Assembly: GCA_019748195.1 (NCBI GenBank) | Contig: JAIEPW010000044.1 | Coordinates: forward strand, 62,001 to 126,000 | Length of the DNA: 64,000 nt | Origin: Bryobacteraceae bacterium | Lineage (GTDB): Bacteria > Acidobacteriota > Terriglobia > Bryobacterales > Bryobacteraceae | Reading direction: 5' to 3' | Part shown: in pieces, positions 1-64,000 of the stretch | Position numbering within the stretch: the stretch's first letter is position 1 | Layout of the letters: each line of letters opens with the position of its first letter | Notes under the pieces: model-generated | Database searches by the model: none | What the model was told of the DNA's origin: nothing | What the model saw: the letters and a program-made list of their open reading frames with translations, nothing else | Position numbers and translations under genes: made by a program

Positions 1-284
1 ACCAGGAACGCCTCTGCCTCTCGCGCCGCAACTTCGTCCCAGTCCTTTCTCCCCCAGCCCCGGCATGCGTAGGCCTCCAGCAACCGCAAACTCTCCGGTG
101 TGATCAGCGAGCGGGGGCACTCCTCAACCCCCAAGGACCCCCGCGCCCACACAACCTTCCGTGGCTCCGAAGCCGCCGCTCCCGTGAACCCGCACCGCCG
201 TTCCCTCTCGAGTCCGTTCCGCCTGCACGTGTCGCACCTCCACCCGGCCTCGCCCGATCGATGGAAATGGAAGGCGACCCTCAG
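1..284 (-). CDS. Tail assembly chaperone, T-like frame reached by -1 frameshift (partial)
   Basis: This reading frame is open from the end of the upstream chaperone gene to the left window edge (94 codons, no stop). It has no ATG or well-placed GTG, so it probably has no start of its own. It is the -1 frame relative to the gene at 281-664, and entry at CTG (284-282) follows directly after an A AAA AAC slippery site. The translation looks like a real protein: it carries a Cys-x2-Cys motif with a later Arg-rich Arg-Arg-Cys, then an acidic helix near the edge (KDWDEVAAREAEAFL). In lambda-like phages the G and G-T chaperones are made this way and help the tail tube assemble around the tape measure. 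The position just after the tail tube gene fits. The assignment rests on position and frame structure, not on sequence similarity to lambda T. Confidence 0.75.
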   Translation of the reverse strand, partial: MRVAFHFHRSGEAGWRCDTCRRNGLERERRCGFTGAAASEPRKVVWARGSLGVEECPRSLITPESLRLLEAYACRGWGRKDWDEVAAREAEAFL

Positions 285-664
285 TTTTTTCGTTCTTCCT
301 CGCTTAATCCGCACTCCATGCGAATCCGCTCCAACGCCTCCCCGCACAGATCCTCGGGCCCTCCCGCGATCAGCCGCTGCGGCGATGCCTCCTCGCCGTC
401 GATCCTCAATCCCCGAACCTCCAGCAGCCCCCACTCCAGGTAACAACGCCGGATCTCCTGCTCGATCACCGCCTGCTCCGCCCGGTCCTGTTCGCCTGCC
501 TCCACGAACTCCAGCCGGCGGCCGATTTCGCGTACGCGTTTCATCAGATCCAGCCGCCGGTTGACGCTCATCCTCGCCACCCGCAGATACACTCCGGGAT
601 ACCGCGCCGATTCGAATTCCACTACGCTTTCGTACTCAGCCGAACGCGACATACAGTTCGTCAT
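281..664 (-). CDS. Tail assembly chaperone, G-like
   Basis: A 127-residue acidic and helical protein without membrane segments. ATG at 664 is preceded by AGGGGAG at a good distance; an internal ATG at 652 is the alternative. It overlaps the end of the tail tube gene by 29 bases, so translation is probably coupled. Its place directly after the tail tube gene, its size, and a slippery site at its last codons all match the G chaperone of lambda-like siphophages. A minor product extended into the -1 frame is expected. The function is inferred from gene order and frame structure. Confidence 0.75.
   Translation of the reverse strand: MTNCMSRSAEYESVVEFESARYPGVYLRVARMSVNRRLDLMKRVREIGRRLEFVEAGEQDRAEQAVIEQEIRRCYLEWGLLEVRGLRIDGEEASPQRLIAGGPEDLCGEALERIRMECGLSEEERKN
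284..301 (-). other. Probable programmed -1 ribosomal frameshift site
   Basis: The slippery heptamer A AAA AAC lies at 290-284 in the correct phase (CGA AAA AAC TGA), with the zero-frame stop TGA immediately after it at 283-281. A Shine-Dalgarno-like GAGGA at 301-297 lies 6 bases upstream, the arrangement that stimulates -1 slippage in bacterial genes such as dnaX. Slippage continues translation in the open -1 frame to the window edge. Confidence 0.75.
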
Positions 665-1805
665 TCCCGCTCCCCTGCGCCCGGCTGCCGCCGAACTTCC
701 AGCCCAGCCGCGTCTCCCGATCGTCAAACTCCGGAACTTCCGGCACCAAGGCCGGCATGTACACCCCGAACAACTGATTCGCCTGCTGCCCGAGCTGGAT
801 CATCGCCCCCACCGGAGACCGCTGCCTCGCCGCCTGATACAACTCCTTCGTCGCCGCATCGTCCCGCTCGAAAATGCTGAACTCCAGCTCCACTCTCCGC
901 TCGCCGCCCACGATGCACTGCGCGAAATCGCTGCCGAACTCCCGCGCCCTTAGATCCAGCCCGTTGTCCAGTCTCACGCGCGCCCCCGTCAGCGTGTAAA
1001 ACCGCGAAGGCCCGGATCCCAGCCACACCTGTCCCAGATGACCTGGCACGATCGAGTAGTCGAATCCCGCCGCCTCGGGCTCCGCCGGATAATTGCTCAG
1101 CCCCGCCTGACCGCCCTCGAAACTCACGCTGTCCAGCAGATCCTTGGCTGGACCCTCGAAACTGAACTCGTGAAAGTCATCGTTCACCCGGATCTCCGCC
1201 CGGTTCATCGCCGCCCCGCACAGCAACCTTTGCACCGCACCCGCCGGCGACCAGTAGTCGTAAACGCTCAATCCCTTCAACTCCGTCGCCAGCCCGTACG
1301 TTACCGTCCGGCCGGCGGCATCCCCCGCCGAAACCGGGAAGCTGAACGGCGCGTTTACCACCACGCTCACCGCGCTCGGGATCGCCGCCGCGAACCGCAT
1401 CTCCCCCCGGATCTCGATCGCTTGTCCGGCTTCCAGCCCGTGCGCCGCCGAGAAAGTCACCAGCGATCCCGCGCTCCCGCTCACCGTTCCTCCCGCGAAC
1501 ACTCGCGCGTTTCCGCCCATCGCCGCCTCGAACAGCGCGCCCTCGCTCGGCTGCGCGGCTTGCGGCGCCCAGCTCGTCAGATAGGTGCTCAGCCGGAACT
1601 CCGTTCGCCGCCGGACTCCCGCCGGCAATCCGGCGAATGTCCGGCTGCCCGTCTTATCGCGCCGCCCCCGCGTCTCCGCGAATTGCCGCGGCGCGAACTC
1701 CACCGCCGGAATCCGGTTCGCCCCCGTTATCGCTGCCGCCGTACCGTAGCTGCTTTCCAACGCGGCGTAGAGCCGGTTGTCGTTGGATGACACATAACAC
1801 GCCAT
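636..1805 (-). CDS. Phage tail tube (major tail) protein
   Basis: This 389-residue protein lacks signal peptide and membrane segments and is rich in beta-type sequence, as expected for a tail tube subunit with an inserted Ig-like segment (about residues 105-170, with a 'FSAAHGLEAGQAI' stretch typical of tail and baseplate beta domains). The start ATG at 1805 has a strong ribosome site (GAGAGGAGG). It sits between a tail-terminator-like gene and the frameshifting chaperone, which is the standard siphophage position for the tail tube gene. It is longer than lambda gpV (246 residues), consistent with extra surface domains. Family assignment is from order and composition. Confidence 0.75.
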   Translation of the reverse strand: MACYVSSNDNRLYAALESSYGTAAAITGANRIPAVEFAPRQFAETRGRRDKTGSRTFAGLPAGVRRRTEFRLSTYLTSWAPQAAQPSEGALFEAAMGGNARVFAGGTVSGSAGSLVTFSAAHGLEAGQAIEIRGEMRFAAAIPSAVSVVVNAPFSFPVSAGDAAGRTVTYGLATELKGLSVYDYWSPAGAVQRLLCGAAMNRAEIRVNDDFHEFSFEGPAKDLLDSVSFEGGQAGLSNYPAEPEAAGFDYSIVPGHLGQVWLGSGPSRFYTLTGARVRLDNGLDLRAREFGSDFAQCIVGGERRVELEFSIFERDDAATKELYQAARQRSPVGAMIQLGQQANQLFGVYMPALVPEVPEFDDRETRLGWKFGGSRAQGSGNDELYVAFG

Positions 1806-1818
1806 CGTCTGCCTCCTC

Positions 1819-2313
1819 TCAATCCGAGCTCATGTCCACATCGAAGATCACCTTCGCGCTCTGCACGAAGTTCCGTCCGCCGTGCTTCACCGGCTGATAG
1901 ATCACCTCATACCCTCCGGTGTGATACATCCCCTGCCCCCACGCGCCCCGAGCCTTCTCCAGCACCGCGGTGATCGCGTCCACATGAGCCTCGATCTTCT
2001 GCTCCAGTCCCTCCAGCCGGTCCTCCGTCACCCGTGCCTCGATCACCATGCGCAGCTTCCCGGAGAACGTGCGGAACTTCTCCCGCAGCTCGTTCTTCAC
2101 TCGCTCGCAGTACACCTGCACCACCTGCGACGTTCCGCCCACCTTCCGCTCGCTCACCTCGCCGCTCACGTTTTGCGCAACCACCTGACTCGCCACCGGC
2201 GCCAGCTCCATTCCCGTGATCTCCGCCAGTTCCACGATCCGCGCATCCAGACCGTCCTCGCCCCGCAGCAGTTGAACCACGTACTCGGTCGCGATACTCG
2301 CCGCTCTCGCCAT
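1819..2313 (-). CDS. Tail terminator or tail completion protein (putative)
   Basis: A 164-residue protein starting at ATG 2313 (MARAASIATEY); the same frame is open further upstream but that part has shadow-like composition. The C-terminal third (residues about 128-160, GGYEVIYQPVKHGG then FVQSAKVIFDVDMSS) resembles the strand-rich end of tail terminator proteins that cap the tail tube. The gene lies 13 bases before the tail tube gene and 2 bases after the preceding gene. The role is inferred from this position; head completion or minor tail protein are alternatives. Confidence 0.6.
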   Translation of the reverse strand: MARAASIATEYVVQLLRGEDGLDARIVELAEITGMELAPVASQVVAQNVSGEVSERKVGGTSQVVQVYCERVKNELREKFRTFSGKLRMVIEARVTEDRLEGLEQKIEAHVDAITAVLEKARGAWGQGMYHTGGYEVIYQPVKHGGRNFVQSAKVIFDVDMSSD

Positions 2314-2315
2314 CG

Positions 2316-3080
2316 CTATCCCCTCCGCAGCACCGTCTCCCGAACCACAAAAACATCCGGAGCCTGACCCTCTCCCGGAGCCCGCCCCGCCGCCAGCCCG
2401 CCCGCCAGCGTCCACGTCTCGCCAGGAACCAGCAATGGTCCGTTCTGTTGCCCCATCGTCGATTCGCTGCTTCCCACGAAGACGTTCCAGCCCGCCGCGT
2501 TCACCGGCGCATTCACCGCCTTCACCGTCAACTGGCTCCCCGCCGGAGTCTCGTACGTGGTCGGAAAACTCGCCGCTCCCTCTCGCCCGGCTCCGTCCAC
2601 CCAGCTCACTCGCAGATAGTAGGTCTCCGACGCGTTGCTCCCTGCCGTCCAACCTGCTTCGGGCGCGCTCGCCCGTTCCACCGGATCCCGCACCACCCCG
2701 ATTCCTATCTCGAACGCCTGTCGTCCCGCCGCCGCGGCCAGCCGGGCATACTCCCGCCACTTACCTTCAAAGCGGTCGTTCAATTGGCTGTTGTACGCAT
2801 CGCGATACACCATCGCCAGAGTGTGCAGTGCATGCCAGCGCCGCACCGTCTGCGTCGCTGCTACGCTTCTCAATCCGATCTCCCGCCGCCGCGCCGCGTG
2901 TGGATCCCGCTCTTCCCGGCCCAGCAGGAACGTCAGGATCTCGTCCCCCACTTCTTCAGCCGCCAGCTCCAGCTTCGTCTGCAGGTCGATTCCCTCGCTC
3001 CGCGCGGCCTCCAGAATGGAACTTTCATGCCTCTTCAAATCGGCGATCCTCGCCGGCGGACCATCCGTGAACAAAGCCAT
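2316..3080 (-). CDS. Putative head-tail connector protein
   Basis: A 254-residue protein with two parts. Residues 1-130 are mainly helical and charged, and begin with a region like head-tail adaptor proteins. Residues 140-250 are beta-rich with an Ig/Fn3-like pattern (YYLRVSWVDGAGREGAAS, then AAGWNVFVGSS), a fold common on virion surfaces. The start at 3080 has AGGAG upstream. It lies between the capsid gene group and the tail terminator, where adaptor and connector genes are normally found. No closer family was recognised. Confidence 0.55.
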   Translation of the reverse strand: MALFTDGPPARIADLKRHESSILEAARSEGIDLQTKLELAAEEVGDEILTFLLGREERDPHAARRREIGLRSVAATQTVRRWHALHTLAMVYRDAYNSQLNDRFEGKWREYARLAAAAGRQAFEIGIGVVRDPVERASAPEAGWTAGSNASETYYLRVSWVDGAGREGAASFPTTYETPAGSQLTVKAVNAPVNAAGWNVFVGSSESTMGQQNGPLLVPGETWTLAGGLAAGRAPGEGQAPDVFVVRETVLRRG

Positions 3081-3083
3081 CGC

Positions 3084-3395
3084 CTAGCTCCTGCCCTCGC
3101 CGTCGCGATCTTTTGCCACCACCTGCACCGCCTGTCCGCCCGGCATCCTGTGCAACGAAGGTCTTAGCCGCCGCTTCTCCCGATCCATCTCCGCGTAATA
3201 TGCGCTCGCCTCCTCCGCCGTCGCCAGACGCGACCGCCGCTCCGCCACGTACCGGGCCGCCACCCGCCTCGGCACCTCCGTCATTACCCCCGCGCGGCCC
3301 CCATCGGAAGTCGCCAGGCTCACCACCACAACATCGTTCTCCACGATCCCGGCTTCGATCGTCTGCACACACCGGTAAAACTCCCGTAGGTCCAC
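3084..3395 (-). CDS. Small virion-module protein of unknown function
   Basis: The reading frame is open from 3458, but the supported start is GTG at 3395: it is preceded by GAGGGAGG five bases upstream, while the longer version would begin inside a terminator hairpin. The product is 103 residues, basic at the C-terminus, with no membrane segment. It begins MDLREFYRCVQTIEAG and carries an Arg- and Lys-rich stretch after residue 50. It is the first gene after the terminator that follows the coat gene, 3 bases before the next gene. A small head completion or decoration role is possible but not shown. Confidence 0.6.
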   Translation of the reverse strand: MDLREFYRCVQTIEAGIVENDVVVVSLATSDGGRAGVMTEVPRRVAARYVAERRSRLATAEEASAYYAEMDREKRRLRPSLHRMPGGQAVQVVAKDRDGEGRS

Positions 3396-3408
3396 GTTTT
3401 CCTCCCTC

Positions 3409-3441
3409 AAAAAAAAATGAGGACCGGTAAGCCACCGGTCC
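3409..3441 (-). terminator. Rho-independent terminator after the coat gene
   Basis: Reading the minus strand, the perfect 8-bp stem GGACCGGT / ACCGGTCC (3441-3434 with 3428-3421) has a 5-base loop. It is followed after TCA by an uninterrupted run of nine T (3417-3409). It lies 31 bases after the coat stop codon and just before the ribosome site of the next gene. It would make coat mRNA more abundant than the downstream connector and tail message. Confidence 0.85.
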
Positions 3442-3471
3442 CCTGAGTCGCTCGGCAACCCGGAAGTTGCG

Positions 3472-4383
3472 CTAGCTTCTCACCTGCACGCCGTGCGCGT
3501 TTCGCAGCACGCCCACCCCGTACAGCACATCCACTGTGAACTGCTGCGCCAGCGTGTTCGGCTGATAACTCATCGTTACCCGCATGCCGAAGTTCCCCAG
3601 CTCCGCGTACTCCGCGATCGCCCCGGTTCCGGGCAGCGGCTGCGGCAGCCGCCGCATCACCAGCCCCAAGGCCGACTTCGTGAACGCCAGATTGTGCACC
3701 GTCACCGGCGCCGTCCCCGTCTTCGGCACATACTGTGACCGGAAAACGTAGAAGTCCTTGATCTTGCCGACCGCGCCGTCGATCAGCGCCCGCAACCCCG
3801 CGTCCCCCGCGCTCGAGAACTCGCTGAACCGCGGAATCTGCCGCAGTACCGAGTACGACGTCGAGTCCACCACCAGGTACTTCGGTTGGTTCGCCGGGAC
3901 CTTGGCCTCGAACAACGCCGTCTCCGCCGCGTCGATCGTCGCCTCCGTCAGCGGCGTCGCCGGCGCGCCCAGCGACGTGTTCGCCGTGAACTGCCCGTAC
4001 AGGTTCAACAGGTCGAACTCGATCTTCTCCGCCAGCGCAACCATCGCCGGCTGCATGTACAACCGCAGCAGGTCCGGCACCGCCAGCACCTTCGTCACGT
4101 CCGGAACCTGGAACGTCGCCTCCGCGTGCGTGTTCAGCACGATCTGCGCGCTCGCCAGCGCCGGATTCTGCGTTTGAACCGTCCCTCCCTCGCTGATATT
4201 GTTCGCTACCATCGTCGGGGGGATCGGGACGTTGATCGTGTCTCCCGCTTGCGCCAGACTCGGTTCAAAATCGCGATTCACTAGGTTCCCCATTACCAGG
4301 TTCCCCATCAAGGCCGGCAGCGCATCCACTGCCACCAGTTTCACAATCGCGTTCGCTACGTTCGTCGATGTAATCGCTGGCAT
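3472..4383 (-). CDS. Major capsid protein, P22 coat type
   Basis: A 303-residue soluble protein. The N-terminal part has the MGNLVNRDFEPSLAQAGDTI pattern typical of the P22 coat group within the HK97-fold capsid proteins; the middle has NQPKYLVVDSTSYSVL and the end has NFGMRVTMSYQPNTLAQQFT. The start at 4383 has GAGGAG upstream. A scaffold gene precedes it and no prohead protease is visible, as in P22-like systems where scaffold is separate and the coat is not cleaved. A terminator directly follows, fitting the high expression needed for a coat protein. Confidence 0.85.
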   Translation of the reverse strand: MPAITSTNVANAIVKLVAVDALPALMGNLVMGNLVNRDFEPSLAQAGDTINVPIPPTMVANNISEGGTVQTQNPALASAQIVLNTHAEATFQVPDVTKVLAVPDLLRLYMQPAMVALAEKIEFDLLNLYGQFTANTSLGAPATPLTEATIDAAETALFEAKVPANQPKYLVVDSTSYSVLRQIPRFSEFSSAGDAGLRALIDGAVGKIKDFYVFRSQYVPKTGTAPVTVHNLAFTKSALGLVMRRLPQPLPGTGAIAEYAELGNFGMRVTMSYQPNTLAQQFTVDVLYGVGVLRNAHGVQVRS

Positions 4384-4446
4384 TCTCTCTCCTCACTTGG
4401 GGTCTGCCATGGCCCCATCTGTCTTCGCCCTCTTGGGCTCCTTCAC

Positions 4447-4950
4447 TCACTGGCCCCGCAGCGCCTGCGCCGCCACGCGAGTAATCTCTCGCCGGATCCG
4501 CTCCAGCTCTTCGTCGCTCATTCCTGGACGCAGCCGGTCCAAGTCTCCCCCGATCCCGCCCGCGCCCGCGCTCCCTTGCGCCCCCGCGCCGGAACCGCCT
4601 CCCACTCGCACCGGCAGCACCTCCGGATTCTCGGCCACAAACCGCGTCACATACTCTCGCAGCGGCGCCGCTCCCCCCCCGTTCCGCCCCACCAGTTCGC
4701 CTTCCTCGGTCCGCTCCACTTCCGAGCGCAGGGCGCGGAACGCCAGCTCTACCTTGCTCACCCCCAACCGCTCGAGCTCCGCCCGGATCGCCAGGTTCTT
4801 CTCCGCCTCCGCCGCCGCCTTCTTGTTTCGCGAGGCCTCTTCCACCAGCTCGCTTACCCGCTTCTCCAGCTCCTCTCGCTGCCTGCGCTCCGCCGCCAGT
4901 TCCTCCATGGCCTGCCGTACCTGATCCCGTACCTCGGTCCCCTCTTCCAT
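4447..4950 (-). CDS. Capsid scaffold protein
   Basis: A 167-residue protein from ATG 4950, which has GAGGAGGAG eleven bases or less upstream. Residues 8-55 form a strongly charged coiled coil (ELAAERRQREELEKRVSEL). The middle contains a helical segment, then a Gly/Ala-rich linker, and the C-terminus is a short charged helix (MSDEELERIRREITRVAAQ), which in scaffolds typically binds the coat. It lies between portal and coat genes, the usual scaffold position. The upstream part of the same frame has shadow composition and was not included. Confidence 0.8.
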   Translation of the reverse strand: MEEGTEVRDQVRQAMEELAAERRQREELEKRVSELVEEASRNKKAAAEAEKNLAIRAELERLGVSKVELAFRALRSEVERTEEGELVGRNGGGAAPLREYVTRFVAENPEVLPVRVGGGSGAGAQGSAGAGGIGGDLDRLRPGMSDEELERIRREITRVAAQALRGQ

Positions 4951-4961
4951 TCCGCTCCTCC

Positions 4962-6338
4962 TCAGGCCGCCTCGATCTCTCGCACCACCGCATCCTTTAC
5001 GTCTTGCCTCGCGTCGCACAGATACTTGAGCGCCAGCTTCTTCATTACTTCTCGCTCCAGCTTCTCCGACTTCACGCCCAGCCCCAGCAGCTTGGAAGCA
5101 TCCTCGAGCTCCATCCGGAACTCCCCGATGTCGAACTCGTCCAGCCCCGTCACGCTCACCTGCACGTTGTCCTCGCGCGCCTCCCCGATCGCCTTCAGCA
5201 CACGCTTCATGTGGTCCTTCACCGCGTCCCCGTAGCCTCGCAGCACTTCCTGCGTCAGCGAGAAATCCCGCTCCTTGCTCAGTCCCGATTGCTGCCGCCC
5301 GCCCGAAAGCGCCCCTCCCGCCTGCCCCAGGTAACAAACCCGGTAAATCTCCTCCTGCAGCCGCACCAGGTTCTCCGCGGCGATCCGGTACACGTTACCT
5401 TCCGGCTCCGTCCACCCGAACCGGTCCTGCGGATTCAACTGCACGAAGTACGCCTCGCCCACCGACTGCTCGAAGGTCTTTTCCGAATAAATCACCGGCG
5501 TCGCGAACAGCCCCATCGTCAATGCCCAGGACAGCGCGTTCGACTTATTGAAATGCTCCAGTTGCAGCAGCCCCGCGCGATTCAGCAGCCACTGGCCTTC
5601 GCCCGTCTCGCTCGCGAACAATGGCACCCGCCGCAGCTTCGCCAGTCCGTGCCGACCCTCGTCCGCCAGCGCGACATCCATGTCCTCGCTTCCGGTCTGA
5701 ACGCCCCGGTACACCCGGTAGTTCTCGCGGTCGTAGTAGAGCCACGTCGTCTCCGCTTTCCACTCCGCGTCTTCCACCTTGTCCTTGAACAGCCGGCGAT
5801 TCCGCAGCACTACCCACTCGTACTGCCCCCTCCGGTCCAGGCTCCAGTTGATGACCTCTTCCGGCGCGCACGCCACCAGGTATGCCCGCGCCCCGCCCAT
5901 CGCCTCTTCTTCCGCGCGGTTCGCCGGCCGCAGATCCACCCTCGGAAAATCCACCAGCACGTAGCTCGCGCCCGTGATCAGGCCCTCGATGAATTGCTTC
6001 CGGAAGAAGTCGGAAAGCGCTGTTCCCTTCAGATCGCAGTCATCGGCGAACGCCGCATAGAAGTTCCGCGCCCCGCCTTCCGCGCCGTGGAAGCTCAACA
6101 TCGGTTCCCGCCGGAACAGCGTCGCCGCGTACCAGTCCACGATCGATCCGATGTGGTTTTCGTAGTAGACCCGGTCCACCCGCTCCTGATACACCGCCCG
6201 TGGCTCCCGCAACCGCGGCAGCAGGTAATCCCTCGCCCGGCCCTTGAACTGCTCGCCGCCCGTGTACAGATCCCGGTACCGGGCCCAGATCTGGGCCTTG
6301 GCTGGATAATCCGGATGCTCCCGTTCAATCTCGTTCAA
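4962..6338 (-). CDS. Phage portal protein
   Basis: A 458-residue portal of the group annotated DUF4055 or SPP1-like. Visible features are an N-terminal helical region ending in an aromatic stretch (DRVYYENHIGSIVDWYAATLF), a central beta-rich wing domain, and a conserved 'ALSWALTMGLFATPVIYS' region leading into a helical C-terminus. The start is TTG at 6338 with AGAGGTGAGG upstream; no ATG is near. It follows the large terminase gene by 21 bases and precedes the scaffold gene by 11. The portal forms the 12-fold DNA entry channel of the head and contacts the terminase motor. Confidence 0.85.
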   Translation of the reverse strand: MNEIEREHPDYPAKAQIWARYRDLYTGGEQFKGRARDYLLPRLREPRAVYQERVDRVYYENHIGSIVDWYAATLFRREPMLSFHGAEGGARNFYAAFADDCDLKGTALSDFFRKQFIEGLITGASYVLVDFPRVDLRPANRAEEEAMGGARAYLVACAPEEVINWSLDRRGQYEWVVLRNRRLFKDKVEDAEWKAETTWLYYDRENYRVYRGVQTGSEDMDVALADEGRHGLAKLRRVPLFASETGEGQWLLNRAGLLQLEHFNKSNALSWALTMGLFATPVIYSEKTFEQSVGEAYFVQLNPQDRFGWTEPEGNVYRIAAENLVRLQEEIYRVCYLGQAGGALSGGRQQSGLSKERDFSLTQEVLRGYGDAVKDHMKRVLKAIGEAREDNVQVSVTGLDEFDIGEFRMELEDASKLLGLGVKSEKLEREVMKKLALKYLCDARQDVKDAVVREIEAA

Positions 6339-6359
6339 GCCTCACCTCTTCCTTCCCGC

Positions 6360-7673
6360 TCAGAACATCCCCCGCAGCGGATAATTCCTCTCCCCCACCG
6401 TCTGCATCGCCTGATGCTCCTGCCACAGCAGGTACCCCAGCGCATCCGTCAGGTGCGTCCGCCGCCAGTCCCGCTCCTTGTCCATCACCGTCGTGCCCTC
6501 TTTGTAGCGGACCTGCTCGAAATCCTTGATCAGCTCCTCGCAGCGCCCGTCCACCACCAGGCGCACCGCCCCGCTTGCCGCCTCCAGCATCGAGTTCATC
6601 AGCGTGATCCGGTCCCGCACCGAAGGGTTCCGCGTCGGCACCTTCATCCGCAGCCCGTGCCGGAAAATCCCCGTGAGGCACTCCCGCACGATCTCCAGGT
6701 CCGAACTCCCCGTCGTCTGCCGGTTCATCCCGCTCGCGTCCGCGTACACTGTCACGCCCGCGCTGTGCTCGGAATAACGCTCCAGGAAGACGATGCAGGC
6801 ATCCCGCGTCGTCGAGTCCCCCAGCACGATTTCGTCCAGCACCCGCACCCTCGCCCCGTCCTTCTGCGCCACCACCGAGCTCATGGGATTCACGTTGAAA
6901 TCCAAAGCCCACAGCAGCTCCCGGTTCGGATCCCGCTCCAACGGCATCACGTTCAACTTCCGCTGGAAAGTCCCGTATACCCGGCCCGCGCTTGCCTCGA
7001 GATACTGTCCCAGCGCTTCCTGCTGGTAGAACCGCGATTCGTAGCTCGCCTTCAGCCGGTCGTAGTAGTCCGGAACGCGATCCAGGAGAAACCGGTTCTC
7101 CTTCGCCTTCGCGATCACGCACTCGTAGCCTTCGGGCGGCTTCGCCAGAAACCGTTCGTACACCCAGTCGAGCCCCTTCGGCGTCCACACCCCGAAACCG
7201 CACAGGTGCTTCGCTTCCAGGTCCCGCAGCCTTCCTTCCAGCCGCTGCCACGCTTCTTCGCTGGTGTACGTCAGCTCATCCACCCCGAACCAGGCCAGGT
7301 TGCTCCCCCGCAACCGCTCGAAATCCTCCAGCGACCGGAACAGAATCCGCGATCCTGTCTCCTTGATCTCCAGCCAGTTCTCCGCCTTGTTCCACTCGTA
7401 CGGAATCCGGTTCCGCTCCAGCACCGCCAGCAGCGCCGCCTGCGTCGCGTCCCGCAGCATCGGGAACGTCGGCGCCCCGATCAACCCCAGCCGCCCCGGA
7501 TTCAGATACGTCAGCCGCAGTGCCTCGTGGCACAAAGCCTGACTCTTGCCGCTCCCGATGGGACCCGAAAAGCCCTTGAAGCGCGCCTTCAACTCATGGA
7601 ATCGTCGCTGGGATTCAAGCGGCTCGTAGACGATCCTTCTTTCGAAGACTCCTCGTTCTCCTTGTCCACCCAT
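6360..7673 (-). CDS. Terminase large subunit
   Basis: A 437-residue DNA-packaging motor with an ATPase followed by a nuclease. The Walker A motif is GPIGSGKS (37-44) and Walker B is LAWFGVDE with D132-E133. The nuclease domain starts at LDFNVNPMS (first metal Asp D258), with further acidic residues at D312 and in HLTD (D410). Length and motif order are those of an intact terminase. ATG 7673 has AAGGAG upstream at a wide spacing and overlaps the end of the small terminase gene by 85 bases, which is long; no better start is visible downstream. Confidence 0.92.
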   Translation of the reverse strand: MGGQGERGVFERRIVYEPLESQRRFHELKARFKGFSGPIGSGKSQALCHEALRLTYLNPGRLGLIGAPTFPMLRDATQAALLAVLERNRIPYEWNKAENWLEIKETGSRILFRSLEDFERLRGSNLAWFGVDELTYTSEEAWQRLEGRLRDLEAKHLCGFGVWTPKGLDWVYERFLAKPPEGYECVIAKAKENRFLLDRVPDYYDRLKASYESRFYQQEALGQYLEASAGRVYGTFQRKLNVMPLERDPNRELLWALDFNVNPMSSVVAQKDGARVRVLDEIVLGDSTTRDACIVFLERYSEHSAGVTVYADASGMNRQTTGSSDLEIVRECLTGIFRHGLRMKVPTRNPSVRDRITLMNSMLEAASGAVRLVVDGRCEELIKDFEQVRYKEGTTVMDKERDWRRTHLTDALGYLLWQEHQAMQTVGERNYPLRGMF

Positions 7674-7930
7674 CGCACGCTGATCTCCTTCGGACCCTCA
7701 TCCGTCAGCTCTCGCTGCATCTGCAGCAGCCGGATGTAATCTCCAATCGTTCCCTTCGACCCATCCGGGTCGATCAGCTTCTTCTCCAGGTTCTCCAGCA
7801 GGTCGCCGATAATCTCCGCCTGATTCTTCTTCCTCCGGGACCTCCTCTTCTTCGGTTGCTCGGCTTTCGCTTCTTCCGTTCCGGCCGGCGCGGCTGTCTT
7901 CTTCACCGCCCTCTTCTTGGGGATTGCCAT
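7589..7930 (-). CDS. Probable terminase small subunit
   Basis: A 113-residue protein starting at ATG 7930 (MAIPKKRAVKK). The N-terminal 45 residues are a Lys/Arg-rich, probably disordered DNA-binding tail. Residues about 46-85 form a helical pair containing AEIIGDLLENLEKKL and TIGDYIRLLQ. The end (PKEISVRWVD) is a short strand-rich element. The position directly before the large terminase gene and the basic plus helical design fit a DNA-recognition subunit. It is the first recognisable gene of the phage block. No family-specific motif was recognised, so this is a positional call. Confidence 0.6.
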   Translation of the reverse strand: MAIPKKRAVKKTAAPAGTEEAKAEQPKKRRSRRKKNQAEIIGDLLENLEKKLIDPDGSKGTIGDYIRLLQMQRELTDEGPKEISVRWVDKENEESSKEGSSTSRLNPSDDSMS

Positions 7931-8145
7931 CTTCTGGTCTGCTCCATCGCGGTCTGGGGGATCTCTGTCCCGCTCTGAAACTACTGCACCGCCCCCTTCC
8001 CGCCGCTCCGCCGCCGCCCTATGCCGTTGAAAAGAGGCAGACAATAATTCCCGTTCCGCTGTCACTGCCGCTTCTCGCCGCCCGCCCCTGCAGCTTCCCG
8101 CCGGGATTGATAGCATCGAAAGCGCCCTTCGAAAGGCGAATTCCT
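7931..8145. other. Junction between phage block and host genes
   Basis: These 215 bases separate the divergent phage and host transcription units. I see no integrase, tRNA gene or clear direct repeat that would mark an attachment site, and no convincing promoter of the -35/-10 type. An open frame reads through most of it on both strands, but the composition looks like high-GC shadow coding. Confidence 0.4.
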
Positions 8146-9396
8146 ATGACACGCCGCGATGCAGTAGTCTCCTCCGCCCTGGCAGCCTCCTTGTTCGGAC
8201 TCCCCGCGAACGCCGCCGCCGGCAAGCTTGCCCCCATCCCCAAGCCCGAACTCCATGCTTCCGACCCCGAAGCCTTCTGGAAGAAAGTGCGCGACCACCA
8301 ATTCCTGCTGCCCCCCTGGCGATCGTTCCTCAACAACGGCAGCCTTGGAATCGCGCCCCGCCCCGTCGTCGCCCACGTCAGCGATTACCTCGCCCGCTAC
8401 GCCGCGCTCGATGTCACCGAGTACCCCCGCTGGGGCTATGAAACGATGGACGCCCAACGCGAGACACTCGCCGCCTTCGTGGGATGCCGCAAGGACGAGC
8501 TCGCGCTCCTCCACAACGCCACCGAGGGCCTCAGCCTCGTCGCCAACGGCATTGATCTCAATCCCGGCGACGAGGTCGTCATGACCAGCCTGGAACACCC
8601 CAGCGGCAAGGCCGGCTGGGCCATGCGCGCCAAACGCCACGGCATCACTGTCCGTGAAGTCGCGATGCCTTCCGTCCCCGCCAACCCCGGCGAGCTCGCC
8701 GGCCTCATGACCTCCGCCATCGGCCCCCGCACCCGTGTCCTCTTCTTCAGCGGTATTTTCAGCCCCACCGGCTGGATCATGCCCGTCCGCGAAATCTGCG
8801 ACTTCGCACGTTCCAGGGGCGTCATTACCGTCGTCGACGGCGCTCACATGCACGGCCAGATTCCGGTGAAAATCTCCCATCTGAACTGCGACTACTTCAC
8901 CGGTAGCCCCCACAAGTGGATGTTTGCTCCCGCCGGCTGCGGATTCTTGTACATCCGCGAGGAAAACCTCGACCGGCTCTGGCCCCTCACCGTCACCGGC
9001 GACTGGGACAACCGCGACATGAAAGCCGGACGCTTCATGCGCCTGGGAACCAACAACCGCGCCATCATGGAAGGTCTTATCGCCGGCATGAAGTTCGGCG
9101 AACAAATCGGCTGGGATCGCATTTACGCCCGCATCCACCAACTCGCGCGCCGCGTCCTGGAGCGCGCCCGCGACCTGCCAGGCATCCTCGATCTCGCTAC
9201 CCCCGGCGACGACCGCATGTTCGGCGCGCTCACCACCATCCGCTTCCGCAAGGATCCCGCCCGCTTCTGGGAAGAAACGCGGAAACGCAAAATCTGGACC
9301 CTCGAAGGACCGCAGGTCCGCATCTCCACCCACATCCACACCCGCCCTCAGGACATCGATCAGTACTTCGATCTCATGCGAAAGGTGCTGGGATGA
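8146..9396 (+). CDS. Exported class V aminotransferase-like PLP enzyme
   Basis: A 416-residue fold-type I PLP protein of the class V aminotransferase / cysteine desulfurase / isopenicillin epimerase-like group. The Schiff-base lysine is K257 in GSPHKW, and the cofactor aspartate is D231 in DGAH. The N-terminus (MTRRDAVVSSALAASLF) looks like a twin-arginine signal with an Ala-rich cleavage region near residue 25, so the folded enzyme is probably exported after PLP insertion. ATG 8146 was chosen because it begins the signal; the frame is open further upstream. It overlaps the next gene by ATGA, suggesting a shared transcript with the gamma-glutamyltransferase. The substrate is unknown. Confidence 0.85.
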   Translation: MTRRDAVVSSALAASLFGLPANAAAGKLAPIPKPELHASDPEAFWKKVRDHQFLLPPWRSFLNNGSLGIAPRPVVAHVSDYLARYAALDVTEYPRWGYETMDAQRETLAAFVGCRKDELALLHNATEGLSLVANGIDLNPGDEVVMTSLEHPSGKAGWAMRAKRHGITVREVAMPSVPANPGELAGLMTSAIGPRTRVLFFSGIFSPTGWIMPVREICDFARSRGVITVVDGAHMHGQIPVKISHLNCDYFTGSPHKWMFAPAGCGFLYIREENLDRLWPLTVTGDWDNRDMKAGRFMRLGTNNRAIMEGLIAGMKFGEQIGWDRIYARIHQLARRVLERARDLPGILDLATPGDDRMFGALTTIRFRKDPARFWEETRKRKIWTLEGPQVRISTHIHTRPQDIDQYFDLMRKVLG

Positions 9397-11111
9397 GACG
9401 GCGGAAAATACTCTTCATCGCGACGGCCTTAACACTCATGCAAACGGATTCCCCCGCTCAATCGCGCGACTACGCGCGATCCATGACCATTTCCCAGGGC
9501 GGGATCGTCGCCACTTCCCAAACGCTGGCTTCCCAGGCCGGCGCCATGATCCTCGCCCGCGGCGGCTCCGCCGTCGACGCCGCCATCGCCGCCAACCTCG
9601 TTCTCGGCGTCGTCGAGCCGATGATGTGCGGCATCGGCGGCGACCTCTTCGTGATCCATCGCGACGCCCGGACCGGTAAGCTGACCGGCCTCAATGCCTC
9701 CGGACCCGCCCCGCGAGGCCTCAGCCTGGAAACGCTCGCCAAGGCCGGCATCAACGGCGTGCCCTCTTCCGGAATCCACACCGTCACGGTTCCCGGCGCC
9801 GTGCGCGGCTTCGCGGAAATTCACCGCAGGTTCGGCAAGCTTCCCTGGAAGGACCTGTTCCAGCCCGCTATCTACTTCGCGGAGAACGGTTTCCCCGTCA
9901 CGGAACTGATTCAGTGGGATTGGGACGCCTCCCGGTCGAAACTCATGGGGGATGCCAACGCTACCGCCGTCTTCCTCAAGGACGGCCAGGCGCCCCGCGT
10001 CGGCGAAATCTTCCGCAATCCCCGGCTCGCCGCGGCTTACCGCTCGCTGGCCGCCGAAGGCCCCGATTCCTTCTACCGCGGCGCGCTGGCGCAGGCAATT
10101 CTGAAAACCTCCCGCAGACTCGGAGGCTTCCTCAGCGCCGAGGACCTGGCTTCCTTCGAAGTCGAATGGGTTCAGCCCGTTTCCGTGGACTACCGCGGCT
10201 GGAAGGTCAGCCAGTTGCCGCCCAACGGCCAGGGCATCGGCACCCTGGAAATGCTGAACATCATGGAAAATTTCCCGCTGAACCAGATGATGCCCTACTC
10301 CGCCGATGCGCTCCACGTCAAAATCGAAGCGCAAAAGCTCGCCTACCAGGATCAGCGCCGTTACATCGCCGACCCCCGCGTCAGTGCCGTGCCCACCGCC
10401 GGACTTCTGTCCAAAGCCTACGCCAAGGAGCGTGCCAGGAGTATCGATTACAAGAAGGCCGATTGCGACCCCGTCCCCGGAAATCCTCCCCGGGAGTCCG
10501 GTAACACCATCTACCTGGCCGCGATTGACCGCGACGGCAACATCGTGTCCTGGATTCAGAGCATCTCGGATATCTTCGGCTCCGGCGTGGTCGTCGACGG
10601 TTACGGATTCCACCTGCATGACCGCGCCGCGGCGTTCAGTTCGGATCCTAACCATCCGAACGTCCTCAAGCCCGGCAAGCGCCCGTACCACACCATTATT
10701 CCCGGCTTCCTGCAAAAGGATGCCCGGCACATCGGCTTCGGCATCATGCGCGGGATGAATCAGCCGCAGGCGCAGGCCCAGTTCGTCTCCTATGTTGTGG
10801 ATCACAATATGAATATCCAGCAGGCCCTGGAGGCGCCGCGTTTCTCCAAGATTTCGCTCGGCGGCTGCGATGTGCGGATGGAACGCCGCGTCCCCGCCAC
10901 CGTGCGCGACGAGCTCGAGAAACGCGGGCACTGGATCAGCGATGTGGGCGATTTTTCCGGGCTGATGGGCGGCGGACAGGCGGTCTCTCTGGACTCCAGC
11001 ACCGGAGTCAAGTACGGCGCTTCCTCGCCCCGCAAGGACGGCGCGGCGATTCCCGAGCCTGAAAACTACTTCCAGCCGGCCGTGACGCCGAAGAAGAGCC
11101 GCGGCAAATAG
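9393..11111 (+). CDS. Gamma-glutamyltransferase family protein
   Basis: A 572-residue exported N-terminal-nucleophile hydrolase. A signal peptide covers residues 1-23 (MRRRKILFIATALTLMQ). The N-terminal half has family landmarks such as GGSAVDAAIAANLVLGV and GIGGDLF. The self-cleavage threonine that starts the small subunit should be T372 in SGNTIYLAAID; the usual second Thr and His after it are replaced by Ile and Tyr. The end has GGGQAV. Such enzymes transfer or hydrolyse gamma-glutamyl groups of glutathione and peptides in the periplasm. The start overlaps the upstream stop by ATGA. The altered residues after the nucleophile leave the exact substrate open. Confidence 0.88.
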   Translation: MRRRKILFIATALTLMQTDSPAQSRDYARSMTISQGGIVATSQTLASQAGAMILARGGSAVDAAIAANLVLGVVEPMMCGIGGDLFVIHRDARTGKLTGLNASGPAPRGLSLETLAKAGINGVPSSGIHTVTVPGAVRGFAEIHRRFGKLPWKDLFQPAIYFAENGFPVTELIQWDWDASRSKLMGDANATAVFLKDGQAPRVGEIFRNPRLAAAYRSLAAEGPDSFYRGALAQAILKTSRRLGGFLSAEDLASFEVEWVQPVSVDYRGWKVSQLPPNGQGIGTLEMLNIMENFPLNQMMPYSADALHVKIEAQKLAYQDQRRYIADPRVSAVPTAGLLSKAYAKERARSIDYKKADCDPVPGNPPRESGNTIYLAAIDRDGNIVSWIQSISDIFGSGVVVDGYGFHLHDRAAAFSSDPNHPNVLKPGKRPYHTIIPGFLQKDARHIGFGIMRGMNQPQAQAQFVSYVVDHNMNIQQALEAPRFSKISLGGCDVRMERRVPATVRDELEKRGHWISDVGDFSGLMGGGQAVSLDSSTGVKYGASSPRKDGAAIPEPENYFQPAVTPKKSRGK

Positions 11112-11146
11112 CCTTTACGTACTAAAGTTTCCACGGCCCTGCCGAT

Positions 11147-12037
11147 ATGCAGGACGTGGTTCCAACGGCCGAACGACGCACCGACTATCGGGAGAAAGCC
11201 CTGCGTTCGCTCGCCGGGCTCCCGCCGTTCTCTCCTGTTCTCAACCGCTTGCTCGCCACCCTGGCGCAGGAAAACATCTCCTTCGCCAAGGTTGGCGACC
11301 TGATCGAAAAGGACACCGTGGTCGCCGGCAACGTACTGCACCTGGTGAATTCCGCCCTTTACGCCCGCCGCGGCACCATCAACTCCGTACGCCACGCCGT
11401 TTCTCTGCTCGGAATCAACAAGCTCCGCAATGCCGTCCTCGGCATGTCCATCACCCGGATGTGGAACGAAGTCCGTACCCCGGCCGGCTGGTCCATGGCC
11501 CGATTCAATGCGCACTCGGCCGCAACCGCCATTCTCTCCGACCTGCTCGCCCAGCGCCTGAACGTGAACTATCCGGAAGGAGCCTTCATCGCCGGATTGC
11601 TCCACGATATCGGCCGGCTGCTGATCGCCTTGGGCCTTCGCGAAGAGTATGCCGAGATTCAGAAACAGTACGATCGCGGCGGCCGGAGCTGGGTGGAATG
11701 CGAACGCTTCGTCATCGGCATCACCCATCCGGAGTTATCCGCCGCCGCAATGGCCCACTGGAACCTGCCCCTGCCCATTCAGGTCGCGGTCGAATTCCAC
11801 CACCGGCCCGAAGCCGATCCCACGGAACTCGAACCCGGCGTCTGGGCCCTCAGCGCCGTCGTCCACGCCGCCAACCACTACGTCAACGGACTCGGAACAT
11901 CCATCCTGGCCGCGTCCAGTGACGCCGACACGCCGCAGGCCGACATCCTCCAGTCCGTCGGTCTGGGCGACACCCTCCCCAATCTGCTCGCCGAGTTCCA
12001 GGCCGAGTACGACAGCCTCGCCCAGTTCTTCCGGTAG
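11147..12037 (+). CDS. HDOD domain protein
   Basis: A 296-residue soluble protein made almost entirely of one HDOD domain. Recognisable parts are an N-terminal LPPFSPVLNRLLATL helix, the segment VVAGNVLHLVNSALYA, SVRHAVSLLGINKLRNAV, and the metal-site-like GLLHDIG near residue 145. HDOD proteins are non-catalytic or degenerate relatives of HD phosphohydrolases and act as regulators in signalling, often linked to motility or second messengers. No GGDEF, EAL or receiver domain is fused here. No ribosome site stands out before ATG 11147. It ends 3 bases before the stop of the convergent methyltransferase. Confidence 0.85.
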   Translation: MQDVVPTAERRTDYREKALRSLAGLPPFSPVLNRLLATLAQENISFAKVGDLIEKDTVVAGNVLHLVNSALYARRGTINSVRHAVSLLGINKLRNAVLGMSITRMWNEVRTPAGWSMARFNAHSAATAILSDLLAQRLNVNYPEGAFIAGLLHDIGRLLIALGLREEYAEIQKQYDRGGRSWVECERFVIGITHPELSAAAMAHWNLPLPIQVAVEFHHRPEADPTELEPGVWALSAVVHAANHYVNGLGTSILAASSDADTPQADILQSVGLGDTLPNLLAEFQAEYDSLAQFFR

Positions 12038-12040
12038 ATG

Positions 12041-12778
12041 CTACTTGCGGAAAAAGAAAATGTGCTGTCTCGGCAACACACCCGAAACCCTCTCCAGCTT
12101 GAACCCCTCCGCCTCTAACTCCGCCCGCACTTCCGCCACGCTCATCTTGTGCTCAAAGCGGATCGGCACCGAGGGATCTTCCTTCCGGTACTCCAGCAGA
12201 ACCAGCCGGCCCTCCGGCTTCAAGGCTTCCTTCATCTTCTGCAGCATCCGTTGCGGCTCGGAAAACTCGTGATACACGTCCACCAGGAGTATGTAATCGC
12301 AGCTCGATGGCGGCAGCTTCGGATCGGTGGTGGTGCCCAGCACCGTTTCCACGTTGCGCAGCGTCGTCCGCCCCAGGCGTTCCTTCAGCAGGTTCAACAT
12401 CTCCGGCTGGATGTCACTGGCAAACACCTTTCCCGATGGTCCCACCCGCTCCGCCAACCGGATGGTGAAATAACCGACGCCCGCGCCCACGTCTCCAATC
12501 ACCATCCCCTTGCGGATCTTCATCTCGTCCAACGCTTTGTCCGGTTCTTCCTCGCTGTCGCGCTCGCTTCGCACCAGCCAGTCCGACCCCACCACCCCCA
12601 TTACCTGCGCGATTCGGCGTCCGCTGACCGGGTGCCGGTCCTGTGCCCGGGCAACCTGATTCGCCTGTACCAGTACCAGCGCCGCCGCGGTAACCCAACG
12701 AGCTATTTGCCAAAAACCGGCAAGCCGTATAGAGTGTTCAAAGACCCGACTATTCGGTAAACTTATGAGGAAATTCAA
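12041..12778 (-). CDS. SAM-dependent methyltransferase, exported or membrane-anchored
   Basis: A class I methyltransferase with motif I as VIGDVGAGVGYFT, an acidic motif II region (VFASDIQPEML) and a post-I stretch CDYILLVDVYHEF. It is preceded by a hydrophobic stretch (WVTAAALVLVQANQVARAQ) that looks like a signal peptide or anchor, which is unusual but recurrent for acidobacterial proteins of this type. The start is uncertain: TTG at 12778 with AAGGA upstream is preferred because an ATG at 12868 would overlap the divergent lipoprotein by over 100 bases. The substrate is unknown. Confidence 0.75.
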   Translation of the reverse strand: MNFLISLPNSRVFEHSIRLAGFWQIARWVTAAALVLVQANQVARAQDRHPVSGRRIAQVMGVVGSDWLVRSERDSEEEPDKALDEMKIRKGMVIGDVGAGVGYFTIRLAERVGPSGKVFASDIQPEMLNLLKERLGRTTLRNVETVLGTTTDPKLPPSSCDYILLVDVYHEFSEPQRMLQKMKEALKPEGRLVLLEYRKEDPSVPIRFEHKMSVAEVRAELEAEGFKLERVSGVLPRQHIFFFRK

Positions 12779-13328
12779 TCCGTTTTCCTTTGCCGTGTAC
12801 GCCAGCAGACGCTCCGGCCTTCTGATCGGTTCCCTTCTGATGCTGGCCGCCTGCAATTCGCCGGACAAAGCTCCCCCCCAAGCCGAGTTCCAGATGGGCG
12901 AGCGCTTCTCTCTTGGTCCGCTTACCTACAATGTTCAGGAAAGCGCCTGGCGTAGTCAATTGGGTGATGCCGGCCGATCCCGCCACCCGGAACAGCGTTT
13001 CCTCCTGGTCACCGTCAGCATTCAGAACAATAGCAACTCCGAAGTTACCATCCCGCCGTTCGTCGTAAGAACCGCCGCCGGTCAGGAGTTTACCGAATTG
13101 AGCAACGGCGAGGGCGTGGACCACTGGCTCGGGCTCATCCGCACCATCAAGCCCAAACAATTCATGGACGGCGTGATCCTTTTCGACGTTGCGCTGGCCA
13201 GCTACAAATTGAAACTCACCCACTCGAGCGACACGGAACAGGAGCGCGTCGCGTTCGTGCCCATTCCCGCGCGCATCGACATCGAGCAACCCATCGCCCC
13301 GATACCAGGCGCGCCGCCGCAGCCTTGA
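12765..13328 (+). CDS. Lipoprotein, DUF4352-like
   Basis: A 187-residue exported lipoprotein. The signal peptide ends in a lipobox (LMLAAC), so Cys is expected to be lipidated near residue 29. The mature part begins with FQMGERFSLGPLTYNVQ and contains RFLLVTVSIQNNSNSEVTIPP, the beta-sandwich pattern of DUF4352/telomeric-repeat-factor-like extracellular domains; the C-terminus is Pro-rich. The role is unknown. It is divergent from the methyltransferase, overlapping its likely start by 14 bases, and is followed by another exported beta-rich protein. Confidence 0.75.
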   Translation: MRKFNPFSFAVYASRRSGLLIGSLLMLAACNSPDKAPPQAEFQMGERFSLGPLTYNVQESAWRSQLGDAGRSRHPEQRFLLVTVSIQNNSNSEVTIPPFVVRTAAGQEFTELSNGEGVDHWLGLIRTIKPKQFMDGVILFDVALASYKLKLTHSSDTEQERVAFVPIPARIDIEQPIAPIPGAPPQP

Positions 13329-13348
13329 CCGCGCGCTATCCTGGGCGT

Positions 13349-14188
13349 ATGGGACGCCCGCTTTTGTTGCCTGGTGCCCTCTGCACCGCGTTCCTGGCCC
13401 TCGGGCAGGTTCGTATCGATTCCCCCAGCCTGCATCAGTTCGACAGCGGGCCTCCGCTCACCGTGGAGCACCGTTTCCTGACCGGAGAGCACGTCTTCTT
13501 CCGCTTCGCCGTCACCGGGCTCAAGAAGATCGACAAGAACGACGACGAATTCGTGGAGGCAAGTTGGCGCGCCGAAATCCGCGACCCCGCGGGCACGCTT
13601 CTGGTGGAGCCCCGCGCCGGCAAGATCGCGCAGCAGGTTTTCGCCGAGGACAAGGAATGGAAACCCATTGTGCGCCAGGACTTCCTGATCCCACCGCTGG
13701 CGCCCTCAGGCGTCTACAAGATCTCCATCAAGCTGAAAGATGAGTTCGGCAATTCCGAAGCTTCCGCCGAGATCCCGTTTTCCGTGCGCGGCCATGACGT
13801 GGAACCCAGTGACTCCCTGGTGGTCCGCAACTTCCGCTTCCTGCGTTCCGAGGAAGACCGTAACCCGCTGCGAGACGCTGTATACGCCCGCGGCTCCACC
13901 TTGTGGGCGCGCTTCGATATCGCCGGGTATCAGTTGGGCGCGGGCAACCGCTACGACGTGGAGTACAGCCTGGCGATCCTCAATGCGGAAGGCAAGGAGT
14001 TGTTCGCTCAGGAGCAGCCTGCCGTCGAACAGGGGCAGTCCTTCTACCCCCGGCGCTACACGCCTGGCGCCGTCAGCCTCAGCGTGGACAAGGACACCCT
14101 GCCCGGCAACTATCAGTTGCTGCTGCGGGTCCGCGACCGCTCCAACAATCAGACCGCGGAGCTGCGGACCGCCTTCCGCGTGGAGTGA
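13349..14188 (+). CDS. Exported beta-rich protein of unknown function
   Basis: A 279-residue protein from ATG 13349 with an N-terminal signal peptide (MGRPLLLPGALCTAFLALGQ). The frame is open back to TTG 13325, but the ATG places the signal correctly. The mature part is two or three Ig-like beta domains, with segments such as FFRFAVTGLKKI, SGVYKISIKLKDEFGN and LPGNYQLLLRVRDRSNN, and no cysteines in the mature part. No enzyme motif is visible. It follows the DUF4352-like lipoprotein closely and probably shares its transcript. Its 3' end overlaps the hydrogenase protease gene by 40 bases in convergent orientation. Confidence 0.65.
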   Translation: MGRPLLLPGALCTAFLALGQVRIDSPSLHQFDSGPPLTVEHRFLTGEHVFFRFAVTGLKKIDKNDDEFVEASWRAEIRDPAGTLLVEPRAGKIAQQVFAEDKEWKPIVRQDFLIPPLAPSGVYKISIKLKDEFGNSEASAEIPFSVRGHDVEPSDSLVVRNFRFLRSEEDRNPLRDAVYARGSTLWARFDIAGYQLGAGNRYDVEYSLAILNAEGKELFAQEQPAVEQGQSFYPRRYTPGAVSLSVDKDTLPGNYQLLLRVRDRSNNQTAELRTAFRVE

Positions 14189-14619
14189 CCGGCCAGCGAC
14201 TCCGCCACCACCGCCGCCATTTCCTCCACCACCCGGCAAGCCCGTTCCGACAATCGCTCGCCCGGGCCGAACTGAAACGCGCTGCCAACCACCAGCTTCG
14301 CGGGCGGCGCGTCCCCGTATAGATCCTGGGTGAACGCCAGCAGCGATTCGGGCGAGTGATAATGCGTCAGCAGGCGCCCTGGCGCGGCGGCGGGCGATAG
14401 CGAGGTCACGCGCACCCCGATTTCCAGTCCCGCGTCCAGAAACCACACCTCGGAAGCCTCGGCGATGGCGGACGCCAGCTCCGGAGTCAACTGCTGGCAG
14501 GTGATCACGGTCGCCGTCCGCGGCGGCAGCAGCAGCTCGATCTTCTCCGCCGCCCGGATGCCCAGCGCATCGTCGCCGCGCAGCGGGTTGCCGTATCCGA
14601 TAATCAGCGGCTTCTTCAT
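14149..14619 (-). CDS. hoxW: Hydrogenase maturation protease (HoxW/HyaD type)
   Basis: A 156-residue peptidase family M52 protein. The N-terminus has the diagnostic IIGYGNPLRGDDALG pattern; the aspartate of the DD pair binds nickel of the hydrogenase precursor. A second family element is WFLDAGLEIG near residue 60. It removes the C-terminal peptide of the hydrogenase large subunit once the NiFe(CN)2CO centre is inserted. It is the last gene of the hox operon, 13 bases after hoxH, which identifies its substrate. Overlap of 40 bases with the convergent upstream gene is visible. Confidence 0.9.
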   Translation of the reverse strand: MKKPLIIGYGNPLRGDDALGIRAAEKIELLLPPRTATVITCQQLTPELASAIAEASEVWFLDAGLEIGVRVTSLSPAAAPGRLLTHYHSPESLLAFTQDLYGDAPPAKLVVGSAFQFGPGERLSERACRVVEEMAAVVAESLAGHSTRKAVRSSAV

Positions 14620-14632
14620 GGTTCGCCTCGCG

Positions 14633-16057
14633 TTATCTTCTCCGGACGTCCAGCAAGCCGCCGGAGACGTCGCGCAACTCCACTTCGAGCGGCATTTGCC
14701 CGTAGGCGTGCGTGGAGCAGCTCAGGCATGGGTCGAACGCCCGGATTACCGCTTCCACGCGGTTCAACGCGCCTTCCGTCAACCGCTCCCCGTCCACAAA
14801 CCGCTGCGCGGTCTGCAATACGCCGCGGTTCATCGCCAGGTTGTTGTGCCCGGTGGCGATGATCAGATTGGCCCAGCGCACCAGCCCGTCGCGGTCCACC
14901 TTGTAGTGATGCAGCAGCAGCCCGCGCGGCGCTTCCGCCATCGCGATGCCCTCTTCGGCGTTCACGGCCGCCTGCGCCCGCACATGCGTGTCCAGGATTG
15001 CGGGTTCGTTCAGCAATTGCTCGATGCGCTCCAGGCAGAACAGCATCTCCACCATGCGCGCCTGGTGGTAGTGAAATGAGGCGAGCGCCGGGCCCTTGGA
15101 CAAGGCCCGCAAGTCTTCCAGTTCCCGGTCCGCGCGCGGCGTACCGCACCGCCTGGCGATGTTCAGCCGGGCCAGCGGTCCTACCCGGTAAATGCCATCC
15201 GGATACCCGAACGGCTTGTAATAGGCCGACTTCAGGTACGAATCGTGTTCATTGATCTCGCCGATGTACTCCGGATACGCTCCGGCCGCGAAGCCGTCCT
15301 TCACCACCGCCCCGCCCGAGCCGATTACTCTTGCCGGACCATTGTAATGTTCCAGGTCCCCGTGGTCGTCCACCAGACCCAGGAACAGGGAAGGGAAGTG
15401 CGCGAACGAATCCACTTCTTCCGGGAATTGGGCGAACAACTCCTTGAACTGATCCAGCCGCCGGTTCAGCGCCACCAGCCCCTCCGGCAGCAGATCCCGG
15501 ATCTGATCGCGCTTCTCCGCCGTCAGCGGCGCGCTGACCCCGCCCGGCACCACCCACGCCGGATGGATGCGTTTGCCGCCCAGGATCTCGATGATGGTCT
15601 GCCCCACCTGCCGAAGCCGGATGCCGTCGCGCGCCACTTCGGGATGGGTTTGCGCCAGCCCGAAAAGGTTCCTTCGCAGCGGATCGGAATCCATGCCCAG
15701 CAGCAGGTCCGGCGAGGAGAGATGAAACAGGCTGAGCGCGTGCGATTGCAGGATCTGCGCCAGGTTCAAGATCCGGCGCAGGTGGACCGCCGTCTTCGGG
15801 ACCGCCACCGCGAGAATCGCGTCGCAAGCCTTGGCCGAGGTAATCAGATGGCTGACCGGGCAGATGCCGCAAATGCGCGCCATCAGGGCCGGCATCTCGT
15901 GAAACGGGCGGTTCTCGCAAATCTTCTCGAACCCGCGAAACTGCGTGACGTGAAAGCGCGCGTCCGCCACGCGGCCCTGCTCGTCGAGCTGAATCGTGAT
16001 CTTGGAATGCCCCTCGATGCGCGTCACGGGGTCGATTACCAGAGTTCGTTTCGTCAT
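14633..16057 (-). CDS. hoxH: [NiFe]-hydrogenase large subunit HoxH
   Basis: A 474-residue catalytic subunit. The four nickel-iron ligands are in RICGICPVSH (C63, C66) and DPCLSCSTH (C444, C447). The protease cut is expected after H450, releasing a 24-residue peptide, so the gene encodes a proper precursor. Length and lack of a signal peptide match cytoplasmic group 3d HoxH rather than membrane uptake hydrogenases. ATG 16057 was chosen over an upstream TTG because GGAG lies six bases before it. It starts one base after hoxY ends. It oxidises H2 or reduces protons, exchanging electrons with HoxY. Confidence 0.95.
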   Translation of the reverse strand: MTKRTLVIDPVTRIEGHSKITIQLDEQGRVADARFHVTQFRGFEKICENRPFHEMPALMARICGICPVSHLITSAKACDAILAVAVPKTAVHLRRILNLAQILQSHALSLFHLSSPDLLLGMDSDPLRRNLFGLAQTHPEVARDGIRLRQVGQTIIEILGGKRIHPAWVVPGGVSAPLTAEKRDQIRDLLPEGLVALNRRLDQFKELFAQFPEEVDSFAHFPSLFLGLVDDHGDLEHYNGPARVIGSGGAVVKDGFAAGAYPEYIGEINEHDSYLKSAYYKPFGYPDGIYRVGPLARLNIARRCGTPRADRELEDLRALSKGPALASFHYHQARMVEMLFCLERIEQLLNEPAILDTHVRAQAAVNAEEGIAMAEAPRGLLLHHYKVDRDGLVRWANLIIATGHNNLAMNRGVLQTAQRFVDGERLTEGALNRVEAVIRAFDPCLSCSTHAYGQMPLEVELRDVSGGLLDVRRR

Positions 16058-16058
16058 G

Positions 16059-16604
16059 TCACGCTCCAAACCGGGTCAGTTTTCTCAGTTCCGGCTTCCT
16101 TCCCGCAAGCAACTCCGACACCGCGTAGTGAATTGTCTCCGCCGAAGGAGGACAGCCCGGGATGTACACGTCCACCGGCACCACCGCGTGCACCGGACGC
16201 GCCGCCTGCAGCAGCACCGGGATCACGCCGCGCGGCCGCGGCGCGGGCGCCGTGACGTTCTCGTCGTAAGCCCGGCTGAGCACCGGCTCCACACCGAACG
16301 GATTCCGCATGGTCGGCACGTTGCCCGCCACCGCGCAATCGCCCAGCGACACCAGCACCCTGGTGTGTTCCCGAATGTGCCGGATCTTGCGCAGATCCTC
16401 CTCGCTCGATACCGCGCCCTCCACCAGCGTGATATCCACGATCTCCGGAAAATCCTTGCGGTCCACCAGGGGGCTGTATACCAGCTCCGCCCGCGCCGCC
16501 ACTTCCAGCAGCCGTTCGTCCATGTCCAGGAACGACATGTGGCACCCGGAACAGCCGTCCAGCCACACCGTGGCCAGCTTTGCCTTGGTTACCGGTTCAG
16601 ACAT
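16059..16604 (-). CDS. hoxY: [NiFe]-hydrogenase small subunit HoxY
   Basis: A 181-residue small subunit carrying the proximal [4Fe-4S] cluster. Ligands are C18 and C21 in [10 protein letters not shown]90 in GDCAVAGN and C151 in PGCPPSA. It lacks the Tat leader and extra clusters of membrane-bound hydrogenases, as expected for the soluble NAD-linked type. ATG 16604 has GGGGAGGAAATC directly upstream and overlaps the end of hoxU by 8 bases. It passes electrons between HoxH and the diaphorase subunits HoxU, HoxF and HoxE. Confidence 0.95.
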
Positions 16605-17313
16605 GATTTCCTCCCCGCATCAGCGTCAGATAGGGCAGAAAACGTCTCTGCTTCGCCATCTCTCCCGCCGACTTGCCTTTTTCGCTCAGCGCGCCAGTGG
16701 GACATACCTGGACGCACTTGCCGCAACTGGTGCAACTCGCCGATTCGCCCCACGGCTGCGCCAGATCCGTGATCACCAGGCAGTCCGCGCCGCGGCCCAT
16801 GACGTCCCAGGTGTGCGCGCCTTCGATCTCGCCGCAAACCCGCACGCAGCGCAGGCACAACACACAGCGGTTGTGGTCGGCGACAAACCGGGCGTGGCTG
16901 GAATCCACCGGCAGCGCGGGATAACGGTAGGGGAAGCGGATGTGATCCACCCCCAGCGTTTGCGCCAGCCATTGCAGGTCGCAGTGCCCGTTGGATACGC
17001 ACACGCTGCAAATGTGATTGCGCTCGGCAAACAGCATCTCCACCGTCATCCGCCGGTATTTCAACAGCCGCTCCGATTCGGTTTTCACTTTCATGCCCTC
17101 GGCGATGCGGGTGACGCACGCCGGCAGCAGCCGCGCCGCCCCTTCCACTTCCACCAGGCATACCCGGCAGGCGCCCGCCTCCGGCAAACCCGGCACATGA
17201 CACAGCGTGGGAATGCGGATGTGATGCTCGCGCGCGACTTCCAGAATGGTGCTCTCCTCAAGACCCGACACGTCCTGGCCGTCAATCTGGCACGTAAGAA
17301 CTCGTCCCGCCAT
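16597..17313 (-). CDS. hoxU: Hydrogenase diaphorase subunit HoxU
   Basis: A 238-residue iron-sulfur protein related to the N-terminal part of NuoG. A plant-type [2Fe-2S] domain has C38, C49, C52 and C66. A His-Cys3 cluster motif follows (H100, C102, C105, C111). Two [4Fe-4S] ferredoxin motifs are at C150/C153/C156/C160 and C194/C197/C200/C204. The length equals that of cyanobacterial HoxU. It wires HoxF to HoxY. It begins 2 bases after the hoxF stop and overlaps hoxY by 8 bases, consistent with tight translational coupling. Confidence 0.95.
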
Positions 17314-17315
17314 GG

Positions 17316-18923
17316 CTACCTTCCTCCCGCCGCCAGAGCGGCGTCGTACTCAGGCCGGAAATAGCGCAGCGTGGTGAGCACCGGATTCGGCGCCGACTGC
17401 CCCAGCCCGCACAAGCTGGTGGATTTCACCATCTCGCAGAGGTCCTCAAGCAGATCCAGGTCCGCCTTCGCCGCGCTTCCATTCAGGAACCGCCCCAGCA
17501 ACTCGTGCATTTCCACCGTGCCCATCCGGCACGGAATGCACTTGCCGCAGGACTCCGTCATGCAGAACTCCATGAAGTAGCGGGCCACGTCGATCATCGA
17601 GGACGAATCGTCCATGATGATCATCCCGCCCGAGCCCATGATGGATCCCAGGCTCATCAGCGACTCGTAATCCACCGGCGTGTTCAGATACTGCTCCGGG
17701 ATGCAGCCGCCGGAGGGCCCGCCGGTCTGCACGGCCTTGAAGCGGGCGCCCTCCGGAACTCCTCCGCCGATCTCAAACACGATGTCCCGCAGCGTAATCC
17801 CCATCGGGACCTCGATCAGCCCCGTGTTGGCGATGCTTCCGGTGAGCGCGAACACCTTGGTCCCCTTGCTCCGCTCCGTGCCGATCCCGGCGAACCATTC
17901 CCCGCCGCGTTCCAGAATGGAGGGGACATTGGCATAGGTCTCGACGTTGTTGATCAGCGTGGGATGTCCGAACAGGCCGCGTTCGGCGGGGTACGGCGGA
18001 CGAGGCCGGGGAGTGCCGCGGTTGCCCTCGATCGACGCGATCAGGGCCGTCTCCTCGCCGCACACGAACGCTCCCGCGCCCAGCCGCAGTTCGATGCGCA
18101 GGTTGAAGCGCGTGCCGCAGATGTTGTTCCCCAGCAGGCCGTGCCGCTCGGCGTGCCGCAGGGCGGTCTTCAACCGGGCGATCGCCAGCGGATACTCCGC
18201 CCGGATGTAGATATAGCCTTCCGAAGCACCCACCGCGTAAGCCGCGATCAGCATCCCCTCGATCATCCGGTGCGGATCGCTTTCGAGCACGCTGCGATCC
18301 ATGAACGCGCCCGGATCGCCTTCATCGGCATTGCAGATGATCGTCTTCGGCGTGCCCGGCGACTTCGCCACCGTGCTCCACTTCAAGCCCGTGGGATAGC
18401 CGCCGCCGCCGCGACCCCGCAGCCCGCTGCGCGTGATCTCGCCGATCACCTCCTGCGGGCTCATCTCCGTCAGCACGCGCGCCAGGGTGGCGTAGCCGCC
18501 CGCCGCCAGGTAGTCTTCCAGCCGCTCCGGATCGATGCGTCCGGAGTTCGCCGTCACGATGCGCGTCTGCCGGGCGAAAAACGGCTGCCGGGTGTCCAGG
18601 AACAAGTGCGTCGGCGGCGCCGACCCCAGCGAATCCAGGATCGCCGGAGCGTCCCCCGGAGTCACTCTCTGGTACATCGCACCGTCCGGCTCCCGCCGCA
18701 CCAGCGGACCGGACCCGCACAGGCCGAGGCAGCCGACGCTCTTCACCTGGCACTGATGCTCGCCGATGCCGCGCGCCTTCGCCTCCGCCTCCAGGGCAGT
18801 CTTGATCTCCACGCTCTGCATCGGCTGGCAGCCCGCGGCCGTGCACACCTGCAGGACACAGGACCGGCCCGCCTGGTGCTCCCGCTCCCTCTCCGCCATA
18901 CCGCGAATTTCATCGGGGGACAT
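17316..18923 (-). CDS. hoxF: Hydrogenase diaphorase flavoprotein HoxF
   Basis: A 535-residue NuoF-like NAD(H) dehydrogenase. Residues 1-100 are a thioredoxin-like [2Fe-2S] domain (C27-x4-C32 and C65-x3-C69). The FMN/NADH site has [15 protein letters not shown] (about 168-182), with [19 protein letters not shown] further on. The C-terminal [4Fe-4S] ligands are C459, C462, C465 and C505. ATG 18923 was chosen over ATG 18962 because GGAGG lies nine bases upstream; it overlaps hoxE by 14 bases. It exchanges electrons between NAD(P)H and the iron-sulfur chain. Confidence 0.95.
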
Positions 18924-19419
18924 TGCCGCGAACCTCCGCGAGCTTGCGCTCGACATCGTCACTCGTCACGCGCGCCAAAACCTCCTCGTCCAGCACCACC
19001 ACCGGGGCTAAGCCGCAGGCGCCGAAACAGCGCGCCGTCAACAGGCTGATTTCGCCGTCCGCGCTGGTTTGATCGGGCTTCACCCCGTGCTTTTTCTCGA
19101 TGTCGTCCAGCAGCCGGTTGGCGCCCTTGATGTAGCAGCCGGTGCCCGTGCAAACGATACACGTGTGACGGCCTTTTGGCTTCAGCCGGAAGTGGTGATA
19201 GAAGGTTGCCGCGCCGTAGACCTTGCTGAGCGGCGCATGCAGCGTCCCGGCGATGTACTCGAGTCCCGGACGGTCCAGAAAGCCGAAGGTCTGCTGCAGA
19301 GAATGCAACGCTTCTATCAACGCGTGCGGCTGATTTCCCAGCCGCCGCATGCTGGTGGCCACGATCTTCCAGCGCTTGTCATCCGAGGGGGGATCGGGAA
19401 GTGGGGGTTTTGGCAGCAT
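18910..19419 (-). CDS. hoxE: Hydrogenase diaphorase subunit HoxE
   Basis: A 169-residue NuoE-like thioredoxin-fold protein with one [2Fe-2S] cluster (C90-x4-C95 and C131-x3-C135). The N-terminal DDKRWKIVATSMRRLGNQPHA resembles the start region of cyanobacterial HoxE. It is the first gene of the hoxEFUYH-W operon. The ATG at 19419 lacks a clear ribosome site. If the sigma-54-like element upstream is the real promoter the leader would be only about five bases, so either the mRNA is nearly leaderless, another promoter is used, or GTG 19362 is the start. Confidence 0.92.
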   Translation of the reverse strand: MLPKPPLPDPPSDDKRWKIVATSMRRLGNQPHALIEALHSLQQTFGFLDRPGLEYIAGTLHAPLSKVYGAATFYHHFRLKPKGRHTCIVCTGTGCYIKGANRLLDDIEKKHGVKPDQTSADGEISLLTARCFGACGLAPVVVLDEEVLARVTSDDVERKLAEVRGNVPR

Positions 19420-19435
19420 GGCCTGTTCAGAAGGG

Positions 19436-19450
19436 GCAATCCCTGTGCCA
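19436..19450 (-). promoter_or_regulatory. Sigma-54 (RpoN) promoter-like element before hoxE
   Basis: On the minus strand the sequence reads TTGGCAC-AGGGA-TTGCC, matching the -24/-12 consensus TGGCAC-N5-TTGC exactly. RpoN control of hydrogenase operons is known in other bacteria. The expected start of transcription is near 19424, very close to the annotated hoxE ATG, which is the main reason for caution. Confidence 0.55.
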
Positions 19451-19675
19451 AAACGCGCCCTTTTGCGGACAGCAACATCCCGTTCAACTATCTGGGATTT
19501 CGGGGTTTCTGCCCCAATCTCCGCCTCCCGGATGGGTGAGAAGACTCTCGCAAAAAGATTTCCCCCCAGCGGCCGGCCGTAAGCCCCTACCAGGCCTTGA
19601 GTTCATGCGGGGTTCATTACGGCGGCCGATGGCCAGCGGGTTGCACTGGGAAGGTGCTTGCCAAGGAGATTTTCC

Positions 19676-22600
19676 GTGACACGACCTTTCGTGACCGTCG
19701 ATGGAAACGAGGCCGCGGCCTACGTAGCACATCAACTCAGCGAAGTGATCGCGATTTATCCGATCACGCCTTCCTCGCCGATGGGCGAATGGGCGGATCA
19801 ATGGTCTTCCGAGGAGCGGCCGAACGTCTGGGGTTCGGTTCCCGCCGTCATCGAGATGCAAAGCGAAGGCGGCGCCGCCGGCGCGGTGCATGGCGCGCTG
19901 CAGGCCGGGGCGCTGACCACCACCTTCACCTCCTCCCAGGGCCTGCTGCTGATGATTCCCAACATGTATAAGATCGCGGGCGAGCTCTCGCCCACCGTCC
20001 TTCACGTGGCGGCGCGATCGCTGGCCGCGCAGGGGTTGTCGATCTTCGGCGATCACCAGGACGTGATGGCGGTGCGCGGCGCCGGCTTCGCGCTGCTGGC
20101 CGCGCACTCGGTGCAGGCGGTGATGGACCTGGCCGCCATTTCTCACGCCGCGAGCCTCGAATCGCGAGTGCCGTTTGTCCATTTCTTCGACGGCTTCCGC
20201 ACCTCGCACGAGGTGCAGAAGATCGAACTGCTGACGCCCGAGGATCTGCGGGCGCTGGCGCCGGACGCGCTGGTGCGCGCGCACCGCGAACGCGCGCTGT
20301 CCCCGGATCGCCCGGTGATCCGCGGCACGGCGCAGAATCCCGATGTCTACTTCCAGGGGCGCGAGGCCGCGAACCCTTACTACCTGGCCTGCCCCGCCAC
20401 CGTGGCCCGGCTGATGGGCGAGTTCGAGAAGCTCACGGGCCGGCGCTACCAACTCTTCGACTATCGCGGCGCGCCCGACGCCGAACGGGTGATTGTCATC
20501 ATGGGCTCGGCCGCGCAGGTGGTGGAGGAGACGGTCGACTATTTGGCCGCGCGGGGCGAAAAGGTGGGACTGCTCAATGTTCACCTGTACCGGCCGTTCT
20601 CGGTGGACGCGTTTTCGCGCGCTCTGCCGGCTTCGGTGCGGTCGCTGGCCGTGCTGGACCGGTCCAAGGAGCCGGGCTCGCTGGGCGAGCCTCTCTATCT
20701 CGACGTCATCGCCGCGCTGCATGAATGCGGCCGGCAAATGGGCGTCATCGGCGGCCGCTACGGACTCTCCAGCAAGGGCTTCACCCCCGGAATGGCCGCC
20801 GCGATCTTCCAGGAACTGGGCAAATCGTCGCCGGCCAAGCATTTCACCGTCGGCATCCACGATGACGTTACGCGCCTCAGCCTGACGCACGATCCGGAGT
20901 TCACCGTGGAGCCCGCGGAAACGGTGAAGGCAGTGTTCTTCGGCCTCGGCTCGGACGGCACGGTGGGCGCGAACAAGAATTCCATCAAGATCATCGGCGA
21001 GGATACGCCGAACTACGCGCAAGGCTACTTCGTCTATGACTCCAAGAAGTCCGGTTCCATCACCACCTCCCACCTGCGATTCGGGCCGCATCCCATCCGG
21101 GCGCAGTACCTGATCCGCGACGCCGGATTCGTGGCCTGCCATCAGTTTTCATTGCTGACCCGCACCGATGTGCTCGGCGTGGCCGCGGCGGGAGCCACCT
21201 TCCTGCTCAACAGTCCCTACGGGCCGGAGGAAGTCTGGGAGCACCTGCCGCGCGGCGTGCAACAGGCGATCATCGATCGCAAGCTCAACTTCTGGGTGAT
21301 CGACGCCTATCGCGTGGCCAGGGAGAACGGGATGGGCGGGCGCATTAACACCGTGATGCAGACCTGTTTCTTCGCGCTCAGCGGCGTACTGCCGCGCGAT
21401 CAGGCGATCGCCGCGATCAAGAAAGCGATCGCGAAGACCTATGGCAAGCGCGGCGAGGCCGTGGTGGCCAAGAACCACGGCGCCGTGGACGCGACGCTCG
21501 CGCACCTCGGTCAGGTCGCGGTCCCCGCGGAAGCAACCGCCGGCTTCGACCGCACGCCGCCGGTGCCGCCGGAAGCTCCCAGCTTTGTCCGCGAGGTTCT
21601 GGGAGAAATGATCGCGGGGCGCGGCGACCGGATTCCGGTCAGCAGGCTGCCGGTCGACGGCACCTATCCCACCGGCACTTCACGCTGGGAGAAGCGCAAT
21701 ATCGCCTCTGAAATTCCGGTATGGGAGCGCGGCATCTGCATCCAGTGCGGCAAGTGTGCGCTGGTCTGCCCGCATGGCGTGATCCGCGCCCGCGTCTACT
21801 CCCGCGATCATCTGGCCGACGCTCCCGCCGGGTTTGCCTGGACGGAGCCGAAATGGAAGGAGTTCGCAAGCCAGGCGTACACGCTGCAGGTTGCGCCCGA
21901 GGATTGCACCGGATGCGGCCTATGCGTGGAGGTATGCCCCGCCAAGAGCAAGACGGAAACCCGCATTAAAGCCATCCACATGGAGCCGCAGGCCCCGCTG
22001 CGCGAAGCCGAGCGCCGCAACTGGGAATTCTTCCTGGCGCTTCCGGAGACGCCGCGCGAGGATCTGCACCTGGCGCACGTCAAGGACGTGCAGCTTCTGG
22101 AGCCGTTGTTCGAGTTCTCGGGCGCCTGCGCCGGCTGCGGCGAGACTCCCTATGTCAAGCTGCTCACCCAGCTTTTCGGCGACCGGGCTTTGATCGCCAA
22201 CGCCACCGGCTGCTCCTCGATCTACGGCGGCAATCTTCCCACCACGCCCTACACCACCAACGAAACGGGGCGCGGGCCCGCGTGGTCGAATTCGCTGTTC
22301 GAGGACAACGCCGAGTTCGGACTGGGCATGCGGCTCGCCGTCGACAAGCAGAACGCCTATGCGCGGGAACTGCTGCGGAAGCTAGCCCCGCGCGTGGGGG
22401 CGGACCTGGCGCGCGACATCGAAGACGCGGGGCAGCGCGGCGAAGCCGAAATTCAGGAGCAGCGGGCGCGCATCGGGCTGCTGAAGGAGAAGCTGCGCGG
22501 CTGCGATTCTCCGGAAGCCGCGAACCTGCTGGCCGTGGCCGATTCGCTGGTGCGGCGCAGCGTCTGGCTGGTGGGCGGCGATGGCTGGGCCTACGACATC

Positions 22601-23218
22601 GGGTTCGGCGGCCTGGATCATGTCTTTGCCTCGGGCCGCAACGTCAACATCCTGGTGCTCGATACCGAGGTCTACTCCAATACCGGCGGCCAGATGTCGA
22701 AATCCACTCCGCGCGGCGCGGTGGCCAAGTTCGCCGCCGGGGGCAAGACCACCGCGAAGAAGGACCTCGCGCTGATGGCCATGAGCTACGGCGACGTTTA
22801 TGTCGCGCGCATCGCCATGGGCGCCAACGACACGCAGACCGTGAAGGCGTTCCTCGAAGCGGAAGCCTTTGACGGACCGTCGCTGATCCTGGCCTACAGC
22901 CACTGCATCGCGCACGGCTACGATCTTCGTTTCGGGCTGGAGCAGCAGAAGGCCGCCGTGAAATCCGGCTATTGGCCGCTGTTCCGCTACAACCCCGCCC
23001 TGGCGGGGACTTCGCAGCACCCCTTGCAGCTCGATTCGCGCGAGCCGGCCATGCCGCTCAGCGAGTACGTACTGAATGAAGGGCGATACTCCATGCTCGC
23101 CCAAACCGCGCCGGAGGACGCCGCGCGCCTCATCGAGGAAGCGCAGCGGGATGTGCATCGCCGGTGGAAAACCTATCAGCACTGGGCCTCCATGCCCGTG
23201 CGGGAGCCTGCATCATGA
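19676..23218 (+). CDS. nifJ: Pyruvate:ferredoxin (flavodoxin) oxidoreductase
   Basis: A 1180-residue single-chain pyruvate oxidoreductase, a full-length member of the family. The N-terminal domain has the substrate loop YPITPSSPMGEWAD. Two [4Fe-4S] ferredoxin motifs lie at C688/C691/C694/C698 and C744/C747/C750/C754. The C-terminal thiamine diphosphate domain has CAGCGETPY, NATGCSSIYGG and GGDGWAYDIGFGGLDH (about residue 966). It converts pyruvate and CoA to acetyl-CoA and CO2 and reduces ferredoxin or flavodoxin. GTG 19676 was chosen because AAGGAG lies seven bases before it; an upstream TTG is in the ribosome site. It is divergent from hox and overlaps the next gene by ATGA. Confidence 0.96.
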   Translation: MTRPFVTVDGNEAAAYVAHQLSEVIAIYPITPSSPMGEWADQWSSEERPNVWGSVPAVIEMQSEGGAAGAVHGALQAGALTTTFTSSQGLLLMIPNMYKIAGELSPTVLHVAARSLAAQGLSIFGDHQDVMAVRGAGFALLAAHSVQAVMDLAAISHAASLESRVPFVHFFDGFRTSHEVQKIELLTPEDLRALAPDALVRAHRERALSPDRPVIRGTAQNPDVYFQGREAANPYYLACPATVARLMGEFEKLTGRRYQLFDYRGAPDAERVIVIMGSAAQVVEETVDYLAARGEKVGLLNVHLYRPFSVDAFSRALPASVRSLAVLDRSKEPGSLGEPLYLDVIAALHECGRQMGVIGGRYGLSSKGFTPGMAAAIFQELGKSSPAKHFTVGIHDDVTRLSLTHDPEFTVEPAETVKAVFFGLGSDGTVGANKNSIKIIGEDTPNYAQGYFVYDSKKSGSITTSHLRFGPHPIRAQYLIRDAGFVACHQFSLLTRTDVLGVAAAGATFLLNSPYGPEEVWEHLPRGVQQAIIDRKLNFWVIDAYRVARENGMGGRINTVMQTCFFALSGVLPRDQAIAAIKKAIAKTYGKRGEAVVAKNHGAVDATLAHLGQVAVPAEATAGFDRTPPVPPEAPSFVREVLGEMIAGRGDRIPVSRLPVDGTYPTGTSRWEKRNIASEIPVWERGICIQCGKCALVCPHGVIRARVYSRDHLADAPAGFAWTEPKWKEFASQAYTLQVAPEDCTGCGLCVEVCPAKSKTETRIKAIHMEPQAPLREAERRNWEFFLALPETPREDLHLAHVKDVQLLEPLFEFSGACAGCGETPYVKLLTQLFGDRALIANATGCSSIYGGNLPTTPYTTNETGRGPAWSNSLFEDNAEFGLGMRLAVDKQNAYARELLRKLAPRVGADLARDIEDAGQRGEAEIQEQRARIGLLKEKLRGCDSPEAANLLAVADSLVRRSVWLVGGDGWAYDIGFGGLDHVFASGRNVNILVLDTEVYSNTGGQMSKSTPRGAVAKFAAGGKTTAKKDLALMAMSYGDVYVARIAMGANDTQTVKAFLEAEAFDGPSLILAYSHCIAHGYDLRFGLEQQKAAVKSGYWPLFRYNPALAGTSQHPLQLDSREPAMPLSEYVLNEGRYSMLAQTAPEDAARLIEEAQRDVHRRWKTYQHWASMPVREPAS

Positions 23219-24228
23219 TCGACCTGTCCGTGGATTACCTGGGTCTGCCATTGCGATCGCCGCTGGTGGTTTCTTCGTCGCCGCTATCCACCGAGATCGA
23301 GCGCCTGAAGGCGCTGGAGGAGAACAACGCCGGCGCCATTGTCATGCACTCGCTGTTTGAGGAGCAGATCCGCCTGGAAAGCGACGAGATGGACCGCTTC
23401 CTGAACGCCGGCACCGAAGCCTACTTTGAGGCCACCACGTACCTGCCGGAGCCGCGCACTCCCAACCTGGGGCCGCTGCTTTATCTGCGTCAGGTGGAAC
23501 GAACCAAGCGCGCCGTCGCCATTCCCGTGATCGGCAGCCTGAACGGCGTTTCCCGCGGCGGCTGGATCCGCTACGCGGGCGAGATTCAGGACGCCGGGGC
23601 CGACGCGCTCGAGCTCAACATGTACCAGCTTCCGGTCCGCTTCGACGTGCCCGGCAAGGACATCGAAATGGAGTATTGCGACCTGGTGGCCGATATCCGC
23701 GCGCGGCTGCGCATTCCCCTGTCGGTGAAGATCAGCGCGTATTTCACTTCCCTGCCGCACTTCGCGCGCCGCCTGGAAAAGGCCGGCGCCGACTCCCTGG
23801 TCCTCTTCAACCGCTTCTACCAGCCGGATTTCGACCTGGAAACGCTGGATGTCGAGCCGCGCCTGCAGCTCAGCTCGCCCGAGGAACTGCGCTTGCGCCT
23901 GCACTGGGTAGCGATGCTGTTTGAAAACGTGGGCTGCCAGTTGGCGATCACCGGCGGCGTGCACTCCGGAAGCGATGCCCTGAAGGGTATTCTCGCCGGC
24001 GCGCACGCCATCATGACCACCTCCGCGCTGCTCAGCAAGGGCCCGGGGCACCTGCGGGTGATGGAACAGGAAATGTGCGAATGGATGGCGGAGCATGGCT
24101 ACTCGTCGGCGGCCGAAATGCGCGGCGCGATGAGCGCGCGGCGCGCCGGTAGCGCCGCTTTCGTTCGGGCTAACTACATGAAAGTGCTCAGCGGATACGT
24201 CATGCGGGGCTCGCCGGGCGGGGCCTGA
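23215..24228 (+). CDS. Dihydroorotate dehydrogenase-like flavoprotein
   Basis: A 337-residue TIM-barrel FMN protein of the PyrD family. It keeps the phosphate-binding end (ITGGVHSGSDALKGILAGA) and the PLSVKIS strand. It lacks the catalytic-base segment: the usual ELN-x-SCPN is here ELNMYQLP, with no Cys or Ser at the active position. It is therefore unlikely to be the pyrimidine enzyme. Its ATG overlaps the nifJ stop, so the two proteins are made together, suggesting that it takes or gives electrons to the pyruvate oxidoreductase or its ferredoxin. The substrate is unknown. Confidence 0.85.
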   Translation: MIDLSVDYLGLPLRSPLVVSSSPLSTEIERLKALEENNAGAIVMHSLFEEQIRLESDEMDRFLNAGTEAYFEATTYLPEPRTPNLGPLLYLRQVERTKRAVAIPVIGSLNGVSRGGWIRYAGEIQDAGADALELNMYQLPVRFDVPGKDIEMEYCDLVADIRARLRIPLSVKISAYFTSLPHFARRLEKAGADSLVLFNRFYQPDFDLETLDVEPRLQLSSPEELRLRLHWVAMLFENVGCQLAITGGVHSGSDALKGILAGAHAIMTTSALLSKGPGHLRVMEQEMCEWMAEHGYSSAAEMRGAMSARRAGSAAFVRANYMKVLSGYVMRGSPGGA

Positions 24229-24287
24229 AACTCCTGTGTTATTGTAAGGTGTATTGGCTTTGAGTCACCTGCCGGCGGTTTACCGAA

Positions 24288-24716
24288 ATGATCCTGACTG
24301 TTCTTCTGACGATTGTGCACGTAGTGGTCTGCCTGTTTCTCATCGTGGTGGTGCTGCTGCAAAGCGGCAAGGCCGCGGATCTTGCGGGTGCGTTTGGGGG
24401 CATGGGCTCACAGACGGCGTTTGGTCCGCGCGGCACGGCCACGGCGTTGTCGAAGGCGACCACCATCGCGGCCGGCCTGTTCATGGTGACTTCGCTGAGC
24501 CTGGCGATCCTGGCCTCGCGGGGCGGCGGAGCGAAGACGATTCTGGATGCTCCGGCTGCCGCCCAGCCGCAACCGGCTGGCGCGGCCAAGCCCGGCGAAC
24601 AGCCCAAGGGTCCGCAAATTCAAGTGTTCCCTCCCGGCGGCCAGCCGTCGGCGCCGGTTACCATTCCGCTTCCGCCCAAGCCGGAAGCGTCGAAGACGCC
24701 GGAACAGAAGAAGTAA
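24288..24716 (+). CDS. secG: Preprotein translocase subunit SecG
   Basis: A 142-residue membrane protein with two transmembrane helices: residues 2-24 (LTVLLTIVHVVVCLFLIVVVLLQ) and about 57-77. Between them is the conserved SecG loop (QSGKAADLAGAFGG then TAFGPRGTAT). The C-terminal 60 residues are a Pro/Ala/Gln-rich tail longer than in E. coli SecG, as often seen in Acidobacteria. SecG joins SecYE in the inner membrane channel. ATG 24288 follows a short untranslated region after the DHOD-like gene; tRNA-Leu follows 34 bases after the stop. Confidence 0.92.
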   Translation: MILTVLLTIVHVVVCLFLIVVVLLQSGKAADLAGAFGGMGSQTAFGPRGTATALSKATTIAAGLFMVTSLSLAILASRGGGAKTILDAPAAAQPQPAGAAKPGEQPKGPQIQVFPPGGQPSAPVTIPLPPKPEASKTPEQKK

Positions 24717-24750
24717 AGCGCAAGTTTCGGCTAAAATAAAGTTTCCACCT

Positions 24751-24837
24751 GCGGAGGTGGCGGAATTGGCAGACGCACTAGCTTGAGGTGCTAGCGGGAG
24801 CAATCTCGTGGGGGTTCAAGTCCCCCTCTCCGCACCA
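24751..24837 (+). tRNA. tRNA-Leu, anticodon GAG
   Basis: An 87-base class II tRNA. Acceptor arms GCGGAGG and TCTCCGC pair with one G-T. The anticodon stem is CTAGC/GCTAG with loop TTGAGGT, giving anticodon GAG. A long variable arm precedes the T arm (GGGGG/CCCCC around TTCAAGT). CCA is encoded. A -10-like TAAAAT lies at 24732-24737, so the gene may have its own promoter, though no clear -35 is visible. Confidence 0.97.
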
Positions 24838-24852
24838 ACGATTTGAAAGCTT

Positions 24853-24878
24853 GGAGGCATCTCTTCCGCGATGCCTCC
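24853..24878. terminator. Hairpin between tRNA-Leu and the convergent acyl-CoA dehydrogenase
   Basis: A perfect 9-bp stem (GGAGGCATC / GATGCCTCC) with an 8-base loop lies between two convergent units. The T-run after it is short on both strands, so it may stop transcription weakly or only protect 3' ends. Confidence 0.5.
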
Positions 24879-24901
24879 TTGCGCCTGGCCAACCGCCCCG
24901 G

Positions 24902-26125
<1,224 letters not shown>

Positions 26126-26134
26126 TTGACACCT

Positions 26135-26890
26135 CTACTTCTTCAGGGAGTCCGCCAGCGCCATCCGCGCGGCCCGGCACTCCTCGCGGAACCACTGGTC
26201 GAGAAACGCGGGCAGATGCTCGCGGTCCGTGCCCTGATGGCCGGCGAAACGCAACAGGCTGGACTTCACCAGCGCGTAGGCGCCCGCGGGCTTGGCGGCC
26301 AGCATGCGGGCATGCTCCAGCGACTTGTCGAGCGCCTGCTCCGGATCCACCACGGCGGACGCCAGCCCGCAGGCCAGGGATTGTTCCGGGGAAAACGTTT
26401 GACCTTCCAGCAGCAGGCGCCGGGCAGCCTCGTGCCCCGCCGCGGCGATCGCCATCCGCATCACGCCGGGCGGCAGCATGATGCCGAGATTCACTTCATT
26501 CAAGGCGAATCCGAACGGACCCCCGGCGAAAATGCGCGCGTCGCAGGCCAGCGCCAGCACCGCGCCTCCGGCAAAGGCGTGACCCGATACCGCGGCAACC
26601 GCGGGCTTCGGCAGCCGCGCCGCGGCTTCGCACAGTTCCAGGAACGAACCGAAGAACTCGTGCATTCGCGGGCGATCGTAGAGGAACACTTCCAGAACGT
26701 CGAATCCGCTCGAAAAGAAACGAGGGCGGCTGCTGGCGAAGACCAGGGCGCGCACGGAGGCATCCTCTTCCGCCTGCCGGACCGCCGCGCGGAGTTCCGC
26801 GAGCATCGCGGGATTCATGGCGTTCGCCTTTCCCCGTCCCATGGAGGCGATCAGCACTCCGTCGCGCGACTCGAGCGTTACGTGTTCCAT
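26135..26890 (-). CDS. Enoyl-CoA hydratase/isomerase family protein
   Basis: A 251-residue crotonase-fold protein from ATG 26890, with GGTGAGG upstream; the frame is open further but without support. The oxyanion-hole elements are SSRPRFFSSGFDV and SGHAFAGGAVLALACD. The two acidic residues that hydrate enoyl-CoA in classical crotonase are not obvious: the second region reads ALNEVNLGIMLPPGVM, with one Glu. It could be a hydratase, isomerase or related acyl-CoA lyase. The gene sits 4 bases after the SDR gene and 9 before the acyl-CoA dehydrogenase, suggesting one degradative pathway. Confidence 0.85.
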   Translation of the reverse strand: MEHVTLESRDGVLIASMGRGKANAMNPAMLAELRAAVRQAEEDASVRALVFASSRPRFFSSGFDVLEVFLYDRPRMHEFFGSFLELCEAAARLPKPAVAAVSGHAFAGGAVLALACDARIFAGGPFGFALNEVNLGIMLPPGVMRMAIAAAGHEAARRLLLEGQTFSPEQSLACGLASAVVDPEQALDKSLEHARMLAAKPAGAYALVKSSLLRFAGHQGTDREHLPAFLDQWFREECRAARMALADSLKK

Positions 26891-26894
26891 GCCC

Positions 26895-27725
26895 TCACCA
26901 CTTGTCGATGTATATCGGCCGCGCCGGCGGCTTTCCTTCACACCAGTACCGGTCGAAGTTCGTCACGCCCGCCAGGCTCTCCAGAGCCTGCTCATCGATC
27001 AGCATGTGGCCGCTGAACCGCGCGGGTTCCTGGGAGAAGATGGCGCATACCGCGTCGCACATGATCTCCGGCGTTCGCCACTGGCTGCGATCCGCCATCT
27101 TCCAGTTGATGGATGCCTGGCTCTCGATGATCGTCCGCGGCCACAGCGTATTGGCGGCGATGTTGTCGGCGCGATGCTCCTCGGCGATGGCCAGCGCGAT
27201 TCTCGCCATGCCCAGCTTGGAAACCATGTACGGCCCCCGGCCCGGTGTCGGATCGGTGTGCAGCGGGGGGCACATGTTCAGGATGTGCCCCCAGCGCTGC
27301 AGCTGCATGTGGGGCAGGGCGAAATAAGCGGTCAGGTACGAAGCCCGAACGTTCACCGCCATCATCAGGTCGAACTTCTTGGGCGGCGTTTCCAGCACCG
27401 GGCGGGTCCAGATGGCGCCCGCGTTGTTGATCAGGATGTCGATGCGTCCGAAGCGGGCGATGGCCGCCTCCACGGCGGCTTGCACCTGCTCCTCGAATCG
27501 CACGTCGGTCTTGACGGCGAGCGCGCGGCGGCCCAGCGCCTCCACCTCGCGCGCCGCGTCATGAATGCTGCCGGGCAGCAGCTCGCTGGATTGTTCGCTC
27601 TTGGCGGCGATCACGATGTCGGCGCCATGCTGAGCCAGGCGCAGCGCGATCGCCTTGCCGATGCCCCGGCTGGCCCCGGTAACGAAGGCGACACGGCCGG
27701 TAAGATCGGGATGCAGCGCGCTCAT
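26895..27725 (-). CDS. HSDL2-like short-chain dehydrogenase
   Basis: A 276-residue classical SDR. The cofactor loop is GASRGIG (17-23), NNAG is at 100-103, and the catalytic pair is Y166-x3-K170. The segment before it reads HILNMCPPLHT, like the HSDL2/peroxisomal SDR group, where the position of C152 is normally Ser. The frame is open to a TTG at 27734, but ATG 27725 is preferred. As first gene of the operon with crotonase and acyl-CoA dehydrogenase it probably oxidises a hydroxyacyl intermediate. A Cys in place of the usual Ser is noted; its effect is not known. Confidence 0.87.
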   Translation of the reverse strand: MSALHPDLTGRVAFVTGASRGIGKAIALRLAQHGADIVIAAKSEQSSELLPGSIHDAAREVEALGRRALAVKTDVRFEEQVQAAVEAAIARFGRIDILINNAGAIWTRPVLETPPKKFDLMMAVNVRASYLTAYFALPHMQLQRWGHILNMCPPLHTDPTPGRGPYMVSKLGMARIALAIAEEHRADNIAANTLWPRTIIESQASINWKMADRSQWRTPEIMCDAVCAIFSQEPARFSGHMLIDEQALESLAGVTNFDRYWCEGKPPARPIYIDKW

Positions 27726-27807
27726 GCACGCCAATTATGGCCCAACCCCGCCTCCGCGGAAGCCGCTGTGAAGACCCGCTATACAAGGCTTTGCTACACT
27801 CGACCGC

Positions 27808-29516
27808 GTGAACCGGCGTGACTGGCTGAGAACGGCCGCGGGAGCGGCGCTGGCGCGGGGCATCGCCCCGGCGCAGACCCTGGATCTGCGGGAGCGGATC
27901 GAGCAATTCGCGGCGGACCGCGGCAACCTCTCGCGTTTCTACTCGATCGAGATCTCCCCCGCGCGCGCCGCCCGCCTGAACGCGTTCCACTCCGGCTGGC
28001 TCTCCGAACTCGAAAAGGTGGACTTTGACCGGCTGAGCTTCGACGGCCAGGTGGACTACATTCTCTTTCGCAATCACCTGGAGCGGGCCCTCGAGCAGGC
28101 AGCGCTGCTGAACCGCCAGGTGGCCGAAACCGGTCCGATTCTGCCCTTCGCGCGCCGGGTGATCGAACTGCAGGAGGCCCGCCAGCGCATGGAGCCTGTC
28201 GACGCGCGGCAAGCCGCGGCCGCCCTGAACGATCTGCCCAAACAGATCGCCGCGACCATGAAGGAAGTGGAAAAGACCAAGCCCGCCAAGGCGATCGCGA
28301 TCCGGGCCTCGCAGCACACCCGGATACTGCGCGACGCGTTGAAGAACTGGCACGCGTTCTACAACGACTACGATCCGAAATTCACCTGGTGGATGGCGGA
28401 TCCGTACAAGAAAGCCGAGCAATCGCTCAAGGACTACCAGGCGTTTCTACTGGACAAAATCGCGGGCATCAAGCCGGGCGATCCCTCCGCGATCACCGGC
28501 GATCCCATCGGACGGGAGGCCCTGATCAGCGAGCTCCGCCGCGAAATGATCCCGTACTCGCCGGAGCAGCTTTTTGAGGTGGGAAAGCGGCAGCTCGACT
28601 GGTGCCAGCAGGAGATGCGGAAGGCCGCCGCCGAGCTTGGCTTCGGCGACGACTGGCGCAAGGCCCTGGAGCACGTGAAGAACTCTTCGTGGAGCCCGGC
28701 GAGCAGCCGAAGATGATCCGCGACCTGGCCCTCGAGGCGATCGAGTACGTGGAAAAGAACGACCTGGTCACGGTGCCGCCGCTGGCGAAGGAGACCTTCC
28801 GGATGGAAATGATGACTCCGGAGCGGCAGTTGGTGGCGCCGTTTTTCCTGGGCGGGGAACGCATCCTGGTGTCGTATCCGACCAGCACCATGACTCACGA
28901 GCAGAAGATGATGAGCATGCGCGGCAACAACCCCTACTTTTCCCGCGCCACCGTTCATCATGAGCTGATTCCCGGACATCACCTGCAGGGATTTCAGAAT
29001 GCGCGCTTCAAGCCGTACCGCACCGTGTTCAGCACGCCGTTCTGGGGCGAGGGTTGGGCGCTGTACTGGGAACTCCTGCTGTGGGATCGCGGCTTTCAGA
29101 ACACGCCGCGGCACGCCGCGGAGAACAAGATCGGCATGCTGTTCTGGCGGGCTCATCGCGGCGCGCGCATCGCCTTCTCCCTGGGATTCCACCTGGGGCA
29201 ACTGACGGCCGAGCAGTGCGTGGACATGCTGGTGAATCAGGTGGGGCATGAGCCCGACAACGCCTCCGCGGAGGTGCGGCGGTCGTTCGCGGGCGATTAT
29301 GCGCCGCTGTACCAGTGCGCGTACTTGATCGGCGGTCTGCAGTTTTACTCCCTGCGGAAGGAGCTGGTAGGGCCCGGGCGGATGACTCACCGCCAATTCC
29401 ATGACGCGATCCTGCGCGAGAACCGGATTCCGGTGGAGATGGTGCGTGCGATTCTAACCCGGCAAAAGCTCGCGCGCGACTTCCGGACCACTTGGAAGTT
29501 CCTGGGCGATATCTAG
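27808..29516 (+). pseudogene. DUF885 family protein, interrupted by a one-base frameshift
   Basis: Two frames together encode one DUF885 protein. The first part runs from GTG 27808 with a twin-arginine-like signal (MNRRDWLRTAAGAALA) to about 28682. The second continues in the -1 frame to the stop at 29514-29516. Conserved family text passes from DDWRKALEHVK into LFVEPGEQPKMIRDLALEAI, and restoring one base near 28685 (AAGAACTCTTC, probably once AACCTC) gives a continuous protein of about 569 residues. The C-terminal half keeps the metallopeptidase-like HELIPGHHLQGF motif and FWGEGWALYWE. DUF885 proteins are exported and thought to be zinc peptidases. Whether this is a true mutation or a base error cannot be told here. 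Confidence 0.85.
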
Positions 29517-29525
29517 GGGAACGCG

Positions 29526-31286
29526 CTAGTCGGTGGCGGTCCAGCGGCGCCCCAGGATGCGGCGCGCCGTTTCCATGCCCCCGGCCCGCTGGAGGCCGGG
29601 AACGAAGAAGTGCTTCACGTAGTCCTCATCCCGGAAGACGCCGGCATCGGCGACCACGCGAACCGGTTCCGGAGCGATCGCGGCGGCGATGACCGCCCAG
29701 GGGCCGGCCTCGCCTTCGGCCACAATCCGCACCCGCCCCCGCTCGGAAAGCCACCGGGCAGCCACCAGGATTTCCTGGATGGCGCGGGCATGATCGGAAC
29801 GATGAAAGGTCAGGAAAAACTCCTGTTTGGAATTGCGCCGCCGCCGGTCCTCGCGGGAAGGGAAAGGGTCGATCGCCAGCACCGTTCGTCCCGAGTCGCG
29901 CAGGGCGGCGATCCGGCCGGCGGCCTCCGCGGCGCCGCCCGGATGGACCAGCAGCACCGGATCGCCGCGGCCTTCGTGGAGCTCGGCCGGGACGGTGACG
30001 TCGTCTCCGATAATGGAAAGGCCGTTGCCGCGACCGACAGCTTCCGCCTTAGCCGGCCAACGAAGCGCGGTGGCTGCCGAAAGCAGATCTCGAAGTTCCA
30101 CCCCGGAGGAAAGGGATTTCACCTGCTTCTGAACGAGACGCCGCCAGGTCTGAAACAGCGCCTCGAGCGCGGCGTCGTTCCGCCGGACATCGGAGATAAC
30201 CCGCAGTTCTTCCTTGCGCGGAACCGCCACCTCCCGCTCCTGGTCATTCCCGATCGCGCCGAACTTCTCGCGCAGGAAGGCGTAGAGCGCTTCGCGGCTC
30301 TGGCGGTTGTAGTTGTGTCCGGCGCGGAAGTGAGCATTGCGGACCTGAGCCTCCGCCCGGTAGAGTTCATAAACCCGCCGCATCCAGGGGAACTCATACG
30401 CCGGGTTCTCCTTGGTCCAATCCCCGGTGGCGGAGATCCATAACTGCGGGCGCGGCGCCGCGGCGGCGGCGAACATCGGGTTGTTGGCATCCAGCCGCAA
30501 GTTGGGAGCGTTCTCACAAACGTCTCCGCCCTGGAAGTGAGCCGACACCATGCACACCGGAGCCGACAAGCGAATCCGGTCGTCCACGGCGGCCAGCAGA
30601 AAGGTTTGTGTCCCGCCGCCGGAAGCCCCCGTCATGGCCACCCGGGACCGGTCCACGAACTTCAGTGACGTCAGCCAGTCCAGGGCCCGAATCGAGTTGA
30701 ACAACTGCAGTCCCAGCGGCGTGAAGTTCCACAACTGCTCCCGGGCGCCTCCCCACTCGTGCGGAATCTGCGCGGTGTCGTTGTAGCCCGGCATGTCGTA
30801 GGAAAAGACCACATAACCCCGTAGCGCGAGATTCGCCGCGAGCCGGGGATCGGAGACATCATCCGTATCCTCCAGCCGCCCATCGTCAAAATGTCCGTGA
30901 GCCAGCAGGACTGCCGGATGCGGTCCCGGCCTGCCGGGACGGTACAGATTCCCGCCGAGCGCGAAGCCCGGCAGCGTCTCGATCCAGACGCGGTCGATCG
31001 AATAGCCCGCGCGGGGGATGGTTCCGGCGATGGCCGCTCGAACCGGCCCGCGCGGCAGCATGGGATGGAGACCCGCGGCGGAGAGGATGGTACGGCGCAG
31101 CCGGCTCCGCTCCCGATCCCATTGTTTGCGGTCGAGCGGGGCGGCCAGGTCATAACGGCTATCGGTGCCGCCGAGGTCGGCGGGGCGGAAGTTCAGAGCG
31201 GGTGTCCATATCACCCAGAGGAATGCAAGCGCGGCTGCGCCCGTCCTGCCTCCGATCCGCGGGAACCCACGGAATGCTGCCTTCAT
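29526..31286 (-). CDS. Exported alpha/beta hydrolase, acetyl esterase-like
   Basis: A 586-residue secreted protein. The N-terminal 30 residues contain a hydrophobic segment suitable as signal peptide. The first half is an alpha/beta hydrolase: an HGHFDDG oxyanion region (residue about 130), a GYVVFSYDMPGYNDT strand, and a nucleophile elbow GASGGGTQT. A possible catalytic His lies in HFRAGHNYNR. The second half (about 350-586) repeats a weaker alpha/beta-like pattern. It resembles carbohydrate esterase 7/dienelactone hydrolase-type proteins found next to sugar-degradation genes in Acidobacteria. It is convergent with the DUF885 gene, 9 bases away. Confidence 0.75.
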   Translation of the reverse strand: MKAAFRGFPRIGGRTGAAALAFLWVIWTPALNFRPADLGGTDSRYDLAAPLDRKQWDRERSRLRRTILSAAGLHPMLPRGPVRAAIAGTIPRAGYSIDRVWIETLPGFALGGNLYRPGRPGPHPAVLLAHGHFDDGRLEDTDDVSDPRLAANLALRGYVVFSYDMPGYNDTAQIPHEWGGAREQLWNFTPLGLQLFNSIRALDWLTSLKFVDRSRVAMTGASGGGTQTFLLAAVDDRIRLSAPVCMVSAHFQGGDVCENAPNLRLDANNPMFAAAAAPRPQLWISATGDWTKENPAYEFPWMRRVYELYRAEAQVRNAHFRAGHNYNRQSREALYAFLREKFGAIGNDQEREVAVPRKEELRVISDVRRNDAALEALFQTWRRLVQKQVKSLSSGVELRDLLSAATALRWPAKAEAVGRGNGLSIIGDDVTVPAELHEGRGDPVLLVHPGGAAEAAGRIAALRDSGRTVLAIDPFPSREDRRRRNSKQEFFLTFHRSDHARAIQEILVAARWLSERGRVRIVAEGEAGPWAVIAAAIAPEPVRVVADAGVFRDEDYVKHFFVPGLQRAGGMETARRILGRRWTATD

Positions 31287-31331
31287 CGTTGGTGCCTTAT
31301 TACGGCGTTCTAATTGCTGAACCGGTCAGAG

Positions 31332-32303
31332 ATGAGATGCCGATCCCTGTCTTTATTTTATCTTGCAATCGGCGGACTACTCGTCTTTGCGGACGAGCCG
31401 CGCGTGCAATTCGATACAGCAAATGAGACCAACCCAAAGGAAATCGTAGGAGCCAGATCCCGCGGCGGAGCCGTGCTGAGGGCGCAAATCCTGTTGGGCC
31501 GAGCCCGCTTCTCGCCCGGTGTAATCGACGGTCACTACGGAGCGAACACGGAACGCGCCATCCGCGCCTACCGCGCGGCCCAGGGTTTACCGGACTCCGG
31601 GGGCGTCGATCGCGCGATGTGGGAACAGCTCAACGCCAACGCTCCCGAAGTCCTGATTCGCTACGAAATCACCGCCGGGGACGCGGCGGGGCCGTTCGTC
31701 GAAATCCCCGGCGACATGATGGCGAAGGCGCGCCTGAAACAGCTCGGCTACACCTCCGCCGCCGAAGCGTTGGGAGAAAAGTTCCACTGTACGCCGGATT
31801 TGCTTCGCCGTCTGAATCCGGATCGCGATCTGGGTAAGGCGGGCGAAACGATCCTGGCGCCGAACTTCCAGGGACTCGAGCCTCCCCCGGCCATCTCCCA
31901 CGTCTTGGTGGACGAGTCCGACAGGAGCGTGACGGCGCGCGCCGAAGACGGGACCGTAATCGCCTGGTATCCCGCCTCCACCGGCAGCAAACACGATCCG
32001 CTACCCATCGGCGATTGGAAGATCAACGGCGTCTCGCGTAACCCCGTCTTTCACTACAACCCCGATCTGTTCTGGGATGCGGACGCCAGTCATGCCAAGG
32101 CGAAGGTCGCCCCCGGCCCGAACAATCCGGTCGGGCTTGTCTGGATCGACCTGTCCAAGGACCACTACGGCATTCACGGCACGCCGGAGCCCGCCGCGAT
32201 CGGTAAGGCGCAGTCCCACGGCTGTATCCGGCTGACCAACTGGGACGCGCTGCATCTGGCCGCGCTGGTGAAACCCGGCATGCGAGCCGTGTTGCAGCAA
32301 TAG
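31332..32303 (+). CDS. L,D-transpeptidase with peptidoglycan-binding domain
   Basis: A 323-residue exported YkuD-family enzyme. A signal peptide covers residues 1-20 (from ATG 31332; the frame is open to TTG 31314). A PGBD1 domain follows at about 45-95 (RFSPGVIDGHYGANTERAI), then a LysM-like segment (FHCTPDLLRRLNPDRDL). The catalytic domain has HGTPEPAAIG and SHGCIRL, with nucleophile C298. It forms 3-3 cross-links in peptidoglycan or attaches proteins to it. It lies 9 bases before an M23 peptidase gene, suggesting joint control of cell-wall remodelling. Confidence 0.92.
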   Translation: MRCRSLSLFYLAIGGLLVFADEPRVQFDTANETNPKEIVGARSRGGAVLRAQILLGRARFSPGVIDGHYGANTERAIRAYRAAQGLPDSGGVDRAMWEQLNANAPEVLIRYEITAGDAAGPFVEIPGDMMAKARLKQLGYTSAAEALGEKFHCTPDLLRRLNPDRDLGKAGETILAPNFQGLEPPPAISHVLVDESDRSVTARAEDGTVIAWYPASTGSKHDPLPIGDWKINGVSRNPVFHYNPDLFWDADASHAKAKVAPGPNNPVGLVWIDLSKDHYGIHGTPEPAAIGKAQSHGCIRLTNWDALHLAALVKPGMRAVLQQ

Positions 32304-32312
32304 GAGGGGAAG

Positions 32313-32921
32313 ATGATTCGTCGCAAAGCAACCTTCGTTCTCGGCGCCGCCCTGGTGCTGCTGATTCTGTTGGGCCTCGCGCTTTCCACCCGGAGCAGCG
32401 GCGCGGTGCCGGCGTCGTCACCGCTGCTCGCGCCCTTCGCCGCCCGGCAGCCGGTGGCCGCTCCGCGATCCGACCCGCAAGGCCCCATGGACCTCCTGTT
32501 CCCGATCGCCAACTACGCGCGGGAGAACGTGCGCGACACCTTCGCCGATCCGCGAGGCGACGTAAATCACGAAGCGATCGATCTGCCCGCTCCCCGCGGA
32601 ACGCCGGTGGTCGCGGTCAGCGACGGCAAAATCGAAAAACTGTTTCTCAGCAAGCCCGGCGGGCTGACCATCTATCAGTTCGACCCCACCAGGGCATACG
32701 CCTTCTACTACGCGCATCTGGACCGCTACGCGCCTGGGCTGGATGAGGGGCAAACAGTCGTGCGCGGCCAGGTAATCGCCTTCGTCGGCTCCACGGGCAA
32801 CGCCAGTCCTTCGGATCCGCACTTGCACTTCACCATCTACAGGCTCGGTCCGGACCGGAAATGGTGGCGCGGGGAGGCGATCAACCCTTATCCGGCTCTG
32901 CTGCGGGCGGTGAGCCGCTGA
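32313..32921 (+). CDS. M23 family peptidase (LytM-like), membrane-anchored
   Basis: A 202-residue protein with an N-terminal transmembrane segment (residues 7-25) and one M23 domain. Zinc ligands are H86 and D90 in NHEAIDL and H172 in DPHLHF; H135 and H170 complete the active site pattern. It probably cuts peptidoglycan cross-bridges in the periplasm or activates another hydrolase. ATG 32313 is preceded by TAGGAGGGGAAG, a strong ribosome site. It follows the L,D-transpeptidase by 9 bases. The 3' end overlaps the convergent phosphoesterase gene by 41 bases. Confidence 0.9.
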   Translation: MIRRKATFVLGAALVLLILLGLALSTRSSGAVPASSPLLAPFAARQPVAAPRSDPQGPMDLLFPIANYARENVRDTFADPRGDVNHEAIDLPAPRGTPVVAVSDGKIEKLFLSKPGGLTIYQFDPTRAYAFYYAHLDRYAPGLDEGQTVVRGQVIAFVGSTGNASPSDPHLHFTIYRLGPDRKWWRGEAINPYPALLRAVSR

Positions 32922-33801
32922 CCTCGGGCAGCGAGACCTGGACTTCGAGCTCCGAGGCGGGCGGCTCCGGCGGAAAGACCGGAGGCGGCTCCGGACGGCG
33001 GTCGAAGGTTTCCGCCGTGGCGCATTGAAAATGCTGATCCCCGGGATTCCACCGCCACCTCTCGACGCGGATTTCGCGGTGTCCGATGTAAAGCCGGTTG
33101 TAAGCGTTGGGCTCGCCTCTGCCTCGATCCGACGTCGCGGTTCCGGCCTGAACGAAAATCGCCGAACGGCCTTGCAGGCGGTAGCGGACCGCGGTGTAGC
33201 CCGCCTGGCTCAAGTGCATGTGCCCGGCGAGCAGCACATCGATGCTCTGCGCCAGCCGGCCCATCGCCATTCGCGCCCGCCCCACGAGCTCCCGTCCCGG
33301 GAACGAAGGGTCCAGGTCGAACGGATGATGACTCACCAGTATGCGCGTCACGCCCTCCGGCAGCGACGCGAGCCGCGCTTCGATCTCGCGGACCTGCCCT
33401 TCGTTGATGCGCCCCCCGCGCAAGGGAAGCGGTCGCGCGGTGTTGGTGCCCAGCACGGCGATCTCCCCATCGGTCCAGAACGGCTCGATGTCGTCCGCGA
33501 TGAACTCGCGATACCATCGCAGCCCCACGCGGAAGCGGTTCCACACGTTGCGAAACGGCAGGTCGTGATTTCCCGGCACCGCGATCCAGGGCTCCGGAAG
33601 CTGCCGCAGAAACTCGCGGGCCTCCGCGAACTCCTCGCGCGTGCCGTTTTGAACGAAGTCTCCGGACAGCACGGTGATGTGCGGGCGTTCCCGCCACAGG
33701 GATTCGACCAGGGGACGGACCGCATTCATGTGAACGCGGCCGAAGTGCAGGTCGGAGACGTGCGCTACGACCCGGACGGCGCACCTCCGCCGATCTCGCA
33801 C
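32881..33801 (-). CDS. Metallophosphoesterase
   Basis: A 306-residue calcineurin-like phosphoesterase with all motifs: SDLHFGR near the start, LSGDFVQNG, VPGNHDLPF, VSHHPFD and AGHMHLSQ. These bind two metal ions. The GTG at 33801 is the best start: it has GGAG five bases before it and places the first motif near the N-terminus. The long upstream extension of the frame is the shadow of the lipid kinase gene, which it overlaps by 37 bases. The C-terminal 45 residues are Pro/Glu-rich. The substrate may be a nucleotide or a lipid-linked phosphate, perhaps made by the neighbouring kinase, but this is inference. Confidence 0.85.
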   Translation of the reverse strand: MRDRRRCAVRVVAHVSDLHFGRVHMNAVRPLVESLWRERPHITVLSGDFVQNGTREEFAEAREFLRQLPEPWIAVPGNHDLPFRNVWNRFRVGLRWYREFIADDIEPFWTDGEIAVLGTNTARPLPLRGGRINEGQVREIEARLASLPEGVTRILVSHHPFDLDPSFPGRELVGRARMAMGRLAQSIDVLLAGHMHLSQAGYTAVRYRLQGRSAIFVQAGTATSDRGRGEPNAYNRLYIGHREIRVERWRWNPGDQHFQCATAETFDRRPEPPPVFPPEPPASELEVQVSLPEVSGSPPAAEPDKG

Positions 33802-34712
33802 ACGTTCTCCGCCACGCGTTTGCTGCCGCGGGGAACCAGCACGCGCAGGCTTCGCGGCTTGGACTCGAACCGCAGCGGCGCCGGCAGGCGCGCCATCTCG
33901 CCATCCAGACTGATGTTCAGATGCAGGCGCCGCGGCTCCACCGTCACCTCCGGAGCGCGGAAAACGTCGAACTCTTCCTGCTTCAGCCGGAGTCCGGCGA
34001 TGATGCGCAGCAGCACGCGAAGCAAGGCGAAGCGATTGCGGTCCCGCAACACGTAAATCCACAGCTCGCCTTCGGTCAGGCGATCGCGCTGCCACGGCTT
34101 CCAACCCTCCATCGCGTGTTCGTTGTTGGCGATCATGACATACGGCGTCCGCCGCGCCACCTCCAAGCCGTCCGCGCGGAAGCGAAGGTCCAGGTGCGGA
34201 TAGCGCCACAGGATGCGGAACCAGGAGGAAAAAATGGATCGCCACTTACCGGCGCCCCGCGCCTCCTTCATGTCCCGCTCCAGCCGGTACCAAGGGTACA
34301 GTCCCAGAACGCAGTTGTTGAGGAAGAGCTGGCCGTTCACCTGAGCCGCGTCCACGGTGGTCTCCACCCCGGACGCCGCGATTGCCGCCGCTTCCTCCAG
34401 ATCCAGGGGGATCTCGAGGTCGCGCGCGAAGTGATTCAACGTGCCCACCGGCAGCACGCCCATCGGAATGCCGGTTTCGGCGAGCGCCTGCGCCACGGCG
34501 CGCAGCGTTCCATCGCCCCCGGCGGCCACGACGCGCTCGGCGCCGTCGCGGATGAGTTCCCCGGTCAGCGCGGCCAGGTCGACTCCCGCCGGAAACGTCC
34601 GGAGTGTGCAGTTATGCCCGTGATCCAGAAAAATCTTCTGTATCCGCTCGGCCGCATCGGGCTCCGAGGTCCAGCCGGCGGATACGTTGTACAAAACAAA
34701 TGTTCGGCTCAC
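33765..34712 (-). CDS. Diacylglycerol kinase-like lipid kinase
   Basis: A 315-residue DAGK/YegS-family kinase. The ATP-binding motif is AAGGDGTL at about residue 66, followed by GVLPVGTLNHFARDL. The second domain is beta-rich, ending in SKPRSLRVLVP. It phosphorylates a lipid such as diacylglycerol or a sphingoid base in the membrane interface. The GTG start at 34712 lies 31 bases after the glucan-synthase-like gene. It overlaps the phosphoesterase gene by 37 bases, so the two are probably translationally coupled. Confidence 0.88.
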   Translation of the reverse strand: MSRTFVLYNVSAGWTSEPDAAERIQKIFLDHGHNCTLRTFPAGVDLAALTGELIRDGAERVVAAGGDGTLRAVAQALAETGIPMGVLPVGTLNHFARDLEIPLDLEEAAAIAASGVETTVDAAQVNGQLFLNNCVLGLYPWYRLERDMKEARGAGKWRSIFSSWFRILWRYPHLDLRFRADGLEVARRTPYVMIANNEHAMEGWKPWQRDRLTEGELWIYVLRDRNRFALLRVLLRIIAGLRLKQEEFDVFRAPEVTVEPRRLHLNISLDGEMARLPAPLRFESKPRSLRVLVPRGSKRVAENVCEIGGGAPSGS

Positions 34713-34743
34713 CGGGTTTCCATCCCCGCGCTGGCAGGTGCAA

Positions 34744-37700
34744 TTAGGGGGCCGCGGCGGACGCGGTCAGCAGTTCGCCGAAATCGGATTCCGCCGCGAC
34801 CGCGGTCGGCAGGCGCTCCTCCAGGAGCAATTCCGTGGCGAGCACGGCGGGTTCGCCGTGAAACCATTCTTGGATGGCGCCGTCGAAGAGCAGATTGCAG
34901 ATCGCAAGCAGGCTCATTCCCAGGTGATGCGCCATCCAGCAGCGTACCGGCCGCGCGCCCGAATGCGAGTAATCCACCGCTTCAAACAGCCCGTACCGCC
35001 CCGTCCAGCCGAACTCCTCCATGTGCTTCAGGTTGCCGGCGGCTTGGTCGGGCTCGAACGCCAGCGCCAGGAACGACGCATAAGGCGCGATCACCAGCGA
35101 ATCGCCGGCGGAGCGTTTCAGCGCAAGATCGGGCACGCCGAACGGCGCGTAGCCATACTCCGGGGACCCCGGAATCACATGCGCCGATTCCGAGATCCCC
35201 CACGGGACCCCCTTGCGCCGCGCGAACTCGCGCTGCGCCCGAATCGCTCCGCGCATGCTCTGCTCCAGAATGGTGCGCCGGTTGTGCCGCATCCACAGCG
35301 CCGGCATCAGGTACTCGAACATCGTGCCGGTCCAGGACAGCAGCACCCGTTCGCCGCGATGCAGCGTGTGGGCGCGCCCCAGGTGGAACCAGGCCTCCTG
35401 CGGAAGGTCGCCCTTGGCGATCGCCGCGAACACCGCCATGCGCGACTCCGACGCCAGCAGATCGTACACGGAGCTGTCCAGCCGGTTCTCCGCGATGTGG
35501 AAGCCGACGCTCAGCACCTTCTTCCGCTCGTTGTACAGAAACTGGAAGTCCATCGCATGTACGAAGTCCTCGCAGCGCCGCGCGATACCGGCCAGGCGTT
35601 CCGCCCATTCCGGCGCGGCGGCGCCCTCGCGCGCAAATCGCAGGCAAGCCTGCTTCAGTGTCCAGAGCGAGGCGGCCAGGTTGCCGCTGTCGACCGAGGA
35701 GACGAACGGCGGATGCAGCGGCTGCAGGCTCGCGGTGTCATACCAGTTCAGGAAGTGGCCGCGATGGCGCTCCAGCCGGTCCATCGTGGAGAGCGTGCGT
35801 TCGGTAGCCGCGACGAACTCCGGCAGTTCGCAGATGCCCATCGCGACCGCCGCCGCGCGAGCGTTCAGCAGCATTCCCAGATTCGTCGGCGAAAGCCGGC
35901 CGGCCGCCCGCCCATCCTCCCGCACATTATCCGGGATCAGCCAGTTGCTCTCCGGCGTGCTCCACTCCTCGAAGTAGCGCCAGATTCGCCTTGCTTCCTC
36001 CATCAGCCATTCCCGGCGACCCTCCTCCAGGCCGCTCCACCGGCTGCGGCGAGCCCGGTTCAGGAACGCCGAAATGCCGAGAGAGAAAAACCACGATAGA
36101 AGCACCGGCAGGGCGACGGGAAGAGCTTCCGGCCGGACAAGCCAGACCGCGAAGCCGATGCCCGCCGCGATCACGGGCGTCCATTCCAGGTAGCGGTCCA
36201 CGGTGGCTTTGCGGCGTCCCGCCTGCTCCGCCTGCGCCGCCGTCTCCCACTCCAACAGGCGTTTCCGGGTCACGAATACCCGTAGGATTGACCGGCTGAT
36301 GGCGTCCAACGACAGCAGCGCCTGGTGCAGCAGGAACACCAGCGACAACAGCGCCACCACGGCGGCTTTCAGGAAAGCGGTGGCGGTGTCACGCAGCCAG
36401 GCGCGGAAGGCGTGATGCCCCCACGGCGCGCGAAGCATCGCGAACAGCAATTGCCACAACGCCGGCAGCCACAGCATCGCGGCGGCGGCCAGGGTCCAGA
36501 ACGCGGCCCCGCCCGGAAGGTACATCCAACCGGCGATCAGCAGCACCAGCAGCCCGGTCTCCACCAGGCTTCGCCGCAGGTTGTCCAGGATTTTCCAACG
36601 CTAAATGACCCCCGTCGGATTCAGGATCAGGCGCCCTTGCGCGTCCGGAACGCTGGACTTCAGCCAGCGCAGAATCTGCCAGTCCCCGCGCACCCAGCGA
36701 TGCTTGCGGCGGCTGTAGGCGCTGAAGTGCGACGGGTAATCGTCGATCAGTTCGATGTCGGACACCAGCGCGGCGCGCGCATAGGCGCCCTCGATCAGGT
36801 CGTGACTCAAAAGCGCGTTGTCCGGGAAGCGATCCTCCAGCACATCCCGCATCACGTCCACTTCGTAGATTCCCTTGCCGGTGAAGATGCCCTCGCCGAA
36901 GAGATCCTGATAGACGTCGGAAACGGCCCGCGTGTAGATGTCGAAGCCCGTCTGACCCGAATAGAGGCTCGCCAGCCGGCTGCGCGCCGCCGATTGCACG
37001 CTGATGCCGATGCGCGGCTGCAGAATACCGTAGCCCTCCACCACCATGCGCGTATGCGGATCCACCACCGCGCGGTTCAACGGGTGCGCGAGGGCGCCCA
37101 CCAGCTTCGCCGCGGCGTCGCGAGGCAACTGCGTGTCCGAATCGAGCGTCAGGACATAGCGGATGCGCGGCAACACGGACAAATCGCCGGTTCGCACCGG
37201 AAACAGGGATTCCGCCCCGCGCAGGAACTGATTCAGGTCCAGCAGCTTTCCCCGCTTGCGCTCCCATCCCATCCAGCGGCCCTCGGAGGGGTTGAAGGCC
37301 CGGTGCCTGTGGAACAGGAAAAACGGCCGGTGGCCGCGCGCGCCGTAACGGCGGTTCAGTTCGTCGATCGCCTGCAGGCAGGCCCCGGCAAGCGCATCGC
37401 GATCGTCCACCGGAGCGTCGGCGTCCGGCGTATCCGTCAGCAGCGCGAAGTACAGGTTCGGGTCGCGGTTGGCAAGGAAACGGATCTCCAGATCCAGAAC
37501 CAGGCTTCGCACCTGACTCTCGTTCAGCAGCAGAGTGGGAACCGCCACCATGGTGGCGCAATCCGGCGGAATGCCGTTCGAAAAGTCGAGTTTCGGCAGC
37601 GGACGCGGCGGCGCCAGGTAAGTCGCCAGGTGATTCATGAAATCCACGGCCGCCTGGGTTGCGGGCAGCAGCAGAAGCAGCAGTCCGGCCAGAATCGGCG

Positions 37701-38637
37701 TCACCGCGTCCAGTCCGCTCAGCATCGCCGCGACGATGACGAACGTGCCGATCTCGATGCCGCCCAGATAGAAAGCAGCGGGATGGTTCAGAATCGCCTG
37801 CCGGACGGCGTCCGCGCGCGCCGGTGTCCAGGCGATCTCGCGGCGAAGCGCGGCGCGGCCGGAGTCCACCAGGTAGTAACCCACGTGCCGCCGCCGTTCG
37901 TGGAAGCGCGAGGCGCCGGGTGGCACCCTCGCGGCCAGCCGGACCGCCGCCTCCGCGACTTCCTTCTCCGAAAGGGGAGAACGCCGGGCCAGCAGCGCCA
38001 CCGCCTGCCGGTACTGGTCCTGGCTGTCTTCGTCCATCGCCGCGAAGAATTGCGAGGGGTCGCGCAGCAGAGCCCGATGCACGGCGCTCGCCTCGCGGAA
38101 GATCCCATCCCATGCGGAGTCGGCCACGCGGCGCATGCTGGTGAGGATCGCCGGCCAGGACTCCTCGCCCGCGGTTGACAGCAATTCCAGCAAGCGGTAC
38201 TGCAGCGCGGGGCGCAGCGCCCATAGTTCGCCCATTTCAAGCTCGCTCACCTGCTGGTAGCCGTCGAGGAACGCGAGCAGGCTCTCTTCGGTGAACTGCC
38301 GCTCCACTGCGTCCAGGTAAGCGCCGGCCACGGCTACCGCACGCGGCAACTCCCCCGAGAATGGATCCGCCACCGCCGGGTGATGCTTCAGCGAATCCCG
38401 CAGGTCGCGCGTGTCGCGAGCCGCGGTCGCGATCAGACGCGTATTGTCCAGCATCCACGCGCGGCCGGGCGAATCCACGCGGGGCGCCCGCGAAAGAATG
38501 AGACCCGCGTCCGCGCGCGGCGCGAACTTGCGCTTCCGGACGGGAAGCAGGCGCAAAGTTCTCGCGGAACCGCCTCCCGCCTCGCGGATACGCTCCGCGT
38601 CGGTCTCCGTAATGTGATCCAGGGTCGCGGGGCGCAT
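34744..38637 (-). pseudogene. Cyclic glucan synthase-like protein (GT84 plus GH144-like), with in-frame amber codon
   Basis: One reading frame of 1298 codons is broken only by TAG at 36603-36601. The first part (678 residues) has an N-terminal domain, membrane segments near 285-330, and a GT-A glycosyltransferase with LTLDSDTQLP and HRWVRGDWQ, as in the NdvB/Cgs GT84 domain. After the TAG the family motif RWKILDNLRRSL continues in the same frame, then further transmembrane helices and a glucoamylase-like/GH144-type domain (SWTGTMFEYLMPALW, PEYGYAPFGVPDLAL). GTG 36564 in the second part lies after this motif and is not a likely true start. The C-terminal GH94 phosphorylase domain of full Cgs is absent. 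The gene lies 1 base after the ABC exporter. Confidence 0.85.
36601..36603 (-). other. In-frame TAG stop within the glucan-synthase-like gene
   Basis: The codon sits where the family normally has Ser before RWKI-x-DNLRRSL, and a single change TCG to TAG would explain it. Codons on both sides remain in the same frame. It could be a nonsense mutation, a sequencing error or a suppressed codon. Confidence 0.85.
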
Positions 38638-38638
38638 A

Positions 38639-40456
38639 TCAGCGATAACTCGATGCCTGCAGTTCGAACAGGCTGGCGTATTGCCCGCCGCGGGCGACCA
38701 ACTGGCTGTGGCTGCCCTCCTCCGCGATCCGGCCTCCCGCCAGCACGATAATGCGATCCGCCATCTTCACCGTGGAGAACCGGTGTGAGATCAGCAGCGC
38801 CATCTTGGCTTCGGTGAGCTCCGCGAAACGCCGGAACACTTCGAACTCGCTGCGGGCGTCCAGGGAAGCCGTCGGCTCGTCGAGAATCAGGAGCTGCGCA
38901 TCGCGCAGGTACGCGCGAGCCAGCGCCACCTTTTGCCATTCGCCGCCGGAAAGGTCGACGCCGCCCTCGAATCGCCGGCCCAGGATCTGGTCGTACTGCC
39001 CTGGAAGGCGGCGGATCAGCGCATCCGCCATGCTCTTGCGGGCCGCCGCCACCACCTCCCGTTCCGGCGCCTCCCCGATCCGTCCGACCGCGATGTTCTG
39101 GCGGGCGGGCATCTCGTAGCGCATGAAATCCTGGAAGATCACGCCGATCTGCCCTTGCAGGTCGGCGATCGAGTACTCGCGGAGGTCCACGCCGTCCAGC
39201 AGGATGCGGCCCGAGGAAGGATCGTACAGCCGCGTGATCAGCTTGACGATCGTCGTCTTGCCTTCGCCGTTTTCGCCGATCAAAGCCACGCGCTCGCCCG
39301 GCTCGATCGACAGGTTCAGATCGTCCAGCACCAGGCGCTGCGATCCGGGGTAGCGAAATGAGACATTCTCAAAGCGGAAACCGTCGCGGATGGGGCGCGG
39401 GGCCGGGATCGCGTCCGGCTTCGACGCCACCGCGGGTTTCACCCGGAAAAATTCGACCAGATCCGTCAGGAACAGACTTTGATCCGCGATGCTGGAGAAG
39501 GTGGCGAAGATGTTCTGGATGTTGCTGCTTGCGCCGGCGATCGCCCCCGCGAGAAACTGCAGCGTCCCCCAGCTCAGCTCCCCGTTGACCGTCCGGAAGA
39601 TTACGTACGCGTAGGCGCCGTAATACGCCGCCGTGCTGACCAGCGAGAGCATCGCGCCCACCCGCAATCGCTGCTTCGCCAGCGCGGCGTTCTGCCCATA
39701 CAGCTCATTCGACAAGCGCGAGTACTCGCCGGTCAGGAAGCCGCTGAGGCCGAAGAGCTTCAACTCCTTCGCCGACTCCTTGCTCGCTCCCAGCACGCGA
39801 AGGTAATCGAGCTGCCGCCGCGCCGGCGTCTGCCGGATGTTCAACGAATAGCCGAGGAAGGCGAAGTGGCTTTCGCCCAGAAAGGCGGGCGCCACGGCGA
39901 TCACCAGCAGCGCCAGCAGCCAGGGCGAGAACCAGAACACGCTAACAGCCAGGCTGGCGGCAATGATGAACTGCTGCAGCATCGCCCCCATGGCGTGAAC
40001 CATCGCGATCCGGTCCGTGGCCTGCACGCGAGCCCGCTCCAGGCGGTCGTGGAACGCGGGATCTTCATACGCCGCCAGATCGAGTCCGGCCGCATGATGC
40101 ATCACCCGCAGGCTGGTGTGCCGCGTGAACCGGTCGGCCAGCAGCGCATCGAAATAGCCGATGCAACGCCCCAATATCGCGCCCAGCGCCGCCAGGCCGA
40201 ATTCCGCCGCAACCAGCCACCAGAATGCGTCGGGCAGCGGCTGACCCCCGGATTGTGCCTGGATCGCGTCCAGAATCCGCTTGGCGAGCGCCAGCATGGA
40301 GATCGGGATCAGCGCCGCCGCGATACGCAACGCCAGGTCCGCCAGTACAATGCGCGGTCCGGAGTCCCAGACCAGGCGCAGCAACGGCGGTATGTTGCGG
40401 AGAGATGCGAGTCTCTCGCGCCAGCTATGCCAGAGACTGGGGGACGCTTCAACCAT
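38639..40456 (-). CDS. ABC transporter, fused membrane and ATPase domains
   Basis: A 605-residue half-transporter of the exporter type. About 320 residues of membrane domain with six helices are followed by an ATPase domain with Walker A GENGEGKTT, Q-loop VIFQDFM, signature LSGGEWQK, Walker B LLILDEPTAS and H-loop SHR. It would function as a homodimer or heterodimer. Its stop TGA is one base before the ATG of the glucan-synthase-like gene, and exporters of cyclic glucans (NdvA/ChvA) are of this type. Export of the product of that gene is therefore plausible but not proven. Confidence 0.9.
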   Translation of the reverse strand: MVEASPSLWHSWRERLASLRNIPPLLRLVWDSGPRIVLADLALRIAAALIPISMLALAKRILDAIQAQSGGQPLPDAFWWLVAAEFGLAALGAILGRCIGYFDALLADRFTRHTSLRVMHHAAGLDLAAYEDPAFHDRLERARVQATDRIAMVHAMGAMLQQFIIAASLAVSVFWFSPWLLALLVIAVAPAFLGESHFAFLGYSLNIRQTPARRQLDYLRVLGASKESAKELKLFGLSGFLTGEYSRLSNELYGQNAALAKQRLRVGAMLSLVSTAAYYGAYAYVIFRTVNGELSWGTLQFLAGAIAGASSNIQNIFATFSSIADQSLFLTDLVEFFRVKPAVASKPDAIPAPRPIRDGFRFENVSFRYPGSQRLVLDDLNLSIEPGERVALIGENGEGKTTIVKLITRLYDPSSGRILLDGVDLREYSIADLQGQIGVIFQDFMRYEMPARQNIAVGRIGEAPEREVVAAARKSMADALIRRLPGQYDQILGRRFEGGVDLSGGEWQKVALARAYLRDAQLLILDEPTASLDARSEFEVFRRFAELTEAKMALLISHRFSTVKMADRIIVLAGGRIAEEGSHSQLVARGGQYASLFELQASSYR

Positions 40457-40583
40457 CGCGTGGAACGCAGCTCAGCCCGGAGTGCGAACACCGGACGGCA
40501 TGCACTCTCTCTGGACGTGGACGTGAAGCCGGCTGTTTCCGCCTACTCTCAACACGGTACGGACCGGTTAGGCGAGAGAAGCG

Positions 40584-41564
40584 TTAATCGCGAGCGGGCG
40601 TCCGCACCGCGGAACCGGCGAAGCGCATCGCGGCGCGGACGATGTAATTGGGCCGGCGGCGGGCGTTCTGCAAAGCCAGCCAGATATACTGGCCCACCAC
40701 GCCCAGCGCGAACATGGTCAGTCCGCCGTAAAAGGAAATCAGCAGAGCCAGCGCGGTGTAACCCGGCACCTGGATCAGCCCGCTGAGCCGCGCGCCGATG
40801 AGGAACAGGCCGACACCGAACGAGATCGCCGCCGCCACCGCGCCCCCATAGATCAGAAGCCGCACCGGCAGGTCGGTGAAGTTGAAGAAGCTGTTGATCG
40901 CGTAGTCGATCTTCTTCTTCATGCTCCACGCGCTTTTTCCCGCGGTTCGCTGGCGGCGCTCGAACGCGACCGTTTCGCGGCGGTACCCGACCCAGAACAG
41001 CAGCGAAACGAGGCTCGAGTCCACTTCGGGCAGCGCCAGCAGGCTGTCCCGGACCTGACGGGTGCAGCCGAACGTGTCTACCCCTCCGGGCGGGATCTGC
41101 GCCACCGCGAACTTGCGGAAGAAGTACCAGAACACCGAGGAGAATACGCGCGAGGTAAATGGATCGTTGCGAGCGGAACGCTGCCCCACCACGACGTCCA
41201 GGTCGCCCGATTCCAGGCGCTTCACAAACTTGAGAATCAGTTCCGGAGGCTCCTGCAGATCCGCCGCCAGCAGCGCGAAGTAGTCTCCCGTGCCTTCCGC
41301 CATCCCGGCCGTGATCGCGGAGAACGCTCCGAAATTCCGGCTTAACTCGACCAGACGGGATTCAAACGGCTGCCCCGGCAATTCCCGCCGCAAGATTTCA
41401 GCGCAGCGGTCCGGACTGCCGTCCACCACGAACACGGCTTCCATGCGGGTTTGCGTGTTCATCCACGCCACCGCCTTCAGCAGGTCCGGCAGGTTGGCTT
41501 CGCTCTTATAAAGGGGAACCACCAGGGAAAGCACGCCGCCTCTATTTCCAGGAGTTGCAGGCAT
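40584..41564 (-). CDS. Membrane-anchored family 2 glycosyltransferase (polyprenyl-phosphate type)
   Basis: A 326-residue GT2 protein with an N-terminal GT-A domain (LSLVVPLYKSEANL, FVVDGSPDRC and LAADLQEPPELI, the last with the Asp residues for metal) and two C-terminal transmembrane helices at about 235-260 and 270-300. It resembles ArnC/GtrB-like enzymes that load a sugar onto undecaprenyl phosphate. The listed ATG overlaps the previous gene by 23 bases; GTG 41534, 8 bases after that gene's stop, would begin directly at VLSLVVPLY and is a good alternative. It is the last gene of the FdtC-FdtB-like group. Confidence 0.85.
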   Translation of the reverse strand: MPATPGNRGGVLSLVVPLYKSEANLPDLLKAVAWMNTQTRMEAVFVVDGSPDRCAEILRRELPGQPFESRLVELSRNFGAFSAITAGMAEGTGDYFALLAADLQEPPELILKFVKRLESGDLDVVVGQRSARNDPFTSRVFSSVFWYFFRKFAVAQIPPGGVDTFGCTRQVRDSLLALPEVDSSLVSLLFWVGYRRETVAFERRQRTAGKSAWSMKKKIDYAINSFFNFTDLPVRLLIYGGAVAAAISFGVGLFLIGARLSGLIQVPGYTALALLISFYGGLTMFALGVVGQYIWLALQNARRRPNYIVRAAMRFAGSAVRTPARD

Positions 41565-42687
41565 CCACTACCCGCGCTCTCTCTTCGGAAGTCAGATACG
41601 GGTGGATCGGCAGGCTCACCTCGGAGGCGCACAACTCGCGAGCCCGGCCGCAGTCGCCCCACACCTCGTAACGCGCCTGCGACATCGCCGGCTGGTCCAG
41701 CATCGCCGACGGGTAATGCTCCGCGCTGCCTACCGATTGCCCCTTCAGGTGATCCATGAACTCCCGCTTGCGCGCCGGATCCACGCGAACCGGGAACAGG
41801 TGCCAGCAGGAATCGGATCCGGCCGGAATCCCCAGCGGCTGGATCAGCGGGTTGCGAATGCCCTGAAGATACTCCGCCGCGATGGTCCGCCGCGCCGAGG
41901 TCCACTCGCTCAGCCGGGGCAGAAAAGCCCGCAGCATCACCGCCGCGTGCAATTCGTCCAGGCGGCTGTTGTATCCGAGCTGCTCATGCCGGTACTTGGA
42001 CGCCTGCCCGTAGTCGCGCAGGCAACGGGCCGCCGCGGCGTGTTCCGGCGATCTCGTCAGCAGCGCCCCGCCGTCTCCCAGCGCGCCCAGGTTCTTCGTC
42101 GGATAGAAGCTGGTGGCGGCGCAGTCTCCCACGGTCCCGCAAGTGATTCCGTTGTGGCGCGCCCCGATCGATTGCGCGCAATCCTCCACGATCACCGCGC
42201 CGAAGCGGGCCTTCAAACGCTCCATCCGCGCCATGTCGAGACAATGCCCGTACAGATGAACAGGAACGAAGTAGCGGATCGCGGGGTCCGCTTCCATCGC
42301 TTTCTCCACCAGATCCAGGTCCGCCAGCCCGTACGAATCGCAGTCGACGAACACCGGAACCGCTCCCAGCCGGATCACCGCCAGAACCGTCGCGAACGCC
42401 GACACCGGCGGGACAATCACCTTGTCCCCCGGTTTGCACCCGCACACCCGAAGTCCGATCTCGATCGCGTCCAGCCCGCTGGCGACGCCTACCGCGTGGG
42501 GCAACCCCCAGAACTCCGAAAGACCCGCTTCGAAAGCAGAGACCTGGCGGCCCAGTATGTACCAGCCGCTTTCCCCCACTTCCCGGACCGCGTCCAGAAC
42601 GGCGCCTCCGGTTTCCGCCCATTGCCGTTCGAAATCATTCAGTTTAACGGGGGCCGCCGCCGTTGAGTAGGCTCCGGAATTCGCCAT
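41542..42687 (-). CDS. DegT/DnrJ/EryC1-type sugar aminotransferase (FdtB/QdtB-like)
   Basis: A 381-residue PLP enzyme with the Schiff-base lysine K198 in SFYPTKNLGALGDGG. The cofactor aspartate is in VEDCAQSIGA. It aminates a keto group of a nucleotide sugar. It directly follows the fused acetyltransferase/ketoisomerase gene, overlapping it by 44 bases. That pair is the signature of dTDP-3-amino-3,6-dideoxyhexose synthesis, so C3 amination of dTDP-3-keto-6-deoxyhexose is the likely reaction. The substrate stereochemistry (fucose or quinovose type) cannot be read from sequence alone. Confidence 0.85.
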   Translation of the reverse strand: MANSGAYSTAAAPVKLNDFERQWAETGGAVLDAVREVGESGWYILGRQVSAFEAGLSEFWGLPHAVGVASGLDAIEIGLRVCGCKPGDKVIVPPVSAFATVLAVIRLGAVPVFVDCDSYGLADLDLVEKAMEADPAIRYFVPVHLYGHCLDMARMERLKARFGAVIVEDCAQSIGARHNGITCGTVGDCAATSFYPTKNLGALGDGGALLTRSPEHAAAARCLRDYGQASKYRHEQLGYNSRLDELHAAVMLRAFLPRLSEWTSARRTIAAEYLQGIRNPLIQPLGIPAGSDSCWHLFPVRVDPARKREFMDHLKGQSVGSAEHYPSAMLDQPAMSQARYEVWGDCGRARELCASEVSLPIHPYLTSEERARVVDACNSWK

Positions 42688-43576
42688 AGTCTCGGATGTA
42701 ATCCTCTGGTTTGTAGATCTCGGACGCCAGCACCATCAGCGCGGCGTCCGGCGTGTAGTGGTATTGGATGCCCCACACCATGGGGGGAATGTGGACGCCG
42801 ATGGTGGGCGAGTTCAGAACAATCTCCTCCCGCGTCCGCGCGTCGTCGACAATCAGACGGCATTCGCCGTGGACGCACACCAGGAACTGGTGGCACTCGC
42901 GATGCGCGTGCTCGCCCCGCACTTCCTTGGACGGCACGTTGAACACCAGAAAATAACGCTTCACCTCGAACGGCAGGTCTTGCGCCGCCGACAGGTATCC
43001 GCGCAGGTCCTGCACCAGCGGGAAGCGATGGATCGTCACGCCCTCCACCGAGCATGCGTGCCGCCCGATCGCCTCCGGCGTCCGGAACGGCTTGGCGGGC
43101 TCCGTCGAGTTGGCTCCGACATAGCCCATGATGCGCGCCGGATTTCCCGATACGATCGCGAACGCCGGCACGTTCCGCGTCACCACCGAACCCGCGCCCA
43201 CTACCGCCCGCTCGCCGATGACGATCCCCGGCAGGATGGTGGCGTTCGCGCCGATGGACGCTCCCGCGCGAACCACCGTGCGCGCCAGCTCCTTCTCATG
43301 GAACCGGCTGCGTGGAAACTTGTCGTTGGTGAACGTAGCGTTGGGGCCGACAAACACGTCGTCCTCCAGCGTCACCCCGTCCCAAAGCTGAACTCCGGAC
43401 TTGATGGTGACCCGGTCTCCGATCTGGACATCGTTTTCCACGAACGTGTGATCGCAGATATTGCAGTCGCCGCCAACGCGCGCGCCCGGAAGGATGTGGG
43501 CGAACGCCCAAATCCGCGTGCCGGGTCCCACTGTCGTGGATTCCACCACCGCTAACTCGTGTTGAAAGTGCTTCAT
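42644..43576 (-). CDS. Fused acetyltransferase and dTDP-sugar 3,4-ketoisomerase (WxcM/FdtD-like)
   Basis: A 310-residue fusion. Residues about 10-152 are a left-handed beta-helix acetyltransferase (GARVGGDCNICDHTFVENDV, ending SGNPARIMGYV), like FdtC/QdtC. Residues about 178-310 are a WxcM/FdtA-like cupin with RGEHAHRECHQFLVCVHG and VHIPPMVWGIQY. The cupin moves the keto group from C4 to C3 of dTDP-4-keto-6-deoxyglucose and the acyltransferase acetylates the amino sugar made by the next gene. ATG 43576 was chosen because the open frame before it has shadow composition. Similar fusions (WxcM, FdtD) are known. Confidence 0.9.
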   Translation of the reverse strand: MKHFQHELAVVESTTVGPGTRIWAFAHILPGARVGGDCNICDHTFVENDVQIGDRVTIKSGVQLWDGVTLEDDVFVGPNATFTNDKFPRSRFHEKELARTVVRAGASIGANATILPGIVIGERAVVGAGSVVTRNVPAFAIVSGNPARIMGYVGANSTEPAKPFRTPEAIGRHACSVEGVTIHRFPLVQDLRGYLSAAQDLPFEVKRYFLVFNVPSKEVRGEHAHRECHQFLVCVHGECRLIVDDARTREEIVLNSPTIGVHIPPMVWGIQYHYTPDAALMVLASEIYKPEDYIRDYGEFRSLLNGGGPR

Positions 43577-43752
43577 CACCTTTTCGGGCGCCTCGCCAGC
43601 GGAGCAGCATCCCCAGAGTAACGCCCCTCCCGGCAGCGCGGCAAGCCGCCGCTTCGGGCCGCCGCCCGCCCCTGCCCTGTCATCGGCGGATTCCCCCGCC
43701 GGCTTCACGGGAACACGACCCGCTGAGCTATCCTGGACTTTTAGGAGGAAAT

Positions 43753-44511
43753 TTGAAAGGCGTCATTCTAGCCGGAGGCACGGGAAGCCGTTTGTTCCCG
43801 CTCACCAAGATCACCAACAAGCACCTGCTGCCGGTGTACGACAAGCCGATGATCTACTATCCTTTGCAAACACTTGTGGATGCAGGGATTCGCGACATTC
43901 TGCTGGTTACCGGCGGGCGCAACTCCGGCGACTTCCTGCGCCTGCTTGCCAACGGCAAGGAATTCGGCCTCAAGCACCTGAACTACACCTACCAGGAGGG
44001 CGAGGGCGGCATCGCCGACGCTCTCTCGCTGGCCGAGCACTTCGCCGACGGCGACAAAATCTGCGTGATTCTCGGCGACAACATCATCGAAACCAGCATC
44101 CGCGGCGCCGTGGAGGACTTCGAGAAGCAGGATCGGGGCGCCAAGATTATCCTGAAGAAGGTCTCCGACGCGGAACGGTTCGGCGTGGCCGAAATCAACG
44201 GCAGCAAGATCATCGGCATCGAGGAAAAGCCCAAAAACCCGAAATCCGATTACGCGGTCATCGGCATCTACCTTTACGACGCCACCGTCTTCGACAAGGT
44301 GAAGGCGCTGGTGCCCTCCAAGCGCGGCGAACTCGAGATCACCGACGTCAACAACGCCTATATCAAGGAAGGCACCATGTCCTTCAACTACCTGGACGGT
44401 TGGTGGACTGACGCCGGCACCTTCGAGTCCCTGCTGCGCGCCACCAACCTCGTCGCTTCCACCCGCGGCGTCATCGGCGCGGTCCCGGACGTGCTGGTCA
44501 CGGGAGCCTAA
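43753..44511 (+). CDS. rmlA: Glucose-1-phosphate thymidylyltransferase, short form
   Basis: A 252-residue nucleotidyltransferase. Motifs are GVILAGGTGSRLFPLT, the pyrophosphorylase loop TNKHLLPVYDKPMIYYP, and metal/sugar sites VILGDNII, IEEKPKNPKSDYAV and WWTDAGTFESLLRA. It lacks the last 40 residues of the long RmlA, as do many short-form enzymes. The start is TTG 43753 with AGGAGG four bases upstream. It makes dTDP-glucose, the entry point for both amino-sugar routes in this locus. It is divergent from the FdtC/A fusion. Confidence 0.92.
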   Translation: MKGVILAGGTGSRLFPLTKITNKHLLPVYDKPMIYYPLQTLVDAGIRDILLVTGGRNSGDFLRLLANGKEFGLKHLNYTYQEGEGGIADALSLAEHFADGDKICVILGDNIIETSIRGAVEDFEKQDRGAKIILKKVSDAERFGVAEINGSKIIGIEEKPKNPKSDYAVIGIYLYDATVFDKVKALVPSKRGELEITDVNNAYIKEGTMSFNYLDGWWTDAGTFESLLRATNLVASTRGVIGAVPDVLVTGA

Positions 44512-44531
44512 GCCGCGCCCGCCGGCTCGCA

Positions 44532-45512
44532 ATGCTGATCGTCTCGAATTTCCGCAACTTCCCCGAAACGTGGCGGAGTTCGACGGGACGCGAGGGACGC
44601 AGCGTGCAGGCATACACCTGGCGCGAGTTCCTGCGCCACGGGGAAGCCTCCGACAGCATTTACGTGGTCAACTGCCACCCGCGCCTGACCGAGGAGATCG
44701 CGGCCGCGTCCCTTCTGCCCGGCGCGCCGGCGCGCCCCCTGGTCGCCGTGGACCTCGTCCTCCGCACCCCCCAAGGACTCGCCGAGCGCCTGAAGTGGAT
44801 CGCGCGGCGCTTCCTGTTGTCCCGCGTGGACCTCTTCATTCACTACTTCCGCGACCTGGAGGGTTACCGCAAAACCTTCGGCATCGGACCGGAGCGCAGC
44901 GTCTTCGTTCCCTTCAAGTCCAATCTCAGCGACCGCTTCGACCTCAAGCCGGACCCCGGCGGCGAATACGTGCTCTGCTTCGGGCGCTCCCTGCGCGACT
45001 TCGACACCTTCTTCGCCGCCATGGAACTGGTTCCGTATCCGGGCGCGATCGCCAGGCCGGATGTCGCCGAGTTGCGGCGGCATTTGGCGCGATTCTCGCG
45101 CTCCCTGGACGCGCTCCCGTCCAATGTGCGCCAGTTGGAGGACGACGGAAGCGAGGACGCGCAGATTCGAATCCTGGGGCGCGCCAGGGTGGTGGCGCTG
45201 CCGGTGATCCGCGGCAGCATGGTCGCGTCCGGCATCAGCACCTGCCTGAACGCGATGCGGCTGGGCAAGTGCGTGATCGGAACCGAGGGGCCGGGGATGA
45301 CGGATGTGTTCGAGAACGGCGAGGTGGTCACCGTGCCTCCGGAGGACCCTCCTGCGTTGGCGGCGGCGATCCGCCGCGTCTGGGAAGACACGGAACTTCG
45401 GAACCGCGTGGCCGCCGCCGGTCTCGAGTACTCCATTCGCGCCGGAGGCGAACAGGCGCTCTACCAACGCATTGTCGATCGTGTCTCGGAGTGGGCTGAA
45501 AAGCGTATTTAG
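44532..45512 (+). CDS. Glycosyltransferase, GT-B type
   Basis: A 326-residue soluble protein whose C-terminal half resembles family 1/4 glycosyltransferases: SMVASGISTCLNAMRLGKCVIGTEGPGMTDVFENGE, where a helix after the Gly-rich turn binds the nucleotide sugar. The N-terminal half is less conserved, with VVNCHPRLTEEIAAAS. It lies 20 bases after rmlA and overlaps the convergent GT-C-like gene by 4 bases. It probably adds a sugar to the polysaccharide repeat; donor and acceptor are unknown. Confidence 0.7.
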   Translation: MLIVSNFRNFPETWRSSTGREGRSVQAYTWREFLRHGEASDSIYVVNCHPRLTEEIAAASLLPGAPARPLVAVDLVLRTPQGLAERLKWIARRFLLSRVDLFIHYFRDLEGYRKTFGIGPERSVFVPFKSNLSDRFDLKPDPGGEYVLCFGRSLRDFDTFFAAMELVPYPGAIARPDVAELRRHLARFSRSLDALPSNVRQLEDDGSEDAQIRILGRARVVALPVIRGSMVASGISTCLNAMRLGKCVIGTEGPGMTDVFENGEVVTVPPEDPPALAAAIRRVWEDTELRNRVAAAGLEYSIRAGGEQALYQRIVDRVSEWAEKRI

Positions 45513-46999
45513 TTGGACTTGGCGCCGGTGACCGCGTCCGTCACCTTCCCGTCCGTGGTCACCCAGAAGCACACGCCTGGGCGATCGCAATCGCGCAGCT
45601 CCTCCGGCTGGACCATGGTGGCCTTGATCCGCGTGTTCCCCGTGGCGGTCTGCAGCGCCAGCCCCAGCGTAGGCCCGTTGTCGATCGCGCCGATGCCGCG
45701 CACGTTGTACAGGCCGTAGCGGGGCGGGAGCGGATCGCCCGGCGGCGGTGAGACGCGGATGTTCCACTCGCCCGTCCGCCATTGGTCCAGGGGGAACTGC
45801 GCGAAGATGGACTCCGCGATGTCGCCGCACCGCGCGATGTTGCCGTTGCGAACGAAGGTGGCGCTGGCGAAGGAGATCGCCAGCACCGCGACCATCGCGC
45901 CGTACCAGCGCGCCGAAGGCAACAATCGCCACAACACGGCGGCGAGAATCACGCAGTACAACCCCACCGGCAGGTACAGGTAGGTCTCCGAGATCTTGGG
46001 CGTGAACACCAGGAACGGCGTCAACGTGAACACCACGGTGAGGGCAAAAAATGCCAAATACCACCACTCTGTCTGCTTCACGCGCGCGCGGAATCCGGGA
46101 GTGCGATAGGCCAGCCAGATCAGCCCGGCAGCGGCCAGAAGCATGATCGGGACGGCCAGCAGCAATCCGGGGCTGAAGCGGATCTCGCTCGGCAGCGGCG
46201 TCCCGAACAGCCGGTTCGCCAGCAGCGAATCGAAGGGAAGCAGCATCGCGCCGGCGTAGATGGTCAGGTTCTTCACCACCTCCACCGGCGTCACCACCGG
46301 CGGCGGAATCGCGACGAACAGTTGCCTTACGATCCACAACGCCAGGATGCAGACCGCCGTCGCGCCCACCAGGATTCGCGGCAGCGCCTTCGGAATCGGC
46401 CGGCCCTGCCACCACCACAGAATCAAAAAGACGTACAGAAAACCGAAGACGACGATGATCGCCTCGTAGATGAAGAGGTTCACGAAGACGGTGACCAGGG
46501 ATAAGCCCAGCCACCGCTTCCAGTGGCGCTGGTCGTACAGAGCCAGCAGGAACAGAAAGAACGATGCCATCAGCAATCCGTAGGTCGGCGAGATGCTCCA
46601 CATCGCGCCGTTCACCGCCTGATTCGCCAGGGGATGCAGTCCATAGAGCAATGCCGCCCCGGCGGCGAGCGGCGCGCTCTGGAAGATCAGGAACGCGCTG
46701 CCGTACAAGGACGCCACCGTGACCAGGTGAAAACCCAGGTTGCGAATCCGGAATGCCACCGGGCTTCCCCCGCCCGCCTGCCAGAAGCCCCAGATCAGCA
46801 CCCGCTCAAACGGCCGGTACTTGGGCGTGTTGAAGTGCGTCGTGGTGAACATGCGGCTGGGTTCTTGCGTGTCCTCGAACGCCGCGCGATGGGCGTCCGC
46901 GTAGTCGTCGAAGCTGCAGAAGTGGGCCGGCGTCACGCGCAGGTACACGGCGCTTACCGCAAGCGCGATCACCAGTATGCGGAGCAGATGCTGCTTCAT
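45509..46999 (-). CDS. Polytopic GT-C-like membrane glycosyltransferase (paralogue 1)
   Basis: A 496-residue inner membrane protein with about ten transmembrane helices from ATG 46999. The first periplasmic loop has SFDDYADAHRAAFED and KYRPFER; a later segment has LLYGLHPLANQAV. This layout (Asp-Asp in the first loop, YRP, then Hx-x-N) resembles the TMTC/PMT-like GT-C superfamily, which uses lipid-linked sugars. A soluble C-terminal domain of about 100 residues has QWRTGEWN, RYGLYNVRG and paired cysteines near the end. A paralogue lies at 50826-52328. The function is inferred from fold pattern only. Confidence 0.7.
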   Translation of the reverse strand: MKQHLLRILVIALAVSAVYLRVTPAHFCSFDDYADAHRAAFEDTQEPSRMFTTTHFNTPKYRPFERVLIWGFWQAGGGSPVAFRIRNLGFHLVTVASLYGSAFLIFQSAPLAAGAALLYGLHPLANQAVNGAMWSISPTYGLLMASFFLFLLALYDQRHWKRWLGLSLVTVFVNLFIYEAIIVVFGFLYVFLILWWWQGRPIPKALPRILVGATAVCILALWIVRQLFVAIPPPVVTPVEVVKNLTIYAGAMLLPFDSLLANRLFGTPLPSEIRFSPGLLLAVPIMLLAAAGLIWLAYRTPGFRARVKQTEWWYLAFFALTVVFTLTPFLVFTPKISETYLYLPVGLYCVILAAVLWRLLPSARWYGAMVAVLAISFASATFVRNGNIARCGDIAESIFAQFPLDQWRTGEWNIRVSPPPGDPLPPRYGLYNVRGIGAIDNGPTLGLALQTATGNTRIKATMVQPEELRDCDRPGVCFWVTTDGKVTDAVTGAKSN

Positions 47000-47127
47000 G
47001 TGGCTCAAAAGAGGCGGAGCAGAGATTCTCACCAACCAGGGTCGCCCATCAGCGACTTTCGTGATGCTGACTCTCCAGTCCGTGCAGGCGTTTCACTGCT
47101 GGTAACGTCACCAACAGGATGTCCCAC

Positions 47128-47943
47128 TTATGTCCGACCGACGACCAAGATCGAAGTCCCCGGTCTTAATCTACGGCGTCGTCGAATTGCGAGTTCCTCC
47201 GCCCGAACGGCGAGGTCCAGAATCGCGTTGACGGCCGGATTCAACTTGAGCTCATTGGTCACCAACTCCGACTTCTGTTCCTCCGAGAGCCGCCTCCGGT
47301 CGATCCAAGATCGTCGAAGCCTAACGAGTGGATACGCTGCACACATAAACTCAGTCGCATATTCGACTCGGAAGGCCGCTTCAGTACACTTCCTCACGAG
47401 ATCGTCCACTTCATAACGTCGACAGTGGTGCGAAGCTTCGTCAAAGTAGCTCCACAGATGTTGATGAGCAGGGACTGTCAACAGCAGAGATCCCCCGGGG
47501 AGAGTTGCGCCACGGATCATTCTCAAAGCCGCCATGTCATCGGGGATGTGTTCCAGAGTGTCGAACAGACCGACAAGGTCAAAGCCTGTTCGGAAGGGAA
47601 AACTCGCCATGTCAGCGCGGACTAGGTGCGTCACGCCCCGTCTACGGGCTGCCTGGAGTCCTTCCGCGAACAGGTCCACTCCGACTACGAAGGCTCCCGG
47701 GCAGGCTAACTGAAGAGCTCTCGTCACATTACCGTTTCCGCACCCGACCTCGAGCACTCGCGCCGGACGACCTATTTGCTGCAGCAAGCTAGTCGCTACC
47801 GAACTGATGATGCGGTTGCGGGAACGAAACCAGAAGTGTCGGTCTTCCGCGTTGGCTAACTCCTCGTAAAAATTCGGGTCGTAACCACCCAGAGGTTCAG
47901 GCCGGTCCGCACGTAAAGGAAGTGACGGCATCGATGACTTCAC
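47128..47943 (-). CDS. SAM-dependent methyltransferase
   Basis: A 271-residue class I methyltransferase. Motif I is VLEVGCGNGNVTRAL, followed by VVGVDLFAEGL and FDLVGLFDTLEHIPDD. The N-terminal EDRHFWFRSRNRII is typical of methyltransferases in polysaccharide loci. The end is basic. GTG 47943 is the start, with GAGGGAG upstream; it overlaps the aminotransferase gene by 47 bases. It may methylate a sugar of the repeat or its lipid-linked precursor. It belongs to the AT-richer segment. Confidence 0.8.
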   Translation of the reverse strand: MKSSMPSLPLRADRPEPLGGYDPNFYEELANAEDRHFWFRSRNRIISSVATSLLQQIGRPARVLEVGCGNGNVTRALQLACPGAFVVGVDLFAEGLQAARRRGVTHLVRADMASFPFRTGFDLVGLFDTLEHIPDDMAALRMIRGATLPGGSLLLTVPAHQHLWSYFDEASHHCRRYEVDDLVRKCTEAAFRVEYATEFMCAAYPLVRLRRSWIDRRRLSEEQKSELVTNELKLNPAVNAILDLAVRAEELAIRRRRRLRPGTSILVVGRT

Positions 47944-49042
47944 TTTGCTCTCCCTCAGTCAGGTCATTGTAGAAGGGTAATCGCAGCAGACGGTTTGCTA
48001 CCGACTCGGTTACTGGACATTGACCTTCAACCCCACCCAGCTTGCGGCCCATCTCTGAAACGTTGAGAGGCAGGTAATGAAAGACTGCGAGGATGCCCCT
48101 GTTTCTAAGTGATTCGATCAAACCCTGCCTGTCGGTCAGGGAAGGCATGACCAGGTAGAACATGTGATAGGACTGCATGCAATGGTCCGGCACAAAGGGC
48201 AATTGAACCCCCTGCTGCATTGCCCAAGGCATGAGCTCGCGCAAATAGTTGTCCCATAACGCACGGCGCTTCTTCTGAATAGTTGTCCATTCTTCGAGCT
48301 GTGCGTAAAGGTAGGCAGCAAGGATGTCCGATGGTAGGAAGCTCGATCCAACGTCAACCCACGTGTACTTATCCACCTGTCCTCGATAGAAGCGACTCCG
48401 ATTGGTGCCCTTCTCGCGCAGAATTTCGGCTCGCTCGATGTACGTTGGGTCATTAATGATCAACGCTCCACCTTCCCCGCACGTGAGGTTTTTTGTCTCG
48501 TGGAAGCTCTGGGTCGCCATGCCTCCTAACGTGCCCAGTAGGCGGCCTCTATAGCGCCCGAACAAGCCGTGTGCGTTGTCCTCCACCACGCTGGCTCCGA
48601 CGCGAGCTGCCACGCCGCAGATTGCGTCCATCTCACAAGCGACTCCTGCGTAGTGGACCGGTATAATCGCCCGCGTTCGCTCGCTGATAAGATCCGGCAG
48701 CAATTGCTCGTCCACATTCAGAGTGTCGGGTCGGACGTCCGCAAAGATTGGCTGCGCGCCACGCAGAACAAACGCGTTGACAGTGGACACGAAAGTAAAA
48801 GCTGGAACGATCACTTCATCACCAGGTCGTATGTCGAGGAGCAGCGCGCTCATCTCCAGCGCATGTGTGCAGGATGTTGTAAGCAGTGCGCGAGGAACCG
48901 CCAACGTCTTTTGCAAAAACTCATGGCATTGACGCGTGAACGATCCGTCACCAGCAGTGTGACCGCGGAGGATTGCTTCCGCAACGTATAGCAATTCCTT
49001 GCCACACAGGGATGGCTTGTTGAACGGTATTCGATAACTCAA
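47897..49042 (-). CDS. wecE: dTDP-4-amino-4,6-dideoxygalactose transaminase-like (WecE)
   Basis: A 381-residue DegT-family PLP enzyme, close in length to E. coli WecE. It begins MSYRIPFNKPSLCGKEL, and the Schiff-base lysine is K184 in FHETKNLTCGEGG. The start TTG 49042 overlaps the stop of the WecD-like gene (TTGA), with GGAGGA nine bases before; the longer frame to 49081 lacks support. WecE aminates C4 of dTDP-4-keto-6-deoxyglucose to give dTDP-Fuc4N. The adjacent acetyltransferase supports this route. Codon use is that of the AT-richer segment. Confidence 0.85.
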   Translation of the reverse strand: MSYRIPFNKPSLCGKELLYVAEAILRGHTAGDGSFTRQCHEFLQKTLAVPRALLTTSCTHALEMSALLLDIRPGDEVIVPAFTFVSTVNAFVLRGAQPIFADVRPDTLNVDEQLLPDLISERTRAIIPVHYAGVACEMDAICGVAARVGASVVEDNAHGLFGRYRGRLLGTLGGMATQSFHETKNLTCGEGGALIINDPTYIERAEILREKGTNRSRFYRGQVDKYTWVDVGSSFLPSDILAAYLYAQLEEWTTIQKKRRALWDNYLRELMPWAMQQGVQLPFVPDHCMQSYHMFYLVMPSLTDRQGLIESLRNRGILAVFHYLPLNVSEMGRKLGGVEGQCPVTESVANRLLRLPFYNDLTEGEQSEVIDAVTSFTCGPA

Positions 49043-49770
49043 CTTGAACGGTCCTCCAGACCGAACCACTTGTGATACCAAAGCTCCACAGACTTAGGGA
49101 TGAAGCCCGCTTTCAGGTAGAGGCGCTGTGCATCCAAGTTCCTTCCTTGCGTGACGACTTCAATTTGAGAGCATGAGTGTGAAGCGAAGTAAGACAACGC
49201 ATGCTGAACAAGACCACGAGCTATGCCCTGGCCACGCGCTTTTTTGTCAACCGCCAGAAGACCAATGCGGGCTCCTCTAGAATCAACATGACAACTGATG
49301 TATCCTGCCGCCTTGCTCCTCACCTCAGCCACGAAGACTATCTGGGCAAAATCGGACGTGACGCTCCGCTCGATCCATGTCTCATACAGGTTGTCGCAAA
49401 GCTCCCGTGGAAATCCGGGGTCGTGATAGAACCGAGAGTCGGTATGGCTGACGGCCGCGATCCGCTTGAGAGCTGAGACATCCTCGCCCGTCGCAACTCG
49501 GATCTCAACAGGTTGAGCAGTGCCGGGTTCGGCTGGGCGCGCTAAAGTAATCCGAATGTCCGCCAGGTGCCCGCCCTCCAGCTCTGCCGCTCTGACGGTC
49601 GAAGAAGCGGCAGCGTCGACTAACAAGTACAAGCAGCGTATCGAATTCTCCTCGCACCACGATACTATCTGGCGAATCTCCTCTGGGCTGCCCGAGCTAC
49701 AACTGGCTTGAGCCGTCGCGAATCCGAAGAAGTTGCTGTCCCAATCAAGCTTACGAACCGAAGGTGTCAT
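49039..49770 (-). CDS. wecD: GNAT acetyltransferase, WecD-like
   Basis: A 243-residue protein starting MTPSVRKLDWDSNFFGF, the N-terminal pattern of WecD/RffC. The C-terminal GNAT domain has the acetyl-CoA loop ARGQGIARGLVQ and NLDAQRLYLKAGF. It should acetylate dTDP-4-amino-4,6-dideoxygalactose made by the WecE-like enzyme. ATG 49770 has GGAGG upstream. It overlaps the glycosyltransferase gene before it by 20 bases and wecE by 4. WecD and WecE pairs normally lead to Fuc4NAc, a sugar of enterobacterial common antigen, here within another polymer. Confidence 0.8.
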   Translation of the reverse strand: MTPSVRKLDWDSNFFGFATAQASCSSGSPEEIRQIVSWCEENSIRCLYLLVDAAASSTVRAAELEGGHLADIRITLARPAEPGTAQPVEIRVATGEDVSALKRIAAVSHTDSRFYHDPGFPRELCDNLYETWIERSVTSDFAQIVFVAEVRSKAAGYISCHVDSRGARIGLLAVDKKARGQGIARGLVQHALSYFASHSCSQIEVVTQGRNLDAQRLYLKAGFIPKSVELWYHKWFGLEDRSS

Positions 49771-50725
49771 TGGAATCCTCCGTGTAGCGGAGCGTAGTGT
49801 AGCTCGGGCGGTCCATGAGGCGGAAATGCATCCTGGCCAGGTACTCGCCGATAATACCCAAAGAGAATAACTGGACTCCAGAGAACATGACGACTATCGA
49901 TGCAAGGAACGGGAATCCTGGAACACTACCTCCCGACAGCCAATAACGTCCAAGGACGTAAACCAGAAGGATCCCCCCCAAGAATGCAAAGGTGAACCCC
50001 AACAGTGACGCTATCTGGAGAGGGAGCGTTGAAAAGCCCGTCATCATATTCATCGCGTGAGCTACCAGCTTTTTCAAGGTGTAGTTCGTTTGCCCCAGAG
50101 TTCGCGCTGGGTTCGATACTGGGGTTGCGGCGAAGCGACTGGTCCCCCAACCCAGCAGCACGTCGATAGAAACGAATGCGCCGCGGTAATCAGCAAAAGC
50201 ATCGCGAAGATGTGTCCGGAAAACGCGATAACTGCTTATTCGGGAGGCGACCTCGATATCCATGACGTGCCGGAAGGCGGTCTTGGTCACCCGGCTCGCC
50301 AAGTTGCGCAGCAGGCCGTGAGTCTCCTTCTCTGGGAAGCCATACACGACATCGTAGCCAGAGCGAAAAACGTGCAGAAGCTTCGCAAGCTCTTCGGGCG
50401 GGTTCTGTAGATCATCGTCCAGGGTGACGGTAGTGTCGAACCTAGCTGCGCGGATCCCGCAGAGAAGAGCATTATGCTGTCCGTAATTCCGAGTCAGATG
50501 TATCGTCCGCGCCCACGTAAGTGTTCGGCTCAAGCGCCTCAGAACCTCGCCAGAATTATCACGACTCGCATCATTGACCAGGATTACTTCGAACTTCTGT
50601 GTCAGGGTCGGAAGAACAATCCCAAGTCTCTCCAGAAGCAGGGGTATAGTGTGCTCGGAATTGTACACGGGAACCACGACACTAATGCCACAAGGTATAA
50701 CTTCACGATCTGAGCTGGAAATCAC
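49751..50725 (-). CDS. Membrane-anchored family 2 glycosyltransferase (ArnC-like)
   Basis: A 324-residue GT2 enzyme with GT-A motifs ISVVVPVYNSEHTI, VILVNDASRDNS and TVTLDDDLQNPPEE, and two C-terminal transmembrane helices at about 235-262 and 270-300, then GEYLARMHFRLMDRP. This is the layout of polyprenyl-phosphate sugar transferases. The start is GTG 50725 with AGAGG upstream. It shares architecture with the gene at 40584 but belongs to the AT-richer segment. A product such as undecaprenyl-phosphate-sugar would feed the GT-C proteins of this locus; this link is inference. Confidence 0.87.
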   Translation of the reverse strand: MISSSDREVIPCGISVVVPVYNSEHTIPLLLERLGIVLPTLTQKFEVILVNDASRDNSGEVLRRLSRTLTWARTIHLTRNYGQHNALLCGIRAARFDTTVTLDDDLQNPPEELAKLLHVFRSGYDVVYGFPEKETHGLLRNLASRVTKTAFRHVMDIEVASRISSYRVFRTHLRDAFADYRGAFVSIDVLLGWGTSRFAATPVSNPARTLGQTNYTLKKLVAHAMNMMTGFSTLPLQIASLLGFTFAFLGGILLVYVLGRYWLSGGSVPGFPFLASIVVMFSGVQLFSLGIIGEYLARMHFRLMDRPSYTTLRYTEDSNDTFGS

Positions 50726-50825
50726 ACTTTTACCTCTTCAAGAGAGAAAACCAATCATTGTAGAACCGAAAAGTGTTGCACTATCCCCGAAGCAGCACGA
50801 GCCGCACACTACCTCGGATTTGCCG

Positions 50826-52328
50826 CTACTGCGCGCCGGGCGGGCGCTTCGGCCGAACGACCTCATCAAAGTGGCCATCCTCGAACACGACGAAGCATTC
50901 ACCTGGATTACAACCTTGCAACGCCTTCGCATCTACGATTCTCGCAGCAATACGTTCATTTCCAGAGACGATCTGCAGCGCTAGCGCGAGGATGCTGCCC
51001 TCAAACGGGTCAATCGTCGCTAAACCGCGAAAGCCGTACAGTCCGTATCTCTCCAGTGGAGCGACTCCCGGAGCATCGGCAAATCTGAGATTTGTCTCTC
51101 CTGTCCGCCACTGGTGGAGCGGTAAGCCCTCAAGTAGTCTTTGGGCCGTGACGGCACATTTCTGAACTCTCCCGTTTCGAGTCACTGTCGCCGCAGTCCA
51201 CAGAAAGACCAAAACCGCAATTGCGATAGCCGCTAGGCGGCGATTGAGCGCAACTGTTATGAACACGGAAACAGCAATGCACCAGAACGCCAGAGGCATG
51301 TACAAATAAGTCTCGGACGGATGATCCGTGAATACTAGAAACGGGAGCAGGGACGCTCCCGCCGCCGAGAGCAAGAATACAACTTCGGGCATGGGAAGCG
51401 CACCCATGCATTTGCGTATCCACTGAGCTCTCAGACTGAGGATCAGGGCAAGCGCCAATCCTGCGCCCACGGCCACAACCAGCGGTAGCTGCATGGGAAG
51501 CTTCAGTCGGGTGGGTAACGGAGTGCCCAAGACCTCGTTTGCTAGTATTGAGTCAAACGGCAGGGCTAGGGCGCCGGCAAACATAAGGGTGTTGCGTACG
51601 AAGATGAGTGGCGGCGTAAGCGGCGAAGTTACATTGACAAGCTGAAATCGCATCCAGACAAATAGGCCGAGAACGAGAGCACTCTGGACCGCAAGTGTTA
51701 TTAGGAATGCTCGCGGGGGAAGGCTCCGCCGTTGGTAGAGCCGGAGGACAAAATATGCAGCAATGAAGTAGAAGATTGTAATAGCGGGCTCATATGTCAA
51801 CAGTCCCGCAGCGGTCAGTATGAAAGAGCCGGTCAATGGAAGCACCCAAGCGCTCTTTTTGGATGCGAAGAGAAAGAGATAGAAGGACCCGAGAAGCATC
51901 GAGAACGCGGCAGTGACCCCCCAGCTTGCGCCAAGTATGGACTGGTTTGCAAGCGGGTGAATGCCGAAAAACAACGCTGCCGTCACGGAGGTGGCTCCAC
52001 TGGCGAATAGCAGCCAAGTGATCCCATAAACGAAGGCTGTCATTAGAAGATGAAAAACCAAGTTTCTAAATCTGAACACCCGAGGTTTTCCGCTGCCAAG
52101 TGTCCACGTCAAGTAGCTGAGATACCGTTGCAGCGGGCGATACTTTCCAGTGCCGAAATGCGTTTCACTCCATATCCGACTGGGGTCCTGGTTATCGCGG
52201 AACTGGGCGCGGTGCACCTCAGAAAAGTCATCGTAGCCGCAGTAGTAGGACTGGGAAACGCCGAAATACACAAGCAGTGTGCATACAAGGGCTACTCCCA
52301 GCCCTATAACGTGGTGCTTCGCCGTCAA
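50826..52328 (-). CDS. Polytopic GT-C-like membrane glycosyltransferase (paralogue 2)
   Basis: A 500-residue membrane protein that matches the product of 45509-46999 along its length: GYDDFSEVHRAQFRD and KYRPLQR in the first loop, FGIHPLANQ, LPFDSILANEVLGTPLP, LLPFLVFTDHPSETYLYMP, QWRTGETN and paired cysteines near the C-terminus. The TTG start at 52328 has AGGAGGTG upstream and overlaps the acyltransferase stop. Its base composition is AT-richer than that of the first paralogue, so the two are better explained as separate arrivals than as a recent duplication. It probably transfers a lipid-linked sugar on the periplasmic side. Confidence 0.7.
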   Translation of the reverse strand: MTAKHHVIGLGVALVCTLLVYFGVSQSYYCGYDDFSEVHRAQFRDNQDPSRIWSETHFGTGKYRPLQRYLSYLTWTLGSGKPRVFRFRNLVFHLLMTAFVYGITWLLFASGATSVTAALFFGIHPLANQSILGASWGVTAAFSMLLGSFYLFLFASKKSAWVLPLTGSFILTAAGLLTYEPAITIFYFIAAYFVLRLYQRRSLPPRAFLITLAVQSALVLGLFVWMRFQLVNVTSPLTPPLIFVRNTLMFAGALALPFDSILANEVLGTPLPTRLKLPMQLPLVVAVGAGLALALILSLRAQWIRKCMGALPMPEVVFLLSAAGASLLPFLVFTDHPSETYLYMPLAFWCIAVSVFITVALNRRLAAIAIAVLVFLWTAATVTRNGRVQKCAVTAQRLLEGLPLHQWRTGETNLRFADAPGVAPLERYGLYGFRGLATIDPFEGSILALALQIVSGNERIAARIVDAKALQGCNPGECFVVFEDGHFDEVVRPKRPPGAQ

Positions 52329-53050
52329 CTTACACCTCCTAACGCCGCCTGCTTTGTAATCGAGCGTACCTGCCGGGCGGGGTTGCCCGCCACCAAAACA
52401 TTCGCCGGAACGCTGGTCATCACCACCGAGCCGGATGAAACAATGCTGTTTTCCCCAATGGTGACCCCGGGATAGATGGTGGAGTTCGTGCCGATCCAGA
52501 CATTGTCTTCAATGGTGACCGGGCGTACGTCCTCCGGGTCTGCTTCCTTGCCCATCTTCCTTGCTTCCGGGTCCGCCGGATGCCCGGGAACGTCGAAGAT
52601 CACCACGCTCGCGCCCAGCCGGACGTGGTTGCCAAGGGTGATCTTCTTACCCACCGTGAACGCGCACCCATAGCCCATGCCCGAATGGCTGCCGATGATC
52701 AGCGTGGGACGTTCGTGGTAGCGCGACGCGAAAATGAAGTGGCAGCGCCCGTCGATCACCACGTTGTCGCCGACAATCAGGTCGCCCTTGCCTTGCACCC
52801 AGTGCAGAAAGACACCGGTCCGCAGGTTGCGCCCATAGCTGGTGCAGTAGCTCTTGAAGAACGGTTCGCAAACGAAGGCCCGCATCAGCATGTAGTACAC
52901 AAAACGGACCCCGGTCATGGCGGACCGCAGCGGAACCGCGATCAGCCGCGGCGCGGGAACGCTGAAGGTCAGCGCGGAGCGCCGCACGGCTCGCGCCGAT
53001 CTGGCTATCCAGTGGTCGGAAGTCGCGAGAAAGCGATACCAGCCAGCCAT
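52325..53050 (-). CDS. Hexapeptide-repeat acyltransferase
   Basis: A 241-residue left-handed beta-helix acyltransferase from ATG 53050 (TTG 53071 is an alternative). The hexapeptide region runs from about 95 to the end (KGDLIVGDNVVIDGRCHF, LGNHVRLGASVVIFDVPGH, IGTNSTIYPGVTIGENSIV, AGNPARQV). The His-containing loop VPGHPADPEA fits the catalytic site of WbbJ/maltose-acetyltransferase-like enzymes. It probably acetylates a sugar of the repeat. GC is high again at this gene, marking the end of the AT-richer segment. Confidence 0.82.
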   Translation of the reverse strand: MAGWYRFLATSDHWIARSARAVRRSALTFSVPAPRLIAVPLRSAMTGVRFVYYMLMRAFVCEPFFKSYCTSYGRNLRTGVFLHWVQGKGDLIVGDNVVIDGRCHFIFASRYHERPTLIIGSHSGMGYGCAFTVGKKITLGNHVRLGASVVIFDVPGHPADPEARKMGKEADPEDVRPVTIEDNVWIGTNSTIYPGVTIGENSIVSSGSVVMTSVPANVLVAGNPARQVRSITKQAALGGVS

Positions 53051-53060
53051 TCGGTTTTCA

Positions 53061-54227
53061 TTATCTCCCAATCGAATTTGCCGCCGTCCGGCTTTTGTCC
53101 GAACTGGCGGAAGTCACTTTCCACAGGCTCCGCGCGGGCACGAAGAACACCGACAGCCCCCGCAGCGCCGCGATCATCATGGTCACGAACGTCCGCGCCG
53201 GGGAGGACAGCTTCTTCAACGGGAAGCTCGCCGGCAGCATGCCGTCCACCGCCGCCAGCGCGTAGAACAATCCTTGCGCCGCCAGCGCCGCCGCGCGCAG
53301 CGGATCGGGCAGGAAGAAGGACGAAGCGCCCGCGCCGATCAGGCACCAGGGCAGCAGCAGCCTGCCCGCCTTGTAGGAAACGAAATGAAACCACATCCGG
53401 TTGCCCGCGCCCAGCAGCCATGGAAACACAGTCAGTATCTGATAATTTCCGGCCAGGGTCCGCACCTTGCGCTGGAACTCGGTGGCGCGCGAGGTAGGGT
53501 AATCGTATGCCCGCGCGCGGGTGTCCACCACCAGCCGGTAGCCGCGCCGGAAGGCGCTCAACGGCAGATACATGTCGTCCAGCAGCGTGTCGCCGGGGAT
53601 GGGCACGTACAGCTCGCGGCGGATCGCGTAGAACGGTCCGGTGGCCCCGAACATTGAGTCGAGGGACGCCAGCCGGTCGCGAATCCAGCTTTCGATTCGC
53701 CAATAAAGGCCGATGTCGCTTTCCTCCTGCGAACCGCCCTTGCGGATCAGCAACTCGCCGCTGACAGTGCCGGTGCGGGGATCGGCAAAGGATTCCACCA
53801 GACGGGCGACGCTGTCCGGCGCGAGTTCCTGGCGCACGTCGGTCAGGATCAGGATCTCGCCGGTGGCATGCGGCACGGCGGCGTTCAGAGCCGCCGGCTT
53901 GCCCCCGCGCGGCTGCACCAGCAGCTCCACGCCCTGAGAGGCGAAATCGCGGGCGATGTTTTCGGTCTCATCCGTCGAGCCGTCCGAAACCACCAGGATC
54001 TGCATGCGTTCGCGCGGGTAGTCGAGCGCCAGCACGCTGCGCAGCTTCTCCGCCAGATAGCGCTCGCCGTTGAAGACCGCGATTACGAAGGTCACCCTCG
54101 GCTGTATGGACGCCTTCGCCACCGGACGCGCGCGGTATCGCGCCCACACCCCCAACAGCAGGGGGTAGCCGATGAGCACGTACGCGGCGATCAGCACCGA
54201 AGCGGCAAAGACAACCAGGGCGATCAC
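53061..54227 (-). CDS. Family 2 glycosyltransferase with transmembrane segments
   Basis: A 388-residue GT2 enzyme. One N-terminal helix (residues 3-25) anchors it. The GT-A domain has VTFVIAVFNGERYL, ILVVSDGSTDETE, ILILTDVRQELAPDS and, further on, GDTLLDDMYLPLSAFRRGY, similar to processive or chain-extending GT2 proteins. Two or three C-terminal helices follow. Its GTG start overlaps the stop of the GT4 gene upstream (GTGA). Donor and acceptor are unknown. Confidence 0.83.
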   Translation of the reverse strand: MIALVVFAASVLIAAYVLIGYPLLLGVWARYRARPVAKASIQPRVTFVIAVFNGERYLAEKLRSVLALDYPRERMQILVVSDGSTDETENIARDFASQGVELLVQPRGGKPAALNAAVPHATGEILILTDVRQELAPDSVARLVESFADPRTGTVSGELLIRKGGSQEESDIGLYWRIESWIRDRLASLDSMFGATGPFYAIRRELYVPIPGDTLLDDMYLPLSAFRRGYRLVVDTRARAYDYPTSRATEFQRKVRTLAGNYQILTVFPWLLGAGNRMWFHFVSYKAGRLLLPWCLIGAGASSFFLPDPLRAAALAAQGLFYALAAVDGMLPASFPLKKLSSPARTFVTMMIAALRGLSVFFVPARSLWKVTSASSDKSRTAANSIGR

Positions 54228-55441
54228 CGGCGGCCGCCCTCCCCGGCAACCTGGGCGAACAACTCCTCATACCGCCGTGCGACCATGGGCAACGAGTAAT
54301 TCGCGACAATCTCCTGCCGCGCCGCCTGACCCATGCGCCCGCGCAGTGCCGCGTCCGCCATCAGGCGGTCCAGCGCCGCGCCGATCGCGGCCTCGCACCC
54401 CACCGGCACCGTGATTCCCTGCACCTCGTCGCGCACCAGTTGTGTGTTGGCGGAAATCGAGCTCACCACCGACGGAAGTCCCGTCGACATGGCCTCCGCC
54501 AGGCTGACCGGAAAACCTTCCAGGGAGGAAACCAGCGCAAACGCGTCGGACAGCCGCAAATAGGATCGGACCTCGTCTACGGCGACCCGTCCCGCGAAAG
54601 TGACGCGATCCTCGATGTGCAGCGTCCGCGCCAGCCGTTCCAGTTCAGTCCGGAGCGGGCCATCGCCCGCCAGCACCAGTCGCGCCTGGGGATGCGCGGC
54701 GCGAGCGATGGCGAAGCCGCGCAGCAGCGACGCCAGTTGCTTCTCCGGCGCCAGGCGTCCCACGAAAGCGGTCACCAGTGCGTCGCGCGGGATGCCGTAG
54801 CGATCCCGCAGCGCTACTCGCGTGGCGGCGTCGGCGGGCGCGAACTCCGCCGTGTCCACCGGATTCGGCATCCACTCCAGTCGCGCCGGGTGGAAGCCGC
54901 ACTGCCGCGCTTCCTCGAACATGTCCTGATTCAACAGCAGGATGCGCCGGGCCCACCGGCGCAGCACCCAAATCTGCAGCCGCCCGGCCGGCGATCGCAG
55001 CAGCTTGCACACTTCGTTCGCGCCCGAGAACTTCATCACCACCGGCTTGCCGCGCAGCCGCGCGGCGATCACTCCCAGAAGCACCTGAATGCCCGGCATC
55101 AGGAAGTACGCAACCTGGTATTCGCCATGCGACCGGAACAGGCGCCAGGCGCTGCCCGCTCCAAACAGATAAGGCCGCCAGCGCGCGTTCGCAATGCGCC
55201 CGAAACTCTCCACCGGCATTCCCGCGCTGTCGATCCAGCGCGGCGTCCTGGGCATCTCCGGACCTCCGGGGCACAGAATCCGCACGCCCCAGCCTTGCGA
55301 TTGCAGGTAGCCGCAGATGCGCTGCGCTTCAATTTCCGATCCCCCGATGATCGGCAGGTAGGACGACGTAACCAGGAAGAAGGATCCGGGCGGCCGCAAC
55401 GTTCCGGCCTGCGCCGCCGCTGGTTGCGGTGTCACCGTCAT
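54224..55441 (-). CDS. Family 4 glycosyltransferase
   Basis: A 405-residue GT-B enzyme. The N-terminal domain begins FFLVTSSYLPIIGGSEIEAQRI with the Gly-rich acceptor loop; the C-terminal domain has FVGRLAPEKQLASLL, LAGDGPLRTELERLA and the retaining GT4 motif SSLEGFPVSLAEAMSTG. ATG 55441 overlaps the stop of the polymerase/ligase gene (ATGA), and the stop overlaps the next GT2 start, so the three genes are translated together. It transfers a sugar in the cytoplasm to the growing repeat. Confidence 0.9.
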   Translation of the reverse strand: MTVTPQPAAAQAGTLRPPGSFFLVTSSYLPIIGGSEIEAQRICGYLQSQGWGVRILCPGGPEMPRTPRWIDSAGMPVESFGRIANARWRPYLFGAGSAWRLFRSHGEYQVAYFLMPGIQVLLGVIAARLRGKPVVMKFSGANEVCKLLRSPAGRLQIWVLRRWARRILLLNQDMFEEARQCGFHPARLEWMPNPVDTAEFAPADAATRVALRDRYGIPRDALVTAFVGRLAPEKQLASLLRGFAIARAAHPQARLVLAGDGPLRTELERLARTLHIEDRVTFAGRVAVDEVRSYLRLSDAFALVSSLEGFPVSLAEAMSTGLPSVVSSISANTQLVRDEVQGITVPVGCEAAIGAALDRLMADAALRGRMGQAARQEIVANYSLPMVARRYEELFAQVAGEGGRR

Positions 55442-56844
55442 GCCTTGGCCGGGCTCCGCGTCTGCTGATCCGCCGCCAGGGCCAGATCGCGGCGCACGCC
55501 CCGATGCAGCGCCACCGCGAGCGCCGCCAGCGCCGGCAGGTACATGGTGTAGCCCATGCTCAGGAAGAAGATGGCGATGCTGAAGCTGACCAGCGACATC
55601 TGCGCGCAGAAGGTCGCCAAATGCAGTTTCTTCCAGCCCGGCTGGCCCTGATACATTCGCGAGGTCGAGCTCAGCAGCCGGTACGTGAACACAATCCCGG
55701 CGATCATCAACAGGAACCCTGGAATCCCTGTTTCACTCGAAACCTGAACGTAGGCGTTGTGGCTCGCCATCCACTTGCCGCTGTTGTGACCCTCCACCTC
55801 CCCGAACCCGTTGGTACCCACACCAAAGATCGGATTTCTGAGCGTCAGCGCGATGCCACGCTTGAACGCATCTTTCCGAGATTCTCCGGATTCCGTTGCT
55901 TCCGTCACTGCACCGTCGCTGCCGAACGTCGAAGCATATCGATCGAGAAGCGACTGTGGGAGCACCAGCACCAGCACCACAAATGTAATCGGGACAAGCG
56001 TGATCAGCATCGCGCGAATTCGCCCCGGCGCCCGAATCAACACAAAAAGCAACAAGCCGAGAAGGCTCAGCATGGCTCCACGCGAGCCGGTCGTGGCGCC
56101 GATGTAGATTGCTGCCACGATTCCGAACAGGGTTACTCCCTTCAGTACCTTGGATTTCGCGCCCAGGAACACAAACAGCAGAAACGGGAAGACGAACAAC
56201 AAATGCGCGGCGAAGTCGTTGGAATTCCCGATAGATCCGAAGTCGAGTTGGAACCGCTCGCCGTCCTCGCCCTTAGCAAATAGTTTCCCGGTTAGTATGT
56301 TCACCAAAGCTGCACAGGCGATGGCGAAGTAGTAGCGGTAGGTTTCCTCCAGAGTGATCGCGAAGCCACCAAGAACGACCATTGTGAGCAGGCTTGTTTG
56401 CAAAAAGCCAAGCACCATTTGCAGAGATCCCGTCGGCCAGTAGCTGAACGGGACACCCGCCAGACACCAGATCGTCAGGAGCACCCAGACGATTGTAGGT
56501 TTGTGCTGCAGGGCGCGCCCCAGACCTCCAGATGCGATTACCGCCGGCACCACCAGCACTGTAAAGATCAACAATACGCGGGTGTTGATGCCCACCCACT
56601 GCATCAGCACTTCATGGACGAATCCGAACCGCAGGAAGATGAAAATCAAGCCCAGGAACAGGCCGATGTTGCGAACCGAGTTCAGTTCATCCGAGCGGAA
56701 GCGCTGCAGAACATGAGCCGGGACGCCCGGGAGCGGCGCGGCGGCTCGCACGGGAAGAGTAGCGGTTCGAGGCAACCGCGCGGTGGGCGCCAGCGCCGGT
56801 CCGGAGCGGTACGACTGGACCCCGGATCGCGTCGGCTCCTTCAT
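55438..56844 (-). CDS. O-antigen polymerase or ligase-like membrane protein (Wzy/WaaL)
   Basis: A 468-residue protein with a 50-residue cytoplasmic N-terminus and about eleven transmembrane helices. The large periplasmic loop between about 300 and 370 contains FKRGIALTLRNPIFGVGTNGFGE and ASHNAYVQVSSETGIPGFL, the Wzy_C pattern with the conserved His and Glu. Wzy polymerases join repeats, WaaL ligases transfer the chain to lipid A core; the two are not separable by this motif. It lies inside a glycosyltransferase cluster, so polymerase is somewhat more likely. Confidence 0.87.
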   Translation of the reverse strand: MKEPTRSGVQSYRSGPALAPTARLPRTATLPVRAAAPLPGVPAHVLQRFRSDELNSVRNIGLFLGLIFIFLRFGFVHEVLMQWVGINTRVLLIFTVLVVPAVIASGGLGRALQHKPTIVWVLLTIWCLAGVPFSYWPTGSLQMVLGFLQTSLLTMVVLGGFAITLEETYRYYFAIACAALVNILTGKLFAKGEDGERFQLDFGSIGNSNDFAAHLLFVFPFLLFVFLGAKSKVLKGVTLFGIVAAIYIGATTGSRGAMLSLLGLLLFVLIRAPGRIRAMLITLVPITFVVLVLVLPQSLLDRYASTFGSDGAVTEATESGESRKDAFKRGIALTLRNPIFGVGTNGFGEVEGHNSGKWMASHNAYVQVSSETGIPGFLLMIAGIVFTYRLLSSTSRMYQGQPGWKKLHLATFCAQMSLVSFSIAIFFLSMGYTMYLPALAALAVALHRGVRRDLALAADQQTRSPAKA

Positions 56845-56945
56845 AACTTCAATGTTAACATTGCGTCCTGCCGCAACCGATCAGCAAAACACCCTTCCGG
56901 GCAGCGCTTTAGCGTTCGCCTGAGGAAAGTCGTAAGATTTTTCAC

Positions 56946-57893
56946 TTACCGGCTCCGAACGCCGCGAATCAGGGCTCCCGCGGGTACTGCAAGGGGCGTT
57001 GCGGACGCGAAAGCGGCAATTTGGTACGGGTTCCACCAATCGGTCCAGGCGACGTGATCCCGCACCAGTCTGGCGGCGGGCCGCCATTGTCCGAAGTAGC
57101 CCTGAACACAGGCGGCCTTCGCTGCCCGCCAGCTAAGTAGCTGACGTAAAAGATCTTGCAGGTGCGACGGACAGATCGCCCGCACCTCTTCGGGGTGCAG
57201 GAGGAACGGCTCCGGAGGCCGCGCCTGGCGGTAATTGCCGCTCAAAGCCGAAGCCTCGCGATGAAATTCCACCTGCGGATCGAAGCGGAAGTGGACCGCT
57301 TCGGTGAGCAGCATTTTCAGGTACAGCATGGCGTCCTCGCCGAACCGGCAGCGATCCCGGTTATAAAACCCGCCCAGCGCGCGGACGGTGTCGACGCGGC
57401 TGACGGTGGAGCAACTGCTCATGAAAGAGAGCATATGAGTCAGCAGCTTAGGCCCGGTCGTTGGGGTGACGCGATGCACTCCCGGAGTCAGCCCGCGAGC
57501 CCGCCACATGGGTTCGGTGTCGCGCGCACCGGGATACTCCAGATACCCGCAGGTAGCCGAGCAAACGCCCGGATTCTGGTCCAGAATGGCGATGCTTGCC
57601 TCCAGATACTCCGGACGCCAGGCGTCATCGGCGTCGAGAAACGCAACCAGGCCGGCGCGAGCCTCGGCGATGCCCCGGTTGCGCGCGGCCCCCGGACCCG
57701 CATTGGCCTGTGTTATCAACCGGAAACGGGCGTCCGGGAAGGCCTCGACAACAGCAGGACTTCCGTCGGTGGAACCGTCGTCGACCACGATGACTTCGAA
57801 GTCGCCGAACGTCTGCGCGGCGATGGAACGCAGAGTCCGCTCCACCCAGGCGATTTTGTTGTACAGCGGGACAATGACGGAAACACGGAGCAT
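56946..57893 (-). CDS. Family 2 glycosyltransferase
   Basis: A 315-residue GT2 protein. The GT-A domain has VSVIVPLYNKIAWVERTL, VIVVDDGSTDGS, NAGPGAARNRGIAEARA and FLDADDAWRPEYL. The C-terminal half is helical with a single possible hydrophobic segment at the end (TPLAVPAGALIRG). It precedes the polymerase/ligase gene with a 101-base gap, where no terminator is clear. It probably adds one sugar to the repeat. Confidence 0.87.
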   Translation of the reverse strand: MLRVSVIVPLYNKIAWVERTLRSIAAQTFGDFEVIVVDDGSTDGSPAVVEAFPDARFRLITQANAGPGAARNRGIAEARAGLVAFLDADDAWRPEYLEASIAILDQNPGVCSATCGYLEYPGARDTEPMWRARGLTPGVHRVTPTTGPKLLTHMLSFMSSCSTVSRVDTVRALGGFYNRDRCRFGEDAMLYLKMLLTEAVHFRFDPQVEFHREASALSGNYRQARPPEPFLLHPEEVRAICPSHLQDLLRQLLSWRAAKAACVQGYFGQWRPAARLVRDHVAWTDWWNPYQIAAFASATPLAVPAGALIRGVRSR

Positions 57894-58084
57894 CAGGAAG
57901 CCAAGACCAGAGATAGCCGATCCGCGGGCGAAAGAGCAAGTTTTTCGCGGGTGACGGAACAGCGGGCGATTTTTTACTTGATCGTAAGCTGCTGTTTCTA
58001 GGAATGTTTAGCTCGCTAACCGGAGTGTTTCGGTTGCACGATGTCGCGGATGTTCCTTTACGGTGGCGGACAGGAGGCATCGCC

Positions 58085-58957
58085 TTGAAAGCATGGATTC
58101 TGGCGGGATGGCTCGTGTCCATCCCAGCGTTTGCGCAAACCCAAGTGGACCTACGGACGCAGTCCCGCGGGGTGGATTTCAGCGGATCGCGGGGAACCCG
58201 GCCGTTTGAGTCCGGCGGCATTCTGCCGGCCACCTGCACGGCAGGGGAAATGTTCTTTCGGACCAGCGCCCCGGCGGGCCGCAACCTGTACGGTTGCGTT
58301 GCCGCGAACACCTGGGCGCTGCAGGGGGATGGGGGCACGGAGCTGCCGCCGGGCTCGGTCTTGACGGTTCGGAGCGGTGGAACTCTGGTCGGAACGACGG
58401 CGGCTGTCGATGTTCTTGCAGGGAGCGGGATCCTGACCTCGGTGATCCAGTCAGGAGGTTCGATCAGTGTGCAGCACAGCGCGGATACCGCGTTGCTCCA
58501 GACTCGGGAGGAGGCCCAGGCCGGAACGGGCGTTTACTGCGCGTCGGCGGGAGGAACGGGCAACGATTTCGCCTGTACGCTGTCGCCGGTGCTGCGATCG
58601 TACACGCCGGGAATGGCGTTAAACTGGAAGCCAGACCGGAATAACAGCAGCGGAGCTACCACGTTGAATATCGACACGTTAGGCCCGGTCGCCGTGAAAC
58701 TGGCGGACGGCGTCAGCGACCCCGCGGCGGGGGACCTGATCGCGGGACGGCTGTATCCGCTGTGGCACGACGGAGCAAATTTCCGATTGCAGCAGATGGT
58801 CACATCTTCGAACTCGCTGACAGCCAACCGGCCGGCGTGCGCCGAGGGGCTGCGGGGCCGGCTGTGGTTTTCCCAAGCCGCTGCCGGAGCGCAGGATCAA
58901 CTGGCGGTCTGCGCCAAGGATGCCGCCGACGCCTACGCCTGGCGGAGTTTGTACTAA
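58085..58957 (+). CDS. Secreted protein with tail-fibre-like domain
   Basis: A 290-residue protein with a signal peptide (MKAWILAGWLVSIPAFAQ). The start TTG 58085 has GGAGGC upstream; the frame is open to 58004. Residues about 151-237 (GTGNDFACTLSPVL, ATTLNIDTLGPVAVKLADG, AAGDLIAGRLYPLWHDGANF) resemble the stalk or receptor-binding domain found in phage tail fibres. On both sides lie copies of a Cys-bearing motif (CTAGEMFFRTSAPAGRNLYGC and a C-terminal version with CAEGLRGRLWFSQ). It is followed 2 bases later by another secreted protein. The function is unknown; polysaccharide binding is a guess from context. Confidence 0.7.
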   Translation: MKAWILAGWLVSIPAFAQTQVDLRTQSRGVDFSGSRGTRPFESGGILPATCTAGEMFFRTSAPAGRNLYGCVAANTWALQGDGGTELPPGSVLTVRSGGTLVGTTAAVDVLAGSGILTSVIQSGGSISVQHSADTALLQTREEAQAGTGVYCASAGGTGNDFACTLSPVLRSYTPGMALNWKPDRNNSSGATTLNIDTLGPVAVKLADGVSDPAAGDLIAGRLYPLWHDGANFRLQQMVTSSNSLTANRPACAEGLRGRLWFSQAAAGAQDQLAVCAKDAADAYAWRSLY

Positions 58958-58959
58958 CC

Positions 58960-61956
58960 ATGAACAGAATTCTGCTGATTCCCACGATCCTGCTGTGTGC
59001 TGTCCCGGCGCTGGCTTCGCGCTCTCTGACGCTCTCGGGCAGCCAGGCGGTGAGTTTTCCGATTCCCACCAACAACCCCTACGCGAGCCTGGGTTCGTAT
59101 CGGGTGGAGTTCCGGATTCATGGCTTCGCCCTGACCTCAGAGAACACGTCGGTCTATTGGGCAGGCTTTCATTACTGCATGATCACCGAGGCCCGGCAGC
59201 TTCGCTGCGTGGACGGAGCGGCCGACGCGAACCTGCGCAGCCATGCGCAGGCGGCGGTGGATCTGACCGGACGCACGGACGTCCGCGTACGCACGCAAAG
59301 CGACATCGCGAATAAGCGGTGGACGATGGAAGTTTGGAATGGGGACGGCACGGGATATGTGCTGCGCAGTGTGAGCCTGCAGAACGCCGCGGCGGCCAGC
59401 TATCACTGGCCGGACGCCTGGATCGGGAGTTCCGCGGCCTGGACCGGCTGGAGGAAGTTCACGGGCGCGTTCGCGTTCTTGCGCTGGTCGTCGAGCCTGG
59501 TGGCGCTGGGTTCGCGTCCGCCGGCCGATGGAACGACCGGGAACCTGCTCAGCCTGGAACTCGAGAACAACCTGCAGGACAGTTCGGGCAAGGGCTTGAA
59601 CGGATCCATGTCCGGAGGCGGTGCTCAGTATGCGAATGCCCCGGCTTATCCTCCACGCGCCGAAATCCGTGCCACGGACGTGGTGCGCGCGGGCTCCACG
59701 GCGCGGCTGGATGCGCGGAGTTCCTTCTCGACGGTGGGCGCCGGGACGCCGGACAGTTTCGAGTTTCAGCAGGTCTCGGGTCCCGAGGGGGTCGAGTTCC
59801 GCGAATCGGAAACGGGCACGGCGGAAGTAGCGCTGCCGCTGGCGGGAACGTACAGGTTTCGAGTGACGGTGAAGGACAGCGTGGGCGCCGCCGAGGGCGA
59901 GATCGAGATCGGCGCGGTGGCTACGGATAACAAGGGCGTGGTGATTTATCCTGACGAGGGCACGGCATTCCTGTTGGGTCCAATGACCATGTGGGGCAAG
60001 TCGCCGTGGCCGTTCTTCGATGTGACGGATCGCAGGGTGGCGGACACGCTGGGTCCGGCGGTGCCGCCGCTGGCGCAGGGACAGGTAAGGCCGGGGACGG
60101 TCGCAATCAATCCGGCGTGGACCGGTCCCGCTTACATCGAAGGAACCGGAACGCAGTTTACGCGGGAGTTCGGGTGCGCCGGGGTGCTGCAGAACGCGAT
60201 CACGGCCACCGAAACCGCGATCACGGTGCAGGCGGACTATGGCTCGGCCTACCAGGTGAACCAATCCATTCAAATCGGAAACGAGTTCCTGTATATCACG
60301 GCGATTTCCGGCGACACGCTGACGGTGGAGCGGGGACGGGGCGGCACCACGGCGGCGGCGCATGCACAGGGCGATCCGGTGCGGGCGGTGGCGAACGTGT
60401 TCGTGCACTGGAATCCGCCAGGAGAACCGCAAGGCTCGGGCAGGCTGTTTGTCGAGGTCTCCCGCAACCAGAATTGCACCGATACGCGGCTTTACCTTTC
60501 GGAGTACTACTATCCGCATCCGGCGCAAAGCGGGCTAACTTACTCGCGGGTTGCGGGAGCGGAGATTCTCAACATTTACAACTACGGCTACGCCGGTCCC
60601 GGCGGAACCTACAACTGGAACTACTACGACAATGTCATCTCCTACTACCGGATGTATTACCGGACGGGCCTGACCAAGTATCGCGACTGGGCGCGAGCGC
60701 TCGCGGACACGTGGTGGCTGATGCCGCTGGACCACGGAATGGCGGGCATTGTGCCTCGCGTGGGAGCGGCGATGGGCATCATGCTGCGGGCGCTGGACGG
60801 CCGGCCGGAATGGTGGCCTGGAATCCAGAAGTACGTGGATACGCAGTTCAACGGGTGGGTGCTGTTTCAGAGCTGCGGCGATTGCGCGGCGCCCGCGCGC
60901 AACGTGTATGAACCTCGTGAGAGCGGGTACGCCACGCTGTACATGGCGCTGCTGGCGAAGCTGCATCCGGATGCCGCGGTACGCGACCAGTCGTACACAA
61001 AAGTCAAGAACGCGGTGATGAATTACTGGCTGCCGAAACAACGCATCTCCGACGACGAGCTTCAGAACGGCGAATTCTGGACGTTTTACACGCAAAATCC
61101 CGCCTATGGGCAGGGCTCGCAGCCATTCATGCACGCCTGGCCGATGCTCGGGCTGCTGTACACCCGAGAGGTGATGCTGGAGCGCGGCGACACCGCGGAA
61201 GCGGGTCAGGTTCAGGCGGCGGTGGAACGCGCGGCGCAGTTCCTGTGGAACACGCGAGACCAGAGGCGGCGCGGCCTTTACTACACGGTTCACTACAACT
61301 ACTGCACCACGCCGGGCGACATACTGACCGATCCGATCCGCGGTTTCCGCTCCTGCGATTCGGGCTGCGGCGATATCGCCGTTTGCAACCGCTCCCTACT
61401 GAACACCGTGATCGGCCCGGTGAGCTGGCTGTACCGGATCACGGGCAATCCGGTCTACCGGAATTACGCGGAGGAATGGTTCGCGGCGAATTTCGGAGGA
61501 CCGGACGGCGGCGCCAACAGCATGACGGAAGCGACGGGGCCGCTGGCGGATGGTAAGCACGGAGAATTGGGCAACGCGCTGCCTTCGTGCGCCAACGCCG
61601 CCCCGCCGTGCGGGGGCGACACCGGTCCGTCCCCGAAGGGAGCAAAGGACTGGGCGCAGGGCACCGGCGCGGCGGGAGCGGGGACGCATTTGGGACACCG
61701 CCTGGGCGGGGTGGATTCTCCGTCGCCGGCGGTGGCCCAGTTTGCCTTCAAGCTGGAGGATTTTGCGCCCGCGAACCGGGCCCGGGTAACGGTAATCCAG
61801 CCGAGCGGCAAGACGCAGGTGGTGACCTGCGCGGCTTCGCCGTGCGCGCTGCCCCTGGACTCGCGGCAGGGCGATCATATGGTGCGGGTGGAGTACCTGG
61901 ACGCCGGGGGACGCGTGGTGAACAAAGCCAAGGCGAAGCGCCTGAGCTGCCCGTAG
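58960..61956 (+). CDS. Large secreted protein, possible polysaccharide-active enzyme
   Basis: A 998-residue protein with signal peptide (MNRILLIPTILLCAVPALA). Residues about 20-215 look like a concanavalin/LamG-type beta sandwich (SLGSYRVEFRIHGFAL, LLSLELENNLQDSSGKGLNG). Residues about 225-320 form a PKD-like domain (DARSSFSTVGAGTPDSFEF, GTYRFRVTVKDSVG). Residues about 480-860 are helix-rich with repeated aromatic segments (NVISYYRMYYRTGLTKYRDWA, WYPLP-less WTFYTQNPAYG, MHAWPMLGLLYTREVM), the style of (alpha/alpha)-toroid lyases and glycosidases. A short beta domain ends the protein. No catalytic motif was recognised. It lies next to a surface-polymer locus, so a role in trimming it is possible. 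Confidence 0.65.
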   Translation: MNRILLIPTILLCAVPALASRSLTLSGSQAVSFPIPTNNPYASLGSYRVEFRIHGFALTSENTSVYWAGFHYCMITEARQLRCVDGAADANLRSHAQAAVDLTGRTDVRVRTQSDIANKRWTMEVWNGDGTGYVLRSVSLQNAAAASYHWPDAWIGSSAAWTGWRKFTGAFAFLRWSSSLVALGSRPPADGTTGNLLSLELENNLQDSSGKGLNGSMSGGGAQYANAPAYPPRAEIRATDVVRAGSTARLDARSSFSTVGAGTPDSFEFQQVSGPEGVEFRESETGTAEVALPLAGTYRFRVTVKDSVGAAEGEIEIGAVATDNKGVVIYPDEGTAFLLGPMTMWGKSPWPFFDVTDRRVADTLGPAVPPLAQGQVRPGTVAINPAWTGPAYIEGTGTQFTREFGCAGVLQNAITATETAITVQADYGSAYQVNQSIQIGNEFLYITAISGDTLTVERGRGGTTAAAHAQGDPVRAVANVFVHWNPPGEPQGSGRLFVEVSRNQNCTDTRLYLSEYYYPHPAQSGLTYSRVAGAEILNIYNYGYAGPGGTYNWNYYDNVISYYRMYYRTGLTKYRDWARALADTWWLMPLDHGMAGIVPRVGAAMGIMLRALDGRPEWWPGIQKYVDTQFNGWVLFQSCGDCAAPARNVYEPRESGYATLYMALLAKLHPDAAVRDQSYTKVKNAVMNYWLPKQRISDDELQNGEFWTFYTQNPAYGQGSQPFMHAWPMLGLLYTREVMLERGDTAEAGQVQAAVERAAQFLWNTRDQRRRGLYYTVHYNYCTTPGDILTDPIRGFRSCDSGCGDIAVCNRSLLNTVIGPVSWLYRITGNPVYRNYAEEWFAANFGGPDGGANSMTEATGPLADGKHGELGNALPSCANAAPPCGGDTGPSPKGAKDWAQGTGAAGAGTHLGHRLGGVDSPSPAVAQFAFKLEDFAPANRARVTVIQPSGKTQVVTCAASPCALPLDSRQGDHMVRVEYLDAGGRVVNKAKAKRLSCP

Positions 61957-61958
61957 AC

Positions 61959-63821
61959 TTACTTGCGCGAGCCCACCCGCGCCGGGCGGACGGCTCGCAT
62001 CCATCCTTCCAACACCACCAGCGACCAGAGTTGCTGTGCCGCGCGATTCTCCCGCCGCACTTCCTGAAGGGCTCGCTCGAAGGAGCCCTTCACCAGCCAG
62101 CCTTCGCTTTCGAGCAGGGATTCCGATGCCGCCAGTTCCAGTTGAGGACGCCAGCTTCCCGCCAGCCAGTTCGAGACCGGAATGGTGAAGCCCTGTTTGC
62201 GCCGGGAAGCGACGTGAGGTCCGACGCGGCGGCGGACGATTTCGCGAAGGACCGCTTTCAGTTCGCCGCCGCGCAGCCGCAACTCGTGGGGCAGGGAGGC
62301 GGCGAAGTTCCACAATTCCTGGTCCAGGAAGGGCGAACGCGCCTCGATGGCGTAATGCATGGCGGCGCCATCCACCTTCGTCATGTATTCGGCCACGAAA
62401 CGGGTGCGGCGTTCATAGACGAGGAAGTCGCGCAACAGTGTGCGGCCGGGTGTCGGCCGCAGGTTTCGATGGGACAGGAGCAGGCCGCGCAGCCGGTCCC
62501 CCAGGATGCCGCGCTGCTCGTGGTACTGCAGTCCTTCGTGCGCGCGGGCGGCGCCCGCCAGTCCCAGCATCGCGAAATCCATCAGGTGCACGGGCCGACG
62601 CAGGGCGGGAATCGCGGAAACGGCAGGCCGCATTGCGGGCCAAAGCGAAGCAGCGGCTTCCGGCAGCAACCTCGCGACGCGCTGCGCCTGAAGATACTTG
62701 GCATGGTGGGTGTAGCCGAGGAACACGTCATCGCCGCCGTCGCCGGTCAGAAGCACCGTGGCTTTCGGCTTCACCGCCTGGCAGACCTGCAGCATTCCGA
62801 GCGCGGAGGAGCAGGCGAAGGGCTCTCCGTACGCTGCCACGACGTCTTCCAGGGCGGGCTGGCGGCGAGGGTCGAGTTCCACCACCTCGTGCGGCACTCC
62901 GAGGAGCCGGGCGGTTTCCGCCGCGGCAGGCGACTCGTCCGCGGGATCGCCCGGCGTGGCGACGGTGAACAGGGTCAGGTCCGCGCCGATCTTCGACAAC
63001 GCCCAGGCGATCAGCGCGGAATCGATGCCGCCGCTCAGCAGGGAGCCGACGGGAACATCGGCGATGAGCCGGAGGCGCACCGCTTCGAGCAGCAACTGCT
63101 CGGTCTGCTCCACCGCGTCGTCGAAGGACAGCTTGCGCGCGCCCGCCTCCGCCGGACTCCAATAGCAGCGTTCGCGGATCTGGCCGTTTTCCCATTCGAC
63201 GATGGTTGCGGCGGGCACCTTGTGCAAGCCGGAGTAGATGGCGTGGTCGTCGCTGACCCAGCCGAACTCGAAAAACTCGAGCATCGCCTCGGGGCTTACG
63301 TCGCCGCCGAATCCCGCCTCGTGGAGCGCCCGGACAGTGGAGGCGAAGGCGATTTCGCCGCCGCGCTCCGCGTAAATCAGCGGCTTGACTCCGAGGCGAT
63401 CGCGAACCAGCGTCAAGCGCCGCGCGCGATCATCCCATATGGCGAAGGCGAACATCCCCCGCAGGCGCGACACCAGCTTGTCGATGCCCCACGCATCGTA
63501 GCCCTGCAGCAACACTTCGGTATCGGTATGGGAGCGGAAGCGGCGGCCGCTCTTCTCAAGTTCCTTCCGCAACTCCTGGAAATTGTAGACGCAGCCGTTG
63601 AACACCAGCCCGAGGCGGCCATCCTCGGACAGCATCGGCTGGCGGCCGGCGTCGCTTAAGTCGATAATGGCCAGGCGGCGATGGCCGAGAACCGCGCGCG
63701 GCCAGCGTTCGATGCCCTCCGAATCCGGGCCGCGGCGCGCCAGGTCGCTGACCATGGCGCGGACAGCCTCCATTCCGTGGTGACTCTCGCCCACGCTGGC
63801 GAAACCGGCTATGCCGCACAT
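61959..63821 (-). CDS. asnB: Asparagine synthase-like glutamine amidotransferase
   Basis: A 620-residue protein with an N-terminal glutaminase domain (nucleophile C2 after Met removal in MCGIAGF; RRGPDSEG, HRRLAIIDLS, VFNGCVYNFQELR) and an ATP-pyrophosphatase domain (VPVGSLLSGGIDSALIAWAL, LTGDGGDDVFLGYTHHAK, EARSPFLDQELWNFAASLP). It moves ammonia from glutamine onto an activated carboxylate. In polysaccharide loci such proteins often amidate uronic acids rather than aspartate, and this position fits either. It is convergent with the large secreted protein, two bases apart. Confidence 0.88.
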   Translation of the reverse strand: MCGIAGFASVGESHHGMEAVRAMVSDLARRGPDSEGIERWPRAVLGHRRLAIIDLSDAGRQPMLSEDGRLGLVFNGCVYNFQELRKELEKSGRRFRSHTDTEVLLQGYDAWGIDKLVSRLRGMFAFAIWDDRARRLTLVRDRLGVKPLIYAERGGEIAFASTVRALHEAGFGGDVSPEAMLEFFEFGWVSDDHAIYSGLHKVPAATIVEWENGQIRERCYWSPAEAGARKLSFDDAVEQTEQLLLEAVRLRLIADVPVGSLLSGGIDSALIAWALSKIGADLTLFTVATPGDPADESPAAAETARLLGVPHEVVELDPRRQPALEDVVAAYGEPFACSSALGMLQVCQAVKPKATVLLTGDGGDDVFLGYTHHAKYLQAQRVARLLPEAAASLWPAMRPAVSAIPALRRPVHLMDFAMLGLAGAARAHEGLQYHEQRGILGDRLRGLLLSHRNLRPTPGRTLLRDFLVYERRTRFVAEYMTKVDGAAMHYAIEARSPFLDQELWNFAASLPHELRLRGGELKAVLREIVRRRVGPHVASRRKQGFTIPVSNWLAGSWRPQLELAASESLLESEGWLVKGSFERALQEVRRENRAAQQLWSLVVLEGWMRAVRPARVGSRK

Positions 63822-63842
63822 CGGGGCGAAGCTCCTTCAGCC

Positions 63843-64000
63843 TTATTGGGCAGCGACCGGATGTTGCACCCCCGGAACCTGCGCCGGCGCGGTCTTCATG
63901 AACGCGGGCACGTCAAGACCCATCAGGCGGAGCACGGTGGGCGCCACCGCGGTAAGCGGGACCTTCTGTCCGCCCCGCGTGTGCGCGCGATCCAGGCCGC
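63843..64000 (-). CDS. C-terminus of an alkaline phosphatase-superfamily protein (partial)
   Basis: Only the last 52 codons are in the window, ending in TAA at 63845-63843. The translation has TAVAPTVLRLMGLDVPAFM, the typical C-terminal element of the alkaline phosphatase/nucleotide pyrophosphatase/sulfatase superfamily, where it packs beside the metal site. A Pro/Val/Gln-rich tail follows. The rest lies to the right. Exact activity cannot be told from this piece. Confidence 0.6.
   Translation of the reverse strand, partial: GLDRAHTRGGQKVPLTAVAPTVLRLMGLDVPAFMKTAPAQVPGVQHPVAAQ

Follow-up and report, generated by a model that had tools for sequence, protein, structure and literature searches.

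From which promoter, and under the control of which activator, is the NiFe hydrogenase (hox) operon of a Bryobacteraceae bacterium transcribed? The operon lies in a stretch of 64,000 nucleotides (the window), and a sequence resembling promoters of the σ54 holoenzyme reads toward its first gene. The answer favored here is that this sequence is the -24/-12 promoter of hoxEFUYH-W and works with an upstream enhancer; these are taken as one joint claim, with a probability of about 0.82. The identity of the activator, and the question of whether a wider set of genes shares the same control, are matters of lesser certainty that are taken up in turn.

The genes that follow the element on the minus strand are, in order, hoxE, hoxF, hoxU, hoxY, hoxH and a maturation protease gene; nifJ and then a dihydroorotate-dehydrogenase-like gene run in the opposite direction (Table 1). 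The hoxEFUYH order together with the subunit matches assigns the predicted enzyme to the bidirectional (group 3d type) NiFe hydrogenases, and the hoxH translation holds RxCGxCxxxH and DPCxxCxxH, which we take to be the motifs of NiFe large subunits. The correct hoxE start is ATG 19419, with which 12 HoxE N-termini (that of the window and those of 11 relatives) align. A preliminary description of this DNA had offered a choice between a nearly leaderless hoxE message and a start further in, at GTG 19362. The second option is unsupported, because a start at that codon deletes a conserved DDKRWKI-like segment and so goes against the HoxE N-termini.

Table 1. Features of the hox-nifJ region, in coordinates of the window.
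Feature	Coordinates	Strand	Basis or remark
-24/-12 element of the hoxE promoter (probable), TGGCACAGGGATTGC	19436..19450	minus	exact consensus; TGG-N9-TGC kept in relatives
Predicted transcription start (+1)	19424	minus	inferred from the -12 geometry; 5-nt leader
Putative enhancer (UAS), TGGGGCAGAAACCCCG	19501..19516	minus	50 nt upstream of TGG; inverted repeat TGGG-N8-CCCR
Candidate divergent -24/-12 element, TGGCCAGCGGGTTGC	19630..19644	plus	faces nifJ; 113 nt from the inverted repeat at 19501..19516; pattern only
nifJ, pyruvate:ferredoxin oxidoreductase	19676..23218	plus, divergent	TIGR02176, 1793.9 bits; start GTG 19676 by inspection
hoxE	18910..19419	minus	start ATG 19419; NCBIfam HoxE, 214.8 bits, just below the cut-off of 224
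hoxF	17316..18962	minus	NuoF-family matches below cut-off; operon place and relatives
hoxU	16597..17313	minus	NCBIfam HoxU, 388.4 bits, above the cut-off of 333
hoxY, small hydrogenase subunit	16059..16604	minus	Vhu/Hyd small-subunit matches below cut-off; operon order
hoxH, large NiFe subunit	14633..16069	minus	NiFe large-subunit matches below cut-off
hoxW-like hydrogenase maturation protease	14149..14619	minus	TIGR00072, 58.8 bits, above cut-off

The consensus of σ54 promoters is TGGCAC-N5-TTGC, with its GG and GC 10 bp apart. The minus strand from 19450 to 19436 reads TGGCAC-AGGGA-TTGC toward hoxE, with GG-N10-GC spacing, so that the full match oriented toward the hox operon that the preliminary description reported is exact. 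Its distance from hoxE, given there as 5-15 bases, has to be corrected: 16 bases separate the end of the element at 19436 from the ATG at 19419, and the element occupies the positions 17-31 bases upstream of that ATG. This is the sole exact match in the window; dinucleotide shuffles of the window contain 0.10 matches on average (at least one match in 10 of 100 shuffles).

In the genome as a whole, the exact consensus is not enriched (10 matches, as against 18 for a reversed control pattern), and this favors the reading in which TGG-N9-TGC arose by chance and an ordinary upstream σ70 promoter serves hoxE. Since the exact consensus does no better than chance genome-wide, the case is carried by position and conservation. 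(Of the ten exact matches, only the one at hoxE directly precedes a called gene, as judged by eye; a match on L027 is also intergenic, but there a small ORF, likewise found by eye, starts 175 nt downstream.) Among the 55 ORFs that a simple caller finds in the window, two have a TGG-N9-TGC no more than 60 nt from the start, namely hoxE and nifJ. A scan of 19380-19720 for the σ70-type consensus, which covers one promoter type only, gives no match, and the position of TGG-N9-TGC is kept in all nine of the hoxE-first operons described next. A chance match beside a σ70 promoter is accordingly regarded as very improbable, and the hoxE promoter as one that would depend on σ54.

Conservation can be judged from a HoxF search of 237 genomes of the family, for which the loci of the best 30 matches were taken. 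These loci are of two kinds: 12 are of the window's kind, defined by a HoxE with the DDKRWKI-like segment, and 18 are of another kind. Nine of the 12 operons, from six genera and with the window included, start with hoxE. All nine of these have TGG-N9-TGC within 60 nt upstream of the ATG (mononucleotide-shuffle probability 0.016 per upstream), its T being at -30 or -31 in seven, at -34 in one and at -47 in another; the comparison with hox operons of relatives that had been proposed as a check on the element thus bears it out. In the other kind, 2/18 operons have it before hoxE. Named genomes outside this set supplied 79 further hoxE loci, of which 63 carry no acidobacterial label and two have incomplete upstreams; a near match is present at 2 of the 79, and one of these matches overlaps the start region. 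Four genomes, the three of genus g11 and G027, have hoxE behind other hydrogenase genes of a larger operon, and here the element precedes the first gene of the long operon in 4/4. Promoters in G228, G252 and G257 were added later through pattern searches and provide no independent test because it is the pattern itself that found them. The relatives compared are non-independent as well, though six genera are represented. An excess in the family of a further pattern, TTTGGMA-N7-TGCA, which the window's own site does not fit, is supportive only: hand-summed counts are 171 matches as against 93 for the reversed control in 37 family genomes (61 genomes searched); for a sister family (18 genomes) they are 37 and 66, respectively.

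An inverted repeat, TGGG-N8-CCCR, lies upstream of the -24 sequence in 8 of the 9 hoxE-first operons of the window's kind (dinucleotide-shuffle probability 0-0.047 per upstream); the hoxE upstream of G036 is without it. The gap between repeat and TGG is 50 nt in the window and in G227, and 69-72 nt in six others. Genus g11 has just GGG-N8-CCC, in G127 and G128, and no repeat is found in G010 or G027. Among the 18 hoxE genes of the other kind, 4 have the repeat, each time with no matching element; it is absent from all 77 hoxE upstreams examined in other named genomes. Repeat and element occur together in 8/9 hoxE-first operons of the window's kind, compared with 0/18 for the other kind and 0/77 for the other named loci.

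The combination of repeat and element (the composite pattern) has 147 matches in the 237 family genomes, as against 56 matches of the reversed control. For an analysis of gaps, 31 composite sites were picked by hand as repeat-like. Their gaps cluster at 49-54, 60-65 and 70-73 nt, with a best period of 10.75 that no random draw over 46-75 equals in strength (0/2000) and that holds when the two hoxE sites among the 31 are removed. Gaps near 50, 61 and 72 nt differ by whole helical turns, the phasing expected of an enhancer acting by looping. As a check on hand-picking, 30 loci were chosen by program; of these, 3/4 repeat-like sites and 5/26 others are promoter-positioned, the corresponding figures for the hand-picked set being 20/25 and 4/6. 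The repeat at 19516-19501 would accordingly act as the enhancer of the hoxE promoter. Alternatively, a repressor might bind it as an operator, or an FNR/CRP-like activator of a different promoter might do so, with TGG-N9-TGC forming part of that complex: palindromic and located at about -84 to -106, the repeat would suit other factors as well, and the g11 operon includes a CRP-like gene (named by eye). Against such an operator stand the GG-N10-GC spacing, which is exactly of σ54 type, the variation of gaps over 50-72 nt by whole helical turns, as looping predicts, and the absence of the repeat-element pair from those 77 other hoxE upstreams; together these make it quite improbable.

Placing C(-12) of the proposed σ54 promoter at 19436 puts +1 at 19424, with 5 nt (AGGCC) before the AUG, and a leader of that length has no room for a Shine-Dalgarno site. 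Eleven promoters, that of the window included, were laid out in this way. In nine of them the spacing from C(-12) to ATG is 15-16 nt (the start in L315 is placed by eye) and the leader is 4-5 nt long; in G227 it is 8 nt, with AAGGA near the ATG, and in G171 it is 21 nt, with GAGGA. If standard geometry holds, conservation of this promoter extends to a near-leaderless hoxE message, and this half of the choice offered by the preliminary description is the one that survives. It is rather unlikely, though well within consideration, that the promoter is correctly placed and its mRNA is not near-leaderless, either because transcription starts some bases off or because hoxE is translated by another route. 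The +1 position comes from geometry, and the longer leaders of G227 and G171 fit such a reading; the fixing of the ATG by HoxE N-termini and the constancy of spacing in nine promoters do not.

Leaders of another sort are seen in g11, where about 95 nt (L063 ~4211-4305; also L112 and L111) separate the σ54 site from the first gene of the combined hydrogenase operon. This leader is near-identical in the three genomes despite diverged flanks and has a 12-bp stem; searches gave no Rfam match and no viral match, and it has no extra folding stability (z +2.27). The window's genome also has two hypD genes (C44:4118-5161 and C148:127160-128200), one of them on a short contig among genes of unrelated type. 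In its main hyp cluster the only match lies 63 nt before the called hypB frame (named by eye), inside the preceding gene.

A candidate σ54 element also faces nifJ, in a much weaker case than that for hoxE. The GTG start of nifJ is preceded by AAGGAG, and the candidate element would leave a 20-nt leader that holds this sequence. Upstream of nifJ in G227 and G228 the repeat appears in reverse (TGGGTGAAATGCCCCA, TGGGTGAAAAGCCCCA) at -85; TGG-N9-TGC is absent from both upstreams, and by eye there is CGG-N9-TGC 15 nt before the ATG. In these two genomes (L105 and L113) hox and nifJ keep the neighborhood that they have in the window, separated here by two inserted genes, and in G227 a dihydroorotate-dehydrogenase-like (DHOD-like) gene follows nifJ too, as it does in the window.

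The genes next after composite sites include hoxE and genes for 2-oxoacid:ferredoxin oxidoreductase, cytochrome bd subunit I, NapC-type multiheme cytochrome, radical SAM enzyme and citrate synthase. An ADP-forming acyl-CoA synthetase gene also follows such a site, behind a DUF1858-like gene (below cut-off), as do ferredoxin, acyl-CoA dehydrogenase-like and pyruvate carboxylase genes that were named by eye. Many of these belong to anaerobic or low-potential energy metabolism. There are also misses: L319 is without a called gene, the sites of L313 (pyruvate carboxylase) and L320 are more than 300 nt away from the next start, and the first gene at L291 is without an assigned identity. These sites suggest, at odds somewhat short of even, a previously undescribed σ54 regulon of the family with a role of the FNR type. 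A PAS-domain sensor of redox state or oxygen, acting at repeats like TGGGGCATnTCACCCA, would switch on hydrogenase, 2-oxoacid:ferredoxin oxidoreductases, ferredoxin, ADP-forming acyl-CoA synthetase, bd oxidase and multiheme cytochromes, and hoxE messages would be near-leaderless. No regulon is visible in the window's own genome: loosening the repeat there adds no composite match to the one at hoxE.

The genome of the window (G000; 5.83 Mb, 99.67% complete) encodes σ54: it has one PF04552 match, of 194.7 bits, with the RpoN box VTRRTVAKYRE. The lack of rpoN, which the preliminary description had named as grounds for rejecting the promoter, is thus not what is found. Proteins of NtrC type, for which a search had also been suggested, are present, with 19 PF00158 matches (13 at full strength and two more cut by contig ends). 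The HoxA-type regulator suggested along with them is not found beside the hox operon, none of the 19 being on the window's contig (C149).

At about even odds, the best candidate for the activator of hoxE is a PAS-AAA+-Fis protein, referred to as PAS-bEBP (G000:C115:50619-51935; PF00158 224.7 bits, PF02954 56.9 bits, and PAS domains). It is 64% identical to a G227 protein, to which it is the only G000 match at E<=1e-110. One G227 copy adjoins the DHOD-nifJ-hox cluster; a second points away from a composite site ~1 kb off, one called ORF lying between them. No composite site is seen around the G000 gene. In 15 of 15 aligned sequences the cysteines at 57, 63, 66 and 70 (C-x5-C-x2-C-x3-C) are invariant, and these may sense redox or oxygen through a metal cluster. 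The loop is GAFTDA, not GAFTGA, in all 15; the region of the recognition helix varies hardly at all, in keeping with a constant binding site. PAS-bEBP matches are found in 108 of the 237 family genomes: in 28/32 with "strict" composite sites versus 80/205 others (Fisher P 2e-7). The "strict" pattern was set after the sites had been seen, and the window's own repeat does not fit it; with a post-hoc pattern and related genomes, such P-values are optimistic. Of 16 listed genomes with a hox promoter of the window's kind, 14 have PAS-bEBP, and the two that do not (G061 and G257) are about 80% complete.

The σ54 promoter and its enhancer could be rightly identified and the activator be a different one, namely the response regulator (GAFTGA-type) of a histidine kinase with a CXXCH heme motif, or some other NtrC-like protein. 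In G171 such a pair (regulator loop GSFTGA) shares the intergenic region of hoxE and is transcribed away from it. Relatives of the heme kinase at 56-73% identity are found in 53/237 genomes (own count), and the kinase-regulator system is present, by a hand-typed list, in 24 of the 34 genomes whose composite sites are repeat-like, with an odds ratio above that of PAS-bEBP. This alternative deserves to be taken seriously and is nonetheless unlikely: the kinase has no match at E<=1e-60 in the window's genome, whose 99.67% completeness bears on the point, and G010, G127, G128, G227, G228 and G249 have only paralogues of ~36-44% identity, yet the hox promoter is present in them. L007, one of the two G000 regulators closest to that of G171, was considered and set aside; its loop is GAFTSA and its recognition helix is different. 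Heme-motif kinases (with CXXCH in several) and GAFTGA-type regulators recur together at L106:5091-8037 and at L322-L330, often with an archaemetzincin-like gene (identified by eye) between them.

With PAS-bEBP as activator, the proposed sequence of events would be as follows. Bound to the inverted repeat at 19516-19501, the bEBP would loop over ~50 nt and open the promoter formed by σ54 RNA polymerase at the -24/-12 element. The hoxEFUYH-W operon would then be transcribed from ~5 nt before the hoxE AUG, yielding an mRNA almost leaderless for its first gene. The activator, a one-component PAS protein, would sense redox state or oxygen via C-x5-C-x2-C-x3-C, perhaps with a metal cluster, and the hox operon would be switched on together with other low-potential or low-oxygen energy genes. 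Should such a regulon be borne out, it would provide a testable account of the way in which falling oxygen makes uncultured acidobacteria switch on their hydrogen and ferredoxin metabolism; it would also single out one candidate sensor protein and define a set of σ54 promoters with an almost leaderless first gene.

Control of hydrogenase genes by σ54 is itself already known; the regulon and its sensor are the newer and less certain part. FhlA of Escherichia coli is a one-component bEBP that, with σ54, switches on the anaerobic hydrogenase genes of formate hydrogenlyase; it senses formate and has GAF domains, and its enhancer and hydrogenase group differ from those of the hoxE case. A literature search joining σ54 or RpoN with Acidobacteria or Bryobacter had nothing on the subject among the matches listed, and by word search the main text of a broad σ54 survey does not name Acidobacteria (PMC12316311). 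In Sinorhizobium meliloti a single study records 171 leaderless transcripts and 112 starts with σ54 motifs (PMC3616915); in the portions of that report drawn on here, the leaderless starts are not tied to σ54 promoters. One-component σ54 regulons of Desulfovibrio vulgaris have been reconstructed comparatively, from bEBP sites and -24/-12 elements (PMC4641369). As far as the text of that work goes, its regulons share with the present one PAS one-component activators, a listed activator with GAFTDA, and pyruvate and energy targets; they differ in phylum, sites and genes, and the word "hydrogenase" does not occur in the main text (PMC4641369). Closest in its target is the soluble hydrogenase (SH) promoter of Cupriavidus necator, which is driven by σ54 with HoxA (PMC4377017). 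An NAD-coupled NiFe hydrogenase operon served by σ54 and an NtrC-family activator would be common to both. HoxA is a response regulator (PMC4377017); the candidate in the Bryobacteraceae bacterium is of the one-component PAS type, comes from another phylum and would act at a promoter with a predicted near-leaderless first gene.
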